Assembly (NCBI RefSeq): GCF_024227715.1
Contig: NZ_CP100448.1
Coordinates: 558,001 to 622,000 of the forward strand
Direction of reading: 5' to 3'
DNA from: Halomarina litorea
Lineage (GTDB): Archaea > Halobacteriota > Halobacteria > Halobacteriales > Haloarculaceae
Length of the DNA stretch: 64,000 bases
Made by a program: the position numbers and the translations under genes. How positions within the stretch are numbered: position 1 is the first letter of the stretch; each line of letters begins with the position of its first letter. Below are positions 1-64,000 of this stretch, in pieces. The notes below the pieces were generated by a model that was not told the DNA's origin, ran no database searches, and saw nothing but the letters and a program-made list of their open reading frames with translations.

Positions 1-84
1 ACGTTCGTGGTGCCTGTCGAGCACCGCCCGCGAGTCGACGTCCTTCCCACACAGGTTACAGCGGTAGTGGTGTTTCCCAGTCAT
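1..84 (-). CDS. C2H2-like zinc-finger microprotein, 5' part only
   Basis: The ATG at 84 opens a frame that runs off the left edge, so only the first 28 residues are visible. They contain C9-x2-C12 followed by H25 and H26, a C2H2-type zinc-binding pattern like those of the tiny zinc-finger proteins common in haloarchaea. Such proteins are usually 40-70 residues, so most of the gene is probably here. It lies upstream of the livF end on the same strand. DNA or protein binding is an inference from the family; no partner is visible. Confidence 0.6.
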   Translation of the reverse strand, partial: MTGKHHYRCNLCGKDVDSRAVLDRHHER

Positions 85-152
85 GGATGTACGTAGTACG
101 TCGGCGGCTATCCACCTCTCGCAGACCGCCACGGGGGCCGACAGGACCGGCC

Positions 153-902
153 CTACTTCCCGAGGTAGAGGTCCCGGATGCGCTCGGAGTCCCGGATGGT
201 GGCGGCGTCCGCCTCGAAGCGGTTCTCGCCCATGTCGAGGACGTACCCCCGGTCCGCGACGGTGAGGGCGGCCTTCACGTTCTGCTCGACGACGAGGACC
301 GCCGTGCCCGCCTTCCGGACCCGGTCGACGTGCTCGAACGTGCGCTCGATGAGTTGCGGGGCCAGTCCCGCCGACGGTTCGTCGATGAGCAGGAGGTCCG
401 GGTCGGGAAGGAGCGCCCGCGCCATCGCGAGCATCTGTCGCTCGCCGCCCGAGAGCGTACTCGCGTCCTGTTCCTGCCGTTCGGCCAGTCGGGGGAAGAG
501 GTCGAACATGGCCTCGCGGCGCGTCTCGGGATCGTCGGCGTGGATGGTCCCGATGTCGAGGTTCTCCGCGACGGTGAGGTTCGGGAAGACGTTCTCCGTC
601 TGCGGGACGTAGGCGACGCCGTTGGCGACCATCTGGTTGGCCGCGAGCGCCGAGAGGTCATGCCCGGCGAGTTCGATGGACCCGCTCCAGAGGGGGAGCT
701 GTTTGAACAGCGCCCGCATGAGCGTGGACTTCCCGGCCCCGTTCGGGCCGAACACCAGCACGATCTCGTCGGGACGCACGTCGAGGTCGACGCCGTAGAG
801 CACCTGCAGGTCGCCGTAGCCCGTCTCGACGCCCCGCGCCGAGAACAGGGCGTCGTCGTAGTTGGGTATCTCCTCGAGGTCCGCCGAGGGGGTCGAACTC
901 AT
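153..902 (-). CDS. livF: Branched-chain amino-acid-type ABC transporter ATPase, LivF-like
   Basis: ATP-binding subunit (249 aa) of a high-affinity importer of the branched-chain amino acid/amide (HAAT) type, working on the inner face of the membrane with LivG. Walker A (GPNGAGKST) lies at residues 52-60, followed by the ABC signature LSGGE and Walker B with LLLIDEP. Length is normal for LivF. Its ATG overlaps the livG stop (ATGA), showing translational coupling. It is the last gene of the livK-H-M-G-F array. The real substrate could be another amino acid, a urea-type amide or a carboxylate; the family alone does not fix it. Confidence 0.9.
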   Translation of the reverse strand: MSSTPSADLEEIPNYDDALFSARGVETGYGDLQVLYGVDLDVRPDEIVLVFGPNGAGKSTLMRALFKQLPLWSGSIELAGHDLSALAANQMVANGVAYVPQTENVFPNLTVAENLDIGTIHADDPETRREAMFDLFPRLAERQEQDASTLSGGERQMLAMARALLPDPDLLLIDEPSAGLAPQLIERTFEHVDRVRKAGTAVLVVEQNVKAALTVADRGYVLDMGENRFEADAATIRDSERIRDLYLGK

Positions 903-1729
903 TCGAACCCCCCGAGGTACGCCTCGACGACCCGTTCGTCCTCCTGTACGACGGAGGGCGGTCCCGTCGCCAGCGTCGCGCCGTTGTGCAATACGACGAC
1001 GCGGTCGCAGTGGTTCATCACGAGGTCCATGTCGTGTTCGATGAGTAGGACGGTGCGGCCCCGGTCGTTGAGTTCGTGGATGCGCTTCAGCAAGTCGTCC
1101 ACGAGCGCCGGGTTGACGCCCGCGACGGGTTCGTCCAGCATCACGAGGTCCGGGTCCATCATCAGCACACGCCCGAGTTCCAGCAGTTTGCGCTGGCCGC
1201 CCGAGAGTCCGCTCGCGTAGTCCTCGGCGAGGTGGTCGAGCGAGAGGAACTCGAGGGTTTCGTCGGCGGTGCGCTGGATTCGCTCCTCCTCCTCGCTCAC
1301 CGTCCCACCTCGGAAGAGCGCTCCCAGCGCGTTCTCGCCGGTCTGGTCCCGCGCGGCGAACGCGAGGTTCTCGCGCACCGTCATCCCCCGAAAAATCTTC
1401 GGCGTCTGGTAGGTTCGTCCCACCCCACGGTCGGCGACGGCGTTCGGCGCGAGGCCCTGTATCTCCTCGCCGTTCAGGACGACGCGCCCCGAATCGGGCG
1501 TGTGGACGCCCGTGATGCAGTCGAACAGCGTAGACTTTCCCGCGCCGTTCGGCCCGATGAGGCCCGTGATGGACCCCCGTTCGACGTCGAACGTCGCGCC
1601 GTCGACGGCGGTGAGGCCGCCGAACGTCTTGACGACGTCCTCGACGGCGAGGAGGGTGTCCCCTGCGTCGCTGGCCGACTCGTCTCCGCTCGTTGTGGAT
1701 TCGCCTCCGGCGTCAGCGTCGGCGCTCAT
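899..1729 (-). CDS. livG: Branched-chain amino-acid-type ABC transporter ATPase, LivG-like
   Basis: Second ATP-binding subunit (276 aa). The frame stays open for another kilobase upstream, but the ATG at 1729 overlaps the livM stop and is followed by an acidic Ser/Asp/Gly-rich leader of about 24 residues and then the ABC domain. Walker A is at about residues 59-67, with LSGGQ and the Walker B MLDEP further on. The short C-terminal helix after Walker B is typical of LivG. Overlaps of 4 nt on both sides place livM, livG and livF on one transcript with coupled translation. Confidence 0.9.
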   Translation of the reverse strand: MSADADAGGESTTSGDESASDAGDTLLAVEDVVKTFGGLTAVDGATFDVERGSITGLIGPNGAGKSTLFDCITGVHTPDSGRVVLNGEEIQGLAPNAVADRGVGRTYQTPKIFRGMTVRENLAFAARDQTGENALGALFRGGTVSEEEERIQRTADETLEFLSLDHLAEDYASGLSGGQRKLLELGRVLMMDPDLVMLDEPVAGVNPALVDDLLKRIHELNDRGRTVLLIEHDMDLVMNHCDRVVVLHNGATLATGPPSVVQEDERVVEAYLGGFE

Positions 1730-2763
1730 TCCTCCTCCCCCATGGCGACGACCTCGTGTTCCTCGCCCAGCAGTCCCTGCGGGCGGTACCGAATGACCAG
1801 TATCAACAGCAGGCCGATGACGGCAAAACGGATGCTGGGGACGAACGAGGGGTGGTCGGGGAGGGGTGCGACGAGACTCTGGAGAATCCCCGCGAGGACG
1901 CCCGGCAGGAGTTCCAGTAGGCCGTCGTAGGCGTTCGTCAGGAACCGGGTCGACTCCCGGAAGAACACGAGCAGGAACGCACCGGCGACGACGCCCTCGT
2001 TCGACGCGACGCCCCCGAGGAGGACGGCGGTCCAGACGAGGAAGGTGACGATGGGGAGGAACTGCTGGGTGACGACGCTCCCGAGGTAGTGGGCGTAGAC
2101 GCCGCCCGCGAGGCCGGCGACGGCCCCGCCGATGGCGAACGACTTGAGTTTCACGCGCGTCGTGTCCTTCCCGAGGGTCCGGGCGGCGTCCTCGCTCTCG
2201 CGGACGCCCTTCAGCAGGCGGCCGAAGGGGGCGTCGGCGAGGCGTTCGACCACGAGGTAGGTGGCGAGGAGCAACCCCGCCGCGAACAGCAGGTAGAACA
2301 CCTGCCAGCCGTCCGCGCCGAGGGTCGTCCGGAGGGGCTTGGGCACGTCGTTCAGGCCGAAGGTGCCCCGCGTCAGCCACGACTCGTTGACGAGGACGTC
2401 GCCGAAGATGCCCGCGAGGGCGAACGTGGCGACGGCGAGGTAGTGACTCCCGAGGCGGACGCTCGTCAGGCCGATGAGCGCCGCCAGCAGACCGCCGACG
2501 AGTGCGGCCCCTGCGATGCTCAGTGGTAAGCCCCACGGCATCGGGAGGCCGAGGCCGACGACGTAGTCCGCGCCCGCTCCCGGCGGGGGCATCGTCAGCA
2601 GGGCGGAGGTGTACGCCCCCGCCGCGAAGAAGGCGACGTGCCCGAAGTTCAACAGGCCGGTGTAGCCGAAGTGGACGTTCAGGCCGATTGCGAGCAGGCC
2701 GTAGATGCAGGCGATGGTGGCGACGGTCACGCCGAACGAGAGCCACCCAGTCAGGAGGGCCAT
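1726..2763 (-). CDS. livM: ABC transporter permease, LivM-like
   Basis: Integral membrane permease (345 aa) with about nine or ten hydrophobic segments. The N-terminal region has the LivM hallmark in which a long helix is followed by LNVHFGYTGLLNFGHVAFF-type sequence. It pairs with LivH to form the translocation pore. Start and stop overlap livH (TGATG) and livG (ATGA). The C-terminus ends in an acidic stretch facing the cytoplasm. Length matches the family. Confidence 0.9.
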   Translation of the reverse strand: MALLTGWLSFGVTVATIACIYGLLAIGLNVHFGYTGLLNFGHVAFFAAGAYTSALLTMPPPGAGADYVVGLGLPMPWGLPLSIAGAALVGGLLAALIGLTSVRLGSHYLAVATFALAGIFGDVLVNESWLTRGTFGLNDVPKPLRTTLGADGWQVFYLLFAAGLLLATYLVVERLADAPFGRLLKGVRESEDAARTLGKDTTRVKLKSFAIGGAVAGLAGGVYAHYLGSVVTQQFLPIVTFLVWTAVLLGGVASNEGVVAGAFLLVFFRESTRFLTNAYDGLLELLPGVLAGILQSLVAPLPDHPSFVPSIRFAVIGLLLILVIRYRPQGLLGEEHEVVAMGEEE

Positions 2764-3647
2764 CAGAGCTCACCCCCGGCGATGCCCTCCGGCTTGAACA
2801 GGAGGACGAGGACGAGGATGGCGAAGGCGTAGCCCATCGTGTAGTCCGCCGAGAGGTAGGCCGTGCCGAGGTTCATCGCGAGGCCGACGACGAACGCGCC
2901 GGCCATCGCGCCGTAGGGCTTGCCGATACCGCCCAGCAACGTCGCGGCGAAGACGACGATGAGGAAGTCCCACCCGACCGTGGGGCGGAAGGGGGCGAAC
3001 AGGATACCATAGAGGATGCCGGCGAGTGCACCCGCCGCCGCCGAGACGAACCACGTCCGCCGGACCACGCTGTCGGTGTCGATACCCGCGACCGTCGCCA
3101 GCGCGCGGTTCCCGCTGGTCGCGCGCATCTTCTTGCCGAGCATCGTCCGCGAGAGCAGCAGGTGGACGGCGAGCATCGTCAGCACCGAGACGACGAGCAC
3201 GCCCGCTTCGAGGGGCGTCATCCCGACGCCCGCGACCTGCACCGGGCGCATCAGCGGGACCGGGAGCTGTTTGGCCTGCACGCCGACGGCCGCCGTCAGC
3301 AGGTTCCGCAGGAGGAACGCCACCCCTATCGAGGTGATGAGCAGAGGGAGTGCGCCCCTGTCCGAGAGCGGGTCGAAGAACGCCCGTGAAACGGCGACAC
3401 CGAGGACGCCGACGACGCCGATGGCGACGAGGGCGGCGAGGGGGAGGGGGAGGGAGACGCCCAGCCCCGCCCCCGCGAGAAAGAGCGTGAGGTAGACGCC
3501 GTAGGTGAGGAACTCGCCGAACGCGAAGTTGATGAAGCGGGTCACGCCGTACGAGAGCGTCAGGCCGACCGCCCCGACGGCGATGACGCTCCCGGTCGTG
3601 AGCCCGTAGATGACCGTCTGGACGAACTGTGTGGGGTCGAACTGCAT
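2763..3647 (-). CDS. livH: ABC transporter permease, LivH-like
   Basis: Second permease subunit (294 aa), almost entirely hydrophobic helices. It has the LivH-type N-terminus (QTVIYGLTTGSVIAVGAVG) and the conserved NFAFGEF segment. The ATG at 3647 is preferred over an in-frame GTG four codons upstream. It starts 33 nt after the end of the binding-protein gene and overlaps livM by one base, consistent with one operon headed by the binding protein. Confidence 0.88.
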   Translation of the reverse strand: MQFDPTQFVQTVIYGLTTGSVIAVGAVGLTLSYGVTRFINFAFGEFLTYGVYLTLFLAGAGLGVSLPLPLAALVAIGVVGVLGVAVSRAFFDPLSDRGALPLLITSIGVAFLLRNLLTAAVGVQAKQLPVPLMRPVQVAGVGMTPLEAGVLVVSVLTMLAVHLLLSRTMLGKKMRATSGNRALATVAGIDTDSVVRRTWFVSAAAGALAGILYGILFAPFRPTVGWDFLIVVFAATLLGGIGKPYGAMAGAFVVGLAMNLGTAYLSADYTMGYAFAILVLVLLFKPEGIAGGEL

Positions 3648-3680
3648 TGGAGAGAACACGGAGATGGCGGGTGTGAGGTA

Positions 3681-5012
3681 CTACGTGAGCTGGTCGGCGG
3701 GGAGGACCGCCACCTGCTCCCAGGCGTTGCTGTCGGACTTCATGACTGCGAACGGCGACTGGATGTCGCCCACGTCGTCGAAGTCGATGGGGCCGACGAG
3801 ACCCTCGTAGTTCACGTCGGTGCCCTCCCGGATGGCGGCCGCGCCGTCGGCGTACGTCGTCACCGTCTGCTCGGGCGGGTTCGCGACTTCGGGGATGTGC
3901 GGCGCGAGGTTCGACCCCGTGAAGTCCTCACCCGCCTGTGCGGTGGCGGTCATCGCGAGGCCCATCACGACCATCGCGTCGTAGGTGTTCTTCGCGAACA
4001 GGCCCGGTTCGGAGCCGTCGTTGGCCTCCTTGTACGCCGAGACGAACTCCTCGACGCGCCCGGACTCGGCGGCATCGGGGTTGTCGGCCTCCTGCAGGCC
4101 GAGGATGCCCTGCGTCACCTTCTCGGAGGTCTGTTCGAGGAAGTCCTGATTGGTCTGGTCCTGCGTGACGAACCAGTTGCCCTCGTAGCCCGCCTGGAAC
4201 GCCGCCTGCATGATCTTCACCGAGTCCTCGGGCGAGGCGACGAGCGTGATTATCTCGGGGTCGCTGTCGAGCATCGTCTGGACCTCCGACTGGTAGGCCG
4301 CCTTCCCCGTCTTGAAGTCGAGGGACTCCGTGATGGTCCCGCCGAACTCCTCGAAGGAGGAGGAGATGGGCTGCTTGAACGACTGGAGGGCCTGCGCGTT
4401 GCCGACCATGAGGCCCATCTGCTCGTAGGACTGCACCGTGTTGAACTCCTTCTGCCGGGCGGCCTTCGCGATGGCCCGCCCCCCGAGGGTGTCGGAGGGG
4501 ACGGTCCGGAAGATGTACTCGCCGCCCACGTCGTTGAGTGCCGTCGTCCCCGCCGTGGGGGAGACGACGGGCACCTGGTTCTCCCGGAAGAAGTCCGAGA
4601 CCGCAGAGAACGTGAGACTCGTCGGGCCGATGATGCCCGCCACACCGTCGACGTTGACGAGTTTCTTCGCCGCCGAGAGCGAGGCGTCCGGCGACGCCTC
4701 GGTGTCGCCCTGCACGAGCGACACCTGCTCGCCCCCGATACCGCCGTCGTCGTTGATCTCCTGAGCGACGAGTCGCGCGACGGGGAGGACGTTCTCGCCC
4801 ACCCACGCGTACTCGCCGGAGAACGGGACGAGGACGCCGAGTTTCAGCGACCCGGAGCCGCCGCCACCGCCACTGCCGTTTCCACCGCCACCACCGCCTC
4901 CGCCGTTCCCGTCACTGTCGTTGCCGTCACCGTCGTCGCCGGTACAGCCGGCGAGCGCCGCCACCGTCGCGGCCCCCGTCGCCTGCAGAAACCGGCGTCT
5001 GCGGACGTTCAT
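3681..5012 (-). CDS. livK: ABC transporter substrate-binding lipoprotein, LivK-like
   Basis: Extracytoplasmic ligand-binding protein (443 aa) of the periplasmic-binding-protein type 1 family (LivK/urea/amide type). Residues 4-7 form a twin-arginine run and residues 20-23 a lipobox (LAGC), so it should leave through Tat and be anchored by Cys23. A Gly/Ser/Asp-rich linker of about 30 residues follows, then the binding domain beginning with LKLGVLVPFSGEYA. The start at 5012 is fixed by the export signal; the open frame continues upstream without coding sense. A TATA-like box lies 25 nt upstream. The high abundance expected of a binding protein fits its first position in the operon. Confidence 0.9.
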   Translation of the reverse strand: MNVRRRRFLQATGAATVAALAGCTGDDGDGNDSDGNGGGGGGGGNGSGGGGGSGSLKLGVLVPFSGEYAWVGENVLPVARLVAQEINDDGGIGGEQVSLVQGDTEASPDASLSAAKKLVNVDGVAGIIGPTSLTFSAVSDFFRENQVPVVSPTAGTTALNDVGGEYIFRTVPSDTLGGRAIAKAARQKEFNTVQSYEQMGLMVGNAQALQSFKQPISSSFEEFGGTITESLDFKTGKAAYQSEVQTMLDSDPEIITLVASPEDSVKIMQAAFQAGYEGNWFVTQDQTNQDFLEQTSEKVTQGILGLQEADNPDAAESGRVEEFVSAYKEANDGSEPGLFAKNTYDAMVVMGLAMTATAQAGEDFTGSNLAPHIPEVANPPEQTVTTYADGAAAIREGTDVNYEGLVGPIDFDDVGDIQSPFAVMKSDSNAWEQVAVLPADQLT

Positions 5013-5036
5013 GGCCTCTTCTCTCCTGCGTGGGGG

Positions 5037-5045
5037 CTTAAAACT
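5037..5045 (-). promoter_or_regulatory. TATA-like box of the liv operon
   Basis: Minus-strand AGTTTTAAG lies 25 nt before the livK ATG, in a short AT-rich stretch between the SDR gene and livK. This spacing is what a leaderless or near-leaderless archaeal transcript needs, and it suggests the liv genes do not depend on read-through from the SDR gene. An AGGAGAG stretch also sits just before the ATG and might serve as a ribosome site on longer transcripts. Confidence 0.5.
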
Positions 5046-5086
5046 GTAGAAAGAAACGGTACTTGACAACAGGTGCCGCTCGCCCG

Positions 5087-5842
5087 TTAGATGTCGCGCC
5101 CGCCGTCGACTTCGAGGGCGGTGCCCGTAATCATCGACGCCTCGTCGCTGGCGAGGAAGGCCGCCGCCTGTGCGATGTCCATCGGGTCGGCCAGTCGCCC
5201 GAGGGGGATGGTGTCGGCGATGTCGTCCATCGAGAGGCCCTCGCTCGTGAACTCGGGGAGCATCTCGGTGTCCGTCGCCACCGGGCAGATGGCGTTCACC
5301 CGGACGCCGTCGCCCGCGAGTTCCGAGGCGAGTTGCTTCGTGAGGGTAATCATCCCGCCCTTGGAGGCGGCGTACGCCGAGAGGCCGGTCCGTGGTCGGA
5401 TGCCGGACGTGGAGGCGGTGTTGAGGACGACGCCGTCCTCGGACTCCCGGAGGTGCGGGACGGCGCACTTGGTGCCGAGAAACGCCGACTTGAGGTTCAC
5501 GTCGAGCACCCGGTCCCACGTCCCCTCGTCGACGTCCTCGACGGGCGTGGAGGCCATCGGGACTCCGGCGTTGTTGTGCAACACGTCGAGTCCGCCCCAC
5601 GTTTCGACCGCCTCAGCGACGAACCCCTCGACCGCCTCGGCGTCGGAGACGTCCGCCGCGACGGCGATGGCGTCCCCACCAGCCGATTCGATGCGTTCGA
5701 CCGTCTCCTCGGCGGCCTCGGCGTCGAGGTCGACGACGGTGACCGACGCGCCGCGTTCCGCGAACAGTTCTGCCGTCGCGCGACCCATCCCGGCCCCCGC
5801 GCCGGTGATTACTGCGGATTTCCCGTCGAGTGCTCCGGTCAT
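5087..5842 (-). CDS. Short-chain dehydrogenase/reductase, FabG-like
   Basis: Classical SDR (251 aa) that oxidises or reduces an alcohol/ketone with NAD(P). The cofactor loop TGAGAGMG is at residues 13-20, an NNAG motif follows in the middle, and the catalytic YAASK lies near residue 156. The acidic residue in VVDLDAE after the second strand suggests NAD rather than NADP preference. The C-terminus GTALEVDGG is standard. It sits 74 nt upstream of livK on the same strand, so the product may belong to the same catabolic theme, but the substrate cannot be read from sequence. Confidence 0.88.
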   Translation of the reverse strand: MTGALDGKSAVITGAGAGMGRATAELFAERGASVTVVDLDAEAAEETVERIESAGGDAIAVAADVSDAEAVEGFVAEAVETWGGLDVLHNNAGVPMASTPVEDVDEGTWDRVLDVNLKSAFLGTKCAVPHLRESEDGVVLNTASTSGIRPRTGLSAYAASKGGMITLTKQLASELAGDGVRVNAICPVATDTEMLPEFTSEGLSMDDIADTIPLGRLADPMDIAQAAAFLASDEASMITGTALEVDGGRDI

Positions 5843-6001
5843 ACCCCTCGCTGGCGTGGGGGTGGGGAAAACAGTTCGGTCGCGTCGGTCGCGTCGGGGA
5901 CCGAGGACGCTACTGGGAGACGGGACGCGACCGTCTCCCAGAAGGCCGAGTCGAGGGGGTCGAAGTCGGCGCGCCGCCGGTCGGTATCTGCCCGGTCGCG
6001 T

Positions 6002-6304
6002 TCAGTCGTCACCGACGGAGAACTCGGCGACCGTCGACTTCGACGACGGGGTGGTACCGACGAGTCGGTCGCGTACGCCCGAACGCAGGTAGGCGAGCAA
6101 CGCCCACATCAGACAGCCCAGCCCGGCACCCGCGGCCGGATACACCATCCCCATCGAACCGAACATCAGCGCCTTCACCAAGAGTCCTACCGTGGTCAAC
6201 CCCGTCGTCGCCAACGGGACGTGTGCGTGTCGGTCGCGAATCGTCGGGAGGACCGAGACCGTCAGAACGAGCGTCACTGCCGTGATGATGTACTCTTGCC
6301 ACAT
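6002..6304 (-). CDS. Small membrane protein, unrecognised
   Basis: A 100-residue protein with three hydrophobic segments (roughly residues 5-22, 34-50 and 52-73) and a charged, Ser/Thr-rich tail ending in acidic residues. The start at 6304 is chosen because the membrane segment begins right after it; upstream the frame is arginine-rich and not protein-like. A TATATA-containing AT-rich stretch at 6386-6397 lies about 80 nt upstream. I do not recognise a family, and the neighbours (SDR, aldehyde dehydrogenase) give no clear hint. Confidence 0.6.
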   Translation of the reverse strand: MWQEYIITAVTLVLTVSVLPTIRDRHAHVPLATTGLTTVGLLVKALMFGSMGMVYPAAGAGLGCLMWALLAYLRSGVRDRLVGTTPSSKSTVAEFSVGDD

Positions 6305-6554
6305 TGATATCGAACCTCGCTGCACCCAGATACCACCGAACCGAGAGGAAGCGAAACCGGGCCGCGATACCTCGACTCGGCACCAGAAGTATATAATTGT
6401 TGAGTTGTACGTCCGTGAACGATAGGATGTCTCACGGGACGCGGAGACACGGACCACGCGGACCGCTGGTCCGTCCGCGGCACGCGTCTCACTCGCCGGC
6501 TCCACCCCCGTCGTCGCGACGGGCCGTCGCGGGGAACGCCCCCGACTTCCCCGC

Positions 6555-8027
6555 TCACGCACCCGGCAGGTCCGACCCGCCCTGTTCGAGGTTGACGGCG
6601 ACGTTCTTCGTCTGAAGGTAGGAGTCAAGCGCCGCCAGTCCCTTCTCGCGGCCGATGCCCGAGTGCTTGTACCCGCCGAAGGGCGTCTGGTTGGTGTCGC
6701 CGAACCACTTGTTGACGTAGACGTTGCCGGCCTCCAGCCGACGAGTCGCGTTCATCGCCCGCCTGACGTCCTGCGTGAACACGCCCGCGACGAGGCCGTA
6801 CTGCACGTCGTTGGCGAGTTCGATGGGGTCCTCGTCGTCGCCGTAGGGGATGACCGCCAGCACCGGCCCGAACACCTCCTCCTGTGCGATGCGCATGTCG
6901 TTCTCGACGTCGGTGAACACCGTCGGTTCGACGAAGTAGCCCTCGTCCATCCCGTCGGGGACGCCGCCGCCCGTCGCCAGCGTCGCACCCTCGCGTTCAC
7001 CCACGTCGACGTAGTCGAGGACCTTCTCCTGGTGGTCGGCGTGGTTCAGCGGACCCATGTCGGGGTCCTCGCTCCCCGGTCCCAACTGGTAGGACTCGGC
7101 GGCGGCGACGATGCCCTCCACGAACTCCTCGTACACCGACTCGTGGACGATGGCGCGGTCGGCGGCCGAGCAGATCTGCCCCGCGTTGGTGAAGATGCCC
7201 GTGTCCACCCACTCGACCGCCTCCTCGACGTCGGCGTCGGGGTAGACGATCGCGGGGTTCTTCCCGCCGAGCTCGAGCGTGACGGGCGTAATCGTGTCTG
7301 CGGCGGCCTTCATCACCGCCTGACCGGTCGGCACCGACCCGGTGAACGTGACGGTGTCGACGCCCTCGTGACCCGTCAGCGCCGCGCCCGGTTCGCCGCC
7401 GCCGGTGACGACGTTCACCGCGCCCGCGGGGACGCCCGCCTCGTGGCAGAGTTCGGCGAGGCGGAGGGCGGAGAGGGGCGTCGTCGGCGCGGGTTTCACG
7501 ACGACGCTGTTCCCGGCGACGAGAGCGGGGGCGACCCCCCGCGCGAACAGGTTCCCGGGGAAGTTCCACGGGAGTATCTGCGCGCTCACACCGTACGGCT
7601 CCCGGACGGTGTAGTCGACCTGTCCCGTCCCGACCGGGACGGAGGTCCCCTCCAGTTTGTCGGCGGCCCCCGCATAGTACGCGAAGTAGCGCGCGGCGCT
7701 CTCGACGTCGCTCCGCGCCTGCGAGAGGGGTTTCCCCTGATCGAGACACTCCAGTTCGGCGAGGTCCTCGACGTTCTCGCGGACCAACTCCGCGACGCGC
7801 CGGACCGTCTCGCCGCGTTCGACGGGGTCGGTGTCGCGCCACGCGGGGGAGGCCTCGCGGGCGACGGCGACGGCGGCGTCCACGTCCTCGGCGGTGCCCG
7901 CCGCCACCTCCGCGATGGCCTCGCCCGTCGCCGGGTCGCGGGTGGTCAGGTACTCGCCGTCCGCCGGAGGGCGGCGCTCGCCGTCGACCAGCAAGTCGTG
8001 GCGGTCGGTCGCGGACTGGTGGCTCAT
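6555..8027 (-). CDS. NAD(P)-dependent aldehyde dehydrogenase
   Basis: Aldehyde dehydrogenase superfamily member (490 aa) oxidising an aldehyde to the acid. Visible landmarks are the PWNFPG segment, the general-base Glu in ELGGKNP, and the catalytic Cys in NAGQICSA. The C-terminus has the KHSGIGREKG pattern typical of betaine-aldehyde/succinate-semialdehyde type enzymes. The ATG at 8027 has a TATA box (AGCTATAC) 26 nt upstream, so I reject a 23-residue upstream extension. Candidate substrates include the aldehyde from the diol dehydratase encoded 12 kb away or betaine aldehyde; neither is proven. Confidence 0.9.
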   Translation of the reverse strand: MSHQSATDRHDLLVDGERRPPADGEYLTTRDPATGEAIAEVAAGTAEDVDAAVAVAREASPAWRDTDPVERGETVRRVAELVRENVEDLAELECLDQGKPLSQARSDVESAARYFAYYAGAADKLEGTSVPVGTGQVDYTVREPYGVSAQILPWNFPGNLFARGVAPALVAGNSVVVKPAPTTPLSALRLAELCHEAGVPAGAVNVVTGGGEPGAALTGHEGVDTVTFTGSVPTGQAVMKAAADTITPVTLELGGKNPAIVYPDADVEEAVEWVDTGIFTNAGQICSAADRAIVHESVYEEFVEGIVAAAESYQLGPGSEDPDMGPLNHADHQEKVLDYVDVGEREGATLATGGGVPDGMDEGYFVEPTVFTDVENDMRIAQEEVFGPVLAVIPYGDDEDPIELANDVQYGLVAGVFTQDVRRAMNATRRLEAGNVYVNKWFGDTNQTPFGGYKHSGIGREKGLAALDSYLQTKNVAVNLEQGGSDLPGA

Positions 8028-8052
8028 GTCCGTGTGGTGTGTGACCGCACCT

Positions 8053-8059
8053 GTATAGC
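8053..8059 (-). promoter_or_regulatory. TATA box of the aldehyde dehydrogenase gene
   Basis: Minus-strand GCTATAC lies 26 nt before the ATG at 8027, matching leaderless archaeal promoter spacing. It decides the start codon against a longer reading that would put the promoter inside the coding sequence. Confidence 0.5.
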
Positions 8060-8124
8060 TTACTACCGCGGCGAACTCCTCGCCCACGACACCCATCCGG
8101 GTCCCTCGACCGGCGGCCGTCGCG

Positions 8125-9387
8125 TCAGTCGTCGGCCGCCGCGTCGGTCACGCCCGTCGCCTCGGCGAGCAAGTCGAGGTAGTCGTGCGCGAGTCGGGGG
8201 AGCAAGAACCGCTCACGGACCCGCTCCCGACCGTTCTCGCCCATCTCGGTGCGGCGCTCGTCGTCGGTCAGGAGAGTCCGCACCCGGTCGGCCGCCGTCT
8301 CGATGTCCTCGGGTTCGACGAGGAAGCCGCACTCACCGTCGGCCACCTGCAGGGGGATGCCGCCGACGTTCGACCCGACGACGGGCGTTCGCTTCCAGAG
8401 CGCCTCGGAGACGGTCAGCGCGAACCCCTCGCGCAGGGACTTCTGGAGGACCACGCTTGCCTCCCTCTGGAGGACGTTCACGGCGACGTCCGAGAGGTCG
8501 GTGAGGAGGGTGACGCCCGCGTCCGCCTCCGCCGCCGCGACGACCCGGTCGTACACCGCCTGCCCCTCGGGGTCGTCGTCGGCCATCCCGCCAGCGAGGA
8601 CGAGGTGGGCGTCGAGTACGCTCTCGGTCACCCGCCGGTGGGTCCGCAAGACGCCAATGGGGTCCTTCCACGGGTCGAACCGCGACACCTGCGTCACCAC
8701 GGGAACCTCTGGGTCGAAGAGGACGGTGGGGAGTTCCCCGCGAACCGCGTCGACGTCCGCCGGGTCCAGTTCCCGGTTCTTGTCGGTCAGCGGGTCGATG
8801 GCGGGGTGGATGACCGTCTTCGGGACGCCCTCGACGCCCCGACCGTACTGCTCCCTGCTGAAGACGGCGTGGTCGATCCGCTCGACGTAGGGTTCGAGGG
8901 CGTCGAGGACCGCCGGGTTCGCGTCGGTGAGGTCGATGTGACACCGCCAGACGAGCGTCGCTTCGGGGAACCGCTCGCGGAGTCCCTCGACCATCCCCAG
9001 CGGTTGCGGGTCGTGGAGGACGACGACGTCGTACTCGTCCATCGCGTCGGCGTTGCGCTCGTTCACGTCCCGGTAGGTCCGCCACATCTCGTCGGTGAAC
9101 GGCGCGTCGTCGCCCTGCAGGCCGTTGTGGATGGCCTTCGTCACATCGAAGAACGGTCCGTCGGCGTCCATGACCAGCCAGTCGGTCGGGACGCCGAGGT
9201 CGTTCAACAGGGGGACCAGCGAGCGCAGGAGTTCGACGACCCCGCCGCCCGCCGCCGTCGAGTTGACGTGGGCCACCCGCCGGTCTTCGAGGGCCGCCGC
9301 CCGAGAACGCATCCGAGTCAGTCTGTCCTCCGCGACGAACTCGGCGTACGCCGCCATCGACCGGGCGTTTGTCGCCGGTGTCTGCAT
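8125..9387 (-). CDS. treT: GT4-family glycosyltransferase, trehalose synthase (TreT)-like
   Basis: Glycosyltransferase of GT-B fold (420 aa). The N-terminal half resembles TreT, the enzyme that joins a nucleotide-glucose to glucose to give trehalose in one step: it has the early AAGGGVVELL loop, the HDPQPLG motif and WRCHIDL. The C-terminal half has QVSRFDPWKDP and the GT4 E-x7-E motif (EGFALTVSE) near residue 322. Together with otsA at 39.5 kb the window offers two routes toward trehalose, a common haloarchaeal osmolyte. A related donor or acceptor specificity cannot be excluded. Confidence 0.75.
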   Translation of the reverse strand: MQTPATNARSMAAYAEFVAEDRLTRMRSRAAALEDRRVAHVNSTAAGGGVVELLRSLVPLLNDLGVPTDWLVMDADGPFFDVTKAIHNGLQGDDAPFTDEMWRTYRDVNERNADAMDEYDVVVLHDPQPLGMVEGLRERFPEATLVWRCHIDLTDANPAVLDALEPYVERIDHAVFSREQYGRGVEGVPKTVIHPAIDPLTDKNRELDPADVDAVRGELPTVLFDPEVPVVTQVSRFDPWKDPIGVLRTHRRVTESVLDAHLVLAGGMADDDPEGQAVYDRVVAAAEADAGVTLLTDLSDVAVNVLQREASVVLQKSLREGFALTVSEALWKRTPVVGSNVGGIPLQVADGECGFLVEPEDIETAADRVRTLLTDDERRTEMGENGRERVRERFLLPRLAHDYLDLLAEATGVTDAAADD

Positions 9388-9473
9388 ACCCGAGGGTAGG
9401 TGCCACTGTACGTGAAACTACGGTTCGGCCGGGCCTGCGGCGACTGCTCCGGACCGGCGCCCGACACGGCGAC

Positions 9474-10004
9474 TCAGGCTCCGAGGACCCGCACGACCAG
9501 CGTCGCCTCGTAGCTCCCGCGGTCGGTCGTCGCCCGTACGTCGAACGCGACGGCGAGGACCGTCGTCTCGCCCGCCCGCTCCTGAACGACGACGCCGTCG
9601 ACCGCCCGGCAGGTCCCGAACTGTCGTCCCGGGCCAGCGAGGCAGTGCTCGCTCGCCCACGCGCGTGCGGCGGAGTCGTTCGTCCCCACCTCGTAGGCGG
9701 TGCCCGCGGCGACGCTCGACGCCTCCAGCGCGTCCGTCGGCGGCCCGAGTCGGTCGGCCGTCGCCTCGACCGCCCGCTCCCTGTGCTCCCAGTCGTACTC
9801 GCCGGTGACGTTCGCGCCCGCCTCGTGGACGGCCCGTTCGAGGACTCGCTCGGCGTTCGCGAGGGGGGCGTCGTACTCCGCGCTGGCGGTCACGTCGGGG
9901 TGGTAGCCCAGTTGCTGGTATGCCAGCACCGCCGGCACGAGGGCGACGGCGACGACGGCCGCCGCCGCGAGGACGAGTTGCGCGCGGTCGCGTCGACCCG
10001 TCAC
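9474..10004 (-). CDS. Pilin-like single-helix protein of pilus operon (DUF7261 type)
   Basis: A 176-residue protein starting at a GTG that overlaps the preceding stop (GTGA). The N-terminus RDRAQLV leads into one hydrophobic helix of about 20 residues; the rest is a soluble domain with two Cys in the C-terminal half and a beta-rich end. It is the last of five pilin-like genes after the PilC-type gene. It matches what I know of a haloarchaeal family always found in this position (DUF7261), probably a minor pilin or assembly factor outside the membrane. Confidence 0.7.
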   Translation of the reverse strand: MTGRRDRAQLVLAAAAVVAVALVPAVLAYQQLGYHPDVTASAEYDAPLANAERVLERAVHEAGANVTGEYDWEHRERAVEATADRLGPPTDALEASSVAAGTAYEVGTNDSAARAWASEHCLAGPGRQFGTCRAVDGVVVQERAGETTVLAVAFDVRATTDRGSYEATLVVRVLGA

Positions 10005-10456
10005 ACGTACCACACTCGTATCGTCACGTCGCCCGCCGTCGTCGCCACCGTCGCGACGCCGACGGCGACGCCCGCGGGTCGCTCGTAGCCCACCGCGCCG
10101 TGTGGCGTCTCCACGCGGTACATGAGGTTGTCCGGGAGGAGTCGGTCGACGCGCCGGTCGAGGGCGGTCCGCTCGCGCTCGAAGGCCGCCGCCGAGCGCG
10201 CGACCTCCGAGAGCCGGGTCGCCCCGCGGTGGCGCGGCGGTTCGGTCGCCAGCACGGTCGCGGCGTCGTCCGCGTAGGCGTCTAGCTGTGGCTCGCGGGT
10301 GTCGGGCGACGGGACGCCGAGGAGGAACCCCGTCGCCACCGCCAGCACGAGGACGACGCCTACGCCCGCCTCGACGACCGACAGCGAGAGCTGCCCTCTC
10401 GCCCCCGCGCGACTGCCTCGCCGGTCGCACCCGTCCCAGTCGCCCCCCTCACGCAT
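10001..10456 (-). CDS. Pilin-like single-helix protein of pilus operon (DUF7262 type)
   Basis: A 151-residue protein. After about 20 hydrophilic residues comes RGQLSLS followed by a hydrophobic helix, much like archaeal class III signal peptides in which a Q follows the peptidase site. The remainder is a small soluble domain. The ATG lies 8 nt inside the preceding gene and the stop overlaps the next GTG, so translation is coupled on both sides. Family position suggests DUF7262; function is inferred from operon context only. Confidence 0.7.
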   Translation of the reverse strand: MREGGDWDGCDRRGSRAGARGQLSLSVVEAGVGVVLVLAVATGFLLGVPSPDTREPQLDAYADDAATVLATEPPRHRGATRLSEVARSAAAFERERTALDRRVDRLLPDNLMYRVETPHGAVGYERPAGVAVGVATVATTAGDVTIRVWYV

Positions 10457-11141
10457 CGACCGTCACCACCAGTTCGGCCTTGGTCGTCCGCGCCGGGTAG
10501 TAGGTGAGTTCGACGGCGTTCGGCGGGAGCGGTCCCGCGTGCTCGAACGCGAGGTGGGTCGTCTCGTAGCGCGAGAGGGTCACGTCGAACGTCCCGCGCA
10601 GACCCGAGGGGTCGTGGAGGACGACGCGCCCGTTCGCACGGACGGTGGTGAGGTTCGTCGCGGGCGGCGGGGTGAGGCCGAGCGTCGCACGCGGCGTCCG
10701 CCGGGGCAGGGCGATACGGTCCCCCGGAACCCGGGAGACGGTGACCGACTGGCGGCGCTCGACGAGGACGACCCGCCGCATCGTCGTCCCGCCGGCGGGG
10801 TCGCCCCGCTCTACGAGTGTCTCGCCGTCGAGGCGGACGCGCACCGCCCGCCCCTCGCTCGCGGGGAACAGGGCGACGAAGCGGTCGTCGCTCAGTCGGT
10901 CCACCTCGGACCCGTTCAGCACGTTCCCGCGGGTGGTGAGCGGCGACGCATCGCTCACCAGTCGCTCCGAGAGGCCGACGGCCGCGGCGCGCTCGGCGGG
11001 TTCGCGGCGGGCGTCCGCGAACGCCCCGTCCGCCAGCGAGAGGCCCAGTCCGGCGGTGACGGTCACGAGCACGAGGGCGACGGCGAGGGCGGGGAGGTTC
11101 GCCTGCGCGCGCTGGCCGTCGACACTCGCAGCCGGGGTCAC
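10449..11141 (-). CDS. Pilin-like single-helix protein of pilus operon (DUF7263 type)
   Basis: A 230-residue protein from a GTG at 11141 that overlaps the previous stop. The N-terminus has QRAQANL leading into one hydrophobic helix and then a beta-rich domain of about 180 residues, presumably outside the cell. An upstream GTG in frame would add an arginine-rich stretch that overlaps the neighbouring gene and is rejected. It sits third among the five pilin-like genes. The DUF7263 assignment rests on order and general look. Confidence 0.7.
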   Translation of the reverse strand: MTPAASVDGQRAQANLPALAVALVLVTVTAGLGLSLADGAFADARREPAERAAAVGLSERLVSDASPLTTRGNVLNGSEVDRLSDDRFVALFPASEGRAVRVRLDGETLVERGDPAGGTTMRRVVLVERRQSVTVSRVPGDRIALPRRTPRATLGLTPPPATNLTTVRANGRVVLHDPSGLRGTFDVTLSRYETTHLAFEHAGPLPPNAVELTYYPARTTKAELVVTVDA

Positions 11142-11605
11142 GCCTCCACCTCCGCGAGGCGGACGACCAGACCGCCGGGCGTCGACTCCACGCGGACGAC
11201 GGCCTCGCTCGTACTCGTCCACGACCCCTCGACGCGGACCACGCTGTCGGGGAGGGTCAGGGGGACGCGTCCACCGATGGCCGCGTCGGGGTGGACGAGG
11301 ACGAGCGTCCGCCCCTCGGCGCGCACCTCGTAGCCCGCCCCCCGAATCGTCTCGGGGAGCGCGACGCGCAGGCGGACGGACACCTCCCGCGAGACGGGCG
11401 GGACGGCCTGCTGGACCCGTTCCACGGCGGCGGCGAGCGTCCGGTCGGCGACGGCGTCGCCCGCGGTAGCCCGGTACTGAGGAACGGCTCCCCCGAACAG
11501 CGTGGTGGTCAGGAGGGCGATGAACAGGACGACGAGGCCCGCCTCCAGCGTCTTGGCAACGACGGGCGTCACGCCGCGTTCGTCGAGTCGCCCTCGTCTA
11601 CGCAT
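11138..11605 (-). CDS. Pilin-like single-helix protein of pilus operon (DUF7266 type)
   Basis: A 155-residue protein. The N-terminus (residues 9-15 DERGVTP) and the following hydrophobic helix with TLFGG resemble archaeal pilins and archaellins, where processing occurs just before the helix. The soluble part is short and beta-rich, ending in VVRLAEVEA. Both ends overlap neighbours by 4-8 nt. Probably a structural or minor subunit of the pilus-like machine; no catalytic motif is present. Confidence 0.7.
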   Translation of the reverse strand: MRRRGRLDERGVTPVVAKTLEAGLVVLFIALLTTTLFGGAVPQYRATAGDAVADRTLAAAVERVQQAVPPVSREVSVRLRVALPETIRGAGYEVRAEGRTLVLVHPDAAIGGRVPLTLPDSVVRVEGSWTSTSEAVVRVESTPGGLVVRLAEVEA

Positions 11606-12332
11606 CCTCCACCTCCGTCCGCAGGTCGTGGACCACGAGGTAGGCGGTCCGGGTGCCGTCGTAGGCGGCGACGACGCTCTCGACGCCGTCGTCGTCGAAA
11701 TCGCGACGAGTGGTCTCCCGCCCGCGCTCCGAGAAGTAGCGTTCCCACGCGGCGGGCGTCCGCGTCTCGACCCCGAGGCGGTACTCGCCGTCGCCGAGTT
11801 CGACCCGTTCGTGGCTCACGTTCGTCCGCAAGGTGAGCGACACCTCCCGGCCGGACACGGTGGCGGGGTCGCCGACGCGGGGTGCGCCGACGACGAGGAC
11901 GCCGTCGGCGGCCCGTGAGGCGGTGAACGGGGGGCGCTCGACCATCCGCGCGCCGTCGCCGGTGCCCCGGAGGACCGCGCCCGCGAGGTACGTGACGCGG
12001 CGGTCCCCTGCCTCGAACACCAGCGCGCCGATTTCGACCTCCCGGTCGACGCCCCCGCGGTCGAGGACGCGCAGTTCGCGGGACTCGCTGCGCAGTGTCC
12101 CGTCGGCGAACGCCACCTCGCCGCGGTGGACGCCGGTGGCCTCGACCGGTTCGAGCGCCGCGTCGAACCCGTCTGCGACGCGGGCGGCGTCGGCCCCCGC
12201 CGCGTTCTCCTGGACCAGCGTCCCGACGCTGGCGGTGAGGCCGGCCATCGAGACGACGGCGATACCGAGGAGGAGGGCGACACCGACGACGTGGGACTGC
12301 GCCCGGTCCCCGGAGGCGTCGGAGGGGGTCAC
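11598..12332 (-). CDS. Pilin-like protein of pilus operon (DUF7289 type)
   Basis: A 244-residue protein starting at GTG 12332, which overlaps the stop of the PilC-type gene. The N-terminal DRAQSHVVGVALLLG segment is very like type IV pilin N-termini of Euryarchaeota and is the best pilin candidate of the five. A beta-rich domain follows. Its position directly after the membrane platform gene fits a main or tip pilin. The upstream frame extends through the PilC gene as a non-coding shadow and is excluded. Confidence 0.72.
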   Translation of the reverse strand: MTPSDASGDRAQSHVVGVALLLGIAVVSMAGLTASVGTLVQENAAGADAARVADGFDAALEPVEATGVHRGEVAFADGTLRSESRELRVLDRGGVDREVEIGALVFEAGDRRVTYLAGAVLRGTGDGARMVERPPFTASRAADGVLVVGAPRVGDPATVSGREVSLTLRTNVSHERVELGDGEYRLGVETRTPAAWERYFSERGRETTRRDFDDDGVESVVAAYDGTRTAYLVVHDLRTEVEDA

Positions 12333-14212
12333 AGCAGGCCCGCCCCCGCGAAGACGGCGTAGCCGACGGTCACGAGTAGCGCGGAGTGGAGCAGCGCCTC
12401 GTAGCGCCCGCGACTCGCGCTCCCGGCGAACCAGCCGCAGGCGAGCATCGTCGCCTGCGTGACGAGGTAGAACCGGAAGCGGTCGCGCTCGGGGTCCACG
12501 GCATCGGGGTCGAGAGCGGTGCCGGCGTTCGTGCTGGCGACCGTCGAGAGCTGTGCGAAGCCGTCGAGGACGTAGAGGTTCACCGCCACCATGATGCCGA
12601 CGACGAGGAGCGCGGTGGTCCAGCCGACGGCGACGTACACCATGAGCGACGACCGGAGGGCCTTGCGCTCGTGGTAGAGCCGGCCCACCTCCGTCTGGAG
12701 CGTCTCGAAGACGTCCTCGGCGTCGCTCCCCACGTCGAGCGCGCCCGTCACGAGGCCCATCGTCTGTGCCGCGAGGGGGGTCCCGACCTCCTCGACGAAT
12801 CGGTCGAGGGCGGCGGTCCGCACGTCCTCGCCGTCGTGGGTGACCAGCGTGAGGTTGAACGCCAGCGCGTCCACGTCGGCCTGCAACGCCCCCGAGTCCA
12901 CCTCGCGGGCGACCCGTTCGACGGCCTCGGCGAACGGCCGGCCGAGGCTGACGTGCCCCGCGACGGCGTGGACGACGTCTTTCATCTCGCGGTCCTTCGC
13001 GTCGTCGCGGCGGGCGCGCCGGACGGCCACGACGCCGACGGGGAGGGCGAAGGCGACGTAGCTGAACAGCGCGACGTTCGCGACCCGGTAGCTGAGCGAC
13101 CAGCACCCGGCGGCGACGAGGAACGCGAGGGGGAGACAGACCGTCGCCGCGCTCGCCGGGTTGGTCGTCACCTCCTCTAGGACGCCACCGAGCGACCGTG
13201 CCGCCGAGTACGTCGGCGGGGCCTGGTCGGGCGGGCGGAGCGCCCCCACCAGCCACGCGGCCCCCGCGCCGACGAGGAGGACGAACCCGGCGCTGGCGTA
13301 GACGACGAGCGCGCGGACCGTCGTTTCGCCGAGCGGCGTGGCGACGGGCGCGCTCAGCCCCGGCGCGAGGACGGCCATCACGGTGAGGATGATGACCAGC
13401 AGGGCCGGGAGGACGAGCATCACGATGAACAGTTCCGCGAGCAGTTCGAGGAAGTCCGCCGCCCGCTGGCGGGTGCGCGCCTGCCGGTGTGAGAGCATCC
13501 GGGATTCGAGCGAGAGGTAGCCGGCGAGGGCGTCCTCGCCCTGCGCGGCGTGTTCGCGGAACTTCAACAGGAACGGCGAGAGCAGGTCCCGCGAGGGGGT
13601 GTCGCGGGCGACCATCCGCAGGCCCGAGTCGAGGCTCCCGGTGAGGGCCGCTCGGTTGAGCGCGGTCTGGAAGGCGCGGGCCGTCTCGCCGTAGGCGTCC
13701 TGTTCGGCCACCTTCCGGAGCATCGCGCGGTGGCCGTCGCTGCCGGCCCCCAGCGCCCGGAGGTAGCGGACCGCGCCGGGGAGCGTCCGCTCGATGCTCG
13801 CGCGGCGGGCCGACGCGACCCACCGGAGGTACTGCCCGCCGCCCCAGACGACCCCCCGCTTCGCGGCGATTCCCGCTCCCCCGGCGAGGACGACGGCCGC
13901 CGTCGTCCGTGACACGTCCGGCACGGTGAGGCGGTTCAGGACGGGTATCGCCCGCTGGAGGACGTCGCTCGCCGTGTCGAGAACAGCGGCGGGGACGGCG
14001 AGAGCGAGGACCGCCGCGCCGACGGTGGCGAGGAGGAACCCGACCCACGAGAGGCCGTACACCCGCGCGAGGAACACGTCGAAACTCGGGCCGACGCCGG
14101 CACCCCGGTAGCGCCGCCGATCCCGGTCGTGGCGGTGGTGGTCGGCGTGCCGGGAGAACAGCGCGTACAACCCCCGGTCGAGGGCGCCCCCGGCCCCCTC
14201 AGCGTCGGCCAC
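12329..14212 (-). CDS. pilC: Type II/IV secretion F-domain membrane platform protein, PilC/TadC-like
   Basis: A 627-residue inner-membrane protein with two T2SSF (GspF/TadC) repeats and around nine or ten membrane segments, the platform on which the ATPase pushes pilin subunits. The N-terminal 40 residues are His/Asp/Arg-rich and cytoplasmic. It starts at a GTG (14212) because no suitable ATG exists before the first domain. A TATA-like AATTTTAAG at 14301-14310 lies about 90 nt upstream. The downstream five pilin-like genes all overlap end to end with it, forming a six-gene operon. The partner ATPase is encoded separately at 15664-17853. Confidence 0.85.
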   Translation of the reverse strand: MADAEGAGGALDRGLYALFSRHADHHRHDRDRRRYRGAGVGPSFDVFLARVYGLSWVGFLLATVGAAVLALAVPAAVLDTASDVLQRAIPVLNRLTVPDVSRTTAAVVLAGGAGIAAKRGVVWGGGQYLRWVASARRASIERTLPGAVRYLRALGAGSDGHRAMLRKVAEQDAYGETARAFQTALNRAALTGSLDSGLRMVARDTPSRDLLSPFLLKFREHAAQGEDALAGYLSLESRMLSHRQARTRQRAADFLELLAELFIVMLVLPALLVIILTVMAVLAPGLSAPVATPLGETTVRALVVYASAGFVLLVGAGAAWLVGALRPPDQAPPTYSAARSLGGVLEEVTTNPASAATVCLPLAFLVAAGCWSLSYRVANVALFSYVAFALPVGVVAVRRARRDDAKDREMKDVVHAVAGHVSLGRPFAEAVERVAREVDSGALQADVDALAFNLTLVTHDGEDVRTAALDRFVEEVGTPLAAQTMGLVTGALDVGSDAEDVFETLQTEVGRLYHERKALRSSLMVYVAVGWTTALLVVGIMVAVNLYVLDGFAQLSTVASTNAGTALDPDAVDPERDRFRFYLVTQATMLACGWFAGSASRGRYEALLHSALLVTVGYAVFAGAGLL

Positions 14213-14502
14213 CGGCCACCCCCGTCTGGGGCCCGGTGGGGGGCGCCGGACCCTCGGCCGCGTCGTTCTGGTTCACGACCGTGATTCGACTCCTTCCCGG
14301 ACTTAAAATTTAGGAATTGAAGAAAGTACTCGAAAGGAGAATTGCGTCCGCGCTCACTCCTGATTGGCGGAGGTCCGCTGGTAGTCGTGGGTGTATCTCT
14401 CGACGAGGTTCCCCACGGGTCCGCACACCGCGACCCCGAGGAACTCTCCTCGGTTCCGTTGCCAGTCGCCGTGTGGATGGTGTCGACGCCCACTCGTTCG
14501 GA

Positions 14503-14919
14503 CTACTGCACCAGCAACGCCACCGCCACGCACGCCAGACCCACGCCCGCCACCTGCTGGACGTTCACGGGTTCCCCGAGGACGACGACGCCGTAGGCGA
14601 ATGCGACGACGAAGTACAGCGCCGGAATCGCCGTCACCCCCGAGAGTGCCCCCATGTCGAGCGCCCGGTAGAACAGGACGGTGCCGAGGCTCATCGAGAG
14701 GCCCGCCAGCGCCGAGAAGGCGAACCCCGCGTCGTAGGTGACGTCCCCGAGGACGCCCGGGTCGAGTGCGAAGACGACGCCGATACCCACGACGTAGGTG
14801 ACGAGGACGACGGCCATGTTCGGCATCCGCTCGACGGAGTAGTTCGCGGCGATTCCCCAGACGCCCCAGAGGAGCAACGCGCCGACGGCGTAACTGTACG
14901 CGCTCGACAGGTCGACCAT
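14503..14919 (-). CDS. Half-size EamA/DMT-superfamily membrane protein
   Basis: A 138-residue protein with four or five hydrophobic helices, the size of a single EamA repeat. The C-terminal VVLGEPVNVQQVAGVGL segment is the classical EamA ending (G-E-P/x followed by Gln and a final helix). Such half-size members work as dimers and export or import small metabolites. It lies between the two parts of the pilus machinery and does not look related to it. Substrate unknown. Confidence 0.75.
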   Translation of the reverse strand: MVDLSSAYSYAVGALLLWGVWGIAANYSVERMPNMAVVLVTYVVGIGVVFALDPGVLGDVTYDAGFAFSALAGLSMSLGTVLFYRALDMGALSGVTAIPALYFVVAFAYGVVVLGEPVNVQQVAGVGLACVAVALLVQ

Positions 14920-14991
14920 CGTTCGGGGAGACTCGCGGGCGGGGCAAAAGGCTGGTTCCCAACCCGCCGGGTCATCCGTATTGTGGAATAG

Positions 14992-14997
14992 TTTAAG
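14992..14997 (+). promoter_or_regulatory. TATA-like box before the secreted DUF6517-type gene
   Basis: TTTAAG lies 27 nt before the ATG at 15024, the usual distance for a leaderless transcript. Confidence 0.45.
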
Positions 14998-15023
14998 ACG
15001 AAGAAGTTCTCACATCTGGTTGT

Positions 15024-15659
15024 ATGCTCCGTCGACTCCTCGCCGGCGTCGTCCTCGCCGTGATGCTCGCCTCGGTCGCCACCAGCGGGTGGCTCGTGGC
15101 GGGCGGCCCACTCGTCGCCGAGGCGTCGGGCGCGGCGACGGTCACGGACGAGACGCTCGCCGCCCACGGCTACAGTCCGATGCGGGTCGAACACGTCCGG
15201 GTCGACGAGGCGGTCCGGGCGGGGGGTGTCACGAAACGGGTGAACGTCTCGATGTACGTCGCCGCCACGACGACGACTGACCCCGACCGCGGCCCGGCGG
15301 GGTTGATGACGGCCACGCTCCCCGCTGCGCGCGTCGCGGGCGTCGCGACGAACCCCCTCGCGCACGTCCCCGTCGAACGCGCCTTCGAGTTCGTCGTGCC
15401 CCACCTCCCGACGGACATGGAGTCCTTCGAGGCCGTCGGGTCGCGGTCGGTCAGCGTCGCGGGCGAGACGCGCACCGTGACGACCTACGAGGCGCGCGCC
15501 GCCTCGGGCGAGGTGCTCGAACTGTCCGTCGCGCGGGTCGTCGTCGGCGAGGACCTCGTGGTCGTCGTCGGGACGCAACCTGCGGGCGCGGGCGAGGGGG
15601 CGACCCTCCTCGACCTGATGGCCGCCCTCGAACACAGCGAGCGTCCCGGGACGGAGTAG
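15024..15659 (+). CDS. Secreted/anchored haloarchaeal protein, DUF6517-like
   Basis: A 211-residue protein with a Sec-type signal or anchor (residues 1-28, RR then a hydrophobic stretch) and no lipobox Cys. The mature part is beta-rich with a repeated pattern of short charged strands. It resembles the haloarchaeal DUF6517 family, whose function is unknown. It is the only plus-strand gene in a long minus-strand stretch and has its own promoter, so it interrupts rather than belongs to the pilus genes. Confidence 0.65.
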   Translation: MLRRLLAGVVLAVMLASVATSGWLVAGGPLVAEASGAATVTDETLAAHGYSPMRVEHVRVDEAVRAGGVTKRVNVSMYVAATTTTDPDRGPAGLMTATLPAARVAGVATNPLAHVPVERAFEFVVPHLPTDMESFEAVGSRSVSVAGETRTVTTYEARAASGEVLELSVARVVVGEDLVVVVGTQPAGAGEGATLLDLMAALEHSERPGTE

Positions 15660-15663
15660 CGAG

Positions 15664-17853
15664 TCAGTCGAACTCCGCCGGCTCCATCCGCTCTCCGCCG
15701 TCGCCTACACGCGAGGCGCGCCTGTCGGCCGCGACCCGTTCGACCGTCGCCGTCTCGTTCGTCCGGAGGTCCGAAAGAAACGCGAAGAGGTCGTCGGCGT
15801 CGTCGACGCCCTCCTCAACCAGATACTGCACGTAGCGGTGCTTTCGGTCGAACTCCGCCTCGACCGCTTCGACGGCGCGGTCGGTCCGGTCGGCGATTCG
15901 CTCGAACGCCCGGACGCGACCGGGAAGGGGGTCGGTCTCGGTCCCCTCGGCGTCGTGGGCGAAGGCGAACCCGCCGTCGATGGTCCGCTCGCACACCGTG
16001 TCGTAGCGGACGGTCACGTCCTCGCGTTCGACGCACTCGCCGCCCGACTCGACGAGTTCGACGGCCTCGCCGACGTACCGGTCGCCCCCGGACCGGCGCG
16101 GGAACACGACGAGGTCGATCTCGTCGAGGAGGTGGGTGGGAAGGCCCTGTTCGACCACGCGGTTGACCAGTTTCTCCACGTCCTCGGCGTGCGTCGTCCC
16201 GAGGACGCCGTGGCCCGTCGAGAGCACCTCGCCGAAGGTGGCGAAGGAGGCGGGCGTGTTTATCTCCGCGATGACCTCCACGTCGGGGTTGAGGTAGTTG
16301 GTCTCGGTCATCAGGTCGGCCATCGTCACCCGCTTGTAGTCGGACTCGTGGTCCCGGGTGGTGAGCGAGACGCCCGTCTCGTGGGGAAGGCGCACCTCGC
16401 GCGAGCCCTCGTCGATGCTGACGGGTCGCTCGTCGTAGGGGATGAAGGGCGTGTGGGCGTTCATGAGGGTGGTCTTGCCCACCCCGGTCGGCCCCGCGAA
16501 GAGGACGACGCCGTGGTGTTCGTACAGCACCCAGAGGAGGGCGACGAGTTCGGTCGGGAGGCTCCCGCCCCGCACGAGGTCGACGGGGGTGAGGGGGTCC
16601 GGCGACTGCTTGCGGATGGAGATGTGCGGGCCCTCGGCGCTGATGGTCGGGAGGGCGACGGCACACCGGATGGTCTCGTCGACACCCTCGGGCGAGAGGT
16701 TCACCTTCGCGCTCGGGGTGGAGGCGTTGACCTCCACGCCGTCGGCGGCCGCCAGCTGCGTGACGACGTTGACGAACGCCGTCTCGTCCTCGAAGGCGAG
16801 GTTCGTCGGGACGCGCCCCGACGCCCCGCGGGGGACGACCTTCACCCGTTCGCCGACGCGGTTTGCCTCCACGTCCTCCAACCTGCCGTCGCGGATGGGC
16901 ACCGTGAGTTGGCCGTAGCCCACGTAGTCCCGGAGGACGTAGTAGACGAGGTCGTCCAGTCGGTCGGGGGCGTACCGCCCACCGACGGGCGGCACCGCGA
17001 GGTCGTACTCCGCGAGGGCGTCCCGGACGCGGTAGGAGAGGGCGTCGAGCCACGCCCGCGTGTCGTCGGCGGTCAGTCGCCGCGAGAGGAGCGCTTCGGC
17101 GCGTTCGCGGACGAAGTCGGCACGGTCCTCCCTGTCGACCACCCCCTCGACGCGCGTCTCCCAGATGCGTTCCTTGCACTCGGCGACGAGTTCCCGGTCC
17201 CCGGGCAGGAGGTCCGGTTCGCGGACGGCGTACTTCGTCGTGAACGGGTCCGCCCCGAGGACGTGCTCCCGGTAGCGCACCACGGGGACGTCGAAGTCGA
17301 GAAAGGGGACGGTGTAGCGCGCGAGTCGCTCGCTGGCGAACCGGGTGAGGTGCTCGGTGTCCTCGACGCCCGTTCGGGCCGGCGCGAAGTCGTCGGTGTG
17401 GACGACCACCTCGCCGTCGCGTTCCTCCGCCACCTCGATGCGGTCGTCGAGGGCGTGTGGCGTCAGCGCACCGAGACAGCGCACCCGCGAGAGGGCGTGG
17501 TAGTCGACGCGGCGACGCGTCGCGGGCGAGACGCTCGTCAACCGACCGACGGCGCGCTCGTACTTCGGGTCGAACCCGCGGGCCATGCGCTCGCGTGCGC
17601 CCTCGCGGGTGAGCGGACGCTCGACGCTCGCGCCGTCGAAGTACTCGCGGACCGTCTCCAGCGCCCGCCGGCCCTCGGTCGACAGCGACGGTTCGCGCAC
17701 CTCGTAGCGGAACGACTCCCGGTCGCCGCGGACGGTGACGACCACGCCGGGATGGACTGCCTCCTGTCGGTGGACGTCGGGGGCGTACCACGCGCCCGGC
17801 GCGTCGGGCGGGACGGGTGCGGGGACGGTCGGGACGGTGGACGACTCGCTCAT
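15664..17853 (-). CDS. pilB: Type II/IV secretion ATPase, PilB/GspE-like
   Basis: A 729-residue cytoplasmic ATPase that powers pilin polymerisation. The N-terminal 300 residues are charged and lineage-specific; the ATPase core has Walker A (GPTGVGKTT) near residue 455 and the His-box GHGVLGTTHAED further on. The usual Walker B/arginine segment GEIRD appears here as AEINT, a change noted separately. The C-terminus lacks a zinc-binding Cys cluster. The ATG at 17853 is preceded by a TTTATT box 24 nt upstream, so a 21-residue upstream extension is rejected. It probably serves the PilC-type gene at 12329-14212. Confidence 0.85.
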   Translation of the reverse strand: MSESSTVPTVPAPVPPDAPGAWYAPDVHRQEAVHPGVVVTVRGDRESFRYEVREPSLSTEGRRALETVREYFDGASVERPLTREGARERMARGFDPKYERAVGRLTSVSPATRRRVDYHALSRVRCLGALTPHALDDRIEVAEERDGEVVVHTDDFAPARTGVEDTEHLTRFASERLARYTVPFLDFDVPVVRYREHVLGADPFTTKYAVREPDLLPGDRELVAECKERIWETRVEGVVDREDRADFVRERAEALLSRRLTADDTRAWLDALSYRVRDALAEYDLAVPPVGGRYAPDRLDDLVYYVLRDYVGYGQLTVPIRDGRLEDVEANRVGERVKVVPRGASGRVPTNLAFEDETAFVNVVTQLAAADGVEVNASTPSAKVNLSPEGVDETIRCAVALPTISAEGPHISIRKQSPDPLTPVDLVRGGSLPTELVALLWVLYEHHGVVLFAGPTGVGKTTLMNAHTPFIPYDERPVSIDEGSREVRLPHETGVSLTTRDHESDYKRVTMADLMTETNYLNPDVEVIAEINTPASFATFGEVLSTGHGVLGTTHAEDVEKLVNRVVEQGLPTHLLDEIDLVVFPRRSGGDRYVGEAVELVESGGECVEREDVTVRYDTVCERTIDGGFAFAHDAEGTETDPLPGRVRAFERIADRTDRAVEAVEAEFDRKHRYVQYLVEEGVDDADDLFAFLSDLRTNETATVERVAADRRASRVGDGGERMEPAEFD

Positions 17854-17876
17854 GGGGAGTCTCCACCAGTTCTCGA

Positions 17877-17884
17877 AAATAAAC
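17877..17884 (-). promoter_or_regulatory. TATA box of the PilB-type gene
   Basis: Minus-strand GTTTATTT about 24 nt before the ATG at 17853. It supports independent transcription of the ATPase gene and decides the start. Confidence 0.45.
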
Positions 17885-17978
17885 GTTCGCATTTGGAGAA
17901 CGTCAGAAGCGGTCACTTCGACGGTCGGGCGCGCCGCTCCGGGGTGTGCGTCGCCCGACCGGTCCTATCGGTGCGCGC

Positions 17979-18143
17979 TCAGTGGGCGTTCTGCGTGTGT
18001 TCGTCGAGCCCTTCGGTCTCCTCGAAGGTCTCGCCGCAGACGGCACACTCCTGGTGGGCGATACCGACGTGCTGACCGAGGCCGGCCGGCGAGTCGAACT
18101 CGTGGTCGCAGGTCTTGCAGACGAAGTGCGCTGTCGTTGGCAT
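17979..18143 (-). CDS. Double C2H2 zinc-finger microprotein
   Basis: A 54-residue protein made of two zinc fingers: C9, C12, H25, H30 and C33, C36, H49, H54. The ATG at 18143 starts right before the first finger; longer in-frame starts add nothing protein-like. Small proteins of this kind are widespread in haloarchaea and some influence stress, biofilm or lipid phenotypes, but no specific role can be read here. It stands alone between the PilB-type and GlcG-like genes. Confidence 0.8.
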   Translation of the reverse strand: MPTTAHFVCKTCDHEFDSPAGLGQHVGIAHQECAVCGETFEETEGLDEHTQNAH

Positions 18144-18231
18144 GGTCGGACGGTCGCACGCGACTCCCGTAGTCTCTCCTGCTTGCACGGGCCGGTGGCC
18201 TGACAGTCGCTCCCTGTTCCCGTCGCCGTGT

Positions 18232-18645
18232 CTACTCCCCGCTCTCGAAGGCGTCGAGGCCGGCGCGCGCGACGGTCATGTCCTCCTCGGGCGACCCCCC
18301 GCTGACGCCGATGGCGCCGACGACGTCCCCGTCCACCTCGATGGGGAACCCGCCCCCGAAGGTGACGATGCGCCCGCCGTTGGTCGTCTCGATGCCGTAG
18401 AGGTCCTCGCCCGGTTGGGCCGCCTCGCCGACCGCCTCCGTCGAGAGCTTCAGGCTCACCGACGTGTAGGCCTTGTTCCGCGCGATGTCGATGCTCGCGA
18501 TGAGGGCGTCGTCCATCCGGTGGAACCCGACGAGGTTGCCCCCGCCGTCGGCCACCGCGATACACATCGGCACGCCGACGTCCTCGGCTTCCTCCTCCGC
18601 GGCCGCTATCATCGCCTTCGCGTCCTCTAGCTGTGGTCCTGTCAT
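18232..18645 (-). CDS. GlcG/HbpS-family (DUF336, PduO C-terminal type) protein
   Basis: A 137-residue single-domain protein of the GlcG/HbpS family. It shows the family landmarks VPMCIAVADGGGNLVGFHRMDDA, then ARNKAYTSV and a final Gly-rich GGFPIEVDGDVVGAIGVSGG region (motifs split here for length). HbpS binds haem; the same domain forms the C-terminal half of PduO, the cobalamin adenosyltransferase of diol metabolism. It lies less than 1 kb from pduCDE, which may be meaningful. A TATTAATA box lies 29 nt before the ATG. Haem or corrinoid handling is possible; not shown by sequence alone. Confidence 0.82.
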   Translation of the reverse strand: MTGPQLEDAKAMIAAAEEEAEDVGVPMCIAVADGGGNLVGFHRMDDALIASIDIARNKAYTSVSLKLSTEAVGEAAQPGEDLYGIETTNGGRIVTFGGGFPIEVDGDVVGAIGVSGGSPEEDMTVARAGLDAFESGE

Positions 18646-18673
18646 CTGGTCTCCGGGTGAGTCTCTGACTGAG

Positions 18674-18682
18674 TATTAATAA
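18674..18682 (-). promoter_or_regulatory. TATA box of the GlcG/HbpS-type gene
   Basis: Minus-strand TTATTAATA centred 29-36 nt before the start at 18645, in an otherwise GC-rich stretch. Confidence 0.45.
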
Positions 18683-18747
18683 CAGTTGCCACGGTCGGGC
18701 TAGGCCGTCGGCACAACAGCTAAGCGAGCGATTCGCGTGGTGTCTTC

Positions 18748-19044
18748 ATGGTCGACGAGCGACCGCCGGGGGAACGCCCGGACATCGAGGTGCTGTTCGA
18801 GACCATCGACCGCAACAGCGACCGCGAGTGGGCCGACTACCGGGCGGCCTTCGAGTTCACCGTCGTCGGCGAGAGCCGGGTTCGGGTCGCCCGTCCCGAC
18901 GAGGACCGTGAGGTGGACCACGTCGTCGAACTGGAGGGGGGTCGGGCGGCGGCCTGCGATTGCTTCTCCGCTCGCCGACCCGCCCCCTCGAGGGGACGGT
19001 CCTGCCGGCACATGCGTGCCGTCGACGCCCACCCCTTCCTCTAG
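18748..19044 (+). CDS. SWIM-type zinc-finger protein
   Basis: A 98-residue protein with a CxC...CxH pattern (C70, C72, C86, H88), the signature of SWIM zinc fingers, which mediate DNA or protein contact and are often linked to recombination or regulatory proteins. The N-terminal 65 residues are acidic and beta-rich. It reads toward pduE and the two genes overlap by 4 nt at their 3' ends (19041-19044). Whether it regulates the diol dehydratase genes is an open guess. Confidence 0.7.
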   Translation: MVDERPPGERPDIEVLFETIDRNSDREWADYRAAFEFTVVGESRVRVARPDEDREVDHVVELEGGRAAACDCFSARRPAPSRGRSCRHMRAVDAHPFL

Positions 19045-19442
19045 AAGAGACCTCGCTCCTCGTACACCTCCGCCGCCTCGCGGACGAACGCGGCGTTGAC
19101 CTCCGCGCCGTACTCCGATTCGAGTTCGTCGGCGATGTCGTGGAGCGTCTCCTTCTCGGCACCGCTCGGGCGCAGGGCGTTGTATATCTCGAGGATGCGG
19201 TCGTCGGGCACCTCGGTGAGTTCGGCGGCCCGCCGGAAGTTCCGGGCGACCTGCGGTCGGCCGCGGTCCTCGGCGATGCGCGCCTGCTTCTCCAAGGTCT
19301 CGGGGGTGATGGCGAGCTGGTCGCCGTCTATCTCCCCCTCGACGACCTTCTCTAAGGTTATCTCCGAGAGCTTCGTGCCGTCGGGTGTCGTTACGTTCTC
19401 CGGGTCGTCAGCCAGTGGGTACTGTATCTCGTCGTCGGTCAT
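19041..19442 (-). CDS. pduE: Diol/glycerol dehydratase small subunit
   Basis: Small (gamma) subunit, 133 aa, of adenosylcobalamin-dependent diol dehydratase. The N-terminal YPLADDPENVTTPDG stretch is close to bacterial PduE, and the helical C-terminal half with ALRPSGAEKET and the YEERGLF ending is characteristic. It caps the large subunit in the (abc)2 complex. It follows pduD with a 1-nt gap and is the last gene of the cluster. The subunit is full length, so the enzyme should be functional. Confidence 0.92.
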   Translation of the reverse strand: MTDDEIQYPLADDPENVTTPDGTKLSEITLEKVVEGEIDGDQLAITPETLEKQARIAEDRGRPQVARNFRRAAELTEVPDDRILEIYNALRPSGAEKETLHDIADELESEYGAEVNAAFVREAAEVYEERGLF

Positions 19443-19443
19443 A

Positions 19444-20013
19444 TCACTCGAAACTCACGTCCAGTTCGACCGGGTCGCGGTCGTCGCGGTAGTCCATCTC
19501 CTTGATGTGCCAGAGCGCCGCCAGCGCTTGGTACTTCGGTCGTGCCATCGGGTCGTTCGAGACGGGCACCGGCGCGGGCGTCTCGCCTTTCGCGTAGAGC
19601 GCCGCGTTCTTCCCGATGGCCCTGCACGTCTCGGCGTCGATGAGCGGCGCCTGTGGGAACAGTTCGAGGTTGTTCAGGGGCACCAGGTCGCGCTGGTGGA
19701 TGAGCGTCGTCCCCCGGGTCTGGATACCGATGGAGATCCCCGACCCGCTGAGTTTCGCCCCCCGCAGGCCGATGACGCCGAGGTCGAGGCTGTCGAAGAA
19801 GCGCACGATGCGGGCCGTGACGCCCTCCTCCTCGATGCCAGCGAGCATCTCGCGGATCATCTCGGCGTGCTTGACGCCCGCGAGCGTCTCGTCTTTCAGG
19901 TCGTTGAACCCCGCGCTGATGGCGATGACCACCTCGTCGGTGTCGGTGCCCTCCTCGGCGGGGCCGCGTTCGGTCAGTACGAGCGTCCGCTCTCGCTGCT
20001 GGGTCTGTGCCAT
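19444..20013 (-). CDS. pduD: Diol/glycerol dehydratase medium subunit
   Basis: Medium (beta) subunit, 189 aa, which together with PduC holds the B12 cofactor. Landmarks are VIAISAGFN near residue 29, the GLRGAKLSGSGISIGIQTRGT core and the C-terminal MARPKYQALAALWHI region. Bacterial PduD carries an N-terminal extension that targets it to microcompartments; here the N-terminus before the core is short (about 27 acidic residues) and does not look like such a signal. It lies 3 nt after pduC. Confidence 0.92.
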   Translation of the reverse strand: MAQTQQRERTLVLTERGPAEEGTDTDEVVIAISAGFNDLKDETLAGVKHAEMIREMLAGIEEEGVTARIVRFFDSLDLGVIGLRGAKLSGSGISIGIQTRGTTLIHQRDLVPLNNLELFPQAPLIDAETCRAIGKNAALYAKGETPAPVPVSNDPMARPKYQALAALWHIKEMDYRDDRDPVELDVSFE

Positions 20014-20016
20014 GGG

Positions 20017-21732
20017 TCAGATGTCCTCCGGGTCCACCGCGAAGCGGATGTTCTTCTTCTCCTCCCACTCCTCGCCCTCGAGGCGGTGGCCGGTGCCCGG
20101 CCCCTGGTACTCGTTGGGGTCGTTGACGGCGCTGATGACGTTGAAGTCCTCGTCGAACACGGCCGCCGTCTGGATGTAGTCGCCGGCGACGCGGCCCTTG
20201 AGAATCCCCAGTAAGTTCTCGGCGATGTCTTCGAAGCCGTTCTGTGCGAGTATCTTCGTCACGTCCGCGCCCGTGACGCCCTCCTCCATCATCTCCCCCG
20301 CGGCCTTGATGTCCTCGGCCTGCTTGCGGTCGGGCATGTCCTCGCTGCCGTCGGCGTAGGTGGCGGCCTCCACCTCCTCGTCGGTGATGGGCGGGAAGCC
20401 CAGTTCCTCGAAGACGGTCTGGAGTGCGCGCGCCGCCCGGTTGCGGTGTTCGACGACCGTCTCCTCGTCGACGGGTCTCGTCCCCCCCTCGACCTGCAGG
20501 TCCCGTTGCATCACGTTGTACTCGTCGAAGTCGTAGGAGTCGAACGTCGACCCGGCGAACATGTTGTCGTAGTTCGGGACGGCGCTGTACCCCGAGAAGA
20601 TGAAGTCCGTCCCCGCGAGGAACTGGGGCATCATCCGGGCCGTGCGGCGCTTCTCCGAGTGGGTGAACGTCTGATCGTTCCCGGAGGCGACTTCGAGGTC
20701 GGCCATCATCGTCACGAGGTTCTCCGCGGCTACCTCCTTGACCCCGCCCGGGACGGACGTTGGGATGGCGATACAGCTGATACCGCCGTTCTGGAGCCCC
20801 TGCACGCCACACCCCTTGGTGACGAGGATGCACCGGATTTCGAGGTAGAGCATCGACTTGCCCTCGGCCTGACCCATGTTCAGTTCGGAGCCGGCCCCGG
20901 AGGTGTAGCGCATCTTCAGGCCTCGGGAGGCGTACCCCGAGGCGAGGAAGGCCTTCGACCACGGCGTGTCGTCGCCGTCCTTGAACACGTCCTCGGTGCC
21001 GTACACCGACACCGTCTCGGCGTAGCCGGTCATCCCGCGCATCCCGAGTTCGAGTTCTGTCGCCTCCTCGACGGCACACTGCGTGATGACGCCGCCCCGG
21101 CCACACTGCGCGCCGATCTGCTGGGCGAGCGCCGTCAGCGGGGCCATCCGGGCGACGCCGACGGTGTTCTCCGCCTCGTAGAACCCCCGGAGGGCGGCCT
21201 CCGCCGCGTCCGCCGCGATCTGGACCGGGTTGTCCTTGACGCTCGTGACGTGACACTGGTTACCCGGCGTCTGGCGCGTGCGCATCTTTTTCATCGCCAT
21301 GATTATCTCGGCGATGTCGAGGTGGTTGACCACCTCCGCCAGTTTCGCGGGCGTCATCGCCGTCGAGAGTTCCACTACCTCCGAGCGCGGGACGTTGATG
21401 TCCACGAGGTCGCGGGCGAACTCGAGGGAGTCCGTCGCCATGGCCTCCTCCGCCCGTTCGACGTCGATGGCGTAGTCCGCGATGAACCGGTCGATGAAGT
21501 CGAACTCGTCGCGCTCCTTCCCGTCCATCTCGACGATGCGCCCGTCCTCGACCTCGATGCTCGGGTCCGGGTCGTTGGGGCTCTCCATCGCGACGAACCC
21601 CACCTCGGGCCACTCGTTGACGAAGCCGTCCTCGGTTATCGCCCGTTCGTCGAGGGCCTCGAAGCGTTTCGACCGCCGCGTACCCCCCCTGTCCTCCTCG
21701 GCGTCGCTGTGGGGTGTGTTCCCCTCTGTCAT
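20017..21732 (-). CDS. pduC: Adenosylcobalamin-dependent diol/glycerol dehydratase large subunit
   Basis: Catalytic alpha subunit (571 aa) converting propane-1,2-diol to propanal or glycerol to 3-hydroxypropanal by a radical mechanism. Sequence follows bacterial PduC nearly end to end: NQCHVTSV (active-site His), TQCALEE-like TQCAVEEATEL, GDDTPWSKAFLA, GLKMRYTSGAGSE, GVQGLQNGG and SGYSAVPNYDNMFAGS. It carries an extra acidic N-terminus of about 20 residues, a usual halophile adaptation. The high identity of motifs to bacterial enzymes suggests acquisition from bacteria. Glycerol, plentiful in salterns, is an attractive substrate but propanediol is equally possible. Confidence 0.95.
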   Translation of the reverse strand: MTEGNTPHSDAEEDRGGTRRSKRFEALDERAITEDGFVNEWPEVGFVAMESPNDPDPSIEVEDGRIVEMDGKERDEFDFIDRFIADYAIDVERAEEAMATDSLEFARDLVDINVPRSEVVELSTAMTPAKLAEVVNHLDIAEIIMAMKKMRTRQTPGNQCHVTSVKDNPVQIAADAAEAALRGFYEAENTVGVARMAPLTALAQQIGAQCGRGGVITQCAVEEATELELGMRGMTGYAETVSVYGTEDVFKDGDDTPWSKAFLASGYASRGLKMRYTSGAGSELNMGQAEGKSMLYLEIRCILVTKGCGVQGLQNGGISCIAIPTSVPGGVKEVAAENLVTMMADLEVASGNDQTFTHSEKRRTARMMPQFLAGTDFIFSGYSAVPNYDNMFAGSTFDSYDFDEYNVMQRDLQVEGGTRPVDEETVVEHRNRAARALQTVFEELGFPPITDEEVEAATYADGSEDMPDRKQAEDIKAAGEMMEEGVTGADVTKILAQNGFEDIAENLLGILKGRVAGDYIQTAAVFDEDFNVISAVNDPNEYQGPGTGHRLEGEEWEEKKNIRFAVDPEDI

Positions 21733-21760
21733 TACGGATGCACGCAGGGGAGGACCCCGG

Positions 21761-21766
21761 ATATAC
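21761..21766 (-). promoter_or_regulatory. TATA box in front of pduC
   Basis: Minus-strand TATAT about 29 nt before the pduC ATG, within the 164-nt gap that separates pduGH from pduCDE. It suggests that the dehydratase genes have a promoter of their own in addition to possible read-through from the reactivase genes. Confidence 0.5.
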
Positions 21767-21896
21767 TTTCACCGTTTCTACCACTGTTGTAAAAAAGTGA
21801 ACAATGAATAACGAAAGTGAGCTTGTCATCTCACTATCTGGCACTATTCGGCGTTCCTGTCTATCGTCGGCGGTTCCAGGTCCCCGAACGACGGGT

Positions 21897-22259
21897 TCAA
21901 TCGAGGGGCTTCAGCGGCGTCCCCTTCGCCAGGCGCGCCGCGTTCGACCCGAGTTTCCGCGCGGTCGCCGTCGAAACCTCCCGAACGTCGAACAGGGGGT
22001 CGTCGTCGGGCAGCTGCTTGTGGTGGACGACGACCCGGTCGCCGAGGACGCTCACGCCGATTTTCAGCGACGACGCCCGCGCCGCCTCGAATGCTACCGA
22101 CACGCCGTCGCCGGTCGCCCCCGACTCGACGGCCCACGGGACGCCGTCCTCCTCGATGCCGTGTTCGACGTGGGAGACGAGACGCGATTCGTCGCCACAC
22201 CGGACGAGGATCCGGGGCACGTCGTCGCCCCCGCCGTCGGGTCGCGGGTCGCCTCCCAT
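21897..22259 (-). CDS. pduH: Diol dehydratase reactivase small subunit
   Basis: Small subunit (120 aa) of the chaperone-like factor that removes damaged cobalamin from diol dehydratase. It has the fold-typical ILVRCGDES, then a GIEEDGVPW motif near residue 35 and the C-terminal ARKLGSNAARLAKG. Its start overlaps the pduG stop by one base (TGATG), so the two subunits are made together in equal amounts. Length is normal. Confidence 0.88.
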   Translation of the reverse strand: MGGDPRPDGGGDDVPRILVRCGDESRLVSHVEHGIEEDGVPWAVESGATGDGVSVAFEAARASSLKIGVSVLGDRVVVHHKQLPDDDPLFDVREVSTATARKLGSNAARLAKGTPLKPLD

Positions 22260-24163
22260 CAGTCGTCCCCCGCGGCCGCCCGGTCCAGCGAGGCGGTCAG
22301 TTCCTCCGGGAGGGCGAAGTCGAGGTAGCCGCCGTCCCCGACGTGCGAGAGGACGAGACCCGTCGCCACGGCGTTTCGTGGGCCCATCTCGCCTCTGACG
22401 TTCGCCCGCCCGCAGACGATGCCGTACTCCGCGAGGGCGTCCGAGACCAGTTCGGGTATCTCGAAGTCGAGCGCCGACCGGCCGACCATCACGACGAAGG
22501 GGAGGTGCCGGATGCTGTCCGTCGGGGTCACGAGGTTGAGTGCCCGTTCGGCGTTCGTCACGAACACCTTTCGCTTGGCCTCGCGGCGGGTCCGCCGTAT
22601 CTCCTCGACGGAGGCGTCGGCCGTCACCGGGCGCAACCCGCCCTCGTCCTCGATGAGCACCGTCCGCCCGAACAGCTCGGGGTCCACCGCCTCGTCGAAG
22701 AACGTCACCGTCCCGTCCTCCTGTCTGATGCTGAACAGCGTCTCGACCTTCGCGGCGGGGAACTTCTTGATGGCCTCCGCCTGGTCCCGGTCGTCGAGGC
22801 CGAGTTCCGAGTCGATGAGCATCGTCACCATGTCGCCGGCCCCCGAGAGATGGATGGAGTCGATGGCGAGGTCCTCGCCCATGTAGGCGGCGTCCGTCGA
22901 CCCCCCGCCCATGTCGAGAATGGCGACGGGGCGGTCGGTCCCCGGCGTCGTCAGCGACCCGAGGACGGCCATGTTCGCCTCGACGCCCTGGATGAGCACC
23001 TCACAGCCCAGCTCCGCCCCGACGCCGTCGGCTATCTGTCGCATCGGGAGGCGCTGGGTCTTGACCATCGCCGCGAGCCCCACTGCGTTCTCCATGCTGT
23101 ACTCGTCGGCCACCGACCCCTGGACGTTCTGCGGGACGAGAGTGTCGACGGCCATCACGTCGCGTATCTCGATGTCCTCGACGGCCTGTCCGGTCACCTC
23201 CGCCATGCTGTCGCGCGCCCGGTTGAGCATCCCGCCGATGTTCGACCCGCTCTCCCCGCGGACGTCCGAGACGGGCCAACTGCGCATCACGGCGTCCATG
23301 ATGCGGCCGGCCCCCTCGTCGACGGGCACCTCGACGGTGTTGCCCCGTTCGTCGACGATTCGGAGGTCGCCCGCCGGGATGGTCCGCTCCTCGACGTCGC
23401 CCTTCGGCGTCTTGACGACCACCGCAGACTTGTTGCCCACCAGCGCCCGCGCGACGGGGATGACCTTCCGGGTCTCCTCGGGCGAGAGGTCGAACGCCGT
23501 CGCGATACCGTAGGGGTTCGACAGTTCGTCGATGGTCCGTCCCGTCCGCGATGGGGCCACCTCGACTGCCGCCGGTTGCCCCCGTGGGATGGCCTCCAGA
23601 CGCGACACCTCGTCGACGATGGGGACGTCGGCGTCGATGCGGTTGTCGATGAGGACCGCGTCGTCGTTCTGGACGACGGCGCCGGCTACCTCGACCCCCG
23701 CGTCGGCCCACTCGTTGATGCGCTCGGCGGCGACGGCGAAGTCCACCTCGCCGGGCACGAGGAAGACGAGCGACTCGCCCGGGTCGTAGTCGTCCATGTC
23801 CGCCGTGACGTCTACCGTCGTCCCCATCCCAAGGCCCTCCCCGCCGGGCGTCGAGGGGTCGTGGCCGATCATCGTGGACTCCGTGATGACCGTCTCCGTG
23901 ATGGTCTCCATGGCGACGTCACCGATGACCGGGGCCGCCTCGTTGAGGAGGACACGGTCCACGTCCCGGGCCTCGATGTCGGCCTCCTCGGCCGCCCGTT
24001 CGAGCGCCCGCACCACGCCGGGGACGTTCTTCTCCGTCCCTTTCAGTCCCGTCGTCCGGGAGAGACTGGCCGCCACGAACGTCACCGTCCCCTCGTCGTC
24101 TCGGCGAACGAGTGCGACTTCGGTGCTGGAGTTTCCGATATCCACACCCGCGATGTACTCCAT
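22259..24163 (-). CDS. pduG: Diol dehydratase reactivase large subunit, ATPase
   Basis: Large subunit (634 aa) of the reactivase, an actin/Hsp70-fold ATPase. The N-terminal GVDIGNSSTEVAL phosphate loop at residues 6-18, NEAAPVIGD near 95 and the second phosphate loop LDMGGGSTDAA around residue 415 are all present. It releases inactive cofactor from PduCDE using ATP. In this cluster the reactivase genes come first, upstream of the dehydratase genes, the reverse of the usual bacterial order. No cobalamin adenosyltransferase or shell-protein gene is in the window. Confidence 0.93.
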   Translation of the reverse strand: MEYIAGVDIGNSSTEVALVRRDDEGTVTFVAASLSRTTGLKGTEKNVPGVVRALERAAEEADIEARDVDRVLLNEAAPVIGDVAMETITETVITESTMIGHDPSTPGGEGLGMGTTVDVTADMDDYDPGESLVFLVPGEVDFAVAAERINEWADAGVEVAGAVVQNDDAVLIDNRIDADVPIVDEVSRLEAIPRGQPAAVEVAPSRTGRTIDELSNPYGIATAFDLSPEETRKVIPVARALVGNKSAVVVKTPKGDVEERTIPAGDLRIVDERGNTVEVPVDEGAGRIMDAVMRSWPVSDVRGESGSNIGGMLNRARDSMAEVTGQAVEDIEIRDVMAVDTLVPQNVQGSVADEYSMENAVGLAAMVKTQRLPMRQIADGVGAELGCEVLIQGVEANMAVLGSLTTPGTDRPVAILDMGGGSTDAAYMGEDLAIDSIHLSGAGDMVTMLIDSELGLDDRDQAEAIKKFPAAKVETLFSIRQEDGTVTFFDEAVDPELFGRTVLIEDEGGLRPVTADASVEEIRRTRREAKRKVFVTNAERALNLVTPTDSIRHLPFVVMVGRSALDFEIPELVSDALAEYGIVCGRANVRGEMGPRNAVATGLVLSHVGDGGYLDFALPEELTASLDRAAAGDD

Positions 24164-24279
24164 ACCGGTCGGTGTGTCGCAGGCGCGATGAGTGTTCTCC
24201 CGTCACACACTGCGGCTCTCCTCGGCGCGGGACGATGCCGACCCCGAACCCACCCGGTGAACCGAGTGTCACGAGCGAC

Positions 24280-24312
24280 GACCCCTCATCAATAAGTCAC
24301 AATCCTTAATTG
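24280..24312. promoter_or_regulatory. Divergent promoter region between pduG and the terpene-synthase-like gene
   Basis: AT-rich patch in the 176-nt gap. Plus-strand CCTTAATTG at 24304-24312 lies 28-36 nt before the GTG at 24340. On the minus strand CTTATTG at about 24289-24296 could serve pduG with a leader of roughly 100 nt. Shared regulation of the two units is possible but not shown. Confidence 0.4.
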
Positions 24313-24339
24313 AGGTAGCTCATTGGATAGAAATAACAC

Positions 24340-25314
24340 GTGGTCGACCGTCCTGACCCCCACTCGACCGTCAGCGAGGTCGAAGCCCACCGGCTGCCGC
24401 CGCGTCTCGCCGCCATCGCGGACCGGTACGACGCGGCCGTCGGGGTCCGGGACCGCTTCCTCTGGAAGTGGTTCCACCACCTCAACCCCGCCTTCCGGCT
24501 CTCGTCGGTGGCTCCCGCCCACGAGCGGAAGGTCCGGACCGACAAGAGCCTCCTCACGTTCTACGTGACGCTCCTCGACGACCTGGTCGACGAACGCGAC
24601 GACCTCGCGACGTTTCAGGAGGCGGCGAAGGTCCCCTTCGACCACTGTCGCGCCGAGGCCGACCGTCGGGGGGTGGACCGCCGGGTGCTGTCGCTCGCCG
24701 AGGAGGTGTGGGACGCCTTCGAGCGGTCGGCCCGCTGCGCCCCCCGGTTCGGGGAGTTCGTCGACCTCCTCCGGTACGACCTCCAGCAGGCGGTCAACGC
24801 CGTCCGCTACGGCCACATCACCAACCGCTACCCGCAGGGGACGACGCTCCGGGAGTCATACGACTACGCCTCGCACAACATGGCGATGTTCTCCTTCGCG
24901 GACGTCGACCTCATGCACTCGCCGTCGTTCGAGCGCCGGGAACTCCGCGGCGTCAGGTCCTGTATCTGGACGGCCCAGCGGATGGCCCGCATCGGCAACT
25001 GGGTGAGCACGTGGAAGCGCGAACTCGCCTCCGGCGACCTCACGTCGGGCGTCCTCGTCTGTGCCGCCGAGCAGGACATCGTCTCCGAGGGCGACCTCCA
25101 GCGACTCCGCGAGGACCCCGACGAGGCGTTCGTGGCGACCCTCCGCGAGCGAATCGACCGCGAGGCCGTCCCCGCACTGCTCTTAGAGCAGTGGCGGGCG
25201 TACTACGAGGAACTGGCGGTGGCCGCCGACCTCGACTCGGTCGACATCGACCGGTTCCGTCGGGGGATGCGCCGGGTGATGCAGTACCACGTCGAGAGCG
25301 AGGGCCGCAAGTAA
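24340..25314 (+). CDS. Class I terpene-synthase-like protein
   Basis: A 324-residue, mostly helical protein with both metal-binding motifs of class I terpene cyclases: DDLVD at residues 80-84 (DDxxD) and N220-x3-T224-x3-E228 (the NSE/DTE motif), about 136 residues apart as in bacterial sesquiterpene synthases. Size is also right for a single-domain bacterial enzyme. An RYGHITNRYP segment and a C-terminal RRVMQYH add family flavour. It would ionise a prenyl diphosphate such as FPP or GGPP and cyclise it in the cytoplasm. The GTG start is set by a TATA box 28 nt upstream. A squalene/phytoene-synthase-like role is less likely because there is only one DDxxD motif. Confidence 0.7.
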   Translation: MVDRPDPHSTVSEVEAHRLPPRLAAIADRYDAAVGVRDRFLWKWFHHLNPAFRLSSVAPAHERKVRTDKSLLTFYVTLLDDLVDERDDLATFQEAAKVPFDHCRAEADRRGVDRRVLSLAEEVWDAFERSARCAPRFGEFVDLLRYDLQQAVNAVRYGHITNRYPQGTTLRESYDYASHNMAMFSFADVDLMHSPSFERRELRGVRSCIWTAQRMARIGNWVSTWKRELASGDLTSGVLVCAAEQDIVSEGDLQRLREDPDEAFVATLRERIDREAVPALLLEQWRAYYEELAVAADLDSVDIDRFRRGMRRVMQYHVESEGRK

Positions 25315-25330
25315 CCGCCACGCAGTGGGC

Positions 25331-25335
25331 TTTAT
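25331..25335 (+). promoter_or_regulatory. TATA-like box before the winged-helix gene
   Basis: TTTAT 26-30 nt before the ATG at 25361, in the short gap after the terpene-synthase-like gene. It indicates separate, leaderless transcription and excludes a longer start at 25325. Confidence 0.4.
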
Positions 25336-25360
25336 CCCTCACCGGTCCCCCTGTTGGGCC

Positions 25361-25726
25361 ATGGTCGAGGCCATCGAGTCGACGACGCTGTCCGAGCGAG
25401 TGGTGCTGCTGGGCGTGACGGAACTGACCGAACGCGGGCAGACGCCCATCCACTCCAGTTCCGTCAAGCGCGCCTGCGTCGACCGCCTCGGCGAGGTGGA
25501 CGGCGACGTCGTCGGGAGCCTCTCGGAGTCCGACGTGGTCCGGGCGCTCAACCGACTGGAGGGCGAGGGCCTCATCGCCCGCGTCACCGTCGAGGACCCC
25601 TCGCCGGTCGGGAAGGGCCGTCCCACCTACGAACTGTCGGCGGACCCCGACCGCGTCCTCGAGACGCTGGCCGAGGACGGCCGGGTCGCCCGTCTCGTCG
25701 AGGGCGTTCGCGACGGCGGCGCGTGA
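25361..25726 (+). CDS. Small winged-helix DNA-binding protein
   Basis: A 121-residue protein with a winged-helix pattern: a helix LSERVVLLGVTEL, a recognition region around SESDVVRALNRLEGEGLI, and a wing with KGRPTYELS. It resembles the winged-helix domain at the C-terminus of haloarchaeal Orc1/Cdc6 proteins and small PadR/MarR-like regulators, but has no ATPase part. It lies 46 nt after the terpene-synthase-like gene on the same strand and is a plausible local regulator; targets unknown. Confidence 0.7.
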   Translation: MVEAIESTTLSERVVLLGVTELTERGQTPIHSSSVKRACVDRLGEVDGDVVGSLSESDVVRALNRLEGEGLIARVTVEDPSPVGKGRPTYELSADPDRVLETLAEDGRVARLVEGVRDGGA

Positions 25727-25764
25727 GCCTTCCTCTTCAACGCCTTCACGACGTGTGAGCGGGG

Positions 25765-25770
25765 TTTAAA
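25765..25770 (+). promoter_or_regulatory. TATA box of the solA-type unit
   Basis: TTTAAA lies 26-31 nt before the ATG of a 33-codon frame at 25796 and 124 nt before the solA-type ATG, so the transcript should begin close to the short frame. Confidence 0.5.
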
Positions 25771-25795
25771 CGCCCGGCGGCCACGCATCTACGTG

Positions 25796-25897
25796 ATGAG
25801 TTCGCACGCCGCGTCGGGCGGGGACGGCCACCCCGCCCGGCACCAGCGACCGCCCCGGGACGGGACCGACCGGACCGCCGACTCGACCGCACCATGA
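25796..25897 (+). CDS. Possible 33-residue leader peptide upstream of the solA-type gene
   Basis: A short frame of 33 codons, Ser/His/Arg/Pro-rich, begins where a leaderless transcript from the TTTAAA box would start and ends with a TGA that overlaps the solA-type ATG (ATGA). Such an overlap lets ribosomes finishing the leader reinitiate on the next gene. The peptide itself has no recognisable domain. It could instead be non-coding leader sequence; the evidence is only placement. Confidence 0.3.
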   Translation: MSSHAASGGDGHPARHQRPPRDGTDRTADSTAP

Positions 25898-27030
25898 CCG
25901 ACGGCGAGTACGACGTCGTCGTCGTCGGCGTCGGCGGCATGGGGAGCGCGACGGTCTACCACCTCGCAGAGCGCGGACTCGACGTGCTCGGTCTGGAGCG
26001 ATACGACGTGCCCCACGCGATGGGTTCCTCGCACGGTATCACGCGCATCATCCGCCGGGCGTACTACGAACACCCCTCGTACATCCCGCTCATCGAGCGA
26101 GCGTACGACCTCTGGGACGACCTGAAGGAGGAGACGGGCCGCCCGGTCATCCACCGGACCGGTTCCATCGACGCCGGCCCCGAGGGGGACGTCGTCTTCG
26201 AGGGGTCGCTTCGCTCCTGCGAGGAACACGACATCCCCCACGAGGTGCTGACGGGCGCGGAACTGAACGAGCGCTTCCCCGGCTACGACCTGCCCGAGGA
26301 CTACCGGGGACTCTACCAGGAGGACGGCGGCTTCGTCGTCCCCGAACAGGCCATCGTCGGCCACACGCGGGCCGCACAGCGTGCCGGCGCGACGGTCCGC
26401 GCCCGCGAGCAGGTCCGCGATTGGACCGAGACCCCCGACGGGGGCGTCCGCGTCGAGACGGACAAGGGCACCTACCGCGCCGACAAACTGGTGCTCGCCG
26501 CCGGGTCGTGGAACTACAAGCTCACCGACGCACTGGAGGGACTGGCGGTGCCCGAACGGCAGGTGCTCGCGTGGTTCCAGCCCGCGGTGCGCGAGCAGTT
26601 CGCCCCCGAAAACTTCCCCGTCTGGAACCTCTCGGTCCCCGAGGGCCGGTTCTACGGGCTCCCGGTGTACGACGTGCCGGGGTTCAAACTCGGGAAGTAC
26701 CACCACTTCGACGAGCAGGTCGACCCCGACGACTGGAACCGCGACCCGGGTCCAGCCGACGAACGCCTCCTGCGCGACTTCACCGAGAAGTACTTCCCGA
26801 ACGGCGCGGGGCCGACGATGCGCCTCGCGACGTGCATGTTCACGAACTCGCCGGACGAACACTTCATCCTCGACACCCTGCCCGAGCACCCGCAGGTGGC
26901 CGTCGGCGCGGGCTTCTCGGGCCACGGGTTCAAGTTCGCCAGCGTCATCGGGGAGGTGCTCGCGGATCTCGCGGCCGACGGCGAGAGCGACCACCCCATC
27001 GACATGTTCTCGCTCGACCGCTTCGAGTAG
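25894..27030 (+). CDS. solA: Sarcosine oxidase / N-methyl-amino-acid oxidase-like flavoprotein
   Basis: A 378-residue FAD enzyme of the monomeric sarcosine oxidase / N-methyltryptophan oxidase family, which oxidises N-methyl amines such as sarcosine to glycine, formaldehyde and hydrogen peroxide. The Rossmann motif GVGGMGSA is at residues 11-18, MGSSHGITRIIRRAYYEHPSY-type region follows (family signature), and the Cys that binds FAD covalently in monomeric sarcosine oxidase has a counterpart in the ATCMFTNSPDEHF segment. Near the C-terminus GAGFSGHGFKF is diagnostic. In this island it would do the last demethylation of betaine breakdown. Confidence 0.85.
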   Translation: MTDGEYDVVVVGVGGMGSATVYHLAERGLDVLGLERYDVPHAMGSSHGITRIIRRAYYEHPSYIPLIERAYDLWDDLKEETGRPVIHRTGSIDAGPEGDVVFEGSLRSCEEHDIPHEVLTGAELNERFPGYDLPEDYRGLYQEDGGFVVPEQAIVGHTRAAQRAGATVRAREQVRDWTETPDGGVRVETDKGTYRADKLVLAAGSWNYKLTDALEGLAVPERQVLAWFQPAVREQFAPENFPVWNLSVPEGRFYGLPVYDVPGFKLGKYHHFDEQVDPDDWNRDPGPADERLLRDFTEKYFPNGAGPTMRLATCMFTNSPDEHFILDTLPEHPQVAVGAGFSGHGFKFASVIGEVLADLAADGESDHPIDMFSLDRFE

Positions 27031-27139
27031 CCCCCGTCGCACTTCAAGGGCTGTCCCACCCGTCACCAGCGTTTTTATTCCGACACGCCGAGAACAGGGC
27101 GTCTCACGGCGCCGACGGCGGCCCGACCACACACCAGCC

Positions 27140-27580
27140 ATGTACGACGACATCCTCGTCCCCACTGACGGCAGCGCCGAGGCGGCGACGGCAACGGAAC
27201 ACGCCATCGAACTCGCGGCGGCGTTCGACGCCACCGTCCACGCCCTCTACGTCATCGACCTCCCGGGGTCGGTGCGCGCCCCGTCCATCCGCGAGGACGA
27301 GGTGACGATGCGCCGGGAGTACCGCGAGTACGGCGAGACGGTCACCGAGGAGGTGGCGGACACCGCGAGCGAGGTGGGCGTCGACGCCGTCGGCGTCGTC
27401 AGGACCGGGTCGGTCCACGAGGAGATCACCGACTACGCCAAGGACCGCGGGATGGACCTCGTCGTGATGGGGACGGCCTACCGCGGGAAGTTCGGTGCGC
27501 TCCTCGGCGGCACCACCGAACGGGTCGTCCGAACGGCCACCGTCCCGGTGACCTCCATCCGGATGGCCGAGGACGCCTGA
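27140..27580 (+). CDS. Universal stress protein, UspA family
   Basis: A 146-residue single-domain Usp. It has the opening ILVPTDGSA, and near the C-terminus GTAYRGKFGALLGGTTERVVRTATVPV, in which the G-x2-G-x9-G-S/T nucleotide loop of ATP-binding Usps is recognisable. A TTTTTATT stretch about 60 nt upstream is a candidate promoter. Usp genes next to transporters and catabolic genes are common in haloarchaea; role here unspecified. Confidence 0.88.
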   Translation: MYDDILVPTDGSAEAATATEHAIELAAAFDATVHALYVIDLPGSVRAPSIREDEVTMRREYREYGETVTEEVADTASEVGVDAVGVVRTGSVHEEITDYAKDRGMDLVVMGTAYRGKFGALLGGTTERVVRTATVPVTSIRMAEDA

Positions 27581-27621
27581 TGCCAGCCGGGGACACGCCG
27601 ACCGTCGGGCGGGTGCGGTAG

Positions 27622-27780
27622 ATGGCTCCGACGAAGCGGACGCTGGTGATGGGTCTCGCGGCGGCACTGATGGGCGTCGCGGTGCTGTCGATGGCGGCCG
27701 GACGGCTGTTCGTCGCGGGCGTCCTCTTCCTCACCGCGAGCATGACGCTGTACGCGGCCGAGACCTACTTCTCGGTGTAG
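27622..27780 (+). CDS. Small two-helix membrane protein, 52 aa
   Basis: A 52-residue frame with a basic N-terminus (APTKR) and two hydrophobic segments (about residues 8-26 and 30-46), ending AETYFSV. It follows the UspA gene by 41 nt on the same strand and its last 16 nt overlap the 3' end of an opposite-strand membrane-protein gene. Codon third positions are strongly GC, as in real genes here. No family is recognised; it may be an accessory of a transporter. Confidence 0.55.
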   Translation: MAPTKRTLVMGLAAALMGVAVLSMAAGRLFVAGVLFLTASMTLYAAETYFSV

Positions 27781-28028
27781 GTGCGGGAGGCGACCGTCAC
27801 GTCGACCGCACGTTTGTCGTAGCCGAGCCAGACGCTGAGGACGGACGCGACGACGACCAGCAGGACGGGCAGGCCGAACAGCGCGAACAGCGTCGCGCCG
27901 AGGAGCGTCACCGACCCGGCCCAGACCGACAGCGCGAGTGCGGCGAGCGCTCCAGTCGTCGCGACGGCGAGTCCGAGTCGGAACGCCGCGTCGGCGTCCG
28001 GCCCGGGGGCGTGGTGGAGCGTACTCAT
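27765..28028 (-). CDS. Small two-helix membrane protein, 87 aa
   Basis: An 87-residue protein with two hydrophobic helices (about residues 16-38 and 42-67) and a polar C-terminal tail. It lies 81 nt downstream of the BCCT transporter gene on the same strand and may be co-transcribed with it. Its 3' end overlaps the convergent 52-residue gene by 16 nt. Function is unknown; small helper proteins of transporters often look like this. Confidence 0.65.
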   Translation of the reverse strand: MSTLHHAPGPDADAAFRLGLAVATTGALAALALSVWAGSVTLLGATLFALFGLPVLLVVVASVLSVWLGYDKRAVDVTVASRTYTEK

Positions 28029-28109
28029 TACGGTCGGCGCTAGGGGAACGACCGAAAAGAATGTCTCGGCTTCGTGTGCGTGGTCGCGGGACGTGGTCTC
28101 GTCCCCCGC

Positions 28110-29948
28110 TCAGTCGTCGGAGGGAGAGGACTCCCCGTCGCTCACGTCCACGACGACGTCGCGTCCCGAGCGCTGGACCACCATCCCGTCGTCCGAGGTG
28201 ATGGACTCGATGCGCTCTCTGAACTCCTCGGACTGCAGTATCTCGCGTTCGTTCCTGAGACCGAGGTAGACGGTGTAGCACATCAACAGTAGGATGATGG
28301 CGAACGGGAGCCCCGTCGTGATGGCGGCCGTCTGGAGGGCCTGCAGCCCTCCACCCCAGAGGAGGACGGCGGCGACCGCGCCCTCGGTGACCGCCCAGAA
28401 GATGCGCTGGACGCGGGGTACGTCGTGTTTCCCGCCAGAGGTCAGGTGATCGATGACCAGCGACCCCGAGTCCGAGGACGTGATGAAGAACGTCGCCACA
28501 AGGAAGATGGCGAGTACCGACGAGAGCGCTCCCAGTGGGAAGTTCGACAGCATGGCGAACATCGCGACGGTCTGGCTCTGTTCTGCCACCGCCGTCGCGA
28601 TGCCGCCCGCGCCCCGCAGTTCGACGAACAGGGCGCTCCCGCCGAACGTCGCCAGCCAGAGGAACGAGAACAGCGACGGCAGGAACAACACGCCGAGGAC
28701 GAACTCGCGGACGGTCCGGCCCTTCGAGATGCGCGCGATGAACATGCCGACGAACGGCGACCACGCGATCCACCAGCCCCAGTAGAAGACGGTCCAACTC
28801 CCCATCCATCCACCGACGGTGTAGCCGCCGAGCGACTGGCTGCCGCCGACGACGCCCGTGAAGAAACTCAGCGTCGCGATGTTACCGAGGTAGGTGCCGA
28901 GGCTCCCGACGAGTGCCCCGAGGATGAAGATGGTCGGCCCGACGAGCAACAGGAAGCCGAGCATCCCGACCATGAGGTAGACGTTGAGCGTGCTGAGACG
29001 CTTGACGCCGCCGTCGAGGCCCGCCGCGACGGACGCCGTGGCGACGAGCGTGATGCCGGCGATGAGCAGTATCTGCATGACCGGCGTGTTCGGGACGGCC
29101 ACGCCGAGGTACTCGCCCCCGACGACCTGTACGCCCTTGTTGATCTGTTTCACGCCGAGGCCGAGCGACGTCGAGAGGCCGAACAGCGTCGCGAACACCG
29201 TCACGAGGTCGATGATGTGGCCGGGCCACCCGTAGATGCGTTCGCCGAGGAGCGGCCAGAAGATGGAGCGGAACGTCAGTGGAAGGCCGCGGTTGAACGA
29301 GAAGAACGCGAGTCCGAGTCCTACGAGGGCGTATATCGCCCACGGGTGGATACCCCAGTGGAAGAACGTCTGTGCCAGCGAGGCGTCCGCTGCGGCGGCC
29401 GTTCCGCCCTCGGCGCTGAAGGTGGGCGGGACGACCATGAACTCGGAGGCATCGCTCCCGAAGTGCCACATGGGTTCGGCGACGCTGAAGAACATCAGGC
29501 CGATGCCCATCCCGGCGCTGAACAGCATCGCCATCCACGAGAATCGGCTGAACTCGGGTTCGGCCTCGACGCCGCCCAGCCGTATCTTCCCGTACTTGCT
29601 GAACGCGAAGAACAGCACCGTGACGATGAAGATGTTCACAGCGAGGATGTAGAACCAGCCGAACGTCCCGTTGATGAAGTCGAAGACGACGGTGTAGGCG
29701 TCGTTCGCCGCCATCAGTTCGCCCTCGGCCGTGCGGAGGCCGAAGACGCTCGAGATACGCTCGAAGAACAGCGTCACGAGGATGAACAGCGCGATGATGG
29801 CCCCGGAGATGGGGAACACCTTCGGGTGGATGTCGAAGCCGAACCGCTGGATGTTCGTATCGCCCGGTTCGCGGTCGGACTCGGGGTGGAACAGTTCCAC
29901 CTGGAGTCCGTCCGACATCTCGCCGGTCGCTTCGTCGCTCTTAGCCAT
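28110..29948 (-). CDS. BCCT-family betaine/choline/carnitine transporter
   Basis: A 612-residue secondary transporter with about twelve membrane helices preceded by a 45-residue acidic cytoplasmic N-terminus. The BCCT signature is clear: WTVFYWGWWIAWSPF followed by GMFIARISKGRTVREF, and an upstream MWHFGS segment with a Trp from the substrate-binding Trp box. It most likely imports glycine betaine with sodium. The charged C-terminus of about 60 residues could sense osmotic conditions as in BetP. Its neighbours encode betaine-degrading enzymes, so here uptake may supply carbon and nitrogen as well as osmoprotection. Confidence 0.93.
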   Translation of the reverse strand: MAKSDEATGEMSDGLQVELFHPESDREPGDTNIQRFGFDIHPKVFPISGAIIALFILVTLFFERISSVFGLRTAEGELMAANDAYTVVFDFINGTFGWFYILAVNIFIVTVLFFAFSKYGKIRLGGVEAEPEFSRFSWMAMLFSAGMGIGLMFFSVAEPMWHFGSDASEFMVVPPTFSAEGGTAAAADASLAQTFFHWGIHPWAIYALVGLGLAFFSFNRGLPLTFRSIFWPLLGERIYGWPGHIIDLVTVFATLFGLSTSLGLGVKQINKGVQVVGGEYLGVAVPNTPVMQILLIAGITLVATASVAAGLDGGVKRLSTLNVYLMVGMLGFLLLVGPTIFILGALVGSLGTYLGNIATLSFFTGVVGGSQSLGGYTVGGWMGSWTVFYWGWWIAWSPFVGMFIARISKGRTVREFVLGVLFLPSLFSFLWLATFGGSALFVELRGAGGIATAVAEQSQTVAMFAMLSNFPLGALSSVLAIFLVATFFITSSDSGSLVIDHLTSGGKHDVPRVQRIFWAVTEGAVAAVLLWGGGLQALQTAAITTGLPFAIILLLMCYTVYLGLRNEREILQSEEFRERIESITSDDGMVVQRSGRDVVVDVSDGESSPSDD

Positions 29949-30240
29949 GCGCCGCCCCTCCGTCCGTGCGTGAGTCGTTCATGTGAACTCGTAGCCGCCG
30001 GTGCGTACTGGTACTCGAACCGTCGGTCGCCGTGCTGTCCCGCCCGGTTCCGCCGCCGTCTGGGGTCGTATCCTGTGTCATCTCGGCCACCGCGTATGCC
30101 TGTTGGGGTTGCGGAGTCGCTCGTCCGCCCGGTTCCGTGACGCCTGCTGTCTATTGTCATATGGCGTCGGATAAGGGTTGACGACAAACGACTGAGGTGT
30201 TTATATGGTCGCGCGGCGTGCGGCGCCGGTCGCGCCCGTC

Positions 30241-31479
30241 TCAGGCGTTGACGTGTCGGACTTCGTAGTTCTGGCTGCGGATGGACCGGATGATGTTGCG
30301 CGCGTGGCCCGCCCCGCTGGTCTCGATCTGGAAGACGAGGTACGCCTCGCCCACGTCGAGTTCTGGGGCCGAGCGGTCGTGGCGGATGGTCTGGATGTTG
30401 GCGTTGTGACTGCCGATGATGCCCGATACCTCCTCCATCTTGCCGGGTCGGTCGTCGATGCGCACCCGGAGGCGGAGAATCTGCTCGCGTTCGGTCAGCG
30501 CGTGGACCAGCACCGTCTGGAGCATCGTCATGTCGAGGTTGCCGCCACAGAGCAGGGGCATGACCGTCTCGCCGGTGACGTCTAGCTGGTCGGAGAGGAG
30601 CGCCGCGACGGACGCCGCGCCCGCCCCCTCGACGACCTGTTTCGCCCGCTCCATCAGGAGGAGCACCGCGCGGGCGATGTCGCCGTCCGTGACGGTGACC
30701 ACCTCGTCGACGTGTTCCTCGATGAGGCCGTAGGTCAGTTGCGAGATACCGCCCGTGGCGATGCCGTCGGCGATGGTGTTCACCGAGTCGAGCGTCTGCG
30801 GCCCGCCCTTGTCGAGGCTGTCGGGCACCGTCGCCGCGCCGTCGGCCTGCACGCCGACGATTCTGGTCTCCGGCGAGAGGTGGGCGAACGCCGTGGCGAT
30901 ACCGGAGACGAGACCGCCGCCGCCGATGGGGACGACCACCGTCTCGACGTCCGGGCAGTCCTCGTACATCTCGACGCCGAGGGTGCCCTGCCCGGCGACG
31001 ATGTCCGGGTCGTCGTAGGCGTGGACGAACTCGGCGTCGCCCTCCTCGACGAGCGACTGGGCGTGGGCCATCGCCTCGCGGAAGTCCTGCCCGACGAGTT
31101 CGACCGTCGCGCCGTACCCGCGGGTCGCGTCCACCTTCGCCTGCGGGGCGGCCTTCGGCATCACGATGGTCGACTCCACGCCGAGGGTGGTCGCGGCGAG
31201 GGCGACGCCCTGCGCGTGGTTGCCGGCGCTGGCCGCGACGACGGACTCGCAGCCGCCGTCCTCGACGCACTGGCGGATCTTGTTGTACGCGCCGCGGGTC
31301 TTGAACGACCCCGTCCACTGGAGGTGCTCCATCTTCAGGTACACCTCGCCGCCAGTCATCCCGTCGAGCGACGTGCTGCGTTCGACAGGGGTGTGTTTGA
31401 CCACCGACTCGTCGTCGAGGCGTTCCCGGGCCGCCTCGATGTCCTCGAACGCCACCGTCGCGTGGGGTTCGGTGTTCAT
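30241..31479 (-). CDS. ilvA: Threonine/serine ammonia-lyase with ACT domain
   Basis: A PLP enzyme (412 aa) that deaminates threonine to 2-oxobutanoate and often serine to pyruvate. Lys60 in GSFKTRG is the PLP lysine; the phosphate-binding GGGGL lies near residue 190; a single ACT domain occupies about residues 335-412 and should bind an amino-acid effector. It follows the FAD/GcvT dehydrogenase gene by 12 nt, so both share a transcript. In that setting serine deamination is the more sensible role: glycine from betaine becomes serine and then pyruvate. Confidence 0.9.
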   Translation of the reverse strand: MNTEPHATVAFEDIEAARERLDDESVVKHTPVERSTSLDGMTGGEVYLKMEHLQWTGSFKTRGAYNKIRQCVEDGGCESVVAASAGNHAQGVALAATTLGVESTIVMPKAAPQAKVDATRGYGATVELVGQDFREAMAHAQSLVEEGDAEFVHAYDDPDIVAGQGTLGVEMYEDCPDVETVVVPIGGGGLVSGIATAFAHLSPETRIVGVQADGAATVPDSLDKGGPQTLDSVNTIADGIATGGISQLTYGLIEEHVDEVVTVTDGDIARAVLLLMERAKQVVEGAGAASVAALLSDQLDVTGETVMPLLCGGNLDMTMLQTVLVHALTEREQILRLRVRIDDRPGKMEEVSGIIGSHNANIQTIRHDRSAPELDVGEAYLVFQIETSGAGHARNIIRSIRSQNYEVRHVNA

Positions 31480-31491
31480 GGGTGGGCCTCG

Positions 31492-33990
31492 TCAGCGGAG
31501 CATCTTCTCCATGTCGGCGTCGAACAGCGGTTCGTCCCTGACCGTCGCGGGATACTCCTCGCCCTCGTAGCGTATCGTCACCGAACACCCCGCCTCGGCG
31601 TACTCGGTCGGCAGGTAGGCGTAGACGATGCCGGCGTCGACGGTGTAGCCGTAGTCCGCCCGCGCGGCGTAGCCCACCACCTCGTCGACGACGACCGGCG
31701 CGCCAGTGTCGACCACCTCGCCGGACTCGTCGAGGGTGATGGGGACCAACTGCCGGTCGATGCCCGCCTCCCGCTGGCGTTCGAGGGCCGCCTTCCCCAC
31801 GAAGTCGGTGTCCATGTCGACGGCGAAGCCGATACCCGCCTCGAAGGGGGTGTACTCGGGCGTGAGGTCCGTCCCCCACAGGCGGTAGCCCTTCTCCATG
31901 CTCGCGGAGTCGAGCGCCTTCCACCCCATCGGGACGATGTCGTGGTCGGCCCCGGCCTCCTCGATTTCCTCCCACAGTTGCGCGCCGTACTCCATCGGGG
32001 TGTACACCTCCCACCCCAGTTCCCCGGCGTAGGAGAGGCGCAGCATCGTGACGGGGATGCCGTTCAGGTACGTCTCCCGCACCGAGTAGAACGGGAAGGC
32101 GTCGTTCGAGAGGCCCGTCTCCACGAGGGGTTGGAGGACATCGCGGGAGTCGGGGCCGAAGACGCCGACGCCGCTCAGCCCCGAGTCGTGGACGGTAATC
32201 GAGACGGACCCGTCGTCGGGGGCGTGTTCCCGGACCCACCGCGAGTGGAGGGTCGCGGAGGAGCCACCCCCCGTAAAGAGGAGGAAACGTTCGTCACCCA
32301 GTCGGGAGACGGTCAGGTCCGCCAGCACCCCGCCGTCCTCGTTCAGCATGGCGGCGTAGCGCATCTTCCCGGGAGAGACGTCAACGTCGTTCGTGAGGAG
32401 TCCCTGCAGGAACTCGCAGGCCCCCTCGCCCGCCACCTCGATGCCGGTGAAGGTGGTCATGTCAACCATCGCGACGCCGTCGCGGACGGCGAGGTGTTCG
32501 ACGCCCTGCGCCTTCGACCAGCCCTCGCCCCGCCAGCCCTCCCGGTCGGGCACGTCGTACTCGTCGGCCAGTTCCTCGTTGCACTCGTACCACTGGGGCA
32601 CCTCCCACCCGCCGGAGTCGAAGAACTCGGCGTCGAGATTCTCCTGATGGTGATAGAAGGGACTGCGCCGCAGGCCGCGGTGGTCCCCCGGTTGCTCGCG
32701 CGGGTGAATCAGTTGGTAGACTTCGCGGTACTGCTGGCCGCCCCGCGCCCGGGCGTACTCGCGTGCGCCCGCGTGAGACTGGAACCGGCTCACGTGTGCG
32801 CCGGTCACGTCGACGGGGTCGCCGTCGAGTCGCGGCGTGCCCTCCGTCATCCACTCGGCGACGACGTTCCCCGCGCCACCCGACTGAGTGACCCAGATGG
32901 CGAGCGCCCACCAGAGGCCCTCCGTGTCCTCGGCCTCCCCCAGAACCGGCATCCCGTCGGGGGTGAAGGAGAACATCCCGTTGATGCGGTAGTCGAACTC
33001 GCAGTCGCCGAGCGCGGGAACGAGTTCCCGCGCGGCGTCGTAGGCCGACCGGTCGTGGTCGGGGTGGGTGTTCTCGTAGAAGTGCTCCTCGGTGAACTCT
33101 CGGACCGAGGGCATCTCTTCGGCCTCTGCCGGGTCCTCGATGTCCTCCGGGTCGACGAGCAGCGGTTCGTGGTTGTACGACCCGATGCCGTAGCACTCGC
33201 CGTGCTGCCGGAAGTAGAGGGAGTAGTCCTGGTGGCGGAGGATGGGCTGTTCGAGTTCGCGGTCCGCGCCCGCCAGTTCGTCCAGTTCGTCGGAGACGAG
33301 GTACTGGTGGGCGCAGGGCACCAGCGGAACGTCGAAGTCGACCATCTCGCCGAACAGCGGCCCCCAGATGTTCGTGGCGACGAGCACCTCGTCGGCCTCG
33401 ATACGGCCGGCGTCGGTGACGACGGCCTGCACTTCGCCGCCCTCGCGTTCGATGTCCTCGACGGTGGTGTGGCCGTAGAACTCGGCCGCGCCGCGGTCCA
33501 TCGCGTGCTGGGCCATCGCCTCGCTGGCGCTCACGGCGTCGGCCTTCCCGTCCGTGGGGACGTAGTAGCCGCCGTGGATGGCCTCGCTGTCGAACTGGGG
33601 TATCTCGGCTTCGACCTCCTCGGGCGAGAGGAGTTGGCCGCCCTCGATGCCGTACGATTGCCCCCACTCGCGCTTTCGCTTCAGGAAGTCCATCCGTTCG
33701 GGGGTGTAGGCCACCTCGATGCCGCCACACTGCCGGTAGCTGTCGAGTTCCGTGTACAGATCCTGCGTGTACTGGGCCATCCGGCTCATCAGCTTGTTCC
33801 CGGCGGTCTGGAAGACGAGACCCGGGGCGTGGGAGGTTGACCCGCCCGTCTCGAACAGCGGTCCCTGGTCGACGACGACGATGTCCTCGCGGCCGCGCTC
33901 TGCCAGGTGGTAGGCGGCGCTACAGCCGACGCACCCCGCGCCCACGATGACGGTGCCCGCTTCCGACGGAAGCGTGCGCTCTGCTGTCAT
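31492..33990 (-). CDS. Dimethylglycine/sarcosine dehydrogenase-like FAD-GcvT fusion
   Basis: An 832-residue two-part enzyme. Residues 1-390 form a DAO-type FAD domain (VGAGCVGCSAAYHLAERG at 13-30; STSHAPGL, where the His corresponds to the covalent FAD-binding residue in relatives). A short FAO_M-like link follows, and residues from about 440 to the end form a GcvT/aminomethyltransferase domain with the FTGIEVAGEGACEFLQGLLTND-type start. Family members remove a methyl group from dimethylglycine or sarcosine and pass it to tetrahydrofolate. It is divergent to the Rieske oxygenase gene and begins the operon with the dehydratase. Confidence 0.9.
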   Translation of the reverse strand: MTAERTLPSEAGTVIVGAGCVGCSAAYHLAERGREDIVVVDQGPLFETGGSTSHAPGLVFQTAGNKLMSRMAQYTQDLYTELDSYRQCGGIEVAYTPERMDFLKRKREWGQSYGIEGGQLLSPEEVEAEIPQFDSEAIHGGYYVPTDGKADAVSASEAMAQHAMDRGAAEFYGHTTVEDIEREGGEVQAVVTDAGRIEADEVLVATNIWGPLFGEMVDFDVPLVPCAHQYLVSDELDELAGADRELEQPILRHQDYSLYFRQHGECYGIGSYNHEPLLVDPEDIEDPAEAEEMPSVREFTEEHFYENTHPDHDRSAYDAARELVPALGDCEFDYRINGMFSFTPDGMPVLGEAEDTEGLWWALAIWVTQSGGAGNVVAEWMTEGTPRLDGDPVDVTGAHVSRFQSHAGAREYARARGGQQYREVYQLIHPREQPGDHRGLRRSPFYHHQENLDAEFFDSGGWEVPQWYECNEELADEYDVPDREGWRGEGWSKAQGVEHLAVRDGVAMVDMTTFTGIEVAGEGACEFLQGLLTNDVDVSPGKMRYAAMLNEDGGVLADLTVSRLGDERFLLFTGGGSSATLHSRWVREHAPDDGSVSITVHDSGLSGVGVFGPDSRDVLQPLVETGLSNDAFPFYSVRETYLNGIPVTMLRLSYAGELGWEVYTPMEYGAQLWEEIEEAGADHDIVPMGWKALDSASMEKGYRLWGTDLTPEYTPFEAGIGFAVDMDTDFVGKAALERQREAGIDRQLVPITLDESGEVVDTGAPVVVDEVVGYAARADYGYTVDAGIVYAYLPTEYAEAGCSVTIRYEGEEYPATVRDEPLFDADMEKMLR

Positions 33991-34118
33991 GCTACGTGCT
34001 GCCCGTCAGTCCCGCATAAGTCACGGGGTGGTTCAGCTAAGCCCTTCATGTACTCCCCTCGAACCCGCCGTCTGCGGGCGGTTCTGACCGATCCGAGCGC
34101 CCGCCGACTCGCCGGCAC

Positions 34119-34124
34119 TTATAT
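34119..34124 (+). promoter_or_regulatory. TATA box of the Rieske oxygenase gene
   Basis: TTATAT lies about 54-59 nt before the ATG at 34178, implying a leader of roughly 30 nt. It abuts the left arm of the inverted repeat at 34124-34167. Confidence 0.5.
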
Positions 34125-34167
34125 GCACGTGTCACCTGCGACCAACCCTTTTTCCGTGACATGTGCA
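34124..34167. promoter_or_regulatory. Inverted repeat (candidate operator) upstream of the Rieske oxygenase gene
   Basis: Two 12-nt arms, TGCACGTGTCAC at 34124-34135 and GTGACATGTGCA at 34156-34167, are complementary except for one base and are 20 nt apart. They lie between the TATA box and the start codon, where a bound repressor would block transcription. Confidence 0.45.
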
Positions 34168-34177
34168 CCGTTCGCAT

Positions 34178-35317
34178 ATGACTCGCTGGAACGACGGGGT
34201 CGACGAAGTGAGCACCGTCAGCCCCGACATCACGGAGGAGACGAACGCCCTGCCCAACCGGTACTTCACCGACCCGGAGGTCCACGAGATGGAGAAGGAG
34301 AAGGTCTTCGGGGAGTACTGGGTGTACGCGGGCCACGCCAACTGCATCCCCGAGGAGGGTGACTTCTTCACCCGGACCGTCGGTGACCGACAGATAATCG
34401 TCCTCCGGGACCACGACGGCGAGGTGACTGCGTTCTACAACGTCTGTGCCCACCGCGGGTCGAAGATGGTCGACGACACGCCGATGAGCGACCCCGGCCA
34501 CATGAGTCGCATCCGTTGTCCGTACCACCTCTGGACGTACGACCTCGACGGTGACCTCGCGAGCACGCCCAAGAGCTTCGAGGAACCAGGCCTGAACCCG
34601 GACCTCGAGGGCGGGGACGTGCGCCCGCCGGACCCGGAACGCAACGGTCTGCTCACCGTCCCCACGGCCACCATCGGCCCGCTGGTGTTCGTGAACTTCT
34701 CGGACGACCCGATGCCCTTCGAGGAGCAGGCCGGGAAGATGAAGGAGGAACTGGAGGCGCTCCCGCTCGGCGAGTACGAACACGCCCAGCGCATCGTCTC
34801 GGAGGTGGAGTGCAACTGGAAGACCTTCGGCGGGAACTACTCGGAGTGCGACCACTGCCAGGCCAACCACCAGGACTGGATCAAGGGCATCTCGCTCGAC
34901 GAGTCCGAACTGGAGGTTCAGGACTACCACTGGGTGCTCCACTACACGCACGACGAGGACGTGGACGACGAGATGCGCATCCACGAGGAACACGAGGCGC
35001 AGTTCTACTACCTCTGGCCGAACTTCACGGTCAACATGTACGGCACCGCCGACGGCTACGGGACGTACATCATCGACCCGATCGACGAGGGGCGCTTCCA
35101 GCTCGTCGCGGACTACTACTTCCGGGACGCCGACCTGACCGGGGAGGAACGGGAGTTCATCCGCACGAGCCGCCAGCTCCAGGAGGAGGACTTCGAACTC
35201 GTCGAGCGCCAGTACGAGGGCCAGAAGATGGGTGCGCTCGCGCAGGCGCAACTCGGGCCGAACGAGCACACGGTCCACAAGCTCCATCGGCTGGCACAGG
35301 AGGCGTACAACGCCTGA
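34178..35317 (+). CDS. gbcA: Rieske aromatic-ring-hydroxylase-type oxygenase, glycine betaine demethylase (GbcA)-like
   Basis: A 379-residue oxygenase alpha subunit. The Rieske 2Fe-2S ligands are C90-x-H92 and C114-x2-H117; the mononuclear iron site is in NYSECDHCQANH near residues 225-236. This arrangement and length match GbcA/stachydrine-demethylase-type enzymes that convert glycine betaine to dimethylglycine and formaldehyde with oxygen. The ATG at 34178 is preferred to an upstream in-frame GTG (34163) that falls within the inverted repeat. No GbcB-type reductase is encoded nearby, so electrons must come from elsewhere. Betaine as substrate is inferred mainly from neighbours. Confidence 0.85.
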   Translation: MTRWNDGVDEVSTVSPDITEETNALPNRYFTDPEVHEMEKEKVFGEYWVYAGHANCIPEEGDFFTRTVGDRQIIVLRDHDGEVTAFYNVCAHRGSKMVDDTPMSDPGHMSRIRCPYHLWTYDLDGDLASTPKSFEEPGLNPDLEGGDVRPPDPERNGLLTVPTATIGPLVFVNFSDDPMPFEEQAGKMKEELEALPLGEYEHAQRIVSEVECNWKTFGGNYSECDHCQANHQDWIKGISLDESELEVQDYHWVLHYTHDEDVDDEMRIHEEHEAQFYYLWPNFTVNMYGTADGYGTYIIDPIDEGRFQLVADYYFRDADLTGEEREFIRTSRQLQEEDFELVERQYEGQKMGALAQAQLGPNEHTVHKLHRLAQEAYNA

Positions 35318-35324
35318 TGCGCCC

Positions 35325-35699
35325 ATGAGCCGGAGCCAGCGGGACGCGGAGGCGTTCGTCGTCACCTGCGAGGACTGCGCGGTGGAGACGCGCACCGACG
35401 ACCCCAACGAGACGGTGGCGTTCTACCGCCGCCACCGGTCGGCGACGGGCCACGACGTGGTCTGGGAAGGGGCGGACGCCGCCGCACTCGACGGACTAGA
35501 CGTGCCCGCGGATGCGGACCTCGCGGCGGTCGTCCGCGCGCTAGACGGGGCCTACGAGGGCGGCGTCCCGCTGGGCGTCGTCGCCGCCGCGATGGGCGAG
35601 CGTGGGGCGACGATGGCCGAGACGTTCGAGGCGGTCCACGACCTCCGGATGACCGGGGGGCTGTACGAACCCCGCGACGACCACCTCCGCCCGTTCTGA
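35325..35699 (+). CDS. Zinc-finger plus winged-helix small protein, unrecognised
   Basis: A 124-residue protein. The N-terminal third has C-x2-C (TCEDC) followed by two His (RRH and GHD), a possible zinc site; the C-terminal half looks like a winged helix ending in a GGLYEPRDDHLRPF strand pair, a pattern seen in haloarchaeal proteins that end with an MCM-like winged domain. It starts 7 nt after the Rieske oxygenase stop, so is likely co-transcribed. It could be a local regulator. Confidence 0.65.
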   Translation: MSRSQRDAEAFVVTCEDCAVETRTDDPNETVAFYRRHRSATGHDVVWEGADAAALDGLDVPADADLAAVVRALDGAYEGGVPLGVVAAAMGERGATMAETFEAVHDLRMTGGLYEPRDDHLRPF

Positions 35700-35709
35700 G
35701 CCGTCGCGT

Positions 35710-36363
35710 TCACTCCTCGTGCAGGGTCGACTCCACGAGTCGCTCGGTCCCGCGACGGATGCGTCCGCCGACGGCCGTCGGCGAGATGCCGAGTTCCGCC
35801 GCGAGTTCCTCCAGCGACGTCTCGCGCGGTTCGCTGAAGTAGCCCCGTTCGTAGGCCGTCGTCAGCGCCACCTTCTGGGCGTCGGTGAGGCCGGTGACGC
35901 CGCCGATGGTCCAGTCGTCCTGCCGGTAGAGCTGTCGGAGTTCGAAGGTGATCCCCTCGTCCTTGCAGTACTCCCAGATGTCGGTGAGCGCCGCCCGGTC
36001 GGGCAGTTGGAGGCGGACCGACCAGCCGCGCGGTTCGCTCGTCGCCTCCAGCATCAGGCCGCCCACCTCCGCCGTCTTCGGCGCGAGGACCTTCGCCTCG
36101 GAGGTGTGACAGATCCGGTAGATGCGTGCCGTCTCGGACTCGGAGACCAGCAGCCACTCGTCGACGGTGTGGTCGTCCGCCAGTGCCGCGTCGAACGCAT
36201 CGAACCCCTCGTTGTCCGTCTCCACGAGGAAGAAGAACATCCCCGTCTCGGCGTCGGTCCCCGACTGCGGGACGACCTGTATCGCCGCCGACGGCACGGC
36301 CTCGATGGTGGGTGCGAGCGCGAGGTCCGGGCCCGTGATACCCACCTCCGCGATGACGTTCAT
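35710..36363 (-). CDS. Bacterio-opsin-activator-type HTH regulator
   Basis: A 217-residue regulator with an N-terminal sensor-like domain (residues 1-150) and a C-terminal HTH_10 domain: LTDAQKVALTTAYERGYFSEPRETSLEELA-type region followed by LGISPTAVGGRIRRGTERLV (split here). The ATG at 36363 starts directly before the conserved IAEVGI strand; an upstream GTG is rejected. It is convergent with the gene pair gbcA/35325 and is the natural candidate regulator of the betaine island, possibly sensing a ligand through its N-terminal domain. Confidence 0.82.
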   Translation of the reverse strand: MNVIAEVGITGPDLALAPTIEAVPSAAIQVVPQSGTDAETGMFFFLVETDNEGFDAFDAALADDHTVDEWLLVSESETARIYRICHTSEAKVLAPKTAEVGGLMLEATSEPRGWSVRLQLPDRAALTDIWEYCKDEGITFELRQLYRQDDWTIGGVTGLTDAQKVALTTAYERGYFSEPRETSLEELAAELGISPTAVGGRIRRGTERLVESTLHEE

Positions 36364-36698
36364 CGGCCCGGCCGTCCCCGTCGTTCGCCCCGACCACCGT
36401 GGTCGGGGGACTCGCGGTCGCGACTCCCGGCACGTGCGGCGTCCCGCGGACGACACCGACGGGACGCGCGAGGTGTGTGCATTGCTATCAGTGTGATCTC
36501 CACGTCAAGGTAAGTATTGTGTCGCCACTCGCCGGCCACGCCTGACGGCGCGTTCGGCCGCGAGCGCCGGACACAACCTCGGAGGAAATAAATTACACTA
36601 GATTAGAAAGAAATATGATCATTGAGTTTGTACGATGAGATGCGGCCGTGCCGGGACCGTCGGGCTGTCACGGGCACCCGTCCCCCCGCTCTGCCACC
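36364..36698. other. Intergenic region, 335 nt
   Basis: The left part is a GC-rich leader of the HTH regulator gene. An AT-rich stretch at about 36586-36632 contains several weak TATA-like runs on both strands but no gene start at the right distance. I see no tRNA, hairpin or plausible short gene. Confidence 0.5.
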
Positions 36699-37241
36699 TC
36701 AGGACTCGACGAGCGTCAGCACGTCGTCCGTGTAGGCCAGTTCCGACCCGTCGTAGCGGACGATGGCCTCCCTCCCGACGAACTTCAGGGCGGTGCCGTC
36801 GTACTCCACGCCGACGGGCCACGTGACGTCCAGCACGCCGCCGACCACCGAGAGCGCCAGGTGGTCGCTCCCGTAGGCGACCTCCGCACCCTGCTCGACG
36901 ACGCCCGCCGCCGCTCCGGTCCCGGAGAGTTCCGCCTCGCCGTCCTCGACGCGCACGTCCACCCGCTCGTCCTCGACCGCCACCGCGAGGTCGTACCGGT
37001 CGGCGCTCCCGACGAGTCTGACCGTCGCGTCGTCGTCCGCGCTGAACCCGAGAGCGTCGCCGTCGAGGACGACGTGGACTGTACCCCCGTCGAGGACGAC
37101 GCCGGTGGCGTCGGGACCGAGGAGGGGACCTTCGAACTGTGCCGGTGCCGGTTCCGACGCCCGCGCCGACCCGGCCCCCGCGAGGGCGAACGCCGCCGCG
37201 AGGCCGGTGAGGAACGATCGCCGGTGCGTGGACCGTGACAT
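36699..37241 (-). CDS. Tat-exported beta-rich protein, unrecognised
   Basis: A 180-residue protein with a twin-arginine signal (HRRSFLTG at residues 6-13, then an Ala-rich helix ending SARA) and an acidic, beta-strand-rich mature part of about 150 residues with many short V-x-V and E/D-x-V alternations. No lipobox or catalytic motif. It is less repetitive than the three acidic proteins downstream but similar in build, so may be a distant relative. TATA-like CTTATCC lies about 40 nt upstream. Confidence 0.65.
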   Translation of the reverse strand: MSRSTHRRSFLTGLAAAFALAGAGSARASEPAPAQFEGPLLGPDATGVVLDGGTVHVVLDGDALGFSADDDATVRLVGSADRYDLAVAVEDERVDVRVEDGEAELSGTGAAAGVVEQGAEVAYGSDHLALSVVGGVLDVTWPVGVEYDGTALKFVGREAIVRYDGSELAYTDDVLTLVES

Positions 37242-37298
37242 GAGTTACACCTGTGCACGATGATCGGGGGACGCCACGGATAAGTGGTCGAGTGATGT

Positions 37299-37319
37299 TC
37301 AAGTTACCCGGTTACCATC
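37299..37319 (+). promoter_or_regulatory. GTTAC direct repeat upstream of the Tat-protein gene
   Basis: GTTAC occurs at 37303-37307 and 37311-37315, 8 nt apart, about 60 nt before the gene starting at 37241. The same half-site and the same 8-nt step occur in the shared element of the two acidic-repeat genes, but in the opposite orientation. Weak evidence for a common regulator. Confidence 0.25.
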
Positions 37320-37514
37320 GGTTCACCGTTCGAAGGCCGTGGACGTTCAGACGAACGTGCAAACAGGGTGGGACCACGGGGTGGACGCCAATGGCCCGCT
37401 CCCGAATCTGCCGCCTCCGACGGGTCGTTCCGGCGACGGTGTCGCCCGCCGTCGCTACGGTCACTGTCGCTGGTCGGTCGGTCACAGAAAAGGGTCGGCG
37501 GTGAGGGTGGGGGC

Positions 37515-38141
37515 TCAGCGGCGGCGGACCTCGAAGTCGCGGCCGTCCTCGTCCCACTCGAGCGAGACGTCGGCGTTCGAGTAGTCGAGTTCCTCGCCGT
37601 CGAAGTCGATGTCGACCTCGTCGTCGGAGTACTCGAAGTCCTCGCCGTCGTACTCGAGGTCGATGTCGCCGGAGATCTCGATCTCCTCGTCGTCGCGTTC
37701 GACGGTCAGGTTGTCGGTGGCGAACTCGACTTCCTCCTCGCTGTCGGCCTCGAAGCGGTCGACGTTGCCGTCGACGGTGACTTCGAGTTCCCCGTCGTCG
37801 CCCTCGACGTCGACGCGGTCGCCGCCGGATTCGACGGTCAACTCGAAGTCGCCGTCGCTGGACTCGAAGTCGACCTGGGTGCCCCCGTTGTCGACGGTGA
37901 GCTCGATGTCGTCGTCACCGTCGCGTTCGAAGCTGACGGTCTCGTCGTCCAGTTCGAGGGCGTCGCCGTCCGTCTCGAACGAGAGTCCGTTGAAGTCGAG
38001 TTCGATGTCGTCGCCGTCGCGTTCGTAGTCGATGCCGTCGTCCGCTCTCTGGGCCGCAGCGGTCCCGGGGATGCCGACCGCGAGGGCCGTCAACGTAGAA
38101 CCGGCGACGAACAGGTAGCGCCTTCTGCTAAAGAGTGCCAT
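37515..38141 (-). CDS. Tat-exported acidic beta-repeat protein, paralog 1
   Basis: A 208-residue protein. Residues 5-8 (SRRR) begin a Tat signal ending near AAAQR. The mature part is a chain of about 15 short strands in which hydrophobic and acidic residues alternate (patterns such as DFELTV, DVDIDF, EIEISG), with almost no Lys and few Arg except for a final RRR. This looks like a stacked beta structure on the outside of the cell. Start at 38141 is chosen to match paralog 2; an ATG 5 codons upstream is possible. Upstream lies a 24-nt element shared with paralog 2. Confidence 0.7.
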   Translation of the reverse strand: MALFSRRRYLFVAGSTLTALAVGIPGTAAAQRADDGIDYERDGDDIELDFNGLSFETDGDALELDDETVSFERDGDDDIELTVDNGGTQVDFESSDGDFELTVESGGDRVDVEGDDGELEVTVDGNVDRFEADSEEEVEFATDNLTVERDDEEIEISGDIDLEYDGEDFEYSDDEVDIDFDGEELDYSNADVSLEWDEDGRDFEVRRR

Positions 38142-38190
38142 ATTACTTGCCTCCATACAGTCATTGGCGCGTGTAGCCATATAGTGTCGA

Positions 38191-38214
38191 GTAACTGAAA
38201 CGTAATAACGTAAC
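38191..38214 (-). promoter_or_regulatory. Shared promoter element upstream of acidic-repeat paralog 1
   Basis: On the minus strand this 24-nt block holds three half-sites GTTAC, ATTAC and GTTAC with fixed spacing and matches the block at 39084-39107 in 20 of 24 positions. It ends 50 nt before the start codon and just ahead of a CTATATGG TATA box, the place expected for an archaeal activator or BRE-like element. Confidence 0.5.
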
Positions 38215-38415
38215 CTCGACCATAGGGGGTAACTGACGGGTGAAACGATGTTTCTCGATTAGAATTTCACGTGTCATTTGGCGCGGACAGATATCGCCTT
38301 TCCAGCCCCCCGTCGTCGCCGCCCGGTCGTCGCGTAGCGGTTCCAGAATATGACGGAGAACAGTCAAGTATCGGTTCGACCCGCGGTGGGTTCGGGACCG
38401 GAGTCCCGGGCCGAC

Positions 38416-39036
38416 TCAGCGCCGGCGGGCCTCGAAGTCGCGACCGTCCTCGTTCCACTCCAGGGTGAGGTCGGGGCTCGTGTACTCGAGGTCGTCGTCG
38501 TCGAACTCGAGGCTGATGTCCGAGTCCGCGTATTCGAAGTCCTCGCCGTCCCATTCGAGGGTGACGTCGCCGCTGATCTCGACTTCGTCCTCGTTCACTT
38601 CGAAGTCGATGTCGCCCGCCGTGAACTCGACGGAGTCCTCGTCTTCCGCCTCGAAGCGGTCGACGCTACCGTCCGTGTTCACCTCGAACTCGTCGTCGTC
38701 CCGTTCCACGTCCAGTTGAGCCCCGCCCGCGTCGACGGACAGTTCGAAGTCGTCGCCGTCGGTCTCGAAGTCGACGCTCGTCGAGCCGCTGTCGACGGAC
38801 AGTTCGATCTCGTCGCTCGAGGTGCGCTCGAAGTCGACGAACCCGTCCTGCAGTTCGACGTCGTCGCTGTCCGTCTCGAAGGTGAGCCCTTCGAAGTCGA
38901 AGTCGACGTCACGCCCGTTGCGTTCGTAGTCCAGTCTATCGCCGGTCTGCGCTGCCGCCCCGGGGACGCCGATCGCGAGAGCGGTCAACGTCGACCCGGC
39001 GACGAACAGGTATCGCCGTCTGCTGAAGCCTGCCAT
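38416..39036 (-). CDS. Tat-exported acidic beta-repeat protein, paralog 2
   Basis: A 206-residue protein closely related to paralog 1: the same Tat signal with SRRRYLFVAGSTLTAL, the same order of strands, a shared VDRFEA segment two thirds along and the same ending DGRDFE-x-RRR. The similarity extends along the whole length, so this is a tandem gene duplication. Mature protein is about one third Asp plus Glu. No enzyme motif. It may form a surface coat or bind cations such as calcium or magnesium; that is inference from composition. Confidence 0.7.
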   Translation of the reverse strand: MAGFSRRRYLFVAGSTLTALAIGVPGAAAQTGDRLDYERNGRDVDFDFEGLTFETDSDDVELQDGFVDFERTSSDEIELSVDSGSTSVDFETDGDDFELSVDAGGAQLDVERDDDEFEVNTDGSVDRFEAEDEDSVEFTAGDIDFEVNEDEVEISGDVTLEWDGEDFEYADSDISLEFDDDDLEYTSPDLTLEWNEDGRDFEARRR

Positions 39037-39537
39037 ATCATTCACCGCTACTGTATTCGCTCGCTCGGGGCAAATACTGGTTCGTAACTGAGAGGTAATA
39101 CGGTAACTCCCTGAATTCGGCAGTCTTGACGCCCGGAAATGCGCTCTACGGGAAACGACAGTCTGACAGGTTCCGGCGGACGAGACGACGTTCCGGGCGC
39201 CGACGGGGGTGACGCGGGCGCGGCCGGCCGGTTCCGGGACGCGTCGGACGGCCAGCGACCCCGGGCAGGTACCGGGCCGGTGGGTCACCCGCTTCGAAAT
39301 ATAAAATATTTTCTATTACATATATTTTTGTATGTATCGCTTGTCGGACTCTTCAGTATGGCGTGGCACGACCTGATTCGCAGTGACGATACTCCTGCCC
39401 GACGACGGGACCGACGTGCGTCGCACCTGCGGTCCGACCACTCGGGTGAGGCCCCGGAATCGAATCGCGGGTCGGCGACGCGTCTCGCAGGGGCAAACCC
39501 CAATGGTGTCCGGTTCCTGCCTCGGGCACGAACGACG
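39037..39537. other. Intergenic region with AT-rich promoter patch, 501 nt
   Basis: Between acidic-repeat paralog 2 and otsA. It holds the promoter of paralog 2 at the left, then at 39296-39350 a strongly AT-rich patch with several TATA-like runs (for example TATATTTTT), unusual for this genome. The patch is 190-240 nt before the otsA ATG. An open frame covers the region in phase with otsA, with an ATG at 39358, but its codons give an Arg/Ser-rich string without protein character. A long otsA leader is therefore likely. Confidence 0.5.
39084..39107 (-). promoter_or_regulatory. Shared promoter element upstream of acidic-repeat paralog 2
   Basis: Counterpart of 38191-38214: GTTAC, ATTAC, GTTAC half-sites on the minus strand with identical spacing (steps of 8 and 11 nt), 48 nt before the start codon and just before a GTATTTG TATA-like box. 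Confidence 0.5.
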
Positions 39538-41025
39538 ATGACGCCCAGTTCCGACACGACGGCAGAGGCCCCCGGGTCGCTCGGCGACCTCCTCGTCGTC
39601 TCGAACCGCCAGCCCTACCGCCACTACTACGAGGGCGACGAAGTCGCCGTCGACCGGCCCGCTGGCGGGTTGACCGCCGGACTGGACCCGGTGATGCAGC
39701 GGACCGACGGGACGTGGGTCGCGTGGGGCGACGGCGAGGCCGACAGGGCGGCCGCGAACGAGGACGGCGAGGTTCGCCTCCCCCCCGAGGACGAATCGTA
39801 CACGCTCAAGCGCGTCTGGCTCTCCGACGAGGCTATCGAGGGCTACTACTACGGCTATTCGAACCGCGTGCTCTGGCCGCTCTGCCACGGCGGGACGTGG
39901 CTCACCGAGTACGCCCAGCAGTACTGGGACTGCTACCAGTCGGTCAACGAACAGTTCGCCGACGCGGTCATCGACCGCGCTGACGCGGACACGACGGTGT
40001 GGTTCCAGGACTACCACTTCGCGCTCGCCCCCCGGCGGGTCCGCGAGGCCACCGACGCCTTCCTCATGCACTTCTGGCACATCACGTGGCCCGGCGCCGA
40101 CACCTTCCGCGCGTGCCCACAGCGGGAGGCGCTCCTCGACGGTCTCCTCGGAAACGACCTCCTCGGGTTCCACGTCGAGCGCTACTGCCGGAACTTCCTC
40201 GACTGCGTGGAGGACACGTTCGACGACGCCTTCATCGACCGCGAGGGCGGTCGCGTCAGGTTCAGGGACCACACCACCCACGTCGCCGCCTTCCCGATGG
40301 GTATCGACGCCGAGGCCACCGAGGCCGCCACCCGGCGCGCCGACGGCGAGCACTGGCGGGCGTTCTGCGAGGACCGAGACATCGCCCCCGAAACCCGCGT
40401 CGTCCTCGGCGTGGACCGCCTCGACTACACGAAGGGTATCGTCGAGCGTCTCGAGGCCCTCGAACGCCTCTTCGAGATTCACCCCGAGTGGCAGGGGAAC
40501 CTCGTCTACGTCCAGAAGGCCGACGAGAGCCGTTCGCTCATCCCCGAGTACCAGAACCTCCAGCAGAACGTGGCGAAGGCCGTCGAACGCATCGACGAAC
40601 GCTTCGGCACGGACGACTGGGTGCCCGTGGTGTACACCACCGACTGGTTCACACAGGAGGAACTGTGTGACCTCTATCGCCACAGCGACGCGATGCTCGT
40701 GAGCGCGTTGCGCGACGGGATGAACCTCGTCGCCAAGGAGTACGTCGCCGCCCAGATCGACGACGACGGCGTCCTCGTCCTCTCGGACCAGGTAGGCGCA
40801 CACGACGAACTCGGCGACTTCGCCGTCTCGTTCAACCCCTACGACACCGACGGCTTCGCCGAGACCATCCACCGCGCGCTCACGATGGACTCCCAGGAGG
40901 TCCGCGCGCGCATGCGGGGCCTTCGGGGGATGGTCGCGGGGAACGACCTCTACGCGTGGATGAACGACATCTTCGCAGTCGCGAGCGAACTGCGCGACGA
41001 GGGACGCGACGGCGACTGGTCCTGA
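39538..41025 (+). CDS. otsA: Trehalose-6-phosphate synthase
   Basis: GT20 glycosyltransferase (495 aa) joining a nucleotide-glucose to glucose-6-phosphate. Landmarks: VSNRQPY at residues 20-26, the RPAGGLTAGL loop, FQDYHFALAP and FWHITWP, HVAAFPMGID, GVDRLDYTKGI and the C-terminal LRDGMNLVAKEYVA. All substrate-binding residues expected in these motifs are present. A trehalose-6-phosphate phosphatase is not in the window. Trehalose acts as osmolyte; with the TreT-like gene and betaine transport it shows strong investment in osmolyte metabolism. Confidence 0.93.
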   Translation: MTPSSDTTAEAPGSLGDLLVVSNRQPYRHYYEGDEVAVDRPAGGLTAGLDPVMQRTDGTWVAWGDGEADRAAANEDGEVRLPPEDESYTLKRVWLSDEAIEGYYYGYSNRVLWPLCHGGTWLTEYAQQYWDCYQSVNEQFADAVIDRADADTTVWFQDYHFALAPRRVREATDAFLMHFWHITWPGADTFRACPQREALLDGLLGNDLLGFHVERYCRNFLDCVEDTFDDAFIDREGGRVRFRDHTTHVAAFPMGIDAEATEAATRRADGEHWRAFCEDRDIAPETRVVLGVDRLDYTKGIVERLEALERLFEIHPEWQGNLVYVQKADESRSLIPEYQNLQQNVAKAVERIDERFGTDDWVPVVYTTDWFTQEELCDLYRHSDAMLVSALRDGMNLVAKEYVAAQIDDDGVLVLSDQVGAHDELGDFAVSFNPYDTDGFAETIHRALTMDSQEVRARMRGLRGMVAGNDLYAWMNDIFAVASELRDEGRDGDWS

Positions 41026-41169
41026 CCGCGCCGGTCGGAACGGCGACCCACCGACCCCCGCCGCTCGACCGTACCGATGGCTCCTTCGTCGTCGCCGTCA
41101 CAAAAGCCGATTCGTCCACGTCGTCCGCGGAGACGGGTACGCCCGGGGCTCCGCCGTCCACCGGACGGG

Positions 41170-41685
41170 TCAGCCGAAGCGAATCTCGATTCTCCCGTCA
41201 TCGTCCTCGAACTCGAAGTCGCCGTCGCCGACGTCTATCTCGACGTCGTCGTCGTCACCGTCGCGTTCGTACCTGATACGTCGGCCACTGAGGCCACGGA
41301 CCTCGACGTCGTCGTCGTCGATGTCGATACGGAGGTCGTCGCCGCTGACCTCCACGTCGCCGTCGCTCTCGAACTCGAAGTCCACGTCGCCGTCGTCGCT
41401 CCGGTACTCGACGTCGCCGTCGTCGCTCTCGAACTCGAAGTCGCCGTCGCTCACTTCGACGCTGCAGCCGTCGCTCTCGAACTCGAGGTCGCTACCCGTG
41501 CTCTCCAGTTCCAGTTCGCCGGCACAGCCGTCGCTCTCGAACTCGAAGCCGTCGTCGCTGACCTCCACGTCGCCGTCGTCGCTCTCGAACTCGAAGTCCG
41601 CCCTCGCCACGCCCGGCCCGACCGAGAGTACCGCGAACGCGGCTCCCGCAGTCAGGAGATACCGCCGTCGGGTGTATCGCGCCAT
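41170..41685 (-). CDS. Tat-exported acidic beta-repeat protein, paralog 3
   Basis: A 171-residue relative of the proteins at 37515 and 38416 with the signal TRRRYLLTAG. The mature part is even more regular: a unit of roughly 10-13 residues with the pattern DFEFESD followed by VEVSDD recurs about six times. Unlike the others it holds two GC-containing segments (SDGCAG and SDGCS), so a disulfide is possible. At DNA level this appears as a GTC-rich low-complexity track. It lacks the shared GTTAC promoter block. It is convergent with otsA. Confidence 0.68.
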   Translation of the reverse strand: MARYTRRRYLLTAGAAFAVLSVGPGVARADFEFESDDGDVEVSDDGFEFESDGCAGELELESTGSDLEFESDGCSVEVSDGDFEFESDDGDVEYRSDDGDVDFEFESDGDVEVSGDDLRIDIDDDDVEVRGLSGRRIRYERDGDDDDVEIDVGDGDFEFEDDDGRIEIRFG

Positions 41686-41896
41686 ATCTATCACCGATAC
41701 CTATTGGCGCTCTACGGGAATAGCGTAGTACGTTTCTCGGGGGATACGTCCCTCGGAGATGTCAAACCGGAAATCGTGCCGCGCCGCGTGCGTCACGCCG
41801 CGAACTGTCGGACGAGGTGTCTTTCAGCGTGACGGTCTGCCCTCCCGCCCTCCGCCGAACGGTCCCCTTCGAAGGCAGGCCTCGGACCGAGCGGTG

Positions 41897-42526
41897 ATGT
41901 ACGACCCCCGTGTACTGGGGAACGTGGACCTGACACAGACAGCGGTCGACCTCGTGCGCACCTACGGGTATCTCGGCGTGTTCCTGTTTACGTTTCTCGA
42001 GTCGTCGATGCTGTTCCCCCTCCTGCCCAGCGAGGTGGTGCTCCCGGCTGCCGCCGCTGTGCTCGTCGTCGACCCCCTCTCGCTGGCGCTGTTCGCCGGA
42101 ACCGCGACGGCGGGGGTGACCGTCGGGAGCCTCGTCCTCTTCGTCGCCTTCGCCCGGGGCGGGGAGCGCGCGCTCTCTCGCTGGTCGTTCCTCCGGGTCG
42201 ACCGCGAGGACGTCGAACGCGGGCGGCGGTGGTTCCGCCGCTGGGGCGACCACTCCGTGCTGTGGGGGCGGCTCCTGCCTGTCCTGCGGTCTATCGTCTC
42301 CATTCCGGCGGGAATCGCCCGGATGGACGTGCGACGGTTCGCGCTGTACTCGGCGGTGGGCGGACTGGCGTTCAACGCCGCTGTCGGTGCGGTGGTGTAT
42401 GCCGGACGCCAGCGGTCGGTGTACCACGTCGCCACCGAGTGGGGCCGTTCCCACCCGGTCGCCGCGGGGGGAGCGTTCGCCGTCCTCGCAGCAATCGGTA
42501 CTGGCGTCTGGTACTACGTGGAGTAG
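41897..42526 (+). CDS. DedA/VTT-family membrane protein
   Basis: A 209-residue membrane protein of the DedA (SNARE-associated/VTT) family, members of which flip lipids or couple proton flow to membrane homeostasis. The early LESSMLFPLLPSEVVLP segment carries the family Glu/Pro signature and GRLLPVLRSIVSIPAGIARM the conserved R-x3-R...AG motif. Four to five hydrophobic segments. The start at 41897 is the first ATG before conserved sequence. Stands alone; the following gene is on the other strand 14 nt away. Confidence 0.85.
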   Translation: MYDPRVLGNVDLTQTAVDLVRTYGYLGVFLFTFLESSMLFPLLPSEVVLPAAAAVLVVDPLSLALFAGTATAGVTVGSLVLFVAFARGGERALSRWSFLRVDREDVERGRRWFRRWGDHSVLWGRLLPVLRSIVSIPAGIARMDVRRFALYSAVGGLAFNAAVGAVVYAGRQRSVYHVATEWGRSHPVAAGGAFAVLAAIGTGVWYYVE

Positions 42527-42540
42527 AAGCGCCCCGCCGG

Positions 42541-44061
42541 TCAGCCCCCGCCCTGTTCCTCGAAGGGCGGGCGGGCGCTCTCGGGTTCGTCGCCGGGGCG
42601 CGTGATGAGGTTCTCGCGCCCGATGCTGATCTTGCGAATCTCGCCGTCGGACTCCATCTTCGAGAGGAGTCGCGACACCTTCGACTTCGACCAGTCGGTC
42701 TGGGCGACGATGTCGGACTGCTTGAGGCGACCGCCGCTCTCGTCGAGCATCTGGCGGACGCGGTCCTCGTTGGTCATCGGCGAGGGCTGGTCGGTCGTGG
42801 CACCGCCGGCGGGCGGCCCGTCGTCGTCGCCGCCGTGGCCCATCGACTCGTCTTCCCCCGTGTCCGTCCGCGAGCGCCCGACCCAGATGACAGCCCCGAT
42901 GACGAGGGCGTAGAGGGCGAGGAGCCCGCCGACGAGGGCCGCGTCGTCGAGCTGGAGCCCCCCGCTCCCGGGCGGGACGCGACCCTCGCTCGGGTCCGTG
43001 CCCGCCTCGATCTCCTCTGCGTCGTTGACGCCGTCCTCGTCGGTGTCCTTGGTGGTCGGGTCGGTGCCGTACTCGTTGACCTCGGCGCCGTCGCTGAGCG
43101 TGTCGGCGTCGGTGTCGGCGTTGCTCGCGTTCGTCTCGTAGCCCGTCTCCCCGTGTATCTCCTGACTGTCCGTGAGGCCGTCGCTGTCGGTGTCGGTCGT
43201 GGTCGGGTCGGTGCCGTAGACGTTCACCTCCTGCCCGTCGCTGAGGCCGTCACCGTCGGAGTCTGCCTTGTTCGGGTCCGTCTCGAAGCTGTTGGTCCCG
43301 CTCACCTCCACACCGTCCTCCAGACCGTCGCCGTCTGTGTCCTTGGCGGTGGGGTCCGTCCCGTAGGAGGTCTGTTCGGCCCCGTCGCTGAGGCCGTCGC
43401 CGTCCGTGTCGGGTTCCGTCGGGCTGGTCTCGTAGCCGTCGTCGGTGCTGAGTTCGACCCCGTCGCCGAGACCGTCGCCGTCCGTGTCGGTCCGGGTGGC
43501 GTTCGTTCCCAACTGGTTGACCTCCCGGCCGTCGCTGAGGCCGTCGCCGTCGGTGTCTGTGACCCGGATGTTGGTGCCCCGCTGGCGCTCGTCCTGGTTG
43601 CCGAGGCCGTCGTCGTCGAAGTCACCGCCGGCGGGGAGGACGTGCAGTTGCCTCGTCACGGTGTCGAGCGGTGCCCCCGACCCGTTGGAGACGCTCACCG
43701 AGAGCGTCTGCTGGCCGGTGGCGTTGGTGGGCCACTCCGCCAGCGTGAACGTCACCGTCTGCGCGCCCGCGGTGGCGGTGACCGTCCGACAGCCGAGGTC
43801 GGCGGCGTTCGGCCCGCTTCCCACCTGCGCACACACCTCGTAGTTGCCCTCGCTCGCGTCGAGTTCCACGGCGAGTTGCTGGGACTGCCACCCGGCGAGG
43901 AAGGTGACACCCTGGTCGGTCCCGACGACGCCGCCGCCGGAGAACGACACTCCCTGAATGGTGGCGCCCTGGGCAGCGACCCCGACGCCGGCCGCACAGA
44001 GGAGCAGACAGACGACGACGACCAATAGGCGGCCGGCCGTCCGGATAGGAGGGCGAGACAT
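42541..44061 (-). CDS. Membrane protein with external thrombospondin-3/calcium repeats and internal winged helix
   Basis: A 506-residue protein with an unusual domain order. A signal peptide (1-29) is followed by a beta-rich domain with two Cys (about 30-145), then nine D-x-D-x-D-G-L repeats of thrombospondin type 3 style (about 148-355), each a likely calcium site. One membrane helix follows near residues 370-390 (ALYALVIGAVIWVG), then an acidic linker and at about 425-490 a winged-helix domain with KQSDIVAQTDWSKSKVSRLLSKME. Topology places repeats outside and DNA-binding part inside, suggesting direct signalling from cell surface to genes. Confidence 0.82.
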   Translation of the reverse strand: MSRPPIRTAGRLLVVVVCLLLCAAGVGVAAQGATIQGVSFSGGGVVGTDQGVTFLAGWQSQQLAVELDASEGNYEVCAQVGSGPNAADLGCRTVTATAGAQTVTFTLAEWPTNATGQQTLSVSVSNGSGAPLDTVTRQLHVLPAGGDFDDDGLGNQDERQRGTNIRVTDTDGDGLSDGREVNQLGTNATRTDTDGDGLGDGVELSTDDGYETSPTEPDTDGDGLSDGAEQTSYGTDPTAKDTDGDGLEDGVEVSGTNSFETDPNKADSDGDGLSDGQEVNVYGTDPTTTDTDSDGLTDSQEIHGETGYETNASNADTDADTLSDGAEVNEYGTDPTTKDTDEDGVNDAEEIEAGTDPSEGRVPPGSGGLQLDDAALVGGLLALYALVIGAVIWVGRSRTDTGEDESMGHGGDDDGPPAGGATTDQPSPMTNEDRVRQMLDESGGRLKQSDIVAQTDWSKSKVSRLLSKMESDGEIRKISIGRENLITRPGDEPESARPPFEEQGGG

Positions 44062-44229
44062 GCTGTAACCCTCCCTTAATCGTCCCCCATCATAGTCCTT
44101 TTTTGTCGCTCGCCGAGAGAGTAGGGGCGTCGAACCTGCCGACTATCGGCGACTAACCCGAATCCCACTCGTGAAACGGTCTGCAACGGTGGCTGCGACC
44201 GGTCGCAATCGTCGGGACGACTCTCCGGC

Positions 44230-44235
44230 TTTATT
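44230..44235 (+). promoter_or_regulatory. TATA-like box of the repeat lipoprotein gene
   Basis: TTTATT lies 23-28 nt before the ATG at 44258, which supports that start and a leaderless transcript. Confidence 0.45.
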
Positions 44236-44257
44236 CGTCTCCCCCGACTCGGCCCAG

Positions 44258-44614
44258 ATGCACATGAGATCGACCACACGGACGGTTCTCGCCACGCTAC
44301 TCGTGGCAGGACTGCTCGTCGTAGCTGGCTGTGCGGGCCCGAGCGGTGGTAACAACACGACGAACGCCACGGACGCTGCGGGTGGCGAGGAGACCACGGC
44401 CGCAGAAGAGACCACGGCCGCAGAAGAGACGACCGAGGAGGAGACCACCACGGAAGCCGGCACCGGTAACGAGACCGGCGAGAACGGCTCCATCGGCAAC
44501 GGTACCGGTAACGAGACCGGCGAGAACGGCTCCATCGGCAACGGTACCGACGGCAACCTGACCGACGGTAACTCGACGGTCGGCAACGACACGTCCACGA
44601 ACGCCTCGGCCTGA
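44258..44614 (+). CDS. Sequon-rich repeat lipoprotein
   Basis: A 118-residue lipoprotein. A basic start and a hydrophobic helix end in the lipobox VAGC. The remainder is low-complexity: a Glu/Thr-rich stretch (EETTAAEE repeats) and then Asn/Gly/Thr repeats, with about ten N-x-S/T sites for N-glycosylation, so the mature protein should be a heavily glycosylated stalk or mucin-like coat. Two perfect 42-nt tandem repeats are in the coding sequence. It is divergent to the membrane winged-helix protein gene. Confidence 0.7.
   Translation: MHMRSTTRTVLATLLVAGLLVVAGCAGPSGGNNTTNATDAAGGEETTAAEETTAAEETTEEETTTEAGTGNETGENGSIGNGTGNETGENGSIGNGTDGNLTDGNSTVGNDTSTNASA
44462..44545 (+). repeat. Two exact tandem copies of a 42-nt coding unit
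   Basis: Copies at 44462-44503 and 44504-44545 are identical and encode 14 residues each with two to three glycosylation sequons. Perfect identity, including silent positions, points to a recent duplication or slippage. Confidence 0.85.
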
Positions 44615-44642
44615 GGCGCTTCACGCACCGACGCGGAATCCG

Positions 44643-44648
44643 TTTTTT
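44643..44648 (+). terminator. T-run terminator after the lipoprotein gene
   Basis: Six T residues in a GC-rich context, 29 nt after the stop at 44614. Archaeal transcription often ends at such U-runs; it also lies in the convergent gap before the phosphoesterase gene end. Confidence 0.4.
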
Positions 44649-44684
44649 GCGACGCTTCCCCGACAGCGGCAGCGCTGACCGCAC

Positions 44685-45356
44685 TCACTCGCCGCGCGCG
44701 AGTCGCGCCCCCGTCCGCTCGGGGAGGTCGGCGGCCGCCACGTCCGCACGAACCCGCTCGACGTCGTACTCGACGCGGTGGGCCGTGACGCTCACGGACG
44801 ACGCCTCGAGGTCGAGCACCGCGAACGCCGCGCGGGGATCGCCGTCGCGCGGCTGGCCGACGCTGCCCGGGTTGACGACGAGCGTCCCGTCCACCCGCTC
44901 GTGGTGCTGGACGTGGGTGTGACCGAGGACCAGCACCCGTTCGTCCCCGAGGTGTGGTTCGAGGGCGGCGAACCCGCGGGGCATGACGTACCGGTCGCGC
45001 TCCGTGGGGTGGCTGTGGACGACCCGGACCTGCCCGTCGAACAGCGTCCGAGACTCGGGCAGGTCGGCCAGCCACGACAACTGGGCCGAATCGAGGTGTT
45101 CGTACGCGTAGCGCAGGCCGGCGTGGGCCATCTCGTTGTGTCGGTAGCGGTCGGGCGTGGCGACCACCCGGTCGTGGTTGCCCTGCACGGTCGGCCACCC
45201 CGCCTCGCGGACCGCCTCGACGCACTCGGCGGGGTGGGGGTTGTAGCCCACGACGTCGCCCGCACAGACCACGGCCTCGACGTCCGGCATGGCCTCGCGG
45301 ACGGCCGCGAGTGCGACGGCGTTCGCGTGGACGTCGGAGAGGAGTCCGATTCGCAT
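44685..45356 (-). CDS. Metallophosphoesterase, YfcE/MJ0936 type
   Basis: A 223-residue calcineurin-like phosphoesterase. It has all five blocks: LLSDVHAN (D, H), CAGDVVGYNP (GD), QGNHD, VVHSHP, and GHTHVQHHE, which bind two metals. Such proteins hydrolyse phosphodiesters (in vitro often cAMP or bis-p-nitrophenyl phosphate). The cellular substrate is unknown. The start at 45356 lies directly before the first metal motif. Confidence 0.87.
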   Translation of the reverse strand: MRIGLLSDVHANAVALAAVREAMPDVEAVVCAGDVVGYNPHPAECVEAVREAGWPTVQGNHDRVVATPDRYRHNEMAHAGLRYAYEHLDSAQLSWLADLPESRTLFDGQVRVVHSHPTERDRYVMPRGFAALEPHLGDERVLVLGHTHVQHHERVDGTLVVNPGSVGQPRDGDPRAAFAVLDLEASSVSVTAHRVEYDVERVRADVAAADLPERTGARLARGE

Positions 45357-45463
45357 GGCCGGGGGTACCGCCGGGGGGACAATCAGCCTACGGGGGCGTC
45401 GAACCGGGTCGCTCACCGGGACCGGGTCTAGGACTTTTCAGACGCCGGGCCCGACGACGACCC

Positions 45464-45682
45464 GTGGGCTACACGTGGCAGTACTACGACCTCGTCCTGC
45501 TGGGAATCGCCCTGAGTATCACCGTCGGCGGGGCCGTGGGCGTCCTCACGGCCGTCCCGCTCACGACGGCGGTCATCGTCGCCTGCCTGTTCGCGGCGGC
45601 CCTCGTCGGGCACGGCCTGTTCGTCAACGGGCCGGTCGACGAGTTCGCCGACCTCGCCGACGAGGTCGATGCGCTCGACTGA
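45464..45682 (+). CDS. Small two-helix membrane protein, 72 aa
   Basis: A GTG-started 72-residue protein: WQYYDLVLLGIAL leads into two hydrophobic helices, then an acidic C-terminal tail (DEFADLADEVDALD). An ACTTTTC stretch about 25 nt upstream may be its TATA box. The YYDLVLLGIALSI opening is common among small haloarchaeal membrane proteins. It precedes the DUF4129 gene by 42 nt on the same strand. Function unknown. Confidence 0.6.
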   Translation: MGYTWQYYDLVLLGIALSITVGGAVGVLTAVPLTTAVIVACLFAAALVGHGLFVNGPVDEFADLADEVDALD

Positions 45683-45724
45683 GCGGGAATCAACGCTTAA
45701 ACGGAACGGCCTGCTACCGCGTGT

Positions 45725-46630
45725 GTGAACCGCGAACGCCTCACGCCGGTCCTCCTCGCCCTCCTCGCGGTCCTGGCGCTGGCTGGCGCCGCGGCGACGC
45801 TGGACTCCGCGCGAAGCGGGTCACTCGCCGGCGACGGCGCGGGCACCGGTTTCGGTGACAGCGACGCCCGCGAGGTCGACTTCGGGAACCCGCCGCCCCC
45901 CGAAACGCCCGTCACCGCACCCGCGTACCCGCACCTCCTCGCTCTCGTCTTCGCCGGAGCCGTCCTCGTCAGCCTCGTCGCCGCCGCCGTCTGGGTCTAC
46001 CGCGAGGGCGTCGACGCGCTCAAACAGCTCGTGGCGCTCGTCGTCCCCGTCGCCGTCCTCCTCGTCCTCCTGTATCTGGTCTTTCTGGCGAACCTCGGCG
46101 GGGCGTCGGGAATCGCGGGAGCGTTCGGGAGTCGTCTCCCGCAGTTCCCCGGCGGCGGGTCGAGCGGCGGGGCGTCGGCGGCCGTCTCGTCCTCGCCGCC
46201 GGTGGTCGTCGCGGCGCTGCTGGCGGCCGTCCTCGTCGCCGTCCTCCTCGTCGTCGTCCGGGCGACGGGTGACGACGCGGTCGAACCGGTCGCCGACCCG
46301 GAGCCGGACGACCGGACGACAGAAGTCGCGGCCATCGGCGAGGCGGCGGGGCGGGCCGCAGACCGCATCGAGGGCGAGACGACGTTCGCGAACGCCGTCT
46401 ACCGCGCCTGGCGGGAGATGACCGACCCGCTCGACCTGCCCCGTGAGACGAGCACGCCCGGCGAGTTCGCCGCCGCCGCCGTCGCCGCGGGGATGGGCCG
46501 CGAGGACGTGCGCGAACTGACGGACCTGTTCGAGGCGACCCGTTACGGCGGCGTCTCGGCCGACGAGACCCGCGAACGGCGCGCCGTGGAGGCGCTCCGA
46601 CGCATCGAACGCGAGTACGGGGGGAAGTGA
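45725..46630 (+). CDS. DUF4129-type membrane protein
   Basis: A 301-residue membrane protein: N-terminal signal/anchor, external linker, two or three central helices and a cytoplasmic C-terminal domain of about 100 residues with the DUF4129 pattern NAVYRAWREM ... TPGEFAAAAVAAG ... LTDLFEATRYGG. In bacteria and archaea DUF4129 proteins are encoded with DUF58 and MoxR proteins and often a transglutaminase-like protein. It begins a four-gene coupled array (next start follows the stop by 1 nt). GTG start. Confidence 0.8.
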   Translation: MNRERLTPVLLALLAVLALAGAAATLDSARSGSLAGDGAGTGFGDSDAREVDFGNPPPPETPVTAPAYPHLLALVFAGAVLVSLVAAAVWVYREGVDALKQLVALVVPVAVLLVLLYLVFLANLGGASGIAGAFGSRLPQFPGGGSSGGASAAVSSSPPVVVAALLAAVLVAVLLVVVRATGDDAVEPVADPEPDDRTTEVAAIGEAAGRAADRIEGETTFANAVYRAWREMTDPLDLPRETSTPGEFAAAAVAAGMGREDVRELTDLFEATRYGGVSADETRERRAVEALRRIEREYGGK

Positions 46631-46631
46631 G

Positions 46632-47183
46632 ATGCGGCGCCTCGCCGTCCTCGGTGCGCTGCTGGCCCTGCTCGGGTTGGCCGTCGCGTTCGTCCCGTCA
46701 CTGCTCGGCAACCCCCTCCCTTCGGTGTTGGTCTCCCTCGTCGGCGCCGCCGCCCTCCTCGGGGGCGTCCGGGTCGGCCTGTCGCGCTACGCGAACGGGT
46801 CGGAACCGGTCCTCCCGACGCCCGAGCGGCGGCAGTCGGCGTCGGTTCCCGGCGACGGCTTCGACGTCGACCTCGGGCGCGCCTCCCGGCACGGACGGGT
46901 CGGCGGGGCCACCGACCGGGACCGGTTGCGCGACGACCTGCACGCCACCGCCGTGGAGGTGCTCGTCCGGTACGACGGGAACTCGCCGGCGGAGGCCGCC
47001 GACCGCCTCGCGGCGGGGACGTGGACCGATGACCGTCACGCGGCGGCGTTCTTCGCCGCCGAACCGGTGGAACTGCCGCTGACCGACCGGGTCCGCTTCG
47101 CCGTCACCAGCGACTCGGCGTTCCGTCGGCAGGCCACACACGCCGTCGCGGCCCTCGACGGGCGCGTCGCCGGGGGACGGTGA
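46632..47183 (+). CDS. Two-helix membrane protein of the DUF58 cluster (DUF7269 type)
   Basis: A 183-residue protein with two hydrophobic helices at the N-terminus (about residues 4-23 and 27-47) and a cytoplasmic domain containing HATAVEVLVRYDGNSPAEAADRLAAGTW. It is always found between the DUF4129 and DUF58 genes in haloarchaea as far as I know (DUF7269). The stop overlaps the next ATG, indicating coupled translation. Biochemical role unknown. Confidence 0.7.
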   Translation: MRRLAVLGALLALLGLAVAFVPSLLGNPLPSVLVSLVGAAALLGGVRVGLSRYANGSEPVLPTPERRQSASVPGDGFDVDLGRASRHGRVGGATDRDRLRDDLHATAVEVLVRYDGNSPAEAADRLAAGTWTDDRHAAAFFAAEPVELPLTDRVRFAVTSDSAFRRQATHAVAALDGRVAGGR

Positions 47184-48460
47184 TGGCTGGCCTGCCGTTC
47201 ACGAGACGGACCGGCCACTGGACGGGGGTCAACGCCGCCGCACTCGTCGTCGCGGGTGCGGGCGTCCTCCTCGGGCGGTCGGGACTCGTCCTCGCGGGGT
47301 GCGTCGCCGTCGGCCTCGTCGCCTACGCGAGCGCCGGCACGCCACCCGCCGTCTCCCTCCGGGTCGAACGCACCCTCTCGACGACCCGCCCCGACCGCGA
47401 CGAAGATGTCGAGGTGCGCGTCGCGGTGACGAACGAGGGCGAGTCGCTCCTTCCGGACCTGCGAGTCGTCGACGGCGTCCCCACGGGCCTGGCCGTCGAG
47501 GAGGGTTCACCGCGCCACGGGACGGCGCTCCGACCGGGCAAGACCGCACGCTTCTCCTACACCCTCCGGGCCGAACGCGGCGTCCACCGCTTCGACCCCG
47601 CCACCGTCGTCGCCCGCGATTCCAGCGGCGCGAGCGAGCGGCGGGTCGCGGTTCGGTGCGACGACGAGGTTCGGTGTGTCCCGCCGCTCCCTGACCCCGC
47701 CGGCGTCCCCCTGCGGGCAGCCGCGACGGGTATCACGGGCGAGACGGCGGTGGCCGAGGGCGGACCGGGCAGCGCCTTCTACGCCGTCCGGGAGTACCGC
47801 CGCGGCGACCCGCTGAACCGCATCGACTGGAACCGCGCGGCGCGGACGGGGCGCCTCTCGACGGTGGAGTTCCAGCGCGAGCGGTCGGCGAGCGTCGCCG
47901 TCGTCGTCGACGCCCGCGCGGAGGCCTACGTCGCGCCCGCCGCGGACGACCGGACCGCGGTCGAACGCTGTGTCGAGGCCGCCGGGGCGGTGTTCGAGGG
48001 TCGCCGCCTCGCGGGCGACCGAGTCGGGCTGGCGGCGCTCGCACCCGAGGAGTGCTGGCTCGCTCCGACGACGGGCGAGGACCACCGTCTGCGCGCACGC
48101 GAGTTGCTCGCGACGCACCCGGCGCTCGCGCCCACCGCGCCGGAGGAACCCTACTTCGGGACCATCCGCCTCTCGAAGCTCCGCAGGCGACTCCCCGCGG
48201 GCGCGCAGGTGGTGTTCTGCAGTCCGCTGGCCGACGACTACGCCGTCCGGGTCGCCCGACGGCTCGACGCCGCCGGCAACCGCGTCACCGTCGTCTCGCC
48301 CGACCCGACGACGGGCGGGACGCCCGGGCGGCGACTCGCGCGAGTCGAGCGCTCGCTTCGCTGCTCGACGCTCCGCGAGTCCGGCATCCCGGTGGTCGAC
48401 TGGCGCGACGGTTCTCTGCAGTCGACGGTGGCGAACGCCGTCCGGCGGTGGTCGCGATGA
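47183..48460 (+). CDS. DUF58-family protein with von Willebrand-like domain
   Basis: A 425-residue protein with two N-terminal membrane helices, a beta-rich domain (about 60-170) and the DUF58 core with EYRRGDPLNRIDWNRAARTGRLSTVEF, then a vWA-like domain with VVVDARAEAYV. DUF58 proteins work with MoxR AAA ATPases, and the pair is thought to insert metals or assemble protein complexes at the membrane. The ATG at 47183 is preferred over the GTG one codon upstream because it overlaps the preceding stop. Confidence 0.82.
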   Translation: MAGLPFTRRTGHWTGVNAAALVVAGAGVLLGRSGLVLAGCVAVGLVAYASAGTPPAVSLRVERTLSTTRPDRDEDVEVRVAVTNEGESLLPDLRVVDGVPTGLAVEEGSPRHGTALRPGKTARFSYTLRAERGVHRFDPATVVARDSSGASERRVAVRCDDEVRCVPPLPDPAGVPLRAAATGITGETAVAEGGPGSAFYAVREYRRGDPLNRIDWNRAARTGRLSTVEFQRERSASVAVVVDARAEAYVAPAADDRTAVERCVEAAGAVFEGRRLAGDRVGLAALAPEECWLAPTTGEDHRLRARELLATHPALAPTAPEEPYFGTIRLSKLRRRLPAGAQVVFCSPLADDYAVRVARRLDAAGNRVTVVSPDPTTGGTPGRRLARVERSLRCSTLRESGIPVVDWRDGSLQSTVANAVRRWSR

Positions 48461-48978
48461 ACGGCGCGTCGGCCCCCGCGACCGAGGACGCCATCGACCG
48501 GCGACCCGGGCGAGCGAGCGTCGTCCTCACCGGGACGCTGGCGCTCGTCGCCCTCCTCCCGCTCGTCCTCGCACCGACCGCGGTCGTCGCGGGCGGCCTC
48601 GGGACGGTCCTCCTCGTCGGCGGGACTGCCGTCGGCTCCGACCGGGTGGCGACGGCGGGCCTGCTCGGCCTGCTCGTCGGCGTCGTCCTCGCGGGGCTGG
48701 CCGGCGTCACTCCCGGGTTCGTGCTGGTGGCGACGGCCGCCGCGCTGGTCGCGTGGGACGCCGCCGTGCAGGCCATCGACCTCGGTCGGATGCTCGGCCG
48801 GGAGGCGTCGACGCGCCGGGCGCACACAGTCCACGTCGCGGCGACGGCGGGCGTCGCCGCCCTCGTCTCGGCGTTCGGCTACGCCGCCTTCCGCGTGGTC
48901 GAGGGGGGTCGCCCGGTGACGGCGCTCGTCCTCCTCCTCCTCGGGGGCGTCGTGCTGGCCGCCACGCTCCGGGCGTAG
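48457..48978 (+). CDS. Polytopic membrane protein of the DUF58 cluster (DUF7519 type)
   Basis: A 173-residue membrane protein with about five hydrophobic segments and a short polar N-terminus; a positively charged loop GREASTRRAHT lies between the third and fourth. The ATG overlaps the DUF58 stop (ATGA). It closes the coupled four-gene array. Conserved in haloarchaeal clusters of the same order (DUF7519 as I recall it). Function unknown. Confidence 0.68.
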   Translation: MNGASAPATEDAIDRRPGRASVVLTGTLALVALLPLVLAPTAVVAGGLGTVLLVGGTAVGSDRVATAGLLGLLVGVVLAGLAGVTPGFVLVATAAALVAWDAAVQAIDLGRMLGREASTRRAHTVHVAATAGVAALVSAFGYAAFRVVEGGRPVTALVLLLLGGVVLAATLRA

Positions 48979-49079
48979 CGCGCCCCCACCGGGGCCTTTC
49001 ACTGGCCTGCCGACGACTTTCCCCCCGCCCCTACGAACCCCCGCGCGATGCGATACCACTCTCCAGCGGGGCGACCGTC

Positions 49080-50042
49080 ATGACCGACGAACTCGAACTG
49101 GGCTACACCCTCTCCTGTGAGGAACACGGCCCGAACGAACTGGTCGACCAGGCACGGCGGGCGGAGGAGGCTGGCTTCGACTTCCTCTCCATCTCGGACC
49201 ACTTCCACCCGTGGGTGAGCGCACAGGGCGAGTCGCCGTTCGTCTGGAGCACGCTCGGGGGCGTCGCCACCGCCACGGAGGATATCGACGTGGGCGTCGG
49301 CGTCACCGCGCCCATCATGCGCATCCACCCGGTGAACGTCGCGCAGGCCACCGCGACGGTCGCCGACATGTTCGACGGGCGGTTCACCTTCGGCGTCGGC
49401 ACCGGCGAACTGCTGAACGAACACGTCACCGCCGAGCAGTGGCCCGAACACGCCGTCCGCCTGTCGATGCTGAAGGAGGCGGTGGAGGTCATCCGCGAAC
49501 TGTGGACCGGCGAGCAGACCAGTTTCCACGGCGAGTTCTACGACGTCCAGAACGCCCGCCTGTTCACCCTGCCCGACGAGAACCCGCCCATCGTCGTCTC
49601 GGCGTTCGGCGAGCGTGCCGCGCAGGCCGCCGCCGACTTCGGGGACGGCATCTGGTCCGTCGGACCGCAGGACGTCGTCGAGACGTGGGAGGAGGCCGGC
49701 GGCGAGGGGCCGCGCTACACGCAACTGCACGCCTGCGTCGCCAGCAGCGTGGACGAGGCGGCGGCGACGGTCCACGAGCGGTGGCCCAACTCCGCACTCC
49801 CCGGCGAACTGGCCGCGGAACTCCCCACGACGGCGCACTTCGAGCAGGCCTGCGAGATGGTGAGCGAGGAGGACGTCCGCGAGGGGAGCATCACGCTCGG
49901 TCGGGACGCCGACGAGCACATCGAGAGCATCCAGGAGAGCGTCGACGCGGGCTACGACCACGTCTACGTCCACCAGATCGGGGACGACCAGGAGGTGGCC
50001 ATCGAGTTCTACGAGTCCGAGGTGCTCCCCTCGTTCCGGTAG
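49080..50042 (+). CDS. F420-dependent LLM-class oxidoreductase, TIGR03557 type
   Basis: A 320-residue bacterial-luciferase-like TIM-barrel enzyme. Landmarks are FLSISDHFHPW, VGVTAPIMRIHP, MFDGRFTFGVGTGELLNEH and the mid-protein FGERAAQAAADFGDG. The subgroup with LGYTLSCEEH at the start corresponds to F420-dependent glucose-6-phosphate-dehydrogenase-like enzymes (TIGR03557). Substrate unknown; F420 is made by haloarchaea. It sits between the DUF58 array and the MoxR gene but is probably not part of that system. Confidence 0.85.
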   Translation: MTDELELGYTLSCEEHGPNELVDQARRAEEAGFDFLSISDHFHPWVSAQGESPFVWSTLGGVATATEDIDVGVGVTAPIMRIHPVNVAQATATVADMFDGRFTFGVGTGELLNEHVTAEQWPEHAVRLSMLKEAVEVIRELWTGEQTSFHGEFYDVQNARLFTLPDENPPIVVSAFGERAAQAAADFGDGIWSVGPQDVVETWEEAGGEGPRYTQLHACVASSVDEAAATVHERWPNSALPGELAAELPTTAHFEQACEMVSEEDVREGSITLGRDADEHIESIQESVDAGYDHVYVHQIGDDQEVAIEFYESEVLPSFR

Positions 50043-50056
50043 GCGGGGTCCGGCGT

Positions 50057-51004
50057 TCAGACGGTCGGGACGGGCACGGAGTCGAGGGCGTCCGCGACGA
50101 CTGCCGCCTTCCGGACGTTCTCGACCTTCGCGTCCGGCGTGAGGACGATGCGGTGGGCGAGGACGGGGTGGGCGACGTCCTTGATGTCGTCGGGCGTGAC
50201 GAACGCTCGTCCGTAGAGGACTGCCTGTGCGCGGGCCGCCTCGAACAGGCGCTGGGTACCACGCGGGGACACCCCCACCTCCACGCGGCGGTCCTCGCGG
50301 GTCGCCCGCGCGATGTCCGCCATGTACCCCAGCAGGTCGTCCTCGACGCGGACGCCCTCGGGGACGGACCGAAGGTCCGAGACCCGTTCGGGGGTGAGCA
50401 CCGTCTCGACGTGGGGGCTGCGCGTCTCGCGGCCCGCCCGTCGCCTGAGTAGCTCCACCTCGCCGTCGCGGTCCGGGTAGCCGATGCTGGTCTTGACGAC
50501 GAAGCGGTCCACCTGTGCCTCGGGGAGCGGGAAGGTCCCCTCGTGCTCGACGGGGTTCTGCGTCGCGATGACGAAGAACGGTTTCGGCAACTCGCGCGTC
50601 TCGCCGTCCACCGTCACCTGCCCTTCCTCCATCGCTTCGAGGAGGGCGGACTGGGTCTTGGGGGGCGCGCGGTTGATCTCGTCGGCGAGGACGATGTTCG
50701 CGAAGATGGGGCCTCGCTGGAACTCGAACTCCCGGTCCTTCTCGTTGAAGATGTGGGTGCCTGTCACGTCCGAGGGGAGGAGGTCCGGGGTGAACTGGAC
50801 GCGCGAAAAGGAGAGGCCGAGGGCGGTGGCGACGCTGCGTGCGGTGAGGGTCTTCCCGGTCCCCGGCACGTCCTCCAGCAGGACGTGGCCGCGGGCGAGG
50901 ACGCCGAGCAGGATTCGCTCGACGAACGTCCGGTCTGCGACGACGCCGGACCGGACGGCGTCGGTGACGGCGGCGCACTCGCTGGCCGCCTCGTCGATGT
51001 CCAT
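50057..51004 (-). CDS. MoxR-family AAA+ ATPase
   Basis: A 315-residue ATPase with Walker A VPGTGKT near residue 45, the MoxR signature FTPDLLPSDVTGTHIFN, Walker B LADEINRAPPKTQ, sensor 1 ATQNP and the lid domain. MoxR proteins act as chaperones for metal-enzyme or membrane-complex assembly together with DUF58 proteins. Here it is encoded on the opposite strand and separated from DUF58 by the LLM gene. A CACTAAATC TATA-like box is about 25 nt before the ATG. Confidence 0.9.
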   Translation of the reverse strand: MDIDEAASECAAVTDAVRSGVVADRTFVERILLGVLARGHVLLEDVPGTGKTLTARSVATALGLSFSRVQFTPDLLPSDVTGTHIFNEKDREFEFQRGPIFANIVLADEINRAPPKTQSALLEAMEEGQVTVDGETRELPKPFFVIATQNPVEHEGTFPLPEAQVDRFVVKTSIGYPDRDGEVELLRRRAGRETRSPHVETVLTPERVSDLRSVPEGVRVEDDLLGYMADIARATREDRRVEVGVSPRGTQRLFEAARAQAVLYGRAFVTPDDIKDVAHPVLAHRIVLTPDAKVENVRKAAVVADALDSVPVPTV

Positions 51005-51064
51005 ACCCCGAACGTGTCAGGGCTCGATTTAGTGCTGTCGGGTCCCTCCGACGAACCGAAACGG

Positions 51065-51071
51065 ACTAAAT
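51065..51071 (+). promoter_or_regulatory. TATA-like box of the tRNA-Ser gene
   Basis: ACTAAAT lies 25-31 nt before the mature 5' end of the tRNA, normal spacing for an archaeal tRNA promoter. On the minus strand the gap up to the MoxR gene holds that gene's own promoter. Confidence 0.45.
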
Positions 51072-51095
51072 GGGGCGGGCGGTAGATGGTGGTGA

Positions 51096-51180
51096 GCCGA
51101 GGTAGCCTAGCCTGGCCAAGGCGGCAGATTCGAAATCTGCTGTCCTCACGGACTCGGGAGTTCAAATCTCTCCCTCGGCG
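51096..51180 (+). tRNA. tRNA-Ser, anticodon CGA
   Basis: Cloverleaf of class II type: acceptor GCCGAGG pairs with CCTCGGC (51173-51179); the anticodon stem GCAGA/TCTGC encloses the loop TTCGAAA giving anticodon CGA (serine codon UCG); a long variable arm TGTCCTCACGGAC follows, and the T arm holds the expected TTCAAAT loop. No intron. CCA is not encoded. The last 20 nt plus the following 5 nt recur at 51294-51318. Confidence 0.95.
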
Positions 51181-51185
51181 CTTCT
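51161..51185 (+). repeat. tRNA-derived 25-nt direct repeat, copy 1 (att-like)
   Basis: The 3' part of the tRNA-Ser gene, from the T loop through the discriminator base and five nucleotides beyond. It matches copy 2 at 51294-51318 in 24 of 25 positions. Confidence 0.7.
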
Positions 51186-51387
51186 GCTGTTGACAATCCG
51201 CGAGAGCCGTCTATGGCTCTCTCATCCTCCCAGCTATCGTGTCCGAGACGAGACAATTTGAACTAGACCGCGAGCACCAGCGAGCGGGCGTAATTCAACT
51301 CTCTCCCTCGGCGCTTCTCGAGATGCAACGCGACGAGCGCGGCGTCTCGTCGCCGTGCGACCGTTCGTGATGTGCGCCGGCCGCCGG
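51186..51387. other. Short scar-like region between tRNA repeat and GNAT gene
   Basis: Contains 108 nt between the two tRNA-end repeats, with a hairpin (GAGAGCC...GGCTCTC at about 51203-51222), and 69 nt after the second repeat. There is no reading frame of note and the sequence is slightly less GC-rich than its surroundings. Best read as the remnant of an integrated element. Confidence 0.5.
51294..51318 (+). repeat. tRNA-derived 25-nt direct repeat, copy 2 (att-like)
   Basis: Second copy of the tRNA-Ser 3' end with one mismatch (C for A in the T loop), 133 nt downstream of the first. It keeps the run TCTCTCCCTCGGCGCTTCT without a tRNA body, the usual appearance of a right attachment site. 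Confidence 0.65.
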
Positions 51388-51957
51388 TCAGCGCTCCAGT
51401 ACCGCTCCGGGCCCGTCCCACTCGTCTTCGAGGAGGCCGAACCGTTCGACGTCGACGAACTCGCCGTCGGCGAACTGCGCTTCGCGGGCGGTCCCCTCGT
51501 GGACGAACCCGAGGCGTTCACAGAGCGCGACGGAGGCGTCGTTCGGGGCCATCACCGTCGCGCTCACGCGGTGCAGACGGAGTTCGCTGAAGCCGTAGTC
51601 GAGGAGGTGTGCGCCCGCGTCGAGGGCGTACCCCCGGCCCCACGCGCCGGGGTGGAACCAGACGCCGAAGTTGGCGTAGCCGTCCCGGTCGACCACGGGG
51701 AGAAGTTGGACTGACCCGACCGGGTCGCCCTCGAACTCGCCTTCCGTCGGGACGACGAGGAGGGAGACGCCGTCGCCGTCGTGTTCTGCGGGCCAGAGTT
51801 CCTCCCGGAACCGGCTCTCGGTGTAGGGCGTGTCGAACGAACTGATGTACCGGCGGACCGCTGGGTGGTTCACGCCCTCCCGGAGGAACTGGACGTCCTC
51901 CTCGTCGGGCGGTTTCAGGGCGACGCGGTCGCAGTCGATGAACGTCGGTCGTGACAT
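51388..51957 (-). CDS. GNAT acetyltransferase, RimJ/RimL type
   Basis: A 189-residue N-acetyltransferase of the RimJ/RimL/SpeG-like group. The acetyl-CoA binding motif appears as HPGAWGRGYALDAG near residue 103, with LHRVSATVMAPNDASVALCERLGFVHEG as the C-terminal part of the fold. Substrates may be protein N-termini, ribosomal proteins or small amines. The ATG at 51957 is followed by a strand typical of the family start. Confidence 0.88.
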   Translation of the reverse strand: MSRPTFIDCDRVALKPPDEEDVQFLREGVNHPAVRRYISSFDTPYTESRFREELWPAEHDGDGVSLLVVPTEGEFEGDPVGSVQLLPVVDRDGYANFGVWFHPGAWGRGYALDAGAHLLDYGFSELRLHRVSATVMAPNDASVALCERLGFVHEGTAREAQFADGEFVDVERFGLLEDEWDGPGAVLER

Positions 51958-52148
51958 GACGTGCTGTGGGCTGTCGGGGTGGCTGGTGGGTGATGCGAGG
52001 TGGGACTGACGGGACCCGTGCCGATGGGGGGTCAGTTCAGAAGCAGTGAGGAACGGTCATCGGTCAGCTCTGTCGGCTGTGTTCGAGCGTGGGCACAAAG
52101 CCCCGGCGGTTCGGGCACAGCGTTGAGGAAGCGGCGTCCGGGGAGCGC

Positions 52149-52382
52149 TCAGGCCGTCTCCTCGTCGCGCGGGTCGTCGAGGTGGTCGTCGGCGAACCCC
52201 GTCCGGAAGGCGATGTAGCCGATGGCGGAGATGAAGAGGATGGGCGGGAGGATGAGGAAGCCCCAGAGCGGTTCCAGCCCCCAGAGGAGCAGGAGAGCGA
52301 TGTCGGCGAGCCCCAGCAGGAGAAACGGGAGGATGGCGAGTGCGGCCCGCTTGCGCGTCAGCGTGGTCTCCCCGATGTCCAT
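52149..52382 (-). CDS. Small two-helix membrane protein, 77 aa
   Basis: A 77-residue protein. A short polar N-terminus (with TRKR) precedes two hydrophobic helices joined by a short loop, and a strongly acidic tail ends DDPRDEETA. Similar small proteins occur throughout haloarchaea without known function. It is 51 nt downstream of the GYD-domain gene on the same strand. Confidence 0.65.
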   Translation of the reverse strand: MDIGETTLTRKRAALAILPFLLLGLADIALLLLWGLEPLWGFLILPPILFISAIGYIAFRTGFADDHLDDPRDEETA

Positions 52383-52433
52383 ACCCGTCCTCGGGGCGCG
52401 GGGGGCAAAAGCCCCGCGTTCGCCGCGCTCCGC

Positions 52434-52721
52434 TCAGAGGTCGTTGACCAGTTCGCCGAATCGCTCGACGGGGACGATCTCCATCGTCTGCATGTCCAGA
52501 CCGCGTCGTTCGATGACGAGCGATATCTGGAGCGCCCGGTCCCGGTCGGGGGCGTCGAACAGAACGAGGAAGTCGTGCTCGCCGAGGATGGCGTAGGCGT
52601 CGCGCATCTCGCCGCCAAGTTCCTGAACGTCGTTGCGGAGGTCGCCCCAGACGCTGGCCAAGACCTGTGCGTTCTGTACCTCCGCGTCTACCACGTCGAC
52701 GAGGGCCATGTACGTGTGCAT
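52434..52721 (-). CDS. GYD-domain protein
   Basis: A 95-residue single-domain protein of the GYD family: it opens with a strand (YMALVDVVD), a helical region, then AYAILGEHDFLVLFDAPDRDRALQISLVIERRG (split motif HDFLVLFDAPD, matching the GxYDxvvi.eaPD core) and a C-terminal strand. These dimeric ferredoxin-like proteins are conserved but uncharacterised. Clear start and length. Confidence 0.82.
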   Translation of the reverse strand: MHTYMALVDVVDAEVQNAQVLASVWGDLRNDVQELGGEMRDAYAILGEHDFLVLFDAPDRDRALQISLVIERRGLDMQTMEIVPVERFGELVNDL

Positions 52722-52805
52722 CGGTAGCTCGTAACGCGCGCTCGCCGTAAATCGCCACCGATTGTTTCACTCTCCCGGGGAGTGCAACGGTGGACCGTCC
52801 CGACG

Positions 52806-53099
52806 CTATCGCCCGTCCAACCGCGCCTGCTGGCGGGTGGGTGAGACAGACGTTCCGCCTCGTGCCGTCCGTCGCCGGGGGCGGCGTCGCCCGACGAGGT
52901 AGCCGTCGGCGTCGCTCGAGTCGTTCGGGACGGCGTCCTGAACCCAGACGCGCCCCCGGGGAGCGCTCGCGGCCCGCGCCCACTCGCGAGCGAGCGCTTT
53001 CGACGCGAACGTCCGGCGCGACCCGTGGTCGCGCACCCACCGTCCGACGGTGGCACTGGTCCGACGCGCGGAGGGCTTGACCGCCACGACGTAGGCCAT
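52806..53099 (-). CDS. Small basic conserved haloarchaeal protein, unrecognised
   Basis: A 97-residue protein with an unusually basic composition for this proteome. Its first 70 residues (YVVAVKPS, then a TFASKALAREWARA helix and VWVQDAVP) look like a small alpha/beta domain seen in many haloarchaeal hypothetical proteins; the final 25 residues are Arg-rich and poorly defined. It is divergent to the bifunctional-nuclease-domain gene 71 nt away. Nucleic-acid binding is possible from the charge. Confidence 0.6.
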   Translation of the reverse strand: MAYVVAVKPSARRTSATVGRWVRDHGSRRTFASKALAREWARAASAPRGRVWVQDAVPNDSSDADGYLVGRRRPRRRTARGGTSVSPTRQQARLDGR

Positions 53100-53170
53100 G
53101 GTTCCCGTCCGTGACCCACGTCCTTCGGTGCAGGGGTACGCTTACATACTCGCTCGATGAATAGGGTTCC

Positions 53171-53599
53171 ATGTCACCGACTGCCACAGTCCGCGGCGTG
53201 GGGGTGAGCGTCGGCGATGAAGGCGGCGAGGGGACCCCCGTCGTGATGCTGGACGTGGCGGACCACGTCGTCCCCATCTTCGTCAGCGAGGACCAGGCGG
53301 AGTCCATCCGTCTCGCCCTCGACGAGCGCAGTTTCGACCGCCCGCTCACGCACGACCTGCTCGTGGAGATGACCGCGGAGTTCGGCGCGGCCATCGACCG
53401 CGTCCTCATCGACGACCTCTCGGAGGTCACCTTCTACGCGAAGATCGAGACCGAACAGTACCGCGACGGGGAGCGCCGTCGCCTCTCGTTCGACGCCCGC
53501 CCGAGCGACGCCATCGCCATCGCCCTCCGCCTGAACGTCCCCATCGAAGTCGCGGACGACGTGGTCGAACGGGCGGGCCGGCCCCCCTCGTCCATCTAG
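53171..53599 (+). CDS. Bifunctional nuclease (DUF151/BFN) domain protein
   Basis: A 142-residue protein made of a single BFN domain. Family landmarks are VVPIFVSEDQAESI near residue 33, RPLTHDLL, and the C-terminal SFDARPSDAIAIALRLNVPI, the motif most conserved in plant and bacterial BFN proteins. Members have been reported to have nuclease activity on RNA and DNA. Function in haloarchaea unknown. Confidence 0.88.
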   Translation: MSPTATVRGVGVSVGDEGGEGTPVVMLDVADHVVPIFVSEDQAESIRLALDERSFDRPLTHDLLVEMTAEFGAAIDRVLIDDLSEVTFYAKIETEQYRDGERRRLSFDARPSDAIAIALRLNVPIEVADDVVERAGRPPSSI

Positions 53600-53608
53600 G
53601 ACCCCACC

Positions 53609-53613
53609 TTTTT
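53609..53613 (+). terminator. T-run after the BFN gene
   Basis: Five T residues 10 nt after the stop at 53599, followed by a GGCGC/GCGCC hairpin at 53625-53637. A plausible archaeal terminator in the convergent gap. Confidence 0.35.
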
Positions 53614-53624
53614 CCGCCTCGGGG

Positions 53625-53761
53625 GGCGCGAAGCGCCACCACTCGTCGCAGAAATCTGCATTGCGAGACGCTCCGCGTCTCGCAGGCTCCCAGAACCGCG
53701 AAGCGGTTCTGAGAGGACCAAAAAAAGTCGAGTCCTCACTCGCTGTGCTCGTTCGGACTCG
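53625..53761. repeat. Cluster of five short hairpins in a convergent gap
   Basis: Inverted repeats at 53625-53637, 53648-53659, 53662-53684, 53691-53711 and 53729-53761 with arms of 5 to 9 bp and loops of 2 to 5 nt in the first four. They fill the gap between the BFN gene and the PIN-ATPase gene, whose 3' ends face each other. Confidence 0.7.
53720..53761 (-). terminator. Hairpin plus T7 terminator for the PIN-ATPase gene
   Basis: Reading the minus strand, a stem CGAGTCC/GGACTCG (53761-53729) is followed within 2 nt by seven T residues (53726-53720). This is the layout of an intrinsic terminator, 94 nt after the stop of the gene ending at 53855. Confidence 0.5.
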
Positions 53762-53854
53762 GTGAACCGCGCTCGCTCACTTCGCTCGCTCACGCGGACG
53801 CTATCGACGTGAGTAGAAAGAGCCGACCCAAATCGGTCCCTCGAAACCCGCCGC

Positions 53855-55723
53855 TCAGGACCGGACGACGGTGATGGGTTTCTTGCGGTCGATGGCCTGT
53901 TCCATCTCCTCGGCGATGGCGCTCCCGCGGGAGACCTGCACCTCGCCGCTACGGGAGACGGTGGCCGTAAAGAGGTACTCACCGCCCGCGCGGACCTCGA
54001 CGGTCTCGCCCGCGTAGCCGTCGAGGGGGACGATGATGTGCCGGCCCGTGATCTCCGGCGTGACGGGCTCGCCCGCCTGTTCGTTTCCGCCGGCTGATCT
54101 CCCCGACCCGCCGGACCCGCCGCCCTGCTTCAGGTGGTCGGGTCGCTCGTCGAGGGTGCGCACGTCGATGCTGATACCGAGGCGGTCCTCTATCTGGTCG
54201 ATGCGGCCGCCGCCCTTCCCGATGACGTAGGAGATGTCGTCGTCCTCGACGTAGACGACGGCGCGGTTGGACCCCTGCAGTTCGACCTGCACGTGCCCGC
54301 GCGCGACGGAGCGAACCTCGCGCTCTATCTCCTGTTTCGCGATGCGGTTGACGCCCGTATCGCCCTCCTCGTCCTCGTCGCCGAGGGGGACGGTGACGAC
54401 CTGCCGGTTGAAGGTGTAGATCTCGAAGGCGGGCTTGCCCGTATCGAAGTCGCTGACGACGATGACCGGGCGCGCGAGGTCCTCCTCCATCAGGCCGTGG
54501 GGGACCTTCACCTCCGTCGAGACGTCGTACACCGTCTCGATGTCGCCGGCCTTCACGTAGGCGACGGTGTCGACCACCTGCGGAATCATGCCGAGTTCGA
54601 CCCGGCCGACGAGTCGCTGGAGGGCGTCGATGGCCCGCGTGGCGTGGACGACGCCGACCATCCCGACGCCGGCGAGGCGCATGTCCGCGAACGTGCGGAA
54701 GTCCCTTGTCTTCCGGACCTCGTCGTAGATGGTGTAGTCGGGCCGGACCATCAGGAGGGCGTCGGCCGTCTTCTCCATCTGGCCGTCGAGTTCCGTGTAC
54801 TGCGTTATCTCGTCGCCGACCTGCAGGTCGCGCGGTTTCTCCATCGTCTTGACCGAGTAGCCCGACCCGGAGAGGAACTCCGCGACGGCCTGTCCGAGCG
54901 TCGACTTCCCGGCACCGGGTGCCCCGGCGACGAGGACGCCGCGTTGCTGGTCGAGCAGTCGCTCTTTCAGTTCGTCGGCGTGGTTGTAGTCCTCGATGTC
55001 GGTCTTCACCATCGGCCGGACGGCGGTTATCTCCAGGCCGTCCGAGAACGGCGGTTCCGCGATGGCGATGCGGTAGTTGCGGAACTGGACGATAGTCATC
55101 CCCGGTTCCGAGAGCTCGGTGAAGCCCTCGTCGCTGGCGTCGGCGGCGTTGCGAATCTCGCCGACGTACTCCCGGAGGACCTCGTCGTCGAGTTCCTCGT
55201 CGCCGATGGCCTCGTAGCGCACCTCGCCGACCGACCCGCGCTTCGCCATCGGGCGGACCCCCGCCTTCAGGTGGACGCTCATCGTCCCCTCGTCGAAGTA
55301 GTGCTCTATCTCGAGGTCGCCCACCTCGTCGTCGTGCGGTTCGAGGTACTGCACGTCGAGGCCCTTCGCCTTCGCCACCTCGCTCTGGACGATGTCGCTG
55401 GTGACGAACGTGGCGTCGTACTCGCCCGCCACGTCGCGGATGATGGCGTCGATTTCGCCCGCGCTCGCGCGGCGAATCTCGTCGTCGTTGGGGCGTCGGC
55501 CCACGTAGTTCACCTCGATGCGCCCCTCGTCGGCGAGGTCGGCGAGTCGCTGGAGTTCCTCCAGCCCTCGCCACCCGATTTCGCGCCCCGAGTTGGCCTG
55601 CGCCTCCAGTTCGCTGACGACTGCCTCCGGCACGTAGACCACGGCGTCGGCGAACTCGCCGTCCTCGACTTTGTCGGACACGCGGCCGTCGACGACCACG
55701 CTCGTGTCCGGAACAACGTTCAT
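53855..55723 (-). CDS. PIN domain-ATPase-KH domain protein (PINc/VapC-type ATPase)
   Basis: A 622-residue archaeal protein. Residues 1-135 form a PIN nuclease domain (VVPDTSVVVDG, then EIDAIIRD and TFVTSD with the acidic active-site residues). A PilT/GspE-like ATPase core has Walker A GAPGAGKST near residue 262 and an Asp/Glu-rich VRPDYTIYDEVRKT. A KH domain with GKGGGR lies near residue 500, followed by a Gly/Ser linker and a beta-rich end. The likely role is ATP-driven RNA binding and cleavage. A TTATAC box 24 nt before the ATG at 55723 fixes the start. Confidence 0.92.
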   Translation of the reverse strand: MNVVPDTSVVVDGRVSDKVEDGEFADAVVYVPEAVVSELEAQANSGREIGWRGLEELQRLADLADEGRIEVNYVGRRPNDDEIRRASAGEIDAIIRDVAGEYDATFVTSDIVQSEVAKAKGLDVQYLEPHDDEVGDLEIEHYFDEGTMSVHLKAGVRPMAKRGSVGEVRYEAIGDEELDDEVLREYVGEIRNAADASDEGFTELSEPGMTIVQFRNYRIAIAEPPFSDGLEITAVRPMVKTDIEDYNHADELKERLLDQQRGVLVAGAPGAGKSTLGQAVAEFLSGSGYSVKTMEKPRDLQVGDEITQYTELDGQMEKTADALLMVRPDYTIYDEVRKTRDFRTFADMRLAGVGMVGVVHATRAIDALQRLVGRVELGMIPQVVDTVAYVKAGDIETVYDVSTEVKVPHGLMEEDLARPVIVVSDFDTGKPAFEIYTFNRQVVTVPLGDEDEEGDTGVNRIAKQEIEREVRSVARGHVQVELQGSNRAVVYVEDDDISYVIGKGGGRIDQIEDRLGISIDVRTLDERPDHLKQGGGSGGSGRSAGGNEQAGEPVTPEITGRHIIVPLDGYAGETVEVRAGGEYLFTATVSRSGEVQVSRGSAIAEEMEQAIDRKKPITVVRS

Positions 55724-55746
55724 ACAGTGAAGTGCGCCGTCGCGCC

Positions 55747-55752
55747 GTATAA
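55747..55752 (-). promoter_or_regulatory. TATA box of the PIN-ATPase gene
   Basis: Minus-strand TTATAC 24-29 nt before the ATG at 55723. It rules out a 13-residue upstream extension. Confidence 0.5.
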
Positions 55753-55786
55753 GCGTGTTCAACCCCCCGACACCCCCCGCTTTCGA

Positions 55787-56368
55787 CTACTCGACGACCA
55801 TATTCCCGCGCATCGCCTGCGGGTGGTATTCGCAGTAGTACGTCGTCATCGACGACCGGGCCGTGAACGTCGTCCGGACCGTCTCGCCTTCGTCCTCCGC
55901 GGACTCGCTCTCGACGAGGACGTCGTCCGACTCCGTGGCGATGTACAGTTCGTGTTCGACCCCGTCTACGTTCTCCCAGACGAACGTGTACTGTGCGCCC
56001 GCCTCCAGTCGGAGCGTGGGGTTCAGGCGCTCGGCGATGCTCGACGGGGCCTGCCCGGCCCACGCCGCCGAGTCCGCGTCCATCCGTATCTCGGTCCCTC
56101 CCGGCAGCACCTGCGCGGCGGTCCGTGTGGGACTGTCCGTCGCCTCCGTCGCCTCCGTCGCCTCTGTCGTCCCCTCGTCGGTCGGTCGGGTCGTCTCTCC
56201 GTCGGTCCCATCGGTCCCGTCGGTCGTCGCGCCCCCGGTCGTCCCCCCGCCGTCCGAGTCGTCGCCGGAGCACCCCGCGAGCGCGGCCGCCAGTCCCGCG
56301 CCCGTCGCCGCCAGCAGTCGCCGTCTGCCGAGGCCACCCGCACTCGAAACGCCGTCGTCACGTACCAT
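55787..56368 (-). CDS. Halocyanin-like cupredoxin lipoprotein
   Basis: A 193-residue lipoprotein: twin-arginine region GRRRLLAATG, lipobox LAGC with Cys33, an 80-residue Gly/Thr/Asp/Glu-rich linker, then a cupredoxin-like domain. Copper ligands are recognisable as H in GVEHELY and C, H, M in YYCEYHPQAMRGNM, a type 1 blue-copper arrangement. It would carry electrons outside the membrane. Compared with typical halocyanins the domain is short, and the GMVG-type ending is replaced by RGNMVVE. Located between the PIN-ATPase and M20 genes without obvious partners. Confidence 0.8.
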   Translation of the reverse strand: MVRDDGVSSAGGLGRRRLLAATGAGLAAALAGCSGDDSDGGGTTGGATTDGTDGTDGETTRPTDEGTTEATEATEATDSPTRTAAQVLPGGTEIRMDADSAAWAGQAPSSIAERLNPTLRLEAGAQYTFVWENVDGVEHELYIATESDDVLVESESAEDEGETVRTTFTARSSMTTYYCEYHPQAMRGNMVVE

Positions 56369-56464
56369 GTGATGACGGTGGAACTTCTCCGTATTAAAGT
56401 AATTCCACGGGCGCGATGGTTCGGGCGGGCGAACGCTTACCCCCCTCCCCCCGAACCCCGACGC

Positions 56465-57562
56465 ATGGACCGAGCCGACGTCGGGACGGTGCGCGGCCTC
56501 GCCCGCGCGCTGGTCGCGATTCCGAGCCACGAAGACGAGACCGAGGCGGGGGAGTTCATCGCCGGATGGCTCCGCGAGCACACCGACGCGAGCGTCGACC
56601 ACGGCGAGGCGGGCGTCGTCGCCCGTCGCGGCGACCCGGACGCCGCCGACCGCATCGCCCTCGTCGGCCACCACGACGTGGTGCCGCCGGACGACCCGCA
56701 GGTCGACGAGGGCGGCGAGTACGTCGTCGAGGAACGGGACGGCCGCCTCTACGGGCGCGGGAGCGCCGACATGAAGGGGTCGGTGGCGGCCGCGATGTGC
56801 GCCTTCCGCGACGCGGACGCGCCCTGTACGTTCGCCTCCTTCCGCGGCGAGGAGCGAGGTGGCATCGGGGCGCGCGCCGCCATCGACGCGGGGTTCACGC
56901 CCGAGTACGCCATCGTCGGCGAGGGGTCGACGGGGTACTCCGCACCCGGCGTCACCGACGTCGTCGTCGCGCACAAGGGTCGCCGGGGGAGCACCGTCAC
57001 CGCGCGCGGCGCGAGCGCGCACGCGAGCGAACCCGAGGCGGGCGAGAACGCCATCTACCGGGCCGCGGACGCGGTGAGCGTGGTCCGCGGCCTCGACGCA
57101 CCGAGCGCGGAGGTCCTCGGCCAGTCGCTATCGGGGAGCGTCGTCGTCACCGAAATCGAGGGCGGGAGCGCGTGGAACGTCGTCCCCGAGCGCTGTTCGT
57201 TCACCGTCGACGAGCGAACCGTCCCCGGCGAACGCGCGGAACTGGAGCGAGTCGAGGAGCGCGAGGGCGTCTCGTGGACCGTCGACCAGGACCTCCCGCC
57301 GATGGCGTGCGAGGACGAGGCGTTCGCGGAGGCGGTCCTCGGGGCGGCCGGGGACGCACAGGACGACACCCCACAGAGGGTCGCCAAGCCACACGCGACC
57401 GACGCGGGGTGGCTCGCGGGTGCGGGCACGGCGTGTGTCGTCTGCGGGGCCTCCGAACGGGGCGAGGCACACACCGCGGACGAGAGCGTCTCGCTCGCGG
57501 TGCTGGACCGCTGTTACGAGATATACCGCGAGGCGGTCGGACGGGTCGCCGACCTCGACTGA
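56465..57562 (+). CDS. M20-family metallopeptidase (ArgE/DapE/LysK-like)
   Basis: A 365-residue zinc hydrolase that cleaves amide bonds of acylated amino acids or small peptides. Metal and catalytic residues are in GHHDVVPP (H, D), GRGSADMKG (D), GEERGGIG (EE), GASAHASEP in the dimerisation domain and near the end GEAHTADE. Length and order resemble LysK/ArgE-type enzymes of lysine or arginine biosynthesis, but no biosynthetic neighbours are present, so a salvage role is as likely. The ATG follows a short AT-poor leader. Confidence 0.87.
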   Translation: MDRADVGTVRGLARALVAIPSHEDETEAGEFIAGWLREHTDASVDHGEAGVVARRGDPDAADRIALVGHHDVVPPDDPQVDEGGEYVVEERDGRLYGRGSADMKGSVAAAMCAFRDADAPCTFASFRGEERGGIGARAAIDAGFTPEYAIVGEGSTGYSAPGVTDVVVAHKGRRGSTVTARGASAHASEPEAGENAIYRAADAVSVVRGLDAPSAEVLGQSLSGSVVVTEIEGGSAWNVVPERCSFTVDERTVPGERAELERVEEREGVSWTVDQDLPPMACEDEAFAEAVLGAAGDAQDDTPQRVAKPHATDAGWLAGAGTACVVCGASERGEAHTADESVSLAVLDRCYEIYREAVGRVADLD

Positions 57563-57621
57563 CCTCTTCGACCCTCCCCCGGAGGCGTGGTTTGATACCC
57601 CGGCGCGGCGTCGTCTCGCGT

Positions 57622-59136
57622 ATGGCGACAGAGCAGACCTCCGACGCGGACTACGACGCCTTCCTCGACGAGGTGCGGCGCATCACGAACGTCGAACAGG
57701 CTGGGATGGCCCTCTCGTGGGACCAGCAGGTGATGATGCCCGAGGGCGGCACGCCCGCCCGCTCGAAACAGCTCTCGACGCTCTCGACGCTCTCGCACGA
57801 CCTGCTGACGAGCGACGAGATGGGCGCTTCCCTCGACGCGTTCGAGGGGGCCGAGATGGACGACGAGCAGTCGGCGGTCGTCCGTGAGGTCCGACGGCAG
57901 TACGACCGGGCCGACAGCGTCCCGAGCGACCTCGTCGAGCAGATCTCGGAGGCGGCGAGCGAGGCCCTTCCCGTCTGGAAGGAGGCGAAGGCCAACGACG
58001 ACTTCGAGCACTTCGCGCCCACCCTCGAACGCCTCGTCGAACTCAAACGCGAGTACGCGGAACACGTCGACCCGGACGCCGACCCCTACGCGGTGCTGTT
58101 CGCGGACTACGAACCCTACCTCGATCTGGACACCGCAGAACGGGTCCTCGAACGCCTGCGCGACGAACTCGTCCCGCTCGTCGAGGAGATACAGGCGAGC
58201 GACGCCGACCTGACCACCCGACGCGAGGCGTTCCCCGACACCTACGACGCGGAGACACAGGAGGCGATGGTGAGGGAGGCGCTGACGACGCTCGGCTACC
58301 CGTGGGACCGCGGCCGCCTCGACACCGCGCCCCACCCCTTCTCGACGGGCAACCAGTTCGACGCCCGGGTGACGACGCGCTTCGACGAGGCAGACCCGCT
58401 GGACGCGCTCACCTCCACCATCCACGAGTTCGGCCACGCCACCTACACCCTCGGCCTGCCCGACGAGCACTACGGGACGCCGCTCGGCTCCCACCGGAAC
58501 CTCTCGGTCCACGAGTCCCAGTCGCGCCTCTGGGAGAACCACGTCGGGCGCACCCGCGCGTGGTGGGAGCAGTTCCTCCCGACGCTCCACGACCACTTCC
58601 CCTCGACGACCGACCTCGGCGTCGACGCGGTGTACGAGGCCGCCAACCAGGTGTTCACTGACAACCTCATCCGGGTGGAGGCGGACGAACTCACCTACCA
58701 CATGCACATCATCCTCCGCTTCGAGATCGAGCGCGACCTCATCAGCGGGGACCTCGACGTGGCAGACGTGCCCGAGGCGTGGAACGACAAGATGGAGGAG
58801 TACCTCGGGGTGCGCCCCGAGACGGACTCGGAAGGGTGTCTGCAGGACATCCACTGGAGCCACGGCAACTTCGGCTACTTCCCCACCTACTCGCTCGGGT
58901 CGGTGCTGGCGGCCCAACTGTACGCCGCCGCCGAGGCCGACGTCCCGGACCTGAACGCGAAGACGATGGCCGGCGAGTTCGAACCCCTCCACGAGTGGTT
59001 GACCGAGAACGTCCACCGCCACGGCCAGCGCTACACGACCGACGAACTGGTCGAGGTGGCGACGGGCCAGCCGTACACGGCCGACTACTTCGTCGAGTAC
59101 GCGAAGGCGAAGTACGGCGAGTTATACGACCTCTAA
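57622..59136 (+). CDS. M32-family metallocarboxypeptidase, copy 1
   Basis: A 504-residue zinc carboxypeptidase related to Taq/Pfu carboxypeptidases. The HEFGH metal motif is near residue 267, with the following HESQSRLWEN and the third ligand Glu, and the C-terminal DIHWSHGNFGYFPTYSLGSVLAAQL. It trims C-terminal residues from peptides in the cytoplasm. The start is the ATG at 57622, 59 nt after the M20 gene, so the peptidases may be co-transcribed. It is closely similar to the next gene. Confidence 0.92.
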   Translation: MATEQTSDADYDAFLDEVRRITNVEQAGMALSWDQQVMMPEGGTPARSKQLSTLSTLSHDLLTSDEMGASLDAFEGAEMDDEQSAVVREVRRQYDRADSVPSDLVEQISEAASEALPVWKEAKANDDFEHFAPTLERLVELKREYAEHVDPDADPYAVLFADYEPYLDLDTAERVLERLRDELVPLVEEIQASDADLTTRREAFPDTYDAETQEAMVREALTTLGYPWDRGRLDTAPHPFSTGNQFDARVTTRFDEADPLDALTSTIHEFGHATYTLGLPDEHYGTPLGSHRNLSVHESQSRLWENHVGRTRAWWEQFLPTLHDHFPSTTDLGVDAVYEAANQVFTDNLIRVEADELTYHMHIILRFEIERDLISGDLDVADVPEAWNDKMEEYLGVRPETDSEGCLQDIHWSHGNFGYFPTYSLGSVLAAQLYAAAEADVPDLNAKTMAGEFEPLHEWLTENVHRHGQRYTTDELVEVATGQPYTADYFVEYAKAKYGELYDL

Positions 59137-59316
59137 CAGGACCGCGCCTCCAGCGCGGACACGACACCACGTTCCACTCCTGCGGTCCGCTCCCCCTGTT
59201 CTGCGACTTACTCGGCCATGCCGGTCGTTGGGCGGCCGTCCTATCCACTCCGGGTAGTTCGCTCGACCGGGGCGACACCCAGTACAGTTAACAGGAGTCA
59301 CGACGCCCTACCGTCC

Positions 59317-60819
59317 ATGTCTTCGGAGTCCTCCGACGCCGACACGCCCGACGCCTACGACGAGTTGCTCGACCACACGAAGCGCGTCTCCAACCTCCGG
59401 GAGGCCGCGGGCGTCCTCAACTGGGACCAGCAGGTGACGATGCCCGAGGGGGGGACGCCCGCCCGCGCCGGCCAGTTGTCGGCGCTCTCGGCGGTGACCC
59501 ACGACCTCGCGACCGACGGACGGGTGGGCGCGTGGCTGGGACAGCTCCGCGACGCCGACCTGAGCGAGGAGCGACAGGCCGTCGTCCGCGAGGTGCGCCG
59601 CGAGTACGACCGGGAGCGCGACGTGCCCGGGGACCTCGTCGAACGCCTCTCGCGGCTCCAGACCGAGGCCCAGCAGACGTGGCAGGAGGCGAAGGCCAAC
59701 GACGACTTCGACGTCTTCGCGCCCACGCTCGAAGACCTGCGTGACCTCCACCGCGAACGCGCCGAGCACATCGACGACGACGTCTCACCGTACGTCGTCA
59801 TGTTCGAGGACGGCGAACCCTATCTTCCCCTCGACACGGTCGAACGGGTCTTCGACACCCTGCGCGAGGAACTCGTCCCGCTCATCGCCGACATCCGGGA
59901 GGAGGGCGAACCGCTACCGCGACCGTTCGAGGGGAGCTACTCCGACGAGGACCAGCTAGCCCTCTGTCAGGCCGCCCTCGACGAACTGGGGTACGACCGC
60001 TCGCGGGGCCGCCTCGACACCGCCCCGCACCCGTTCATGTCCGGCAACCAGTTCGACGCCCGGGTGACGACGCGCTTCAAACCCGAGGACCCGCTGGACG
60101 CCCTCACGGCCACCATTCACGAGTTCGGCCACGCCACCTACCAGCTCGGCCTCCGGCAGGACGAGTACGCGACGCCCCTCGGTCAGCCCCGGTCGTCGGG
60201 GGTCCACGAGTCCCAGTCCCGGTTCTGGGAGAATCACGTCGGGCGCACCCGCGCGTTCTGGGAGTACTTCGCGCCGACGTTCAACGACCACCTCGGGACG
60301 GACCTCTCGGCGGAGACGCTGTACGAGGCGGCCAACCGCATCTACCCGGACAACCTCATCCGGGTGGAGGCGGACGAACTCACCTACCACTTCCACATCA
60401 TCCTGCGCAGCGAGATCGACCGCGCGTTCGTGGAGGGCGACGTCGAGGCCGACGACATCCCGCAGGTGTGGGACGAGAAGATGGAGGAGTACCTCGGCGT
60501 CACCCCCGACACCGACCGCGAGGGCTGTCTGCAGGACATCCACTGGTCGTACGGCTTCGCGGGCTTCCAGAACTACACCGTCGGGTCGGTGCTGGCCGCC
60601 CAACTCGACGCCGCGGTGCGCGAGGACCTCGACGTGGACTCGCTGGTCCGCGAGGGCGAGTTCGCGCCCATCCGCGAGTGGATGACCGAGAACGTCCATC
60701 GCCACGGCCAGCGCTACGAGACGGACGAACTCGTGGAGGCGGCGACGGGCGAACCGCTCACCGCCGATCACTTCGTCGAGTACGCCCGCGAGAAGTTCAC
60801 CGACCTCTACGACCTCTGA
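59317..60819 (+). CDS. M32-family metallocarboxypeptidase, copy 2
   Basis: A 500-residue paralog of the preceding gene with the same layout: HEFGH near residue 267, HESQSRFWEN, DIHWSYGFAGFQNYTVGSVLAAQL. Identity is high in the catalytic half and lower in the helical N-terminal lid, which suggests altered peptide preference after tandem duplication. It is separated from copy 1 by 180 nt of GC-rich sequence with no clear promoter. Both copies keep all catalytic residues. Confidence 0.92.
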   Translation: MSSESSDADTPDAYDELLDHTKRVSNLREAAGVLNWDQQVTMPEGGTPARAGQLSALSAVTHDLATDGRVGAWLGQLRDADLSEERQAVVREVRREYDRERDVPGDLVERLSRLQTEAQQTWQEAKANDDFDVFAPTLEDLRDLHRERAEHIDDDVSPYVVMFEDGEPYLPLDTVERVFDTLREELVPLIADIREEGEPLPRPFEGSYSDEDQLALCQAALDELGYDRSRGRLDTAPHPFMSGNQFDARVTTRFKPEDPLDALTATIHEFGHATYQLGLRQDEYATPLGQPRSSGVHESQSRFWENHVGRTRAFWEYFAPTFNDHLGTDLSAETLYEAANRIYPDNLIRVEADELTYHFHIILRSEIDRAFVEGDVEADDIPQVWDEKMEEYLGVTPDTDREGCLQDIHWSYGFAGFQNYTVGSVLAAQLDAAVREDLDVDSLVREGEFAPIREWMTENVHRHGQRYETDELVEAATGEPLTADHFVEYAREKFTDLYDL

Positions 60820-60954
60820 GGCAGGTCGACGACGGGCCGAGGTGGCCGCACGCGAGTCGGCGCGCCGGTTAAGACCACCATAGTATTGGACCCGTCCCGT
60901 GTATCGACCCGCGTGACGAATCGAACTCAGACCGCCCCGCGACGGTTCCCGTAG

Positions 60955-62454
60955 ATGCGCCGACTCCTCCGCGCGCTCAGACGGACGCTCTCACCGAGTG
61001 GCGACCTCACCTCGCGGACGGTCGTCGGCGGGCTGTGGGTCGCGTTCACCAACGGCGGCAACCGGGTCCTCGAACTGCTGATGCTCGTCGTGCTGGCGCG
61101 CCTGCTCTCGCCGGCCGACTTCGGGCTGTTCGGCATCGCGCTGGTCGCGCTCTCGGCGCTCCAGCGTTTCTCCCGACTCGGTCTCGACACCGCCCTCGTC
61201 CAGCGGAAAGAAGAGAACGTCGACGACTACCTCGACACGGCGTTCACCCTCCAGATACTCCGGGGGGCGCTGGTCGCCGCGGTGGCGTTCGTCGCGGCCC
61301 CGTACGTAGCGGAGTTCTTCGGCGAACCGCGCGCACGGCTCCTGTTGCAGGTGGTCGCGCTCGCGACGCTGTTCCGGGCGCTGTACAACCCCGGGACGGT
61401 CTACTTCCAGAAGTCCCTCGAGTTCCACAAGCAGTTCGTGCTCACCGTCACCGGGACGTCCACGCGCGTCGCCGTCTCCATCGGCTACGCGCTCGTCTCG
61501 CCGACGGTGTGGGCGCTGGTCGCCGGCCTCGTCGTCGGCAACTTCGCCCAACTGGTCGTCTCCTACGTCATCCACGACTACCGCCCGCGTCCCGGGTTGG
61601 ACGTGCCGAAGGCTCGCGGGATGGTTGACTACGGGAAGTGGATATTCGGCTCCTCTGCCGTCTCCTTCCTCTACAGCGAGGGTGACGACGTCTTCGTCGG
61701 GTGGTTCCTCGGGTCGGGCGCCCTCGGCGTGTACCAGGTGGCCTACCGCCTCTCGAACGCGCCCGCGACGGAGGTGGCCCACACCATCTCGCGGGTGGCC
61801 ATGCCCGCCTACTCGAAGGTGCAAGACGACACCGCGGCCCTCCGCGAGGGGTTCCACCGCGTCCTCCGCCTCTCCTCGCTCGTCTCGCTCCCCATCGGCG
61901 TCGGCATCGCCGTCGTCGCGCCGGTGTTCGTCCCGACGGTGCTCGGCGACGGCTGGGAGCAGATGGTCGTCCCGATGCAGGTGCTCGCCACCTTCGGCGT
62001 GTTGCGCTCGGTGCGCACCTGTACCTCGCCGCTGTTCCGCGCGGTGGGCCGTCCCGACTACGTCGCGAAGATACACGCGATCCGACTGGCGGTCATGGCC
62101 GCGGCCATCTACCCGTTAACCGATGCCTTCGGCCTCGCCGGGACCGCCCTGTCGGTCCTGCTCACGAGCGCCGTGGGCATCCCCATCGCGACGGCCCTGG
62201 CGATTCGACTCGTCGACACCGACGTGCGCTCGCTGGTCGGCATCGTCGCCTTCCCCGCCGTCGGCAGCCTCACCATGGGTGCGTGCGCGTACACCGTCCG
62301 GGAGTCCGTGACCCCGCTGTTCGGCGTGCTGGCGGGTTTCGTGGCGACCGTCGTCACCGGCGCGGTCGTCTACGGACTGGTCATGCTCGCGTTCGAACAG
62401 CGCTTCGACATCGGCCTCTCCGAGTTCGTCGGGCAGGTCAAGGGGAGCTTCTGA
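60955..62454 (+). CDS. Polysaccharide/lipid-linked oligosaccharide flippase (Wzx-like)
   Basis: A 499-residue membrane protein with about 13-14 helices, member of the MOP-superfamily polysaccharide transporters. Early FTNGGNRVLELLMLVVLARLLSPADFGLFG is the typical first-helix pattern, and a family LSPADFG motif is present. It would flip lipid-linked sugars used for S-layer protein glycosylation or exopolysaccharide. The next gene encodes a protein typical of glycan regions, hinting at the edge of such a cluster. Confidence 0.88.
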   Translation: MRRLLRALRRTLSPSGDLTSRTVVGGLWVAFTNGGNRVLELLMLVVLARLLSPADFGLFGIALVALSALQRFSRLGLDTALVQRKEENVDDYLDTAFTLQILRGALVAAVAFVAAPYVAEFFGEPRARLLLQVVALATLFRALYNPGTVYFQKSLEFHKQFVLTVTGTSTRVAVSIGYALVSPTVWALVAGLVVGNFAQLVVSYVIHDYRPRPGLDVPKARGMVDYGKWIFGSSAVSFLYSEGDDVFVGWFLGSGALGVYQVAYRLSNAPATEVAHTISRVAMPAYSKVQDDTAALREGFHRVLRLSSLVSLPIGVGIAVVAPVFVPTVLGDGWEQMVVPMQVLATFGVLRSVRTCTSPLFRAVGRPDYVAKIHAIRLAVMAAAIYPLTDAFGLAGTALSVLLTSAVGIPIATALAIRLVDTDVRSLVGIVAFPAVGSLTMGACAYTVRESVTPLFGVLAGFVATVVTGAVVYGLVMLAFEQRFDIGLSEFVGQVKGSF

Positions 62455-62511
62455 GCGAGCGACGGCCCCTCCGGATGTCCCGGCCCTCGCAGGCCGCACC
62501 ACCGCTCGATA

Positions 62512-62526
62512 GGAGTAAATTACTCC
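62512..62526. promoter_or_regulatory. 15-nt palindrome upstream of the ParB-like gene
   Basis: GGAGTAA-A-TTACTCC, perfect 7-bp arms around one base, 21 nt before the GATATAAC box of the gene at 62585. It fits the site of a dimeric regulator. Confidence 0.4.
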
Positions 62527-62546
62527 ATATACCGATAGGTAACACG

Positions 62547-62554
62547 GATATAAC
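62547..62554 (+). promoter_or_regulatory. TATA box of the ParB-like gene
   Basis: GATATAAC lies about 30 nt before the ATG at 62585 in an AT-rich patch. Confidence 0.5.
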
Positions 62555-62584
62555 TATGCCCGTCTGTTACGATACCGATACAGT

Positions 62585-63538
62585 ATGGTCGTCGACCGTG
62601 CTATCCGGCACTACCGCAAGGGGGGACTCCCCCGACTCCTGTCCAAGATGCGGGACCAGGCAGTCTTCAGCGCCGAACACGCGCTGTTCGCCCTCGAGCG
62701 TGCCGCCCTGACCGACCGACAGTGGTTCGAGTACACCGTCTGGCGGAACCGACGCGGAGTCGATGCCGCCGCCGACCCGCGCCAACTGCGGTACGTGAAC
62801 CCCGCGGAGATACTGTACACCTCGCCCTTCGAGACGCTGTTCTGCTTCCGGAAGTTCGGTGCCGTCCGGGGCGGTGACTGGGACCGCGACTGCGAACTGC
62901 TCGCCGAGCGCTTCGACTACATCTGGGACGCCCTCGACGCCCGGTACGCCGAGGGCCGCGACTGGGAGGACGTCCCCCTCGTCCAGCAGGTGCTCGCCGG
63001 CGAGCGACGCTGGCGCTTCGCCACGGGCGAGGAGGTGTGGGACTGGGTCGAACGCCTCGACGAGGTCTACGACAGCATCCAGCGCGACGGCTACCGCTCC
63101 GCGCGCGAACTCCACGGTATCTCCTTCGAGGAGGCCGCGAGCGAGGAGTTCGACTCGCTCGCCGACCGCTTCCGCCCCGTCGCCAACGAGTCGATGCTCC
63201 TCGGCGACACCGACGACGTGACCATCTTCGACTGGATCGCCGATATCCAGGTGGACATCGGGCGCGACGGCGAGATACTCCAGCACAACGGCCGCCACCG
63301 GCTCTGGATGGCCCAGCACCTCGGCCTCGACGAGATTCCCGTCTGCGTCATCGTCCGCCACGAGGAGTGGCAGGCCCTGCGCGACGAGATCGCGAACGCG
63401 ACGAGCGTCGACGAGTTGAGCGACCGGGCGCGCCGCCACCTCGACCACCCCGACATGGTCGACGTCGCCGGCGGGTTGCGCACGGCCGAGTCCCCCCGCG
63501 CCGCCCCGAACCTCACCGCGACGCGCGCGGACGACTGA
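62585..63538 (+). CDS. ParB-like-fold protein, unrecognised, glycan-locus type
   Basis: A 317-residue soluble protein. The C-terminal third has HNGRHRLWMAQHLGLDEIPVCVIVRH, the G-x-H-R box and following strand of the ParB/sulfiredoxin-like nucleotide-binding fold, where CTP or phosphate binds. The N-terminal half, with many Trp and Tyr, is not recognised. Proteins like this appear in haloarchaeal cell-surface polysaccharide regions, and the flippase gene is just upstream. Enzymatic role not known; not a chromosome partition protein. Confidence 0.65.
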   Translation: MVVDRAIRHYRKGGLPRLLSKMRDQAVFSAEHALFALERAALTDRQWFEYTVWRNRRGVDAAADPRQLRYVNPAEILYTSPFETLFCFRKFGAVRGGDWDRDCELLAERFDYIWDALDARYAEGRDWEDVPLVQQVLAGERRWRFATGEEVWDWVERLDEVYDSIQRDGYRSARELHGISFEEAASEEFDSLADRFRPVANESMLLGDTDDVTIFDWIADIQVDIGRDGEILQHNGRHRLWMAQHLGLDEIPVCVIVRHEEWQALRDEIANATSVDELSDRARRHLDHPDMVDVAGGLRTAESPRAAPNLTATRADD

Positions 63539-63620
63539 GTCGAGACCGTCGATCCCGCGAACGGGACCGACTGGAGGACGGTCGACGAGCCGTCGGCTGC
63601 CCCGTCGAGGCCGACCACGG

Positions 63621-63625
63621 AAAAA
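63621..63625 (-). terminator. T-run after katG
   Basis: Minus-strand TTTTT preceded by CCCGCG, 20 nt after the katG stop codon, in the convergent gap. Confidence 0.35.
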
Positions 63626-63644
63626 CGCGGGACGGTCGGTGCGG

Positions 63645-64000
<356 letters not shown>

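Follow-up and report, generated by a model that had tools for sequence, protein, structure and literature searches.

Within the window, that is, the whole stretch of 64,000 nucleotides of Halomarina litorea DNA that was analyzed, one gene encodes a protein with two motifs resembling the magnesium-binding motifs of class I terpene synthases. This raises the question of whether the archaeon possesses an enzyme of this kind. Enzymes of this class are familiar from plants, fungi and bacteria. The original prediction, made from the nucleotide sequence, named the gene as a candidate and proposed structure prediction, comparison with pentalenene and geosmin synthases and a profile search with terpene synthase models as checks. 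Archaeal membranes are built from isoprenoids, and to our knowledge defined small archaeal terpenoids are hardly known.

Metal motifs, profile matches and predicted fold

The ORF is intact from its start codon to its stop codon (Table 1). The claim that both metal motifs occur with the correct spacing in a protein of this size was borne out: residues D80, D81, D84, N220, T224 and E228 were all found at the predicted positions, and the distance between D80 and N220 is 140 residues, compared with 139 in pentalenene synthase (D80/N219, 1PS1 sequence). Note that the DDxxD and NxxxTxxxE pair is by itself weak evidence for a terpene synthase. With a spacing of 120–160 residues, the bare pair was found in 3 of 305 other haloarchaeal ORFs of at least 250 aa, and in 9 of the 305 if aspartate was allowed in place of asparagine. 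Since a pair at such spacing is not rare among acidic haloarchaeal proteins, the claim could not rest on the motifs by themselves; they become strong evidence in combination with the profile match, the conservation in 64 of 64 homologues and a high-confidence model whose fold matches terpene synthases.

Table 1. Features of the window discussed in the text (positions in nucleotides of the window)
Feature	Position	Strand	Remarks
Class I terpene-synthase-family gene (predicted)	24340–25314	+	324 aa; GTG start; PF19086 match; same-length homologues; model with pLDDT 95.6
First metal motif (predicted), DDLVD, residues 80–84	24577–24591	+	C-terminal end of predicted helix 59–84
Possible linker/effector residues H179-N180-M181	24874–24882	+	helix-G break; predicted helices 177–181 and 183–192 (DSSP)
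Candidate diphosphate sensor R217, helix H	24988–24990	+	invariant (64/64); 3 residues before N220
Second metal motif (predicted), N220-WVS-T224-WKR-E228 (NSE/DTE type)	24997–25023	+	in predicted helix 199–231
Small winged-helix protein gene	25325–25726	+	downstream, same strand; weak Cdc6_C/Lrs14/PadR-like matches
B12-dependent diol/glycerol dehydratase set	19041–24163	-	complete: large, medium and small subunits, and reactivase with small subunit-like gene
HbpS-like gene	18232–18645		near the dehydratase set

The profile search revealed a match of residues 75–247 of the window protein to the Pfam family Terpene_syn_C_2 (PF19086; E 6.8e-07, 29.7 bits), which exceeds the curated cut-off of 23.7. 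Among the family members, 39 of 63 matched PF19086 at E ≤ 0.01, and many did not reach the cut-off. Neither the window protein nor the family members had a Pfam match to polyprenyl_synt (PF00348) or squalene/phytoene synthase. The sequence has very little similarity to characterized terpene synthases. An NCBIfam search with the window protein found nothing, and a phmmer search with this protein alone against the PDB likewise gave no match. When the family profile was compared with the PDB, Stt4548 alone was reached, weakly (E 1.7), with the alignment lying on the RxGN(x3)S/T(x3)E block. Using hhalign, no similarity to pentalenene synthase alone was found. The comparison with 12 bacterial-type synthases gave an E of 0.009 but a probability of 4%; in this weak comparison, the NSE block was aligned in register, placing N220/T224/E228 on the NSE columns of the bacterial enzymes. 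Some other weak PF19086 matches from the phylum scan were rejected as family members, since L129 overlaps a methyltransferase-like ORF and L133 is a different protein.

Both metal motifs are kept in 64/64 aligned homologues, down to 23% identity. In these sequences the first motif has the form [DN]Dxx[DE], with D or N at position 80 (95% D), D81 in 100% and E or D at position 84 in 100%. In the second motif, N220, W221, W225, R227 and E228 are present in 100% and T224 in 98% of the sequences. The residues invariant in the 63-sequence alignment are D81, P135, D190, R206, R217, N220, W221, W225, R227, E228, D233 and D302.

Modeling with AlphaFold2 and the 63-sequence alignment led to an all-alpha model of high confidence (pTM 0.92), which corresponds to the predicted isoprenoid-synthase bundle. 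In the model, a broken helix (residues 170–192, helix G) precedes the long helix that bears the second motif. A Foldseek search of the PDB with this model gave hydropyrene, T-muurolol and aristolochene synthases as the best matches (E about 1e-4, TM up to 0.68), while prenyl synthases, including FPP synthases, and the N-prenyltransferase DabA ranked lower. The positions of the helices and the fold match suggest that both metal motifs may face one cavity. The same fold was predicted for a distant Methanosarcina homologue (pLDDT 91.2), for which Sat1646 and BjKS were at the top of the Foldseek list and the first 50 matches were terpene synthases only. This homologue comes from genome G717 (family f19), which we take to be that of Methanosarcina acetivorans. 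No viral relatives of the family were found in IMG/VR; the top match in the viral fold library was an Orpheovirus terpenoid synthase, and it was weak (E 0.015). In general, the PF19086 match, the conservation in 64 homologues, the model and the Foldseek results support the class I terpene synthase reading as regards the fold and metal motifs.

Predicted diphosphate site and comparison with characterized synthases

The window protein resembles pentalenene synthase in its DDxxD and N/S/E motifs, which have nearly the same residue numbers and spacing, in the all-alpha fold and in PF19086 membership, by a weak but above-cut-off match. However, the 12 bacterial-type synthases also contain an invariant sensor arginine (Arg173, which lies in helix G and precedes the NSE asparagine by about 46 residues) and an invariant Arg314-Tyr315 pair, which have no counterpart in the archaeal family. 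Across the 64 family sequences, no conserved arginine was found at the helix-G place, and no C-terminal RY pair was found, H317 (83%) being located there instead. These two features were looked for and were absent, so the window protein was not assigned to the pentalenene type. Thus, the similarity to pentalenene and geosmin synthases holds for the fold but does not extend to the sensor arginine and RY pair.

A different comparison is offered by Sat1646 and Stt4548, actinomycete class I diterpene synthases that use copalyl diphosphate (PDB 7e4n and 7e4m; PMC9814573). These enzymes have no helix-G sensor; their sensor is Arg220/Arg236 on helix H, with the linker and effector at the helix-G break, and Arg220 of Sat1646 lies three residues before Asn223 (PMC9814573). 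The archaeal family is similar to them in fold, as indicated by the top Foldseek matches of the Methanosarcina homologue (with BjKS, 4xlx, next), in the combination of DDxxD-type and NSE-type motifs and in having a helix-H arginine that precedes the NSE asparagine by three residues; the offset between R217 and N220 is the same as that between Arg220 and Asn223. At the same time, the identity is only about 9–16%, the second motif is NWxxTWxRE in the archaeal family and NDxxSxxR(D/E) in the actinomycete enzymes, and, whereas the actinomycete enzymes use copalyl diphosphate, the Halomarina litorea genome has no recognizable class II cyclase (no PF13243 match).

Since R217 occupies the same place as Arg220 of Sat1646 and the Stt4548 profile match is aligned on that block, we infer that R217 could be the diphosphate sensor and N180/M181 the linker/effector residues. 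At the helix-G break, N180 is found in 89% and M181 in 94% of the family sequences. The counterpart of R217 is absent in the Methanosarcina branch, where DDxxD and NxxxTxxxE are kept. Judged by its predicted fold and metal motifs, the window protein is a class I terpene synthase of a non-canonical subfamily.

Distribution and genomic neighborhood of the family

The original prediction considered such enzymes to be rare in archaea, which was not supported for this family. In the first search of relatives, homologues were found in 17 of 59 genomes, and the class-wide search of 391 Halobacteria genomes revealed them in 120, representing 39 of 86 genera, with up to three per genome. The Halomarina litorea genome itself contains a second copy (paralogue L060) with 40% identity to the window protein. 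The phylum profile search added methanogen relatives in families f35 (genus g137), f19 (genera g116, g147 and g158) and f21. Six homologues located on named haloarchaeal plasmids were all annotated as hypothetical proteins. Tandem or near-tandem pairs of family genes in one locus or contig, namely in L089 (4926–5990 and 6271–7311) and L055/L054 (G002:C22), suggest duplication, and some copies appear to be decaying through insertions, stops or breakage into pieces (L183 in G080:C1, L178/L179 in G614 and L163/L177 in G499).

A bioRxiv preprint by Samusevich et al. (10.1101/2024.01.29.577750; reference 48 of PMC12797696) claims in its title that terpenoid biosynthesis in archaea was found by structure-enabled prediction. 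No description of the archaeal class I family was found in open papers. Subject to that preprint, the breadth of the family, the helix-H sensor pattern and the linkage to regulators appear to be new.

The window gene has a divergently oriented operon for a B12-dependent diol dehydratase on one side and an FAD oxidoreductase gene on the other. Neither a prenyl synthase nor a P450 or another tailoring gene was recognized beside it, and no sensory or regulatory neighbor of the kinds typical of the family was found at this locus. The winged-helix gene immediately downstream is perhaps co-transcribed with the window gene, and its product had been proposed to control it. Homologues of this small protein were found in 24 of 59 relatives, where they lie away from the terpene-synthase gene; genomes that lack such a gene have them as well. 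The gene was therefore rejected as a dedicated, conserved regulator.

The idea of regulation did find support at the level of the family. About 10 kb around 60 homologues were analyzed; genes were called by a simple composition rule and the neighbors were compared, with control genes drawn from the same genomes. Adjacent sensory or regulatory genes were counted in 39/124 cases at the homologues and in 3/120 cases at the controls (Fisher p 3e-10, with related loci treated as independent), and 33 of 62 family loci had such an adjacent gene. In the Pfam tally of immediate neighbors, BAT/HTH_10 was counted 12 times versus 2–3 in the controls, and FilR1 10 times versus at most 1. Representative neighbors were Bat proteins (PAS-GAF-BAT-HTH_10), FilR1/HVO_A0261 regulators, DUF7344 and HalOD1 proteins and PAS histidine kinases. 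The genes of FilR1/HVO_A0261 regulators overlap the terpene-synthase gene by 4 nt, and a divergent Bat gene and a HalOD1 gene adjoin the paralogue L060. In addition, one ORF (L087:4463–5980 in G113:C2) consists of receiver, HalX and terpene-synthase parts, and it is possible that this fusion is a response regulator whose output is terpene-synthase activity.

Note that the regulator labels cluster on the family tree, that is, related loci are not independent. The starred branches of the tree force at least one BAT, two FilR1 and three histidine-kinase changes, which together with the fusion amounts to at least seven associations by that count. Bat-type, FilR1-like or histidine-kinase neighbors probably control expression in much of the family, the window locus being outside this group. 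The presence of adjacent regulators suggests that the product is made in response to the environment and is not a housekeeping compound. A metallo-beta-lactamase gene was found beside 12 homologues and was not taken as a functional partner, because these loci form one clade with a shared housekeeping neighborhood. Genes for prenyl synthases, P450s and other tailoring or acceptor-modifying enzymes were not recognized as recurrent neighbors of the homologues.

Possible function and alternative explanations

All these data are best explained if the enzyme encoded by the window gene belongs to a class I terpene-synthase family that is widespread in archaea, and we consider this explanation probable as a whole. 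In such an enzyme, three Mg2+ ions held by D80/D84 and N220/T224/E228 would bind a linear prenyl diphosphate by its diphosphate group, the substrate being FPP or GGPP provided by the prenyl synthases of the cell. R217 on helix H would sense the diphosphate and, together with N180/M181 at the helix-G break, trigger ionization, after which the carbocation in the pocket would cyclize or be quenched, and the product, a terpene or terpene alcohol, would be released. The Halomarina litorea genome contains three polyprenyl synthetase genes, which can supply the substrate. Sat1646 and Stt4548 use copalyl diphosphate, but because of these genes, and because no recognizable class II cyclase is present, the substrate is more likely to be FPP or GGPP.

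The same metal site would also serve an enzyme of the class I fold that is not a cyclase, such as a prenyl transferase acting on a small acceptor or a diphosphate lyase forming a linear alcohol or alkene. The absence of the canonical effector triad and RY pair from the family and the occurrence of DabA and prenyl synthases further down the Foldseek list would fit such an activity. However, for both models terpene synthases outrank prenyl synthases, the second motif has the form NxxxTxxxE rather than that of a second DDxxD, and acceptor-modifying genes do not recur nearby, which makes this explanation unlikely. It is still much less probable that the protein is a trans-prenyl diphosphate synthase for chain elongation or a relative of squalene/phytoene synthases. 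The superfamily fold is common to both groups, and FPP synthases are present at lower Foldseek ranks, but the single DDxxD with an NTE motif, the lack of Pfam matches to those families and the three separate polyprenyl synthetase genes already in the genome argue against this assignment, and we regard it as the least probable of all.

The neighborhood data could also be read as evidence for a sensory or regulatory protein that has the isoprenoid-synthase fold and binds a prenyl diphosphate as a signal without turnover, given the adjacent Bat, FilR1-like, histidine-kinase, HalOD1 and DUF7344 genes and the receiver-HalX fusion. Nevertheless, D81, N220 and E228 are invariant in all 64 sequences, which mere binding does not demand, and the window gene has no such neighbor; this reading seems very improbable. 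Returning to an active terpene synthase, the class I family might be an output of archaeal sensory systems, in which Bat, histidine-kinase or receiver-HalX signals lead to a diffusible terpenoid and the FilR1-like neighbor in DUF7344-TPS-FilR1-HalOD1 operons may sense the product, forming a terpenoid signaling circuit. We put this forward as a speculative and rather doubtful extension.

The linkage to regulators and the response-regulator fusion suggest light, oxygen, redox state and density as possible trigger conditions, and archaea may make terpenes on cue. About one in three Halobacteria species has a member of the family, as does Methanosarcina; genetic systems exist for both groups, so the questions of product and timing are testable. 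If active, the family would be a second lineage with a helix-H diphosphate sensor and would inform how class I terpene synthases trigger ionization.

Two bacterial-type terpene synthases were also found on haloarchaeal plasmids, namely in Actinarchaeum halophilum (L234, 3494–4885) and Halocatena marina (L235, 3467–4906), where they are annotated as hypothetical protein and SRPBCC family protein. Like the window protein, they are haloarchaeal class I synthases by type, yet they fall outside its family and align with the bacterial enzymes. Both keep the sensor arginine and RY pair, carry an SRPBCC-like N-terminal fusion and are adjoined by a polyprenyl synthetase gene. They were probably acquired from bacteria and represent a separate type of archaeal terpene synthase.
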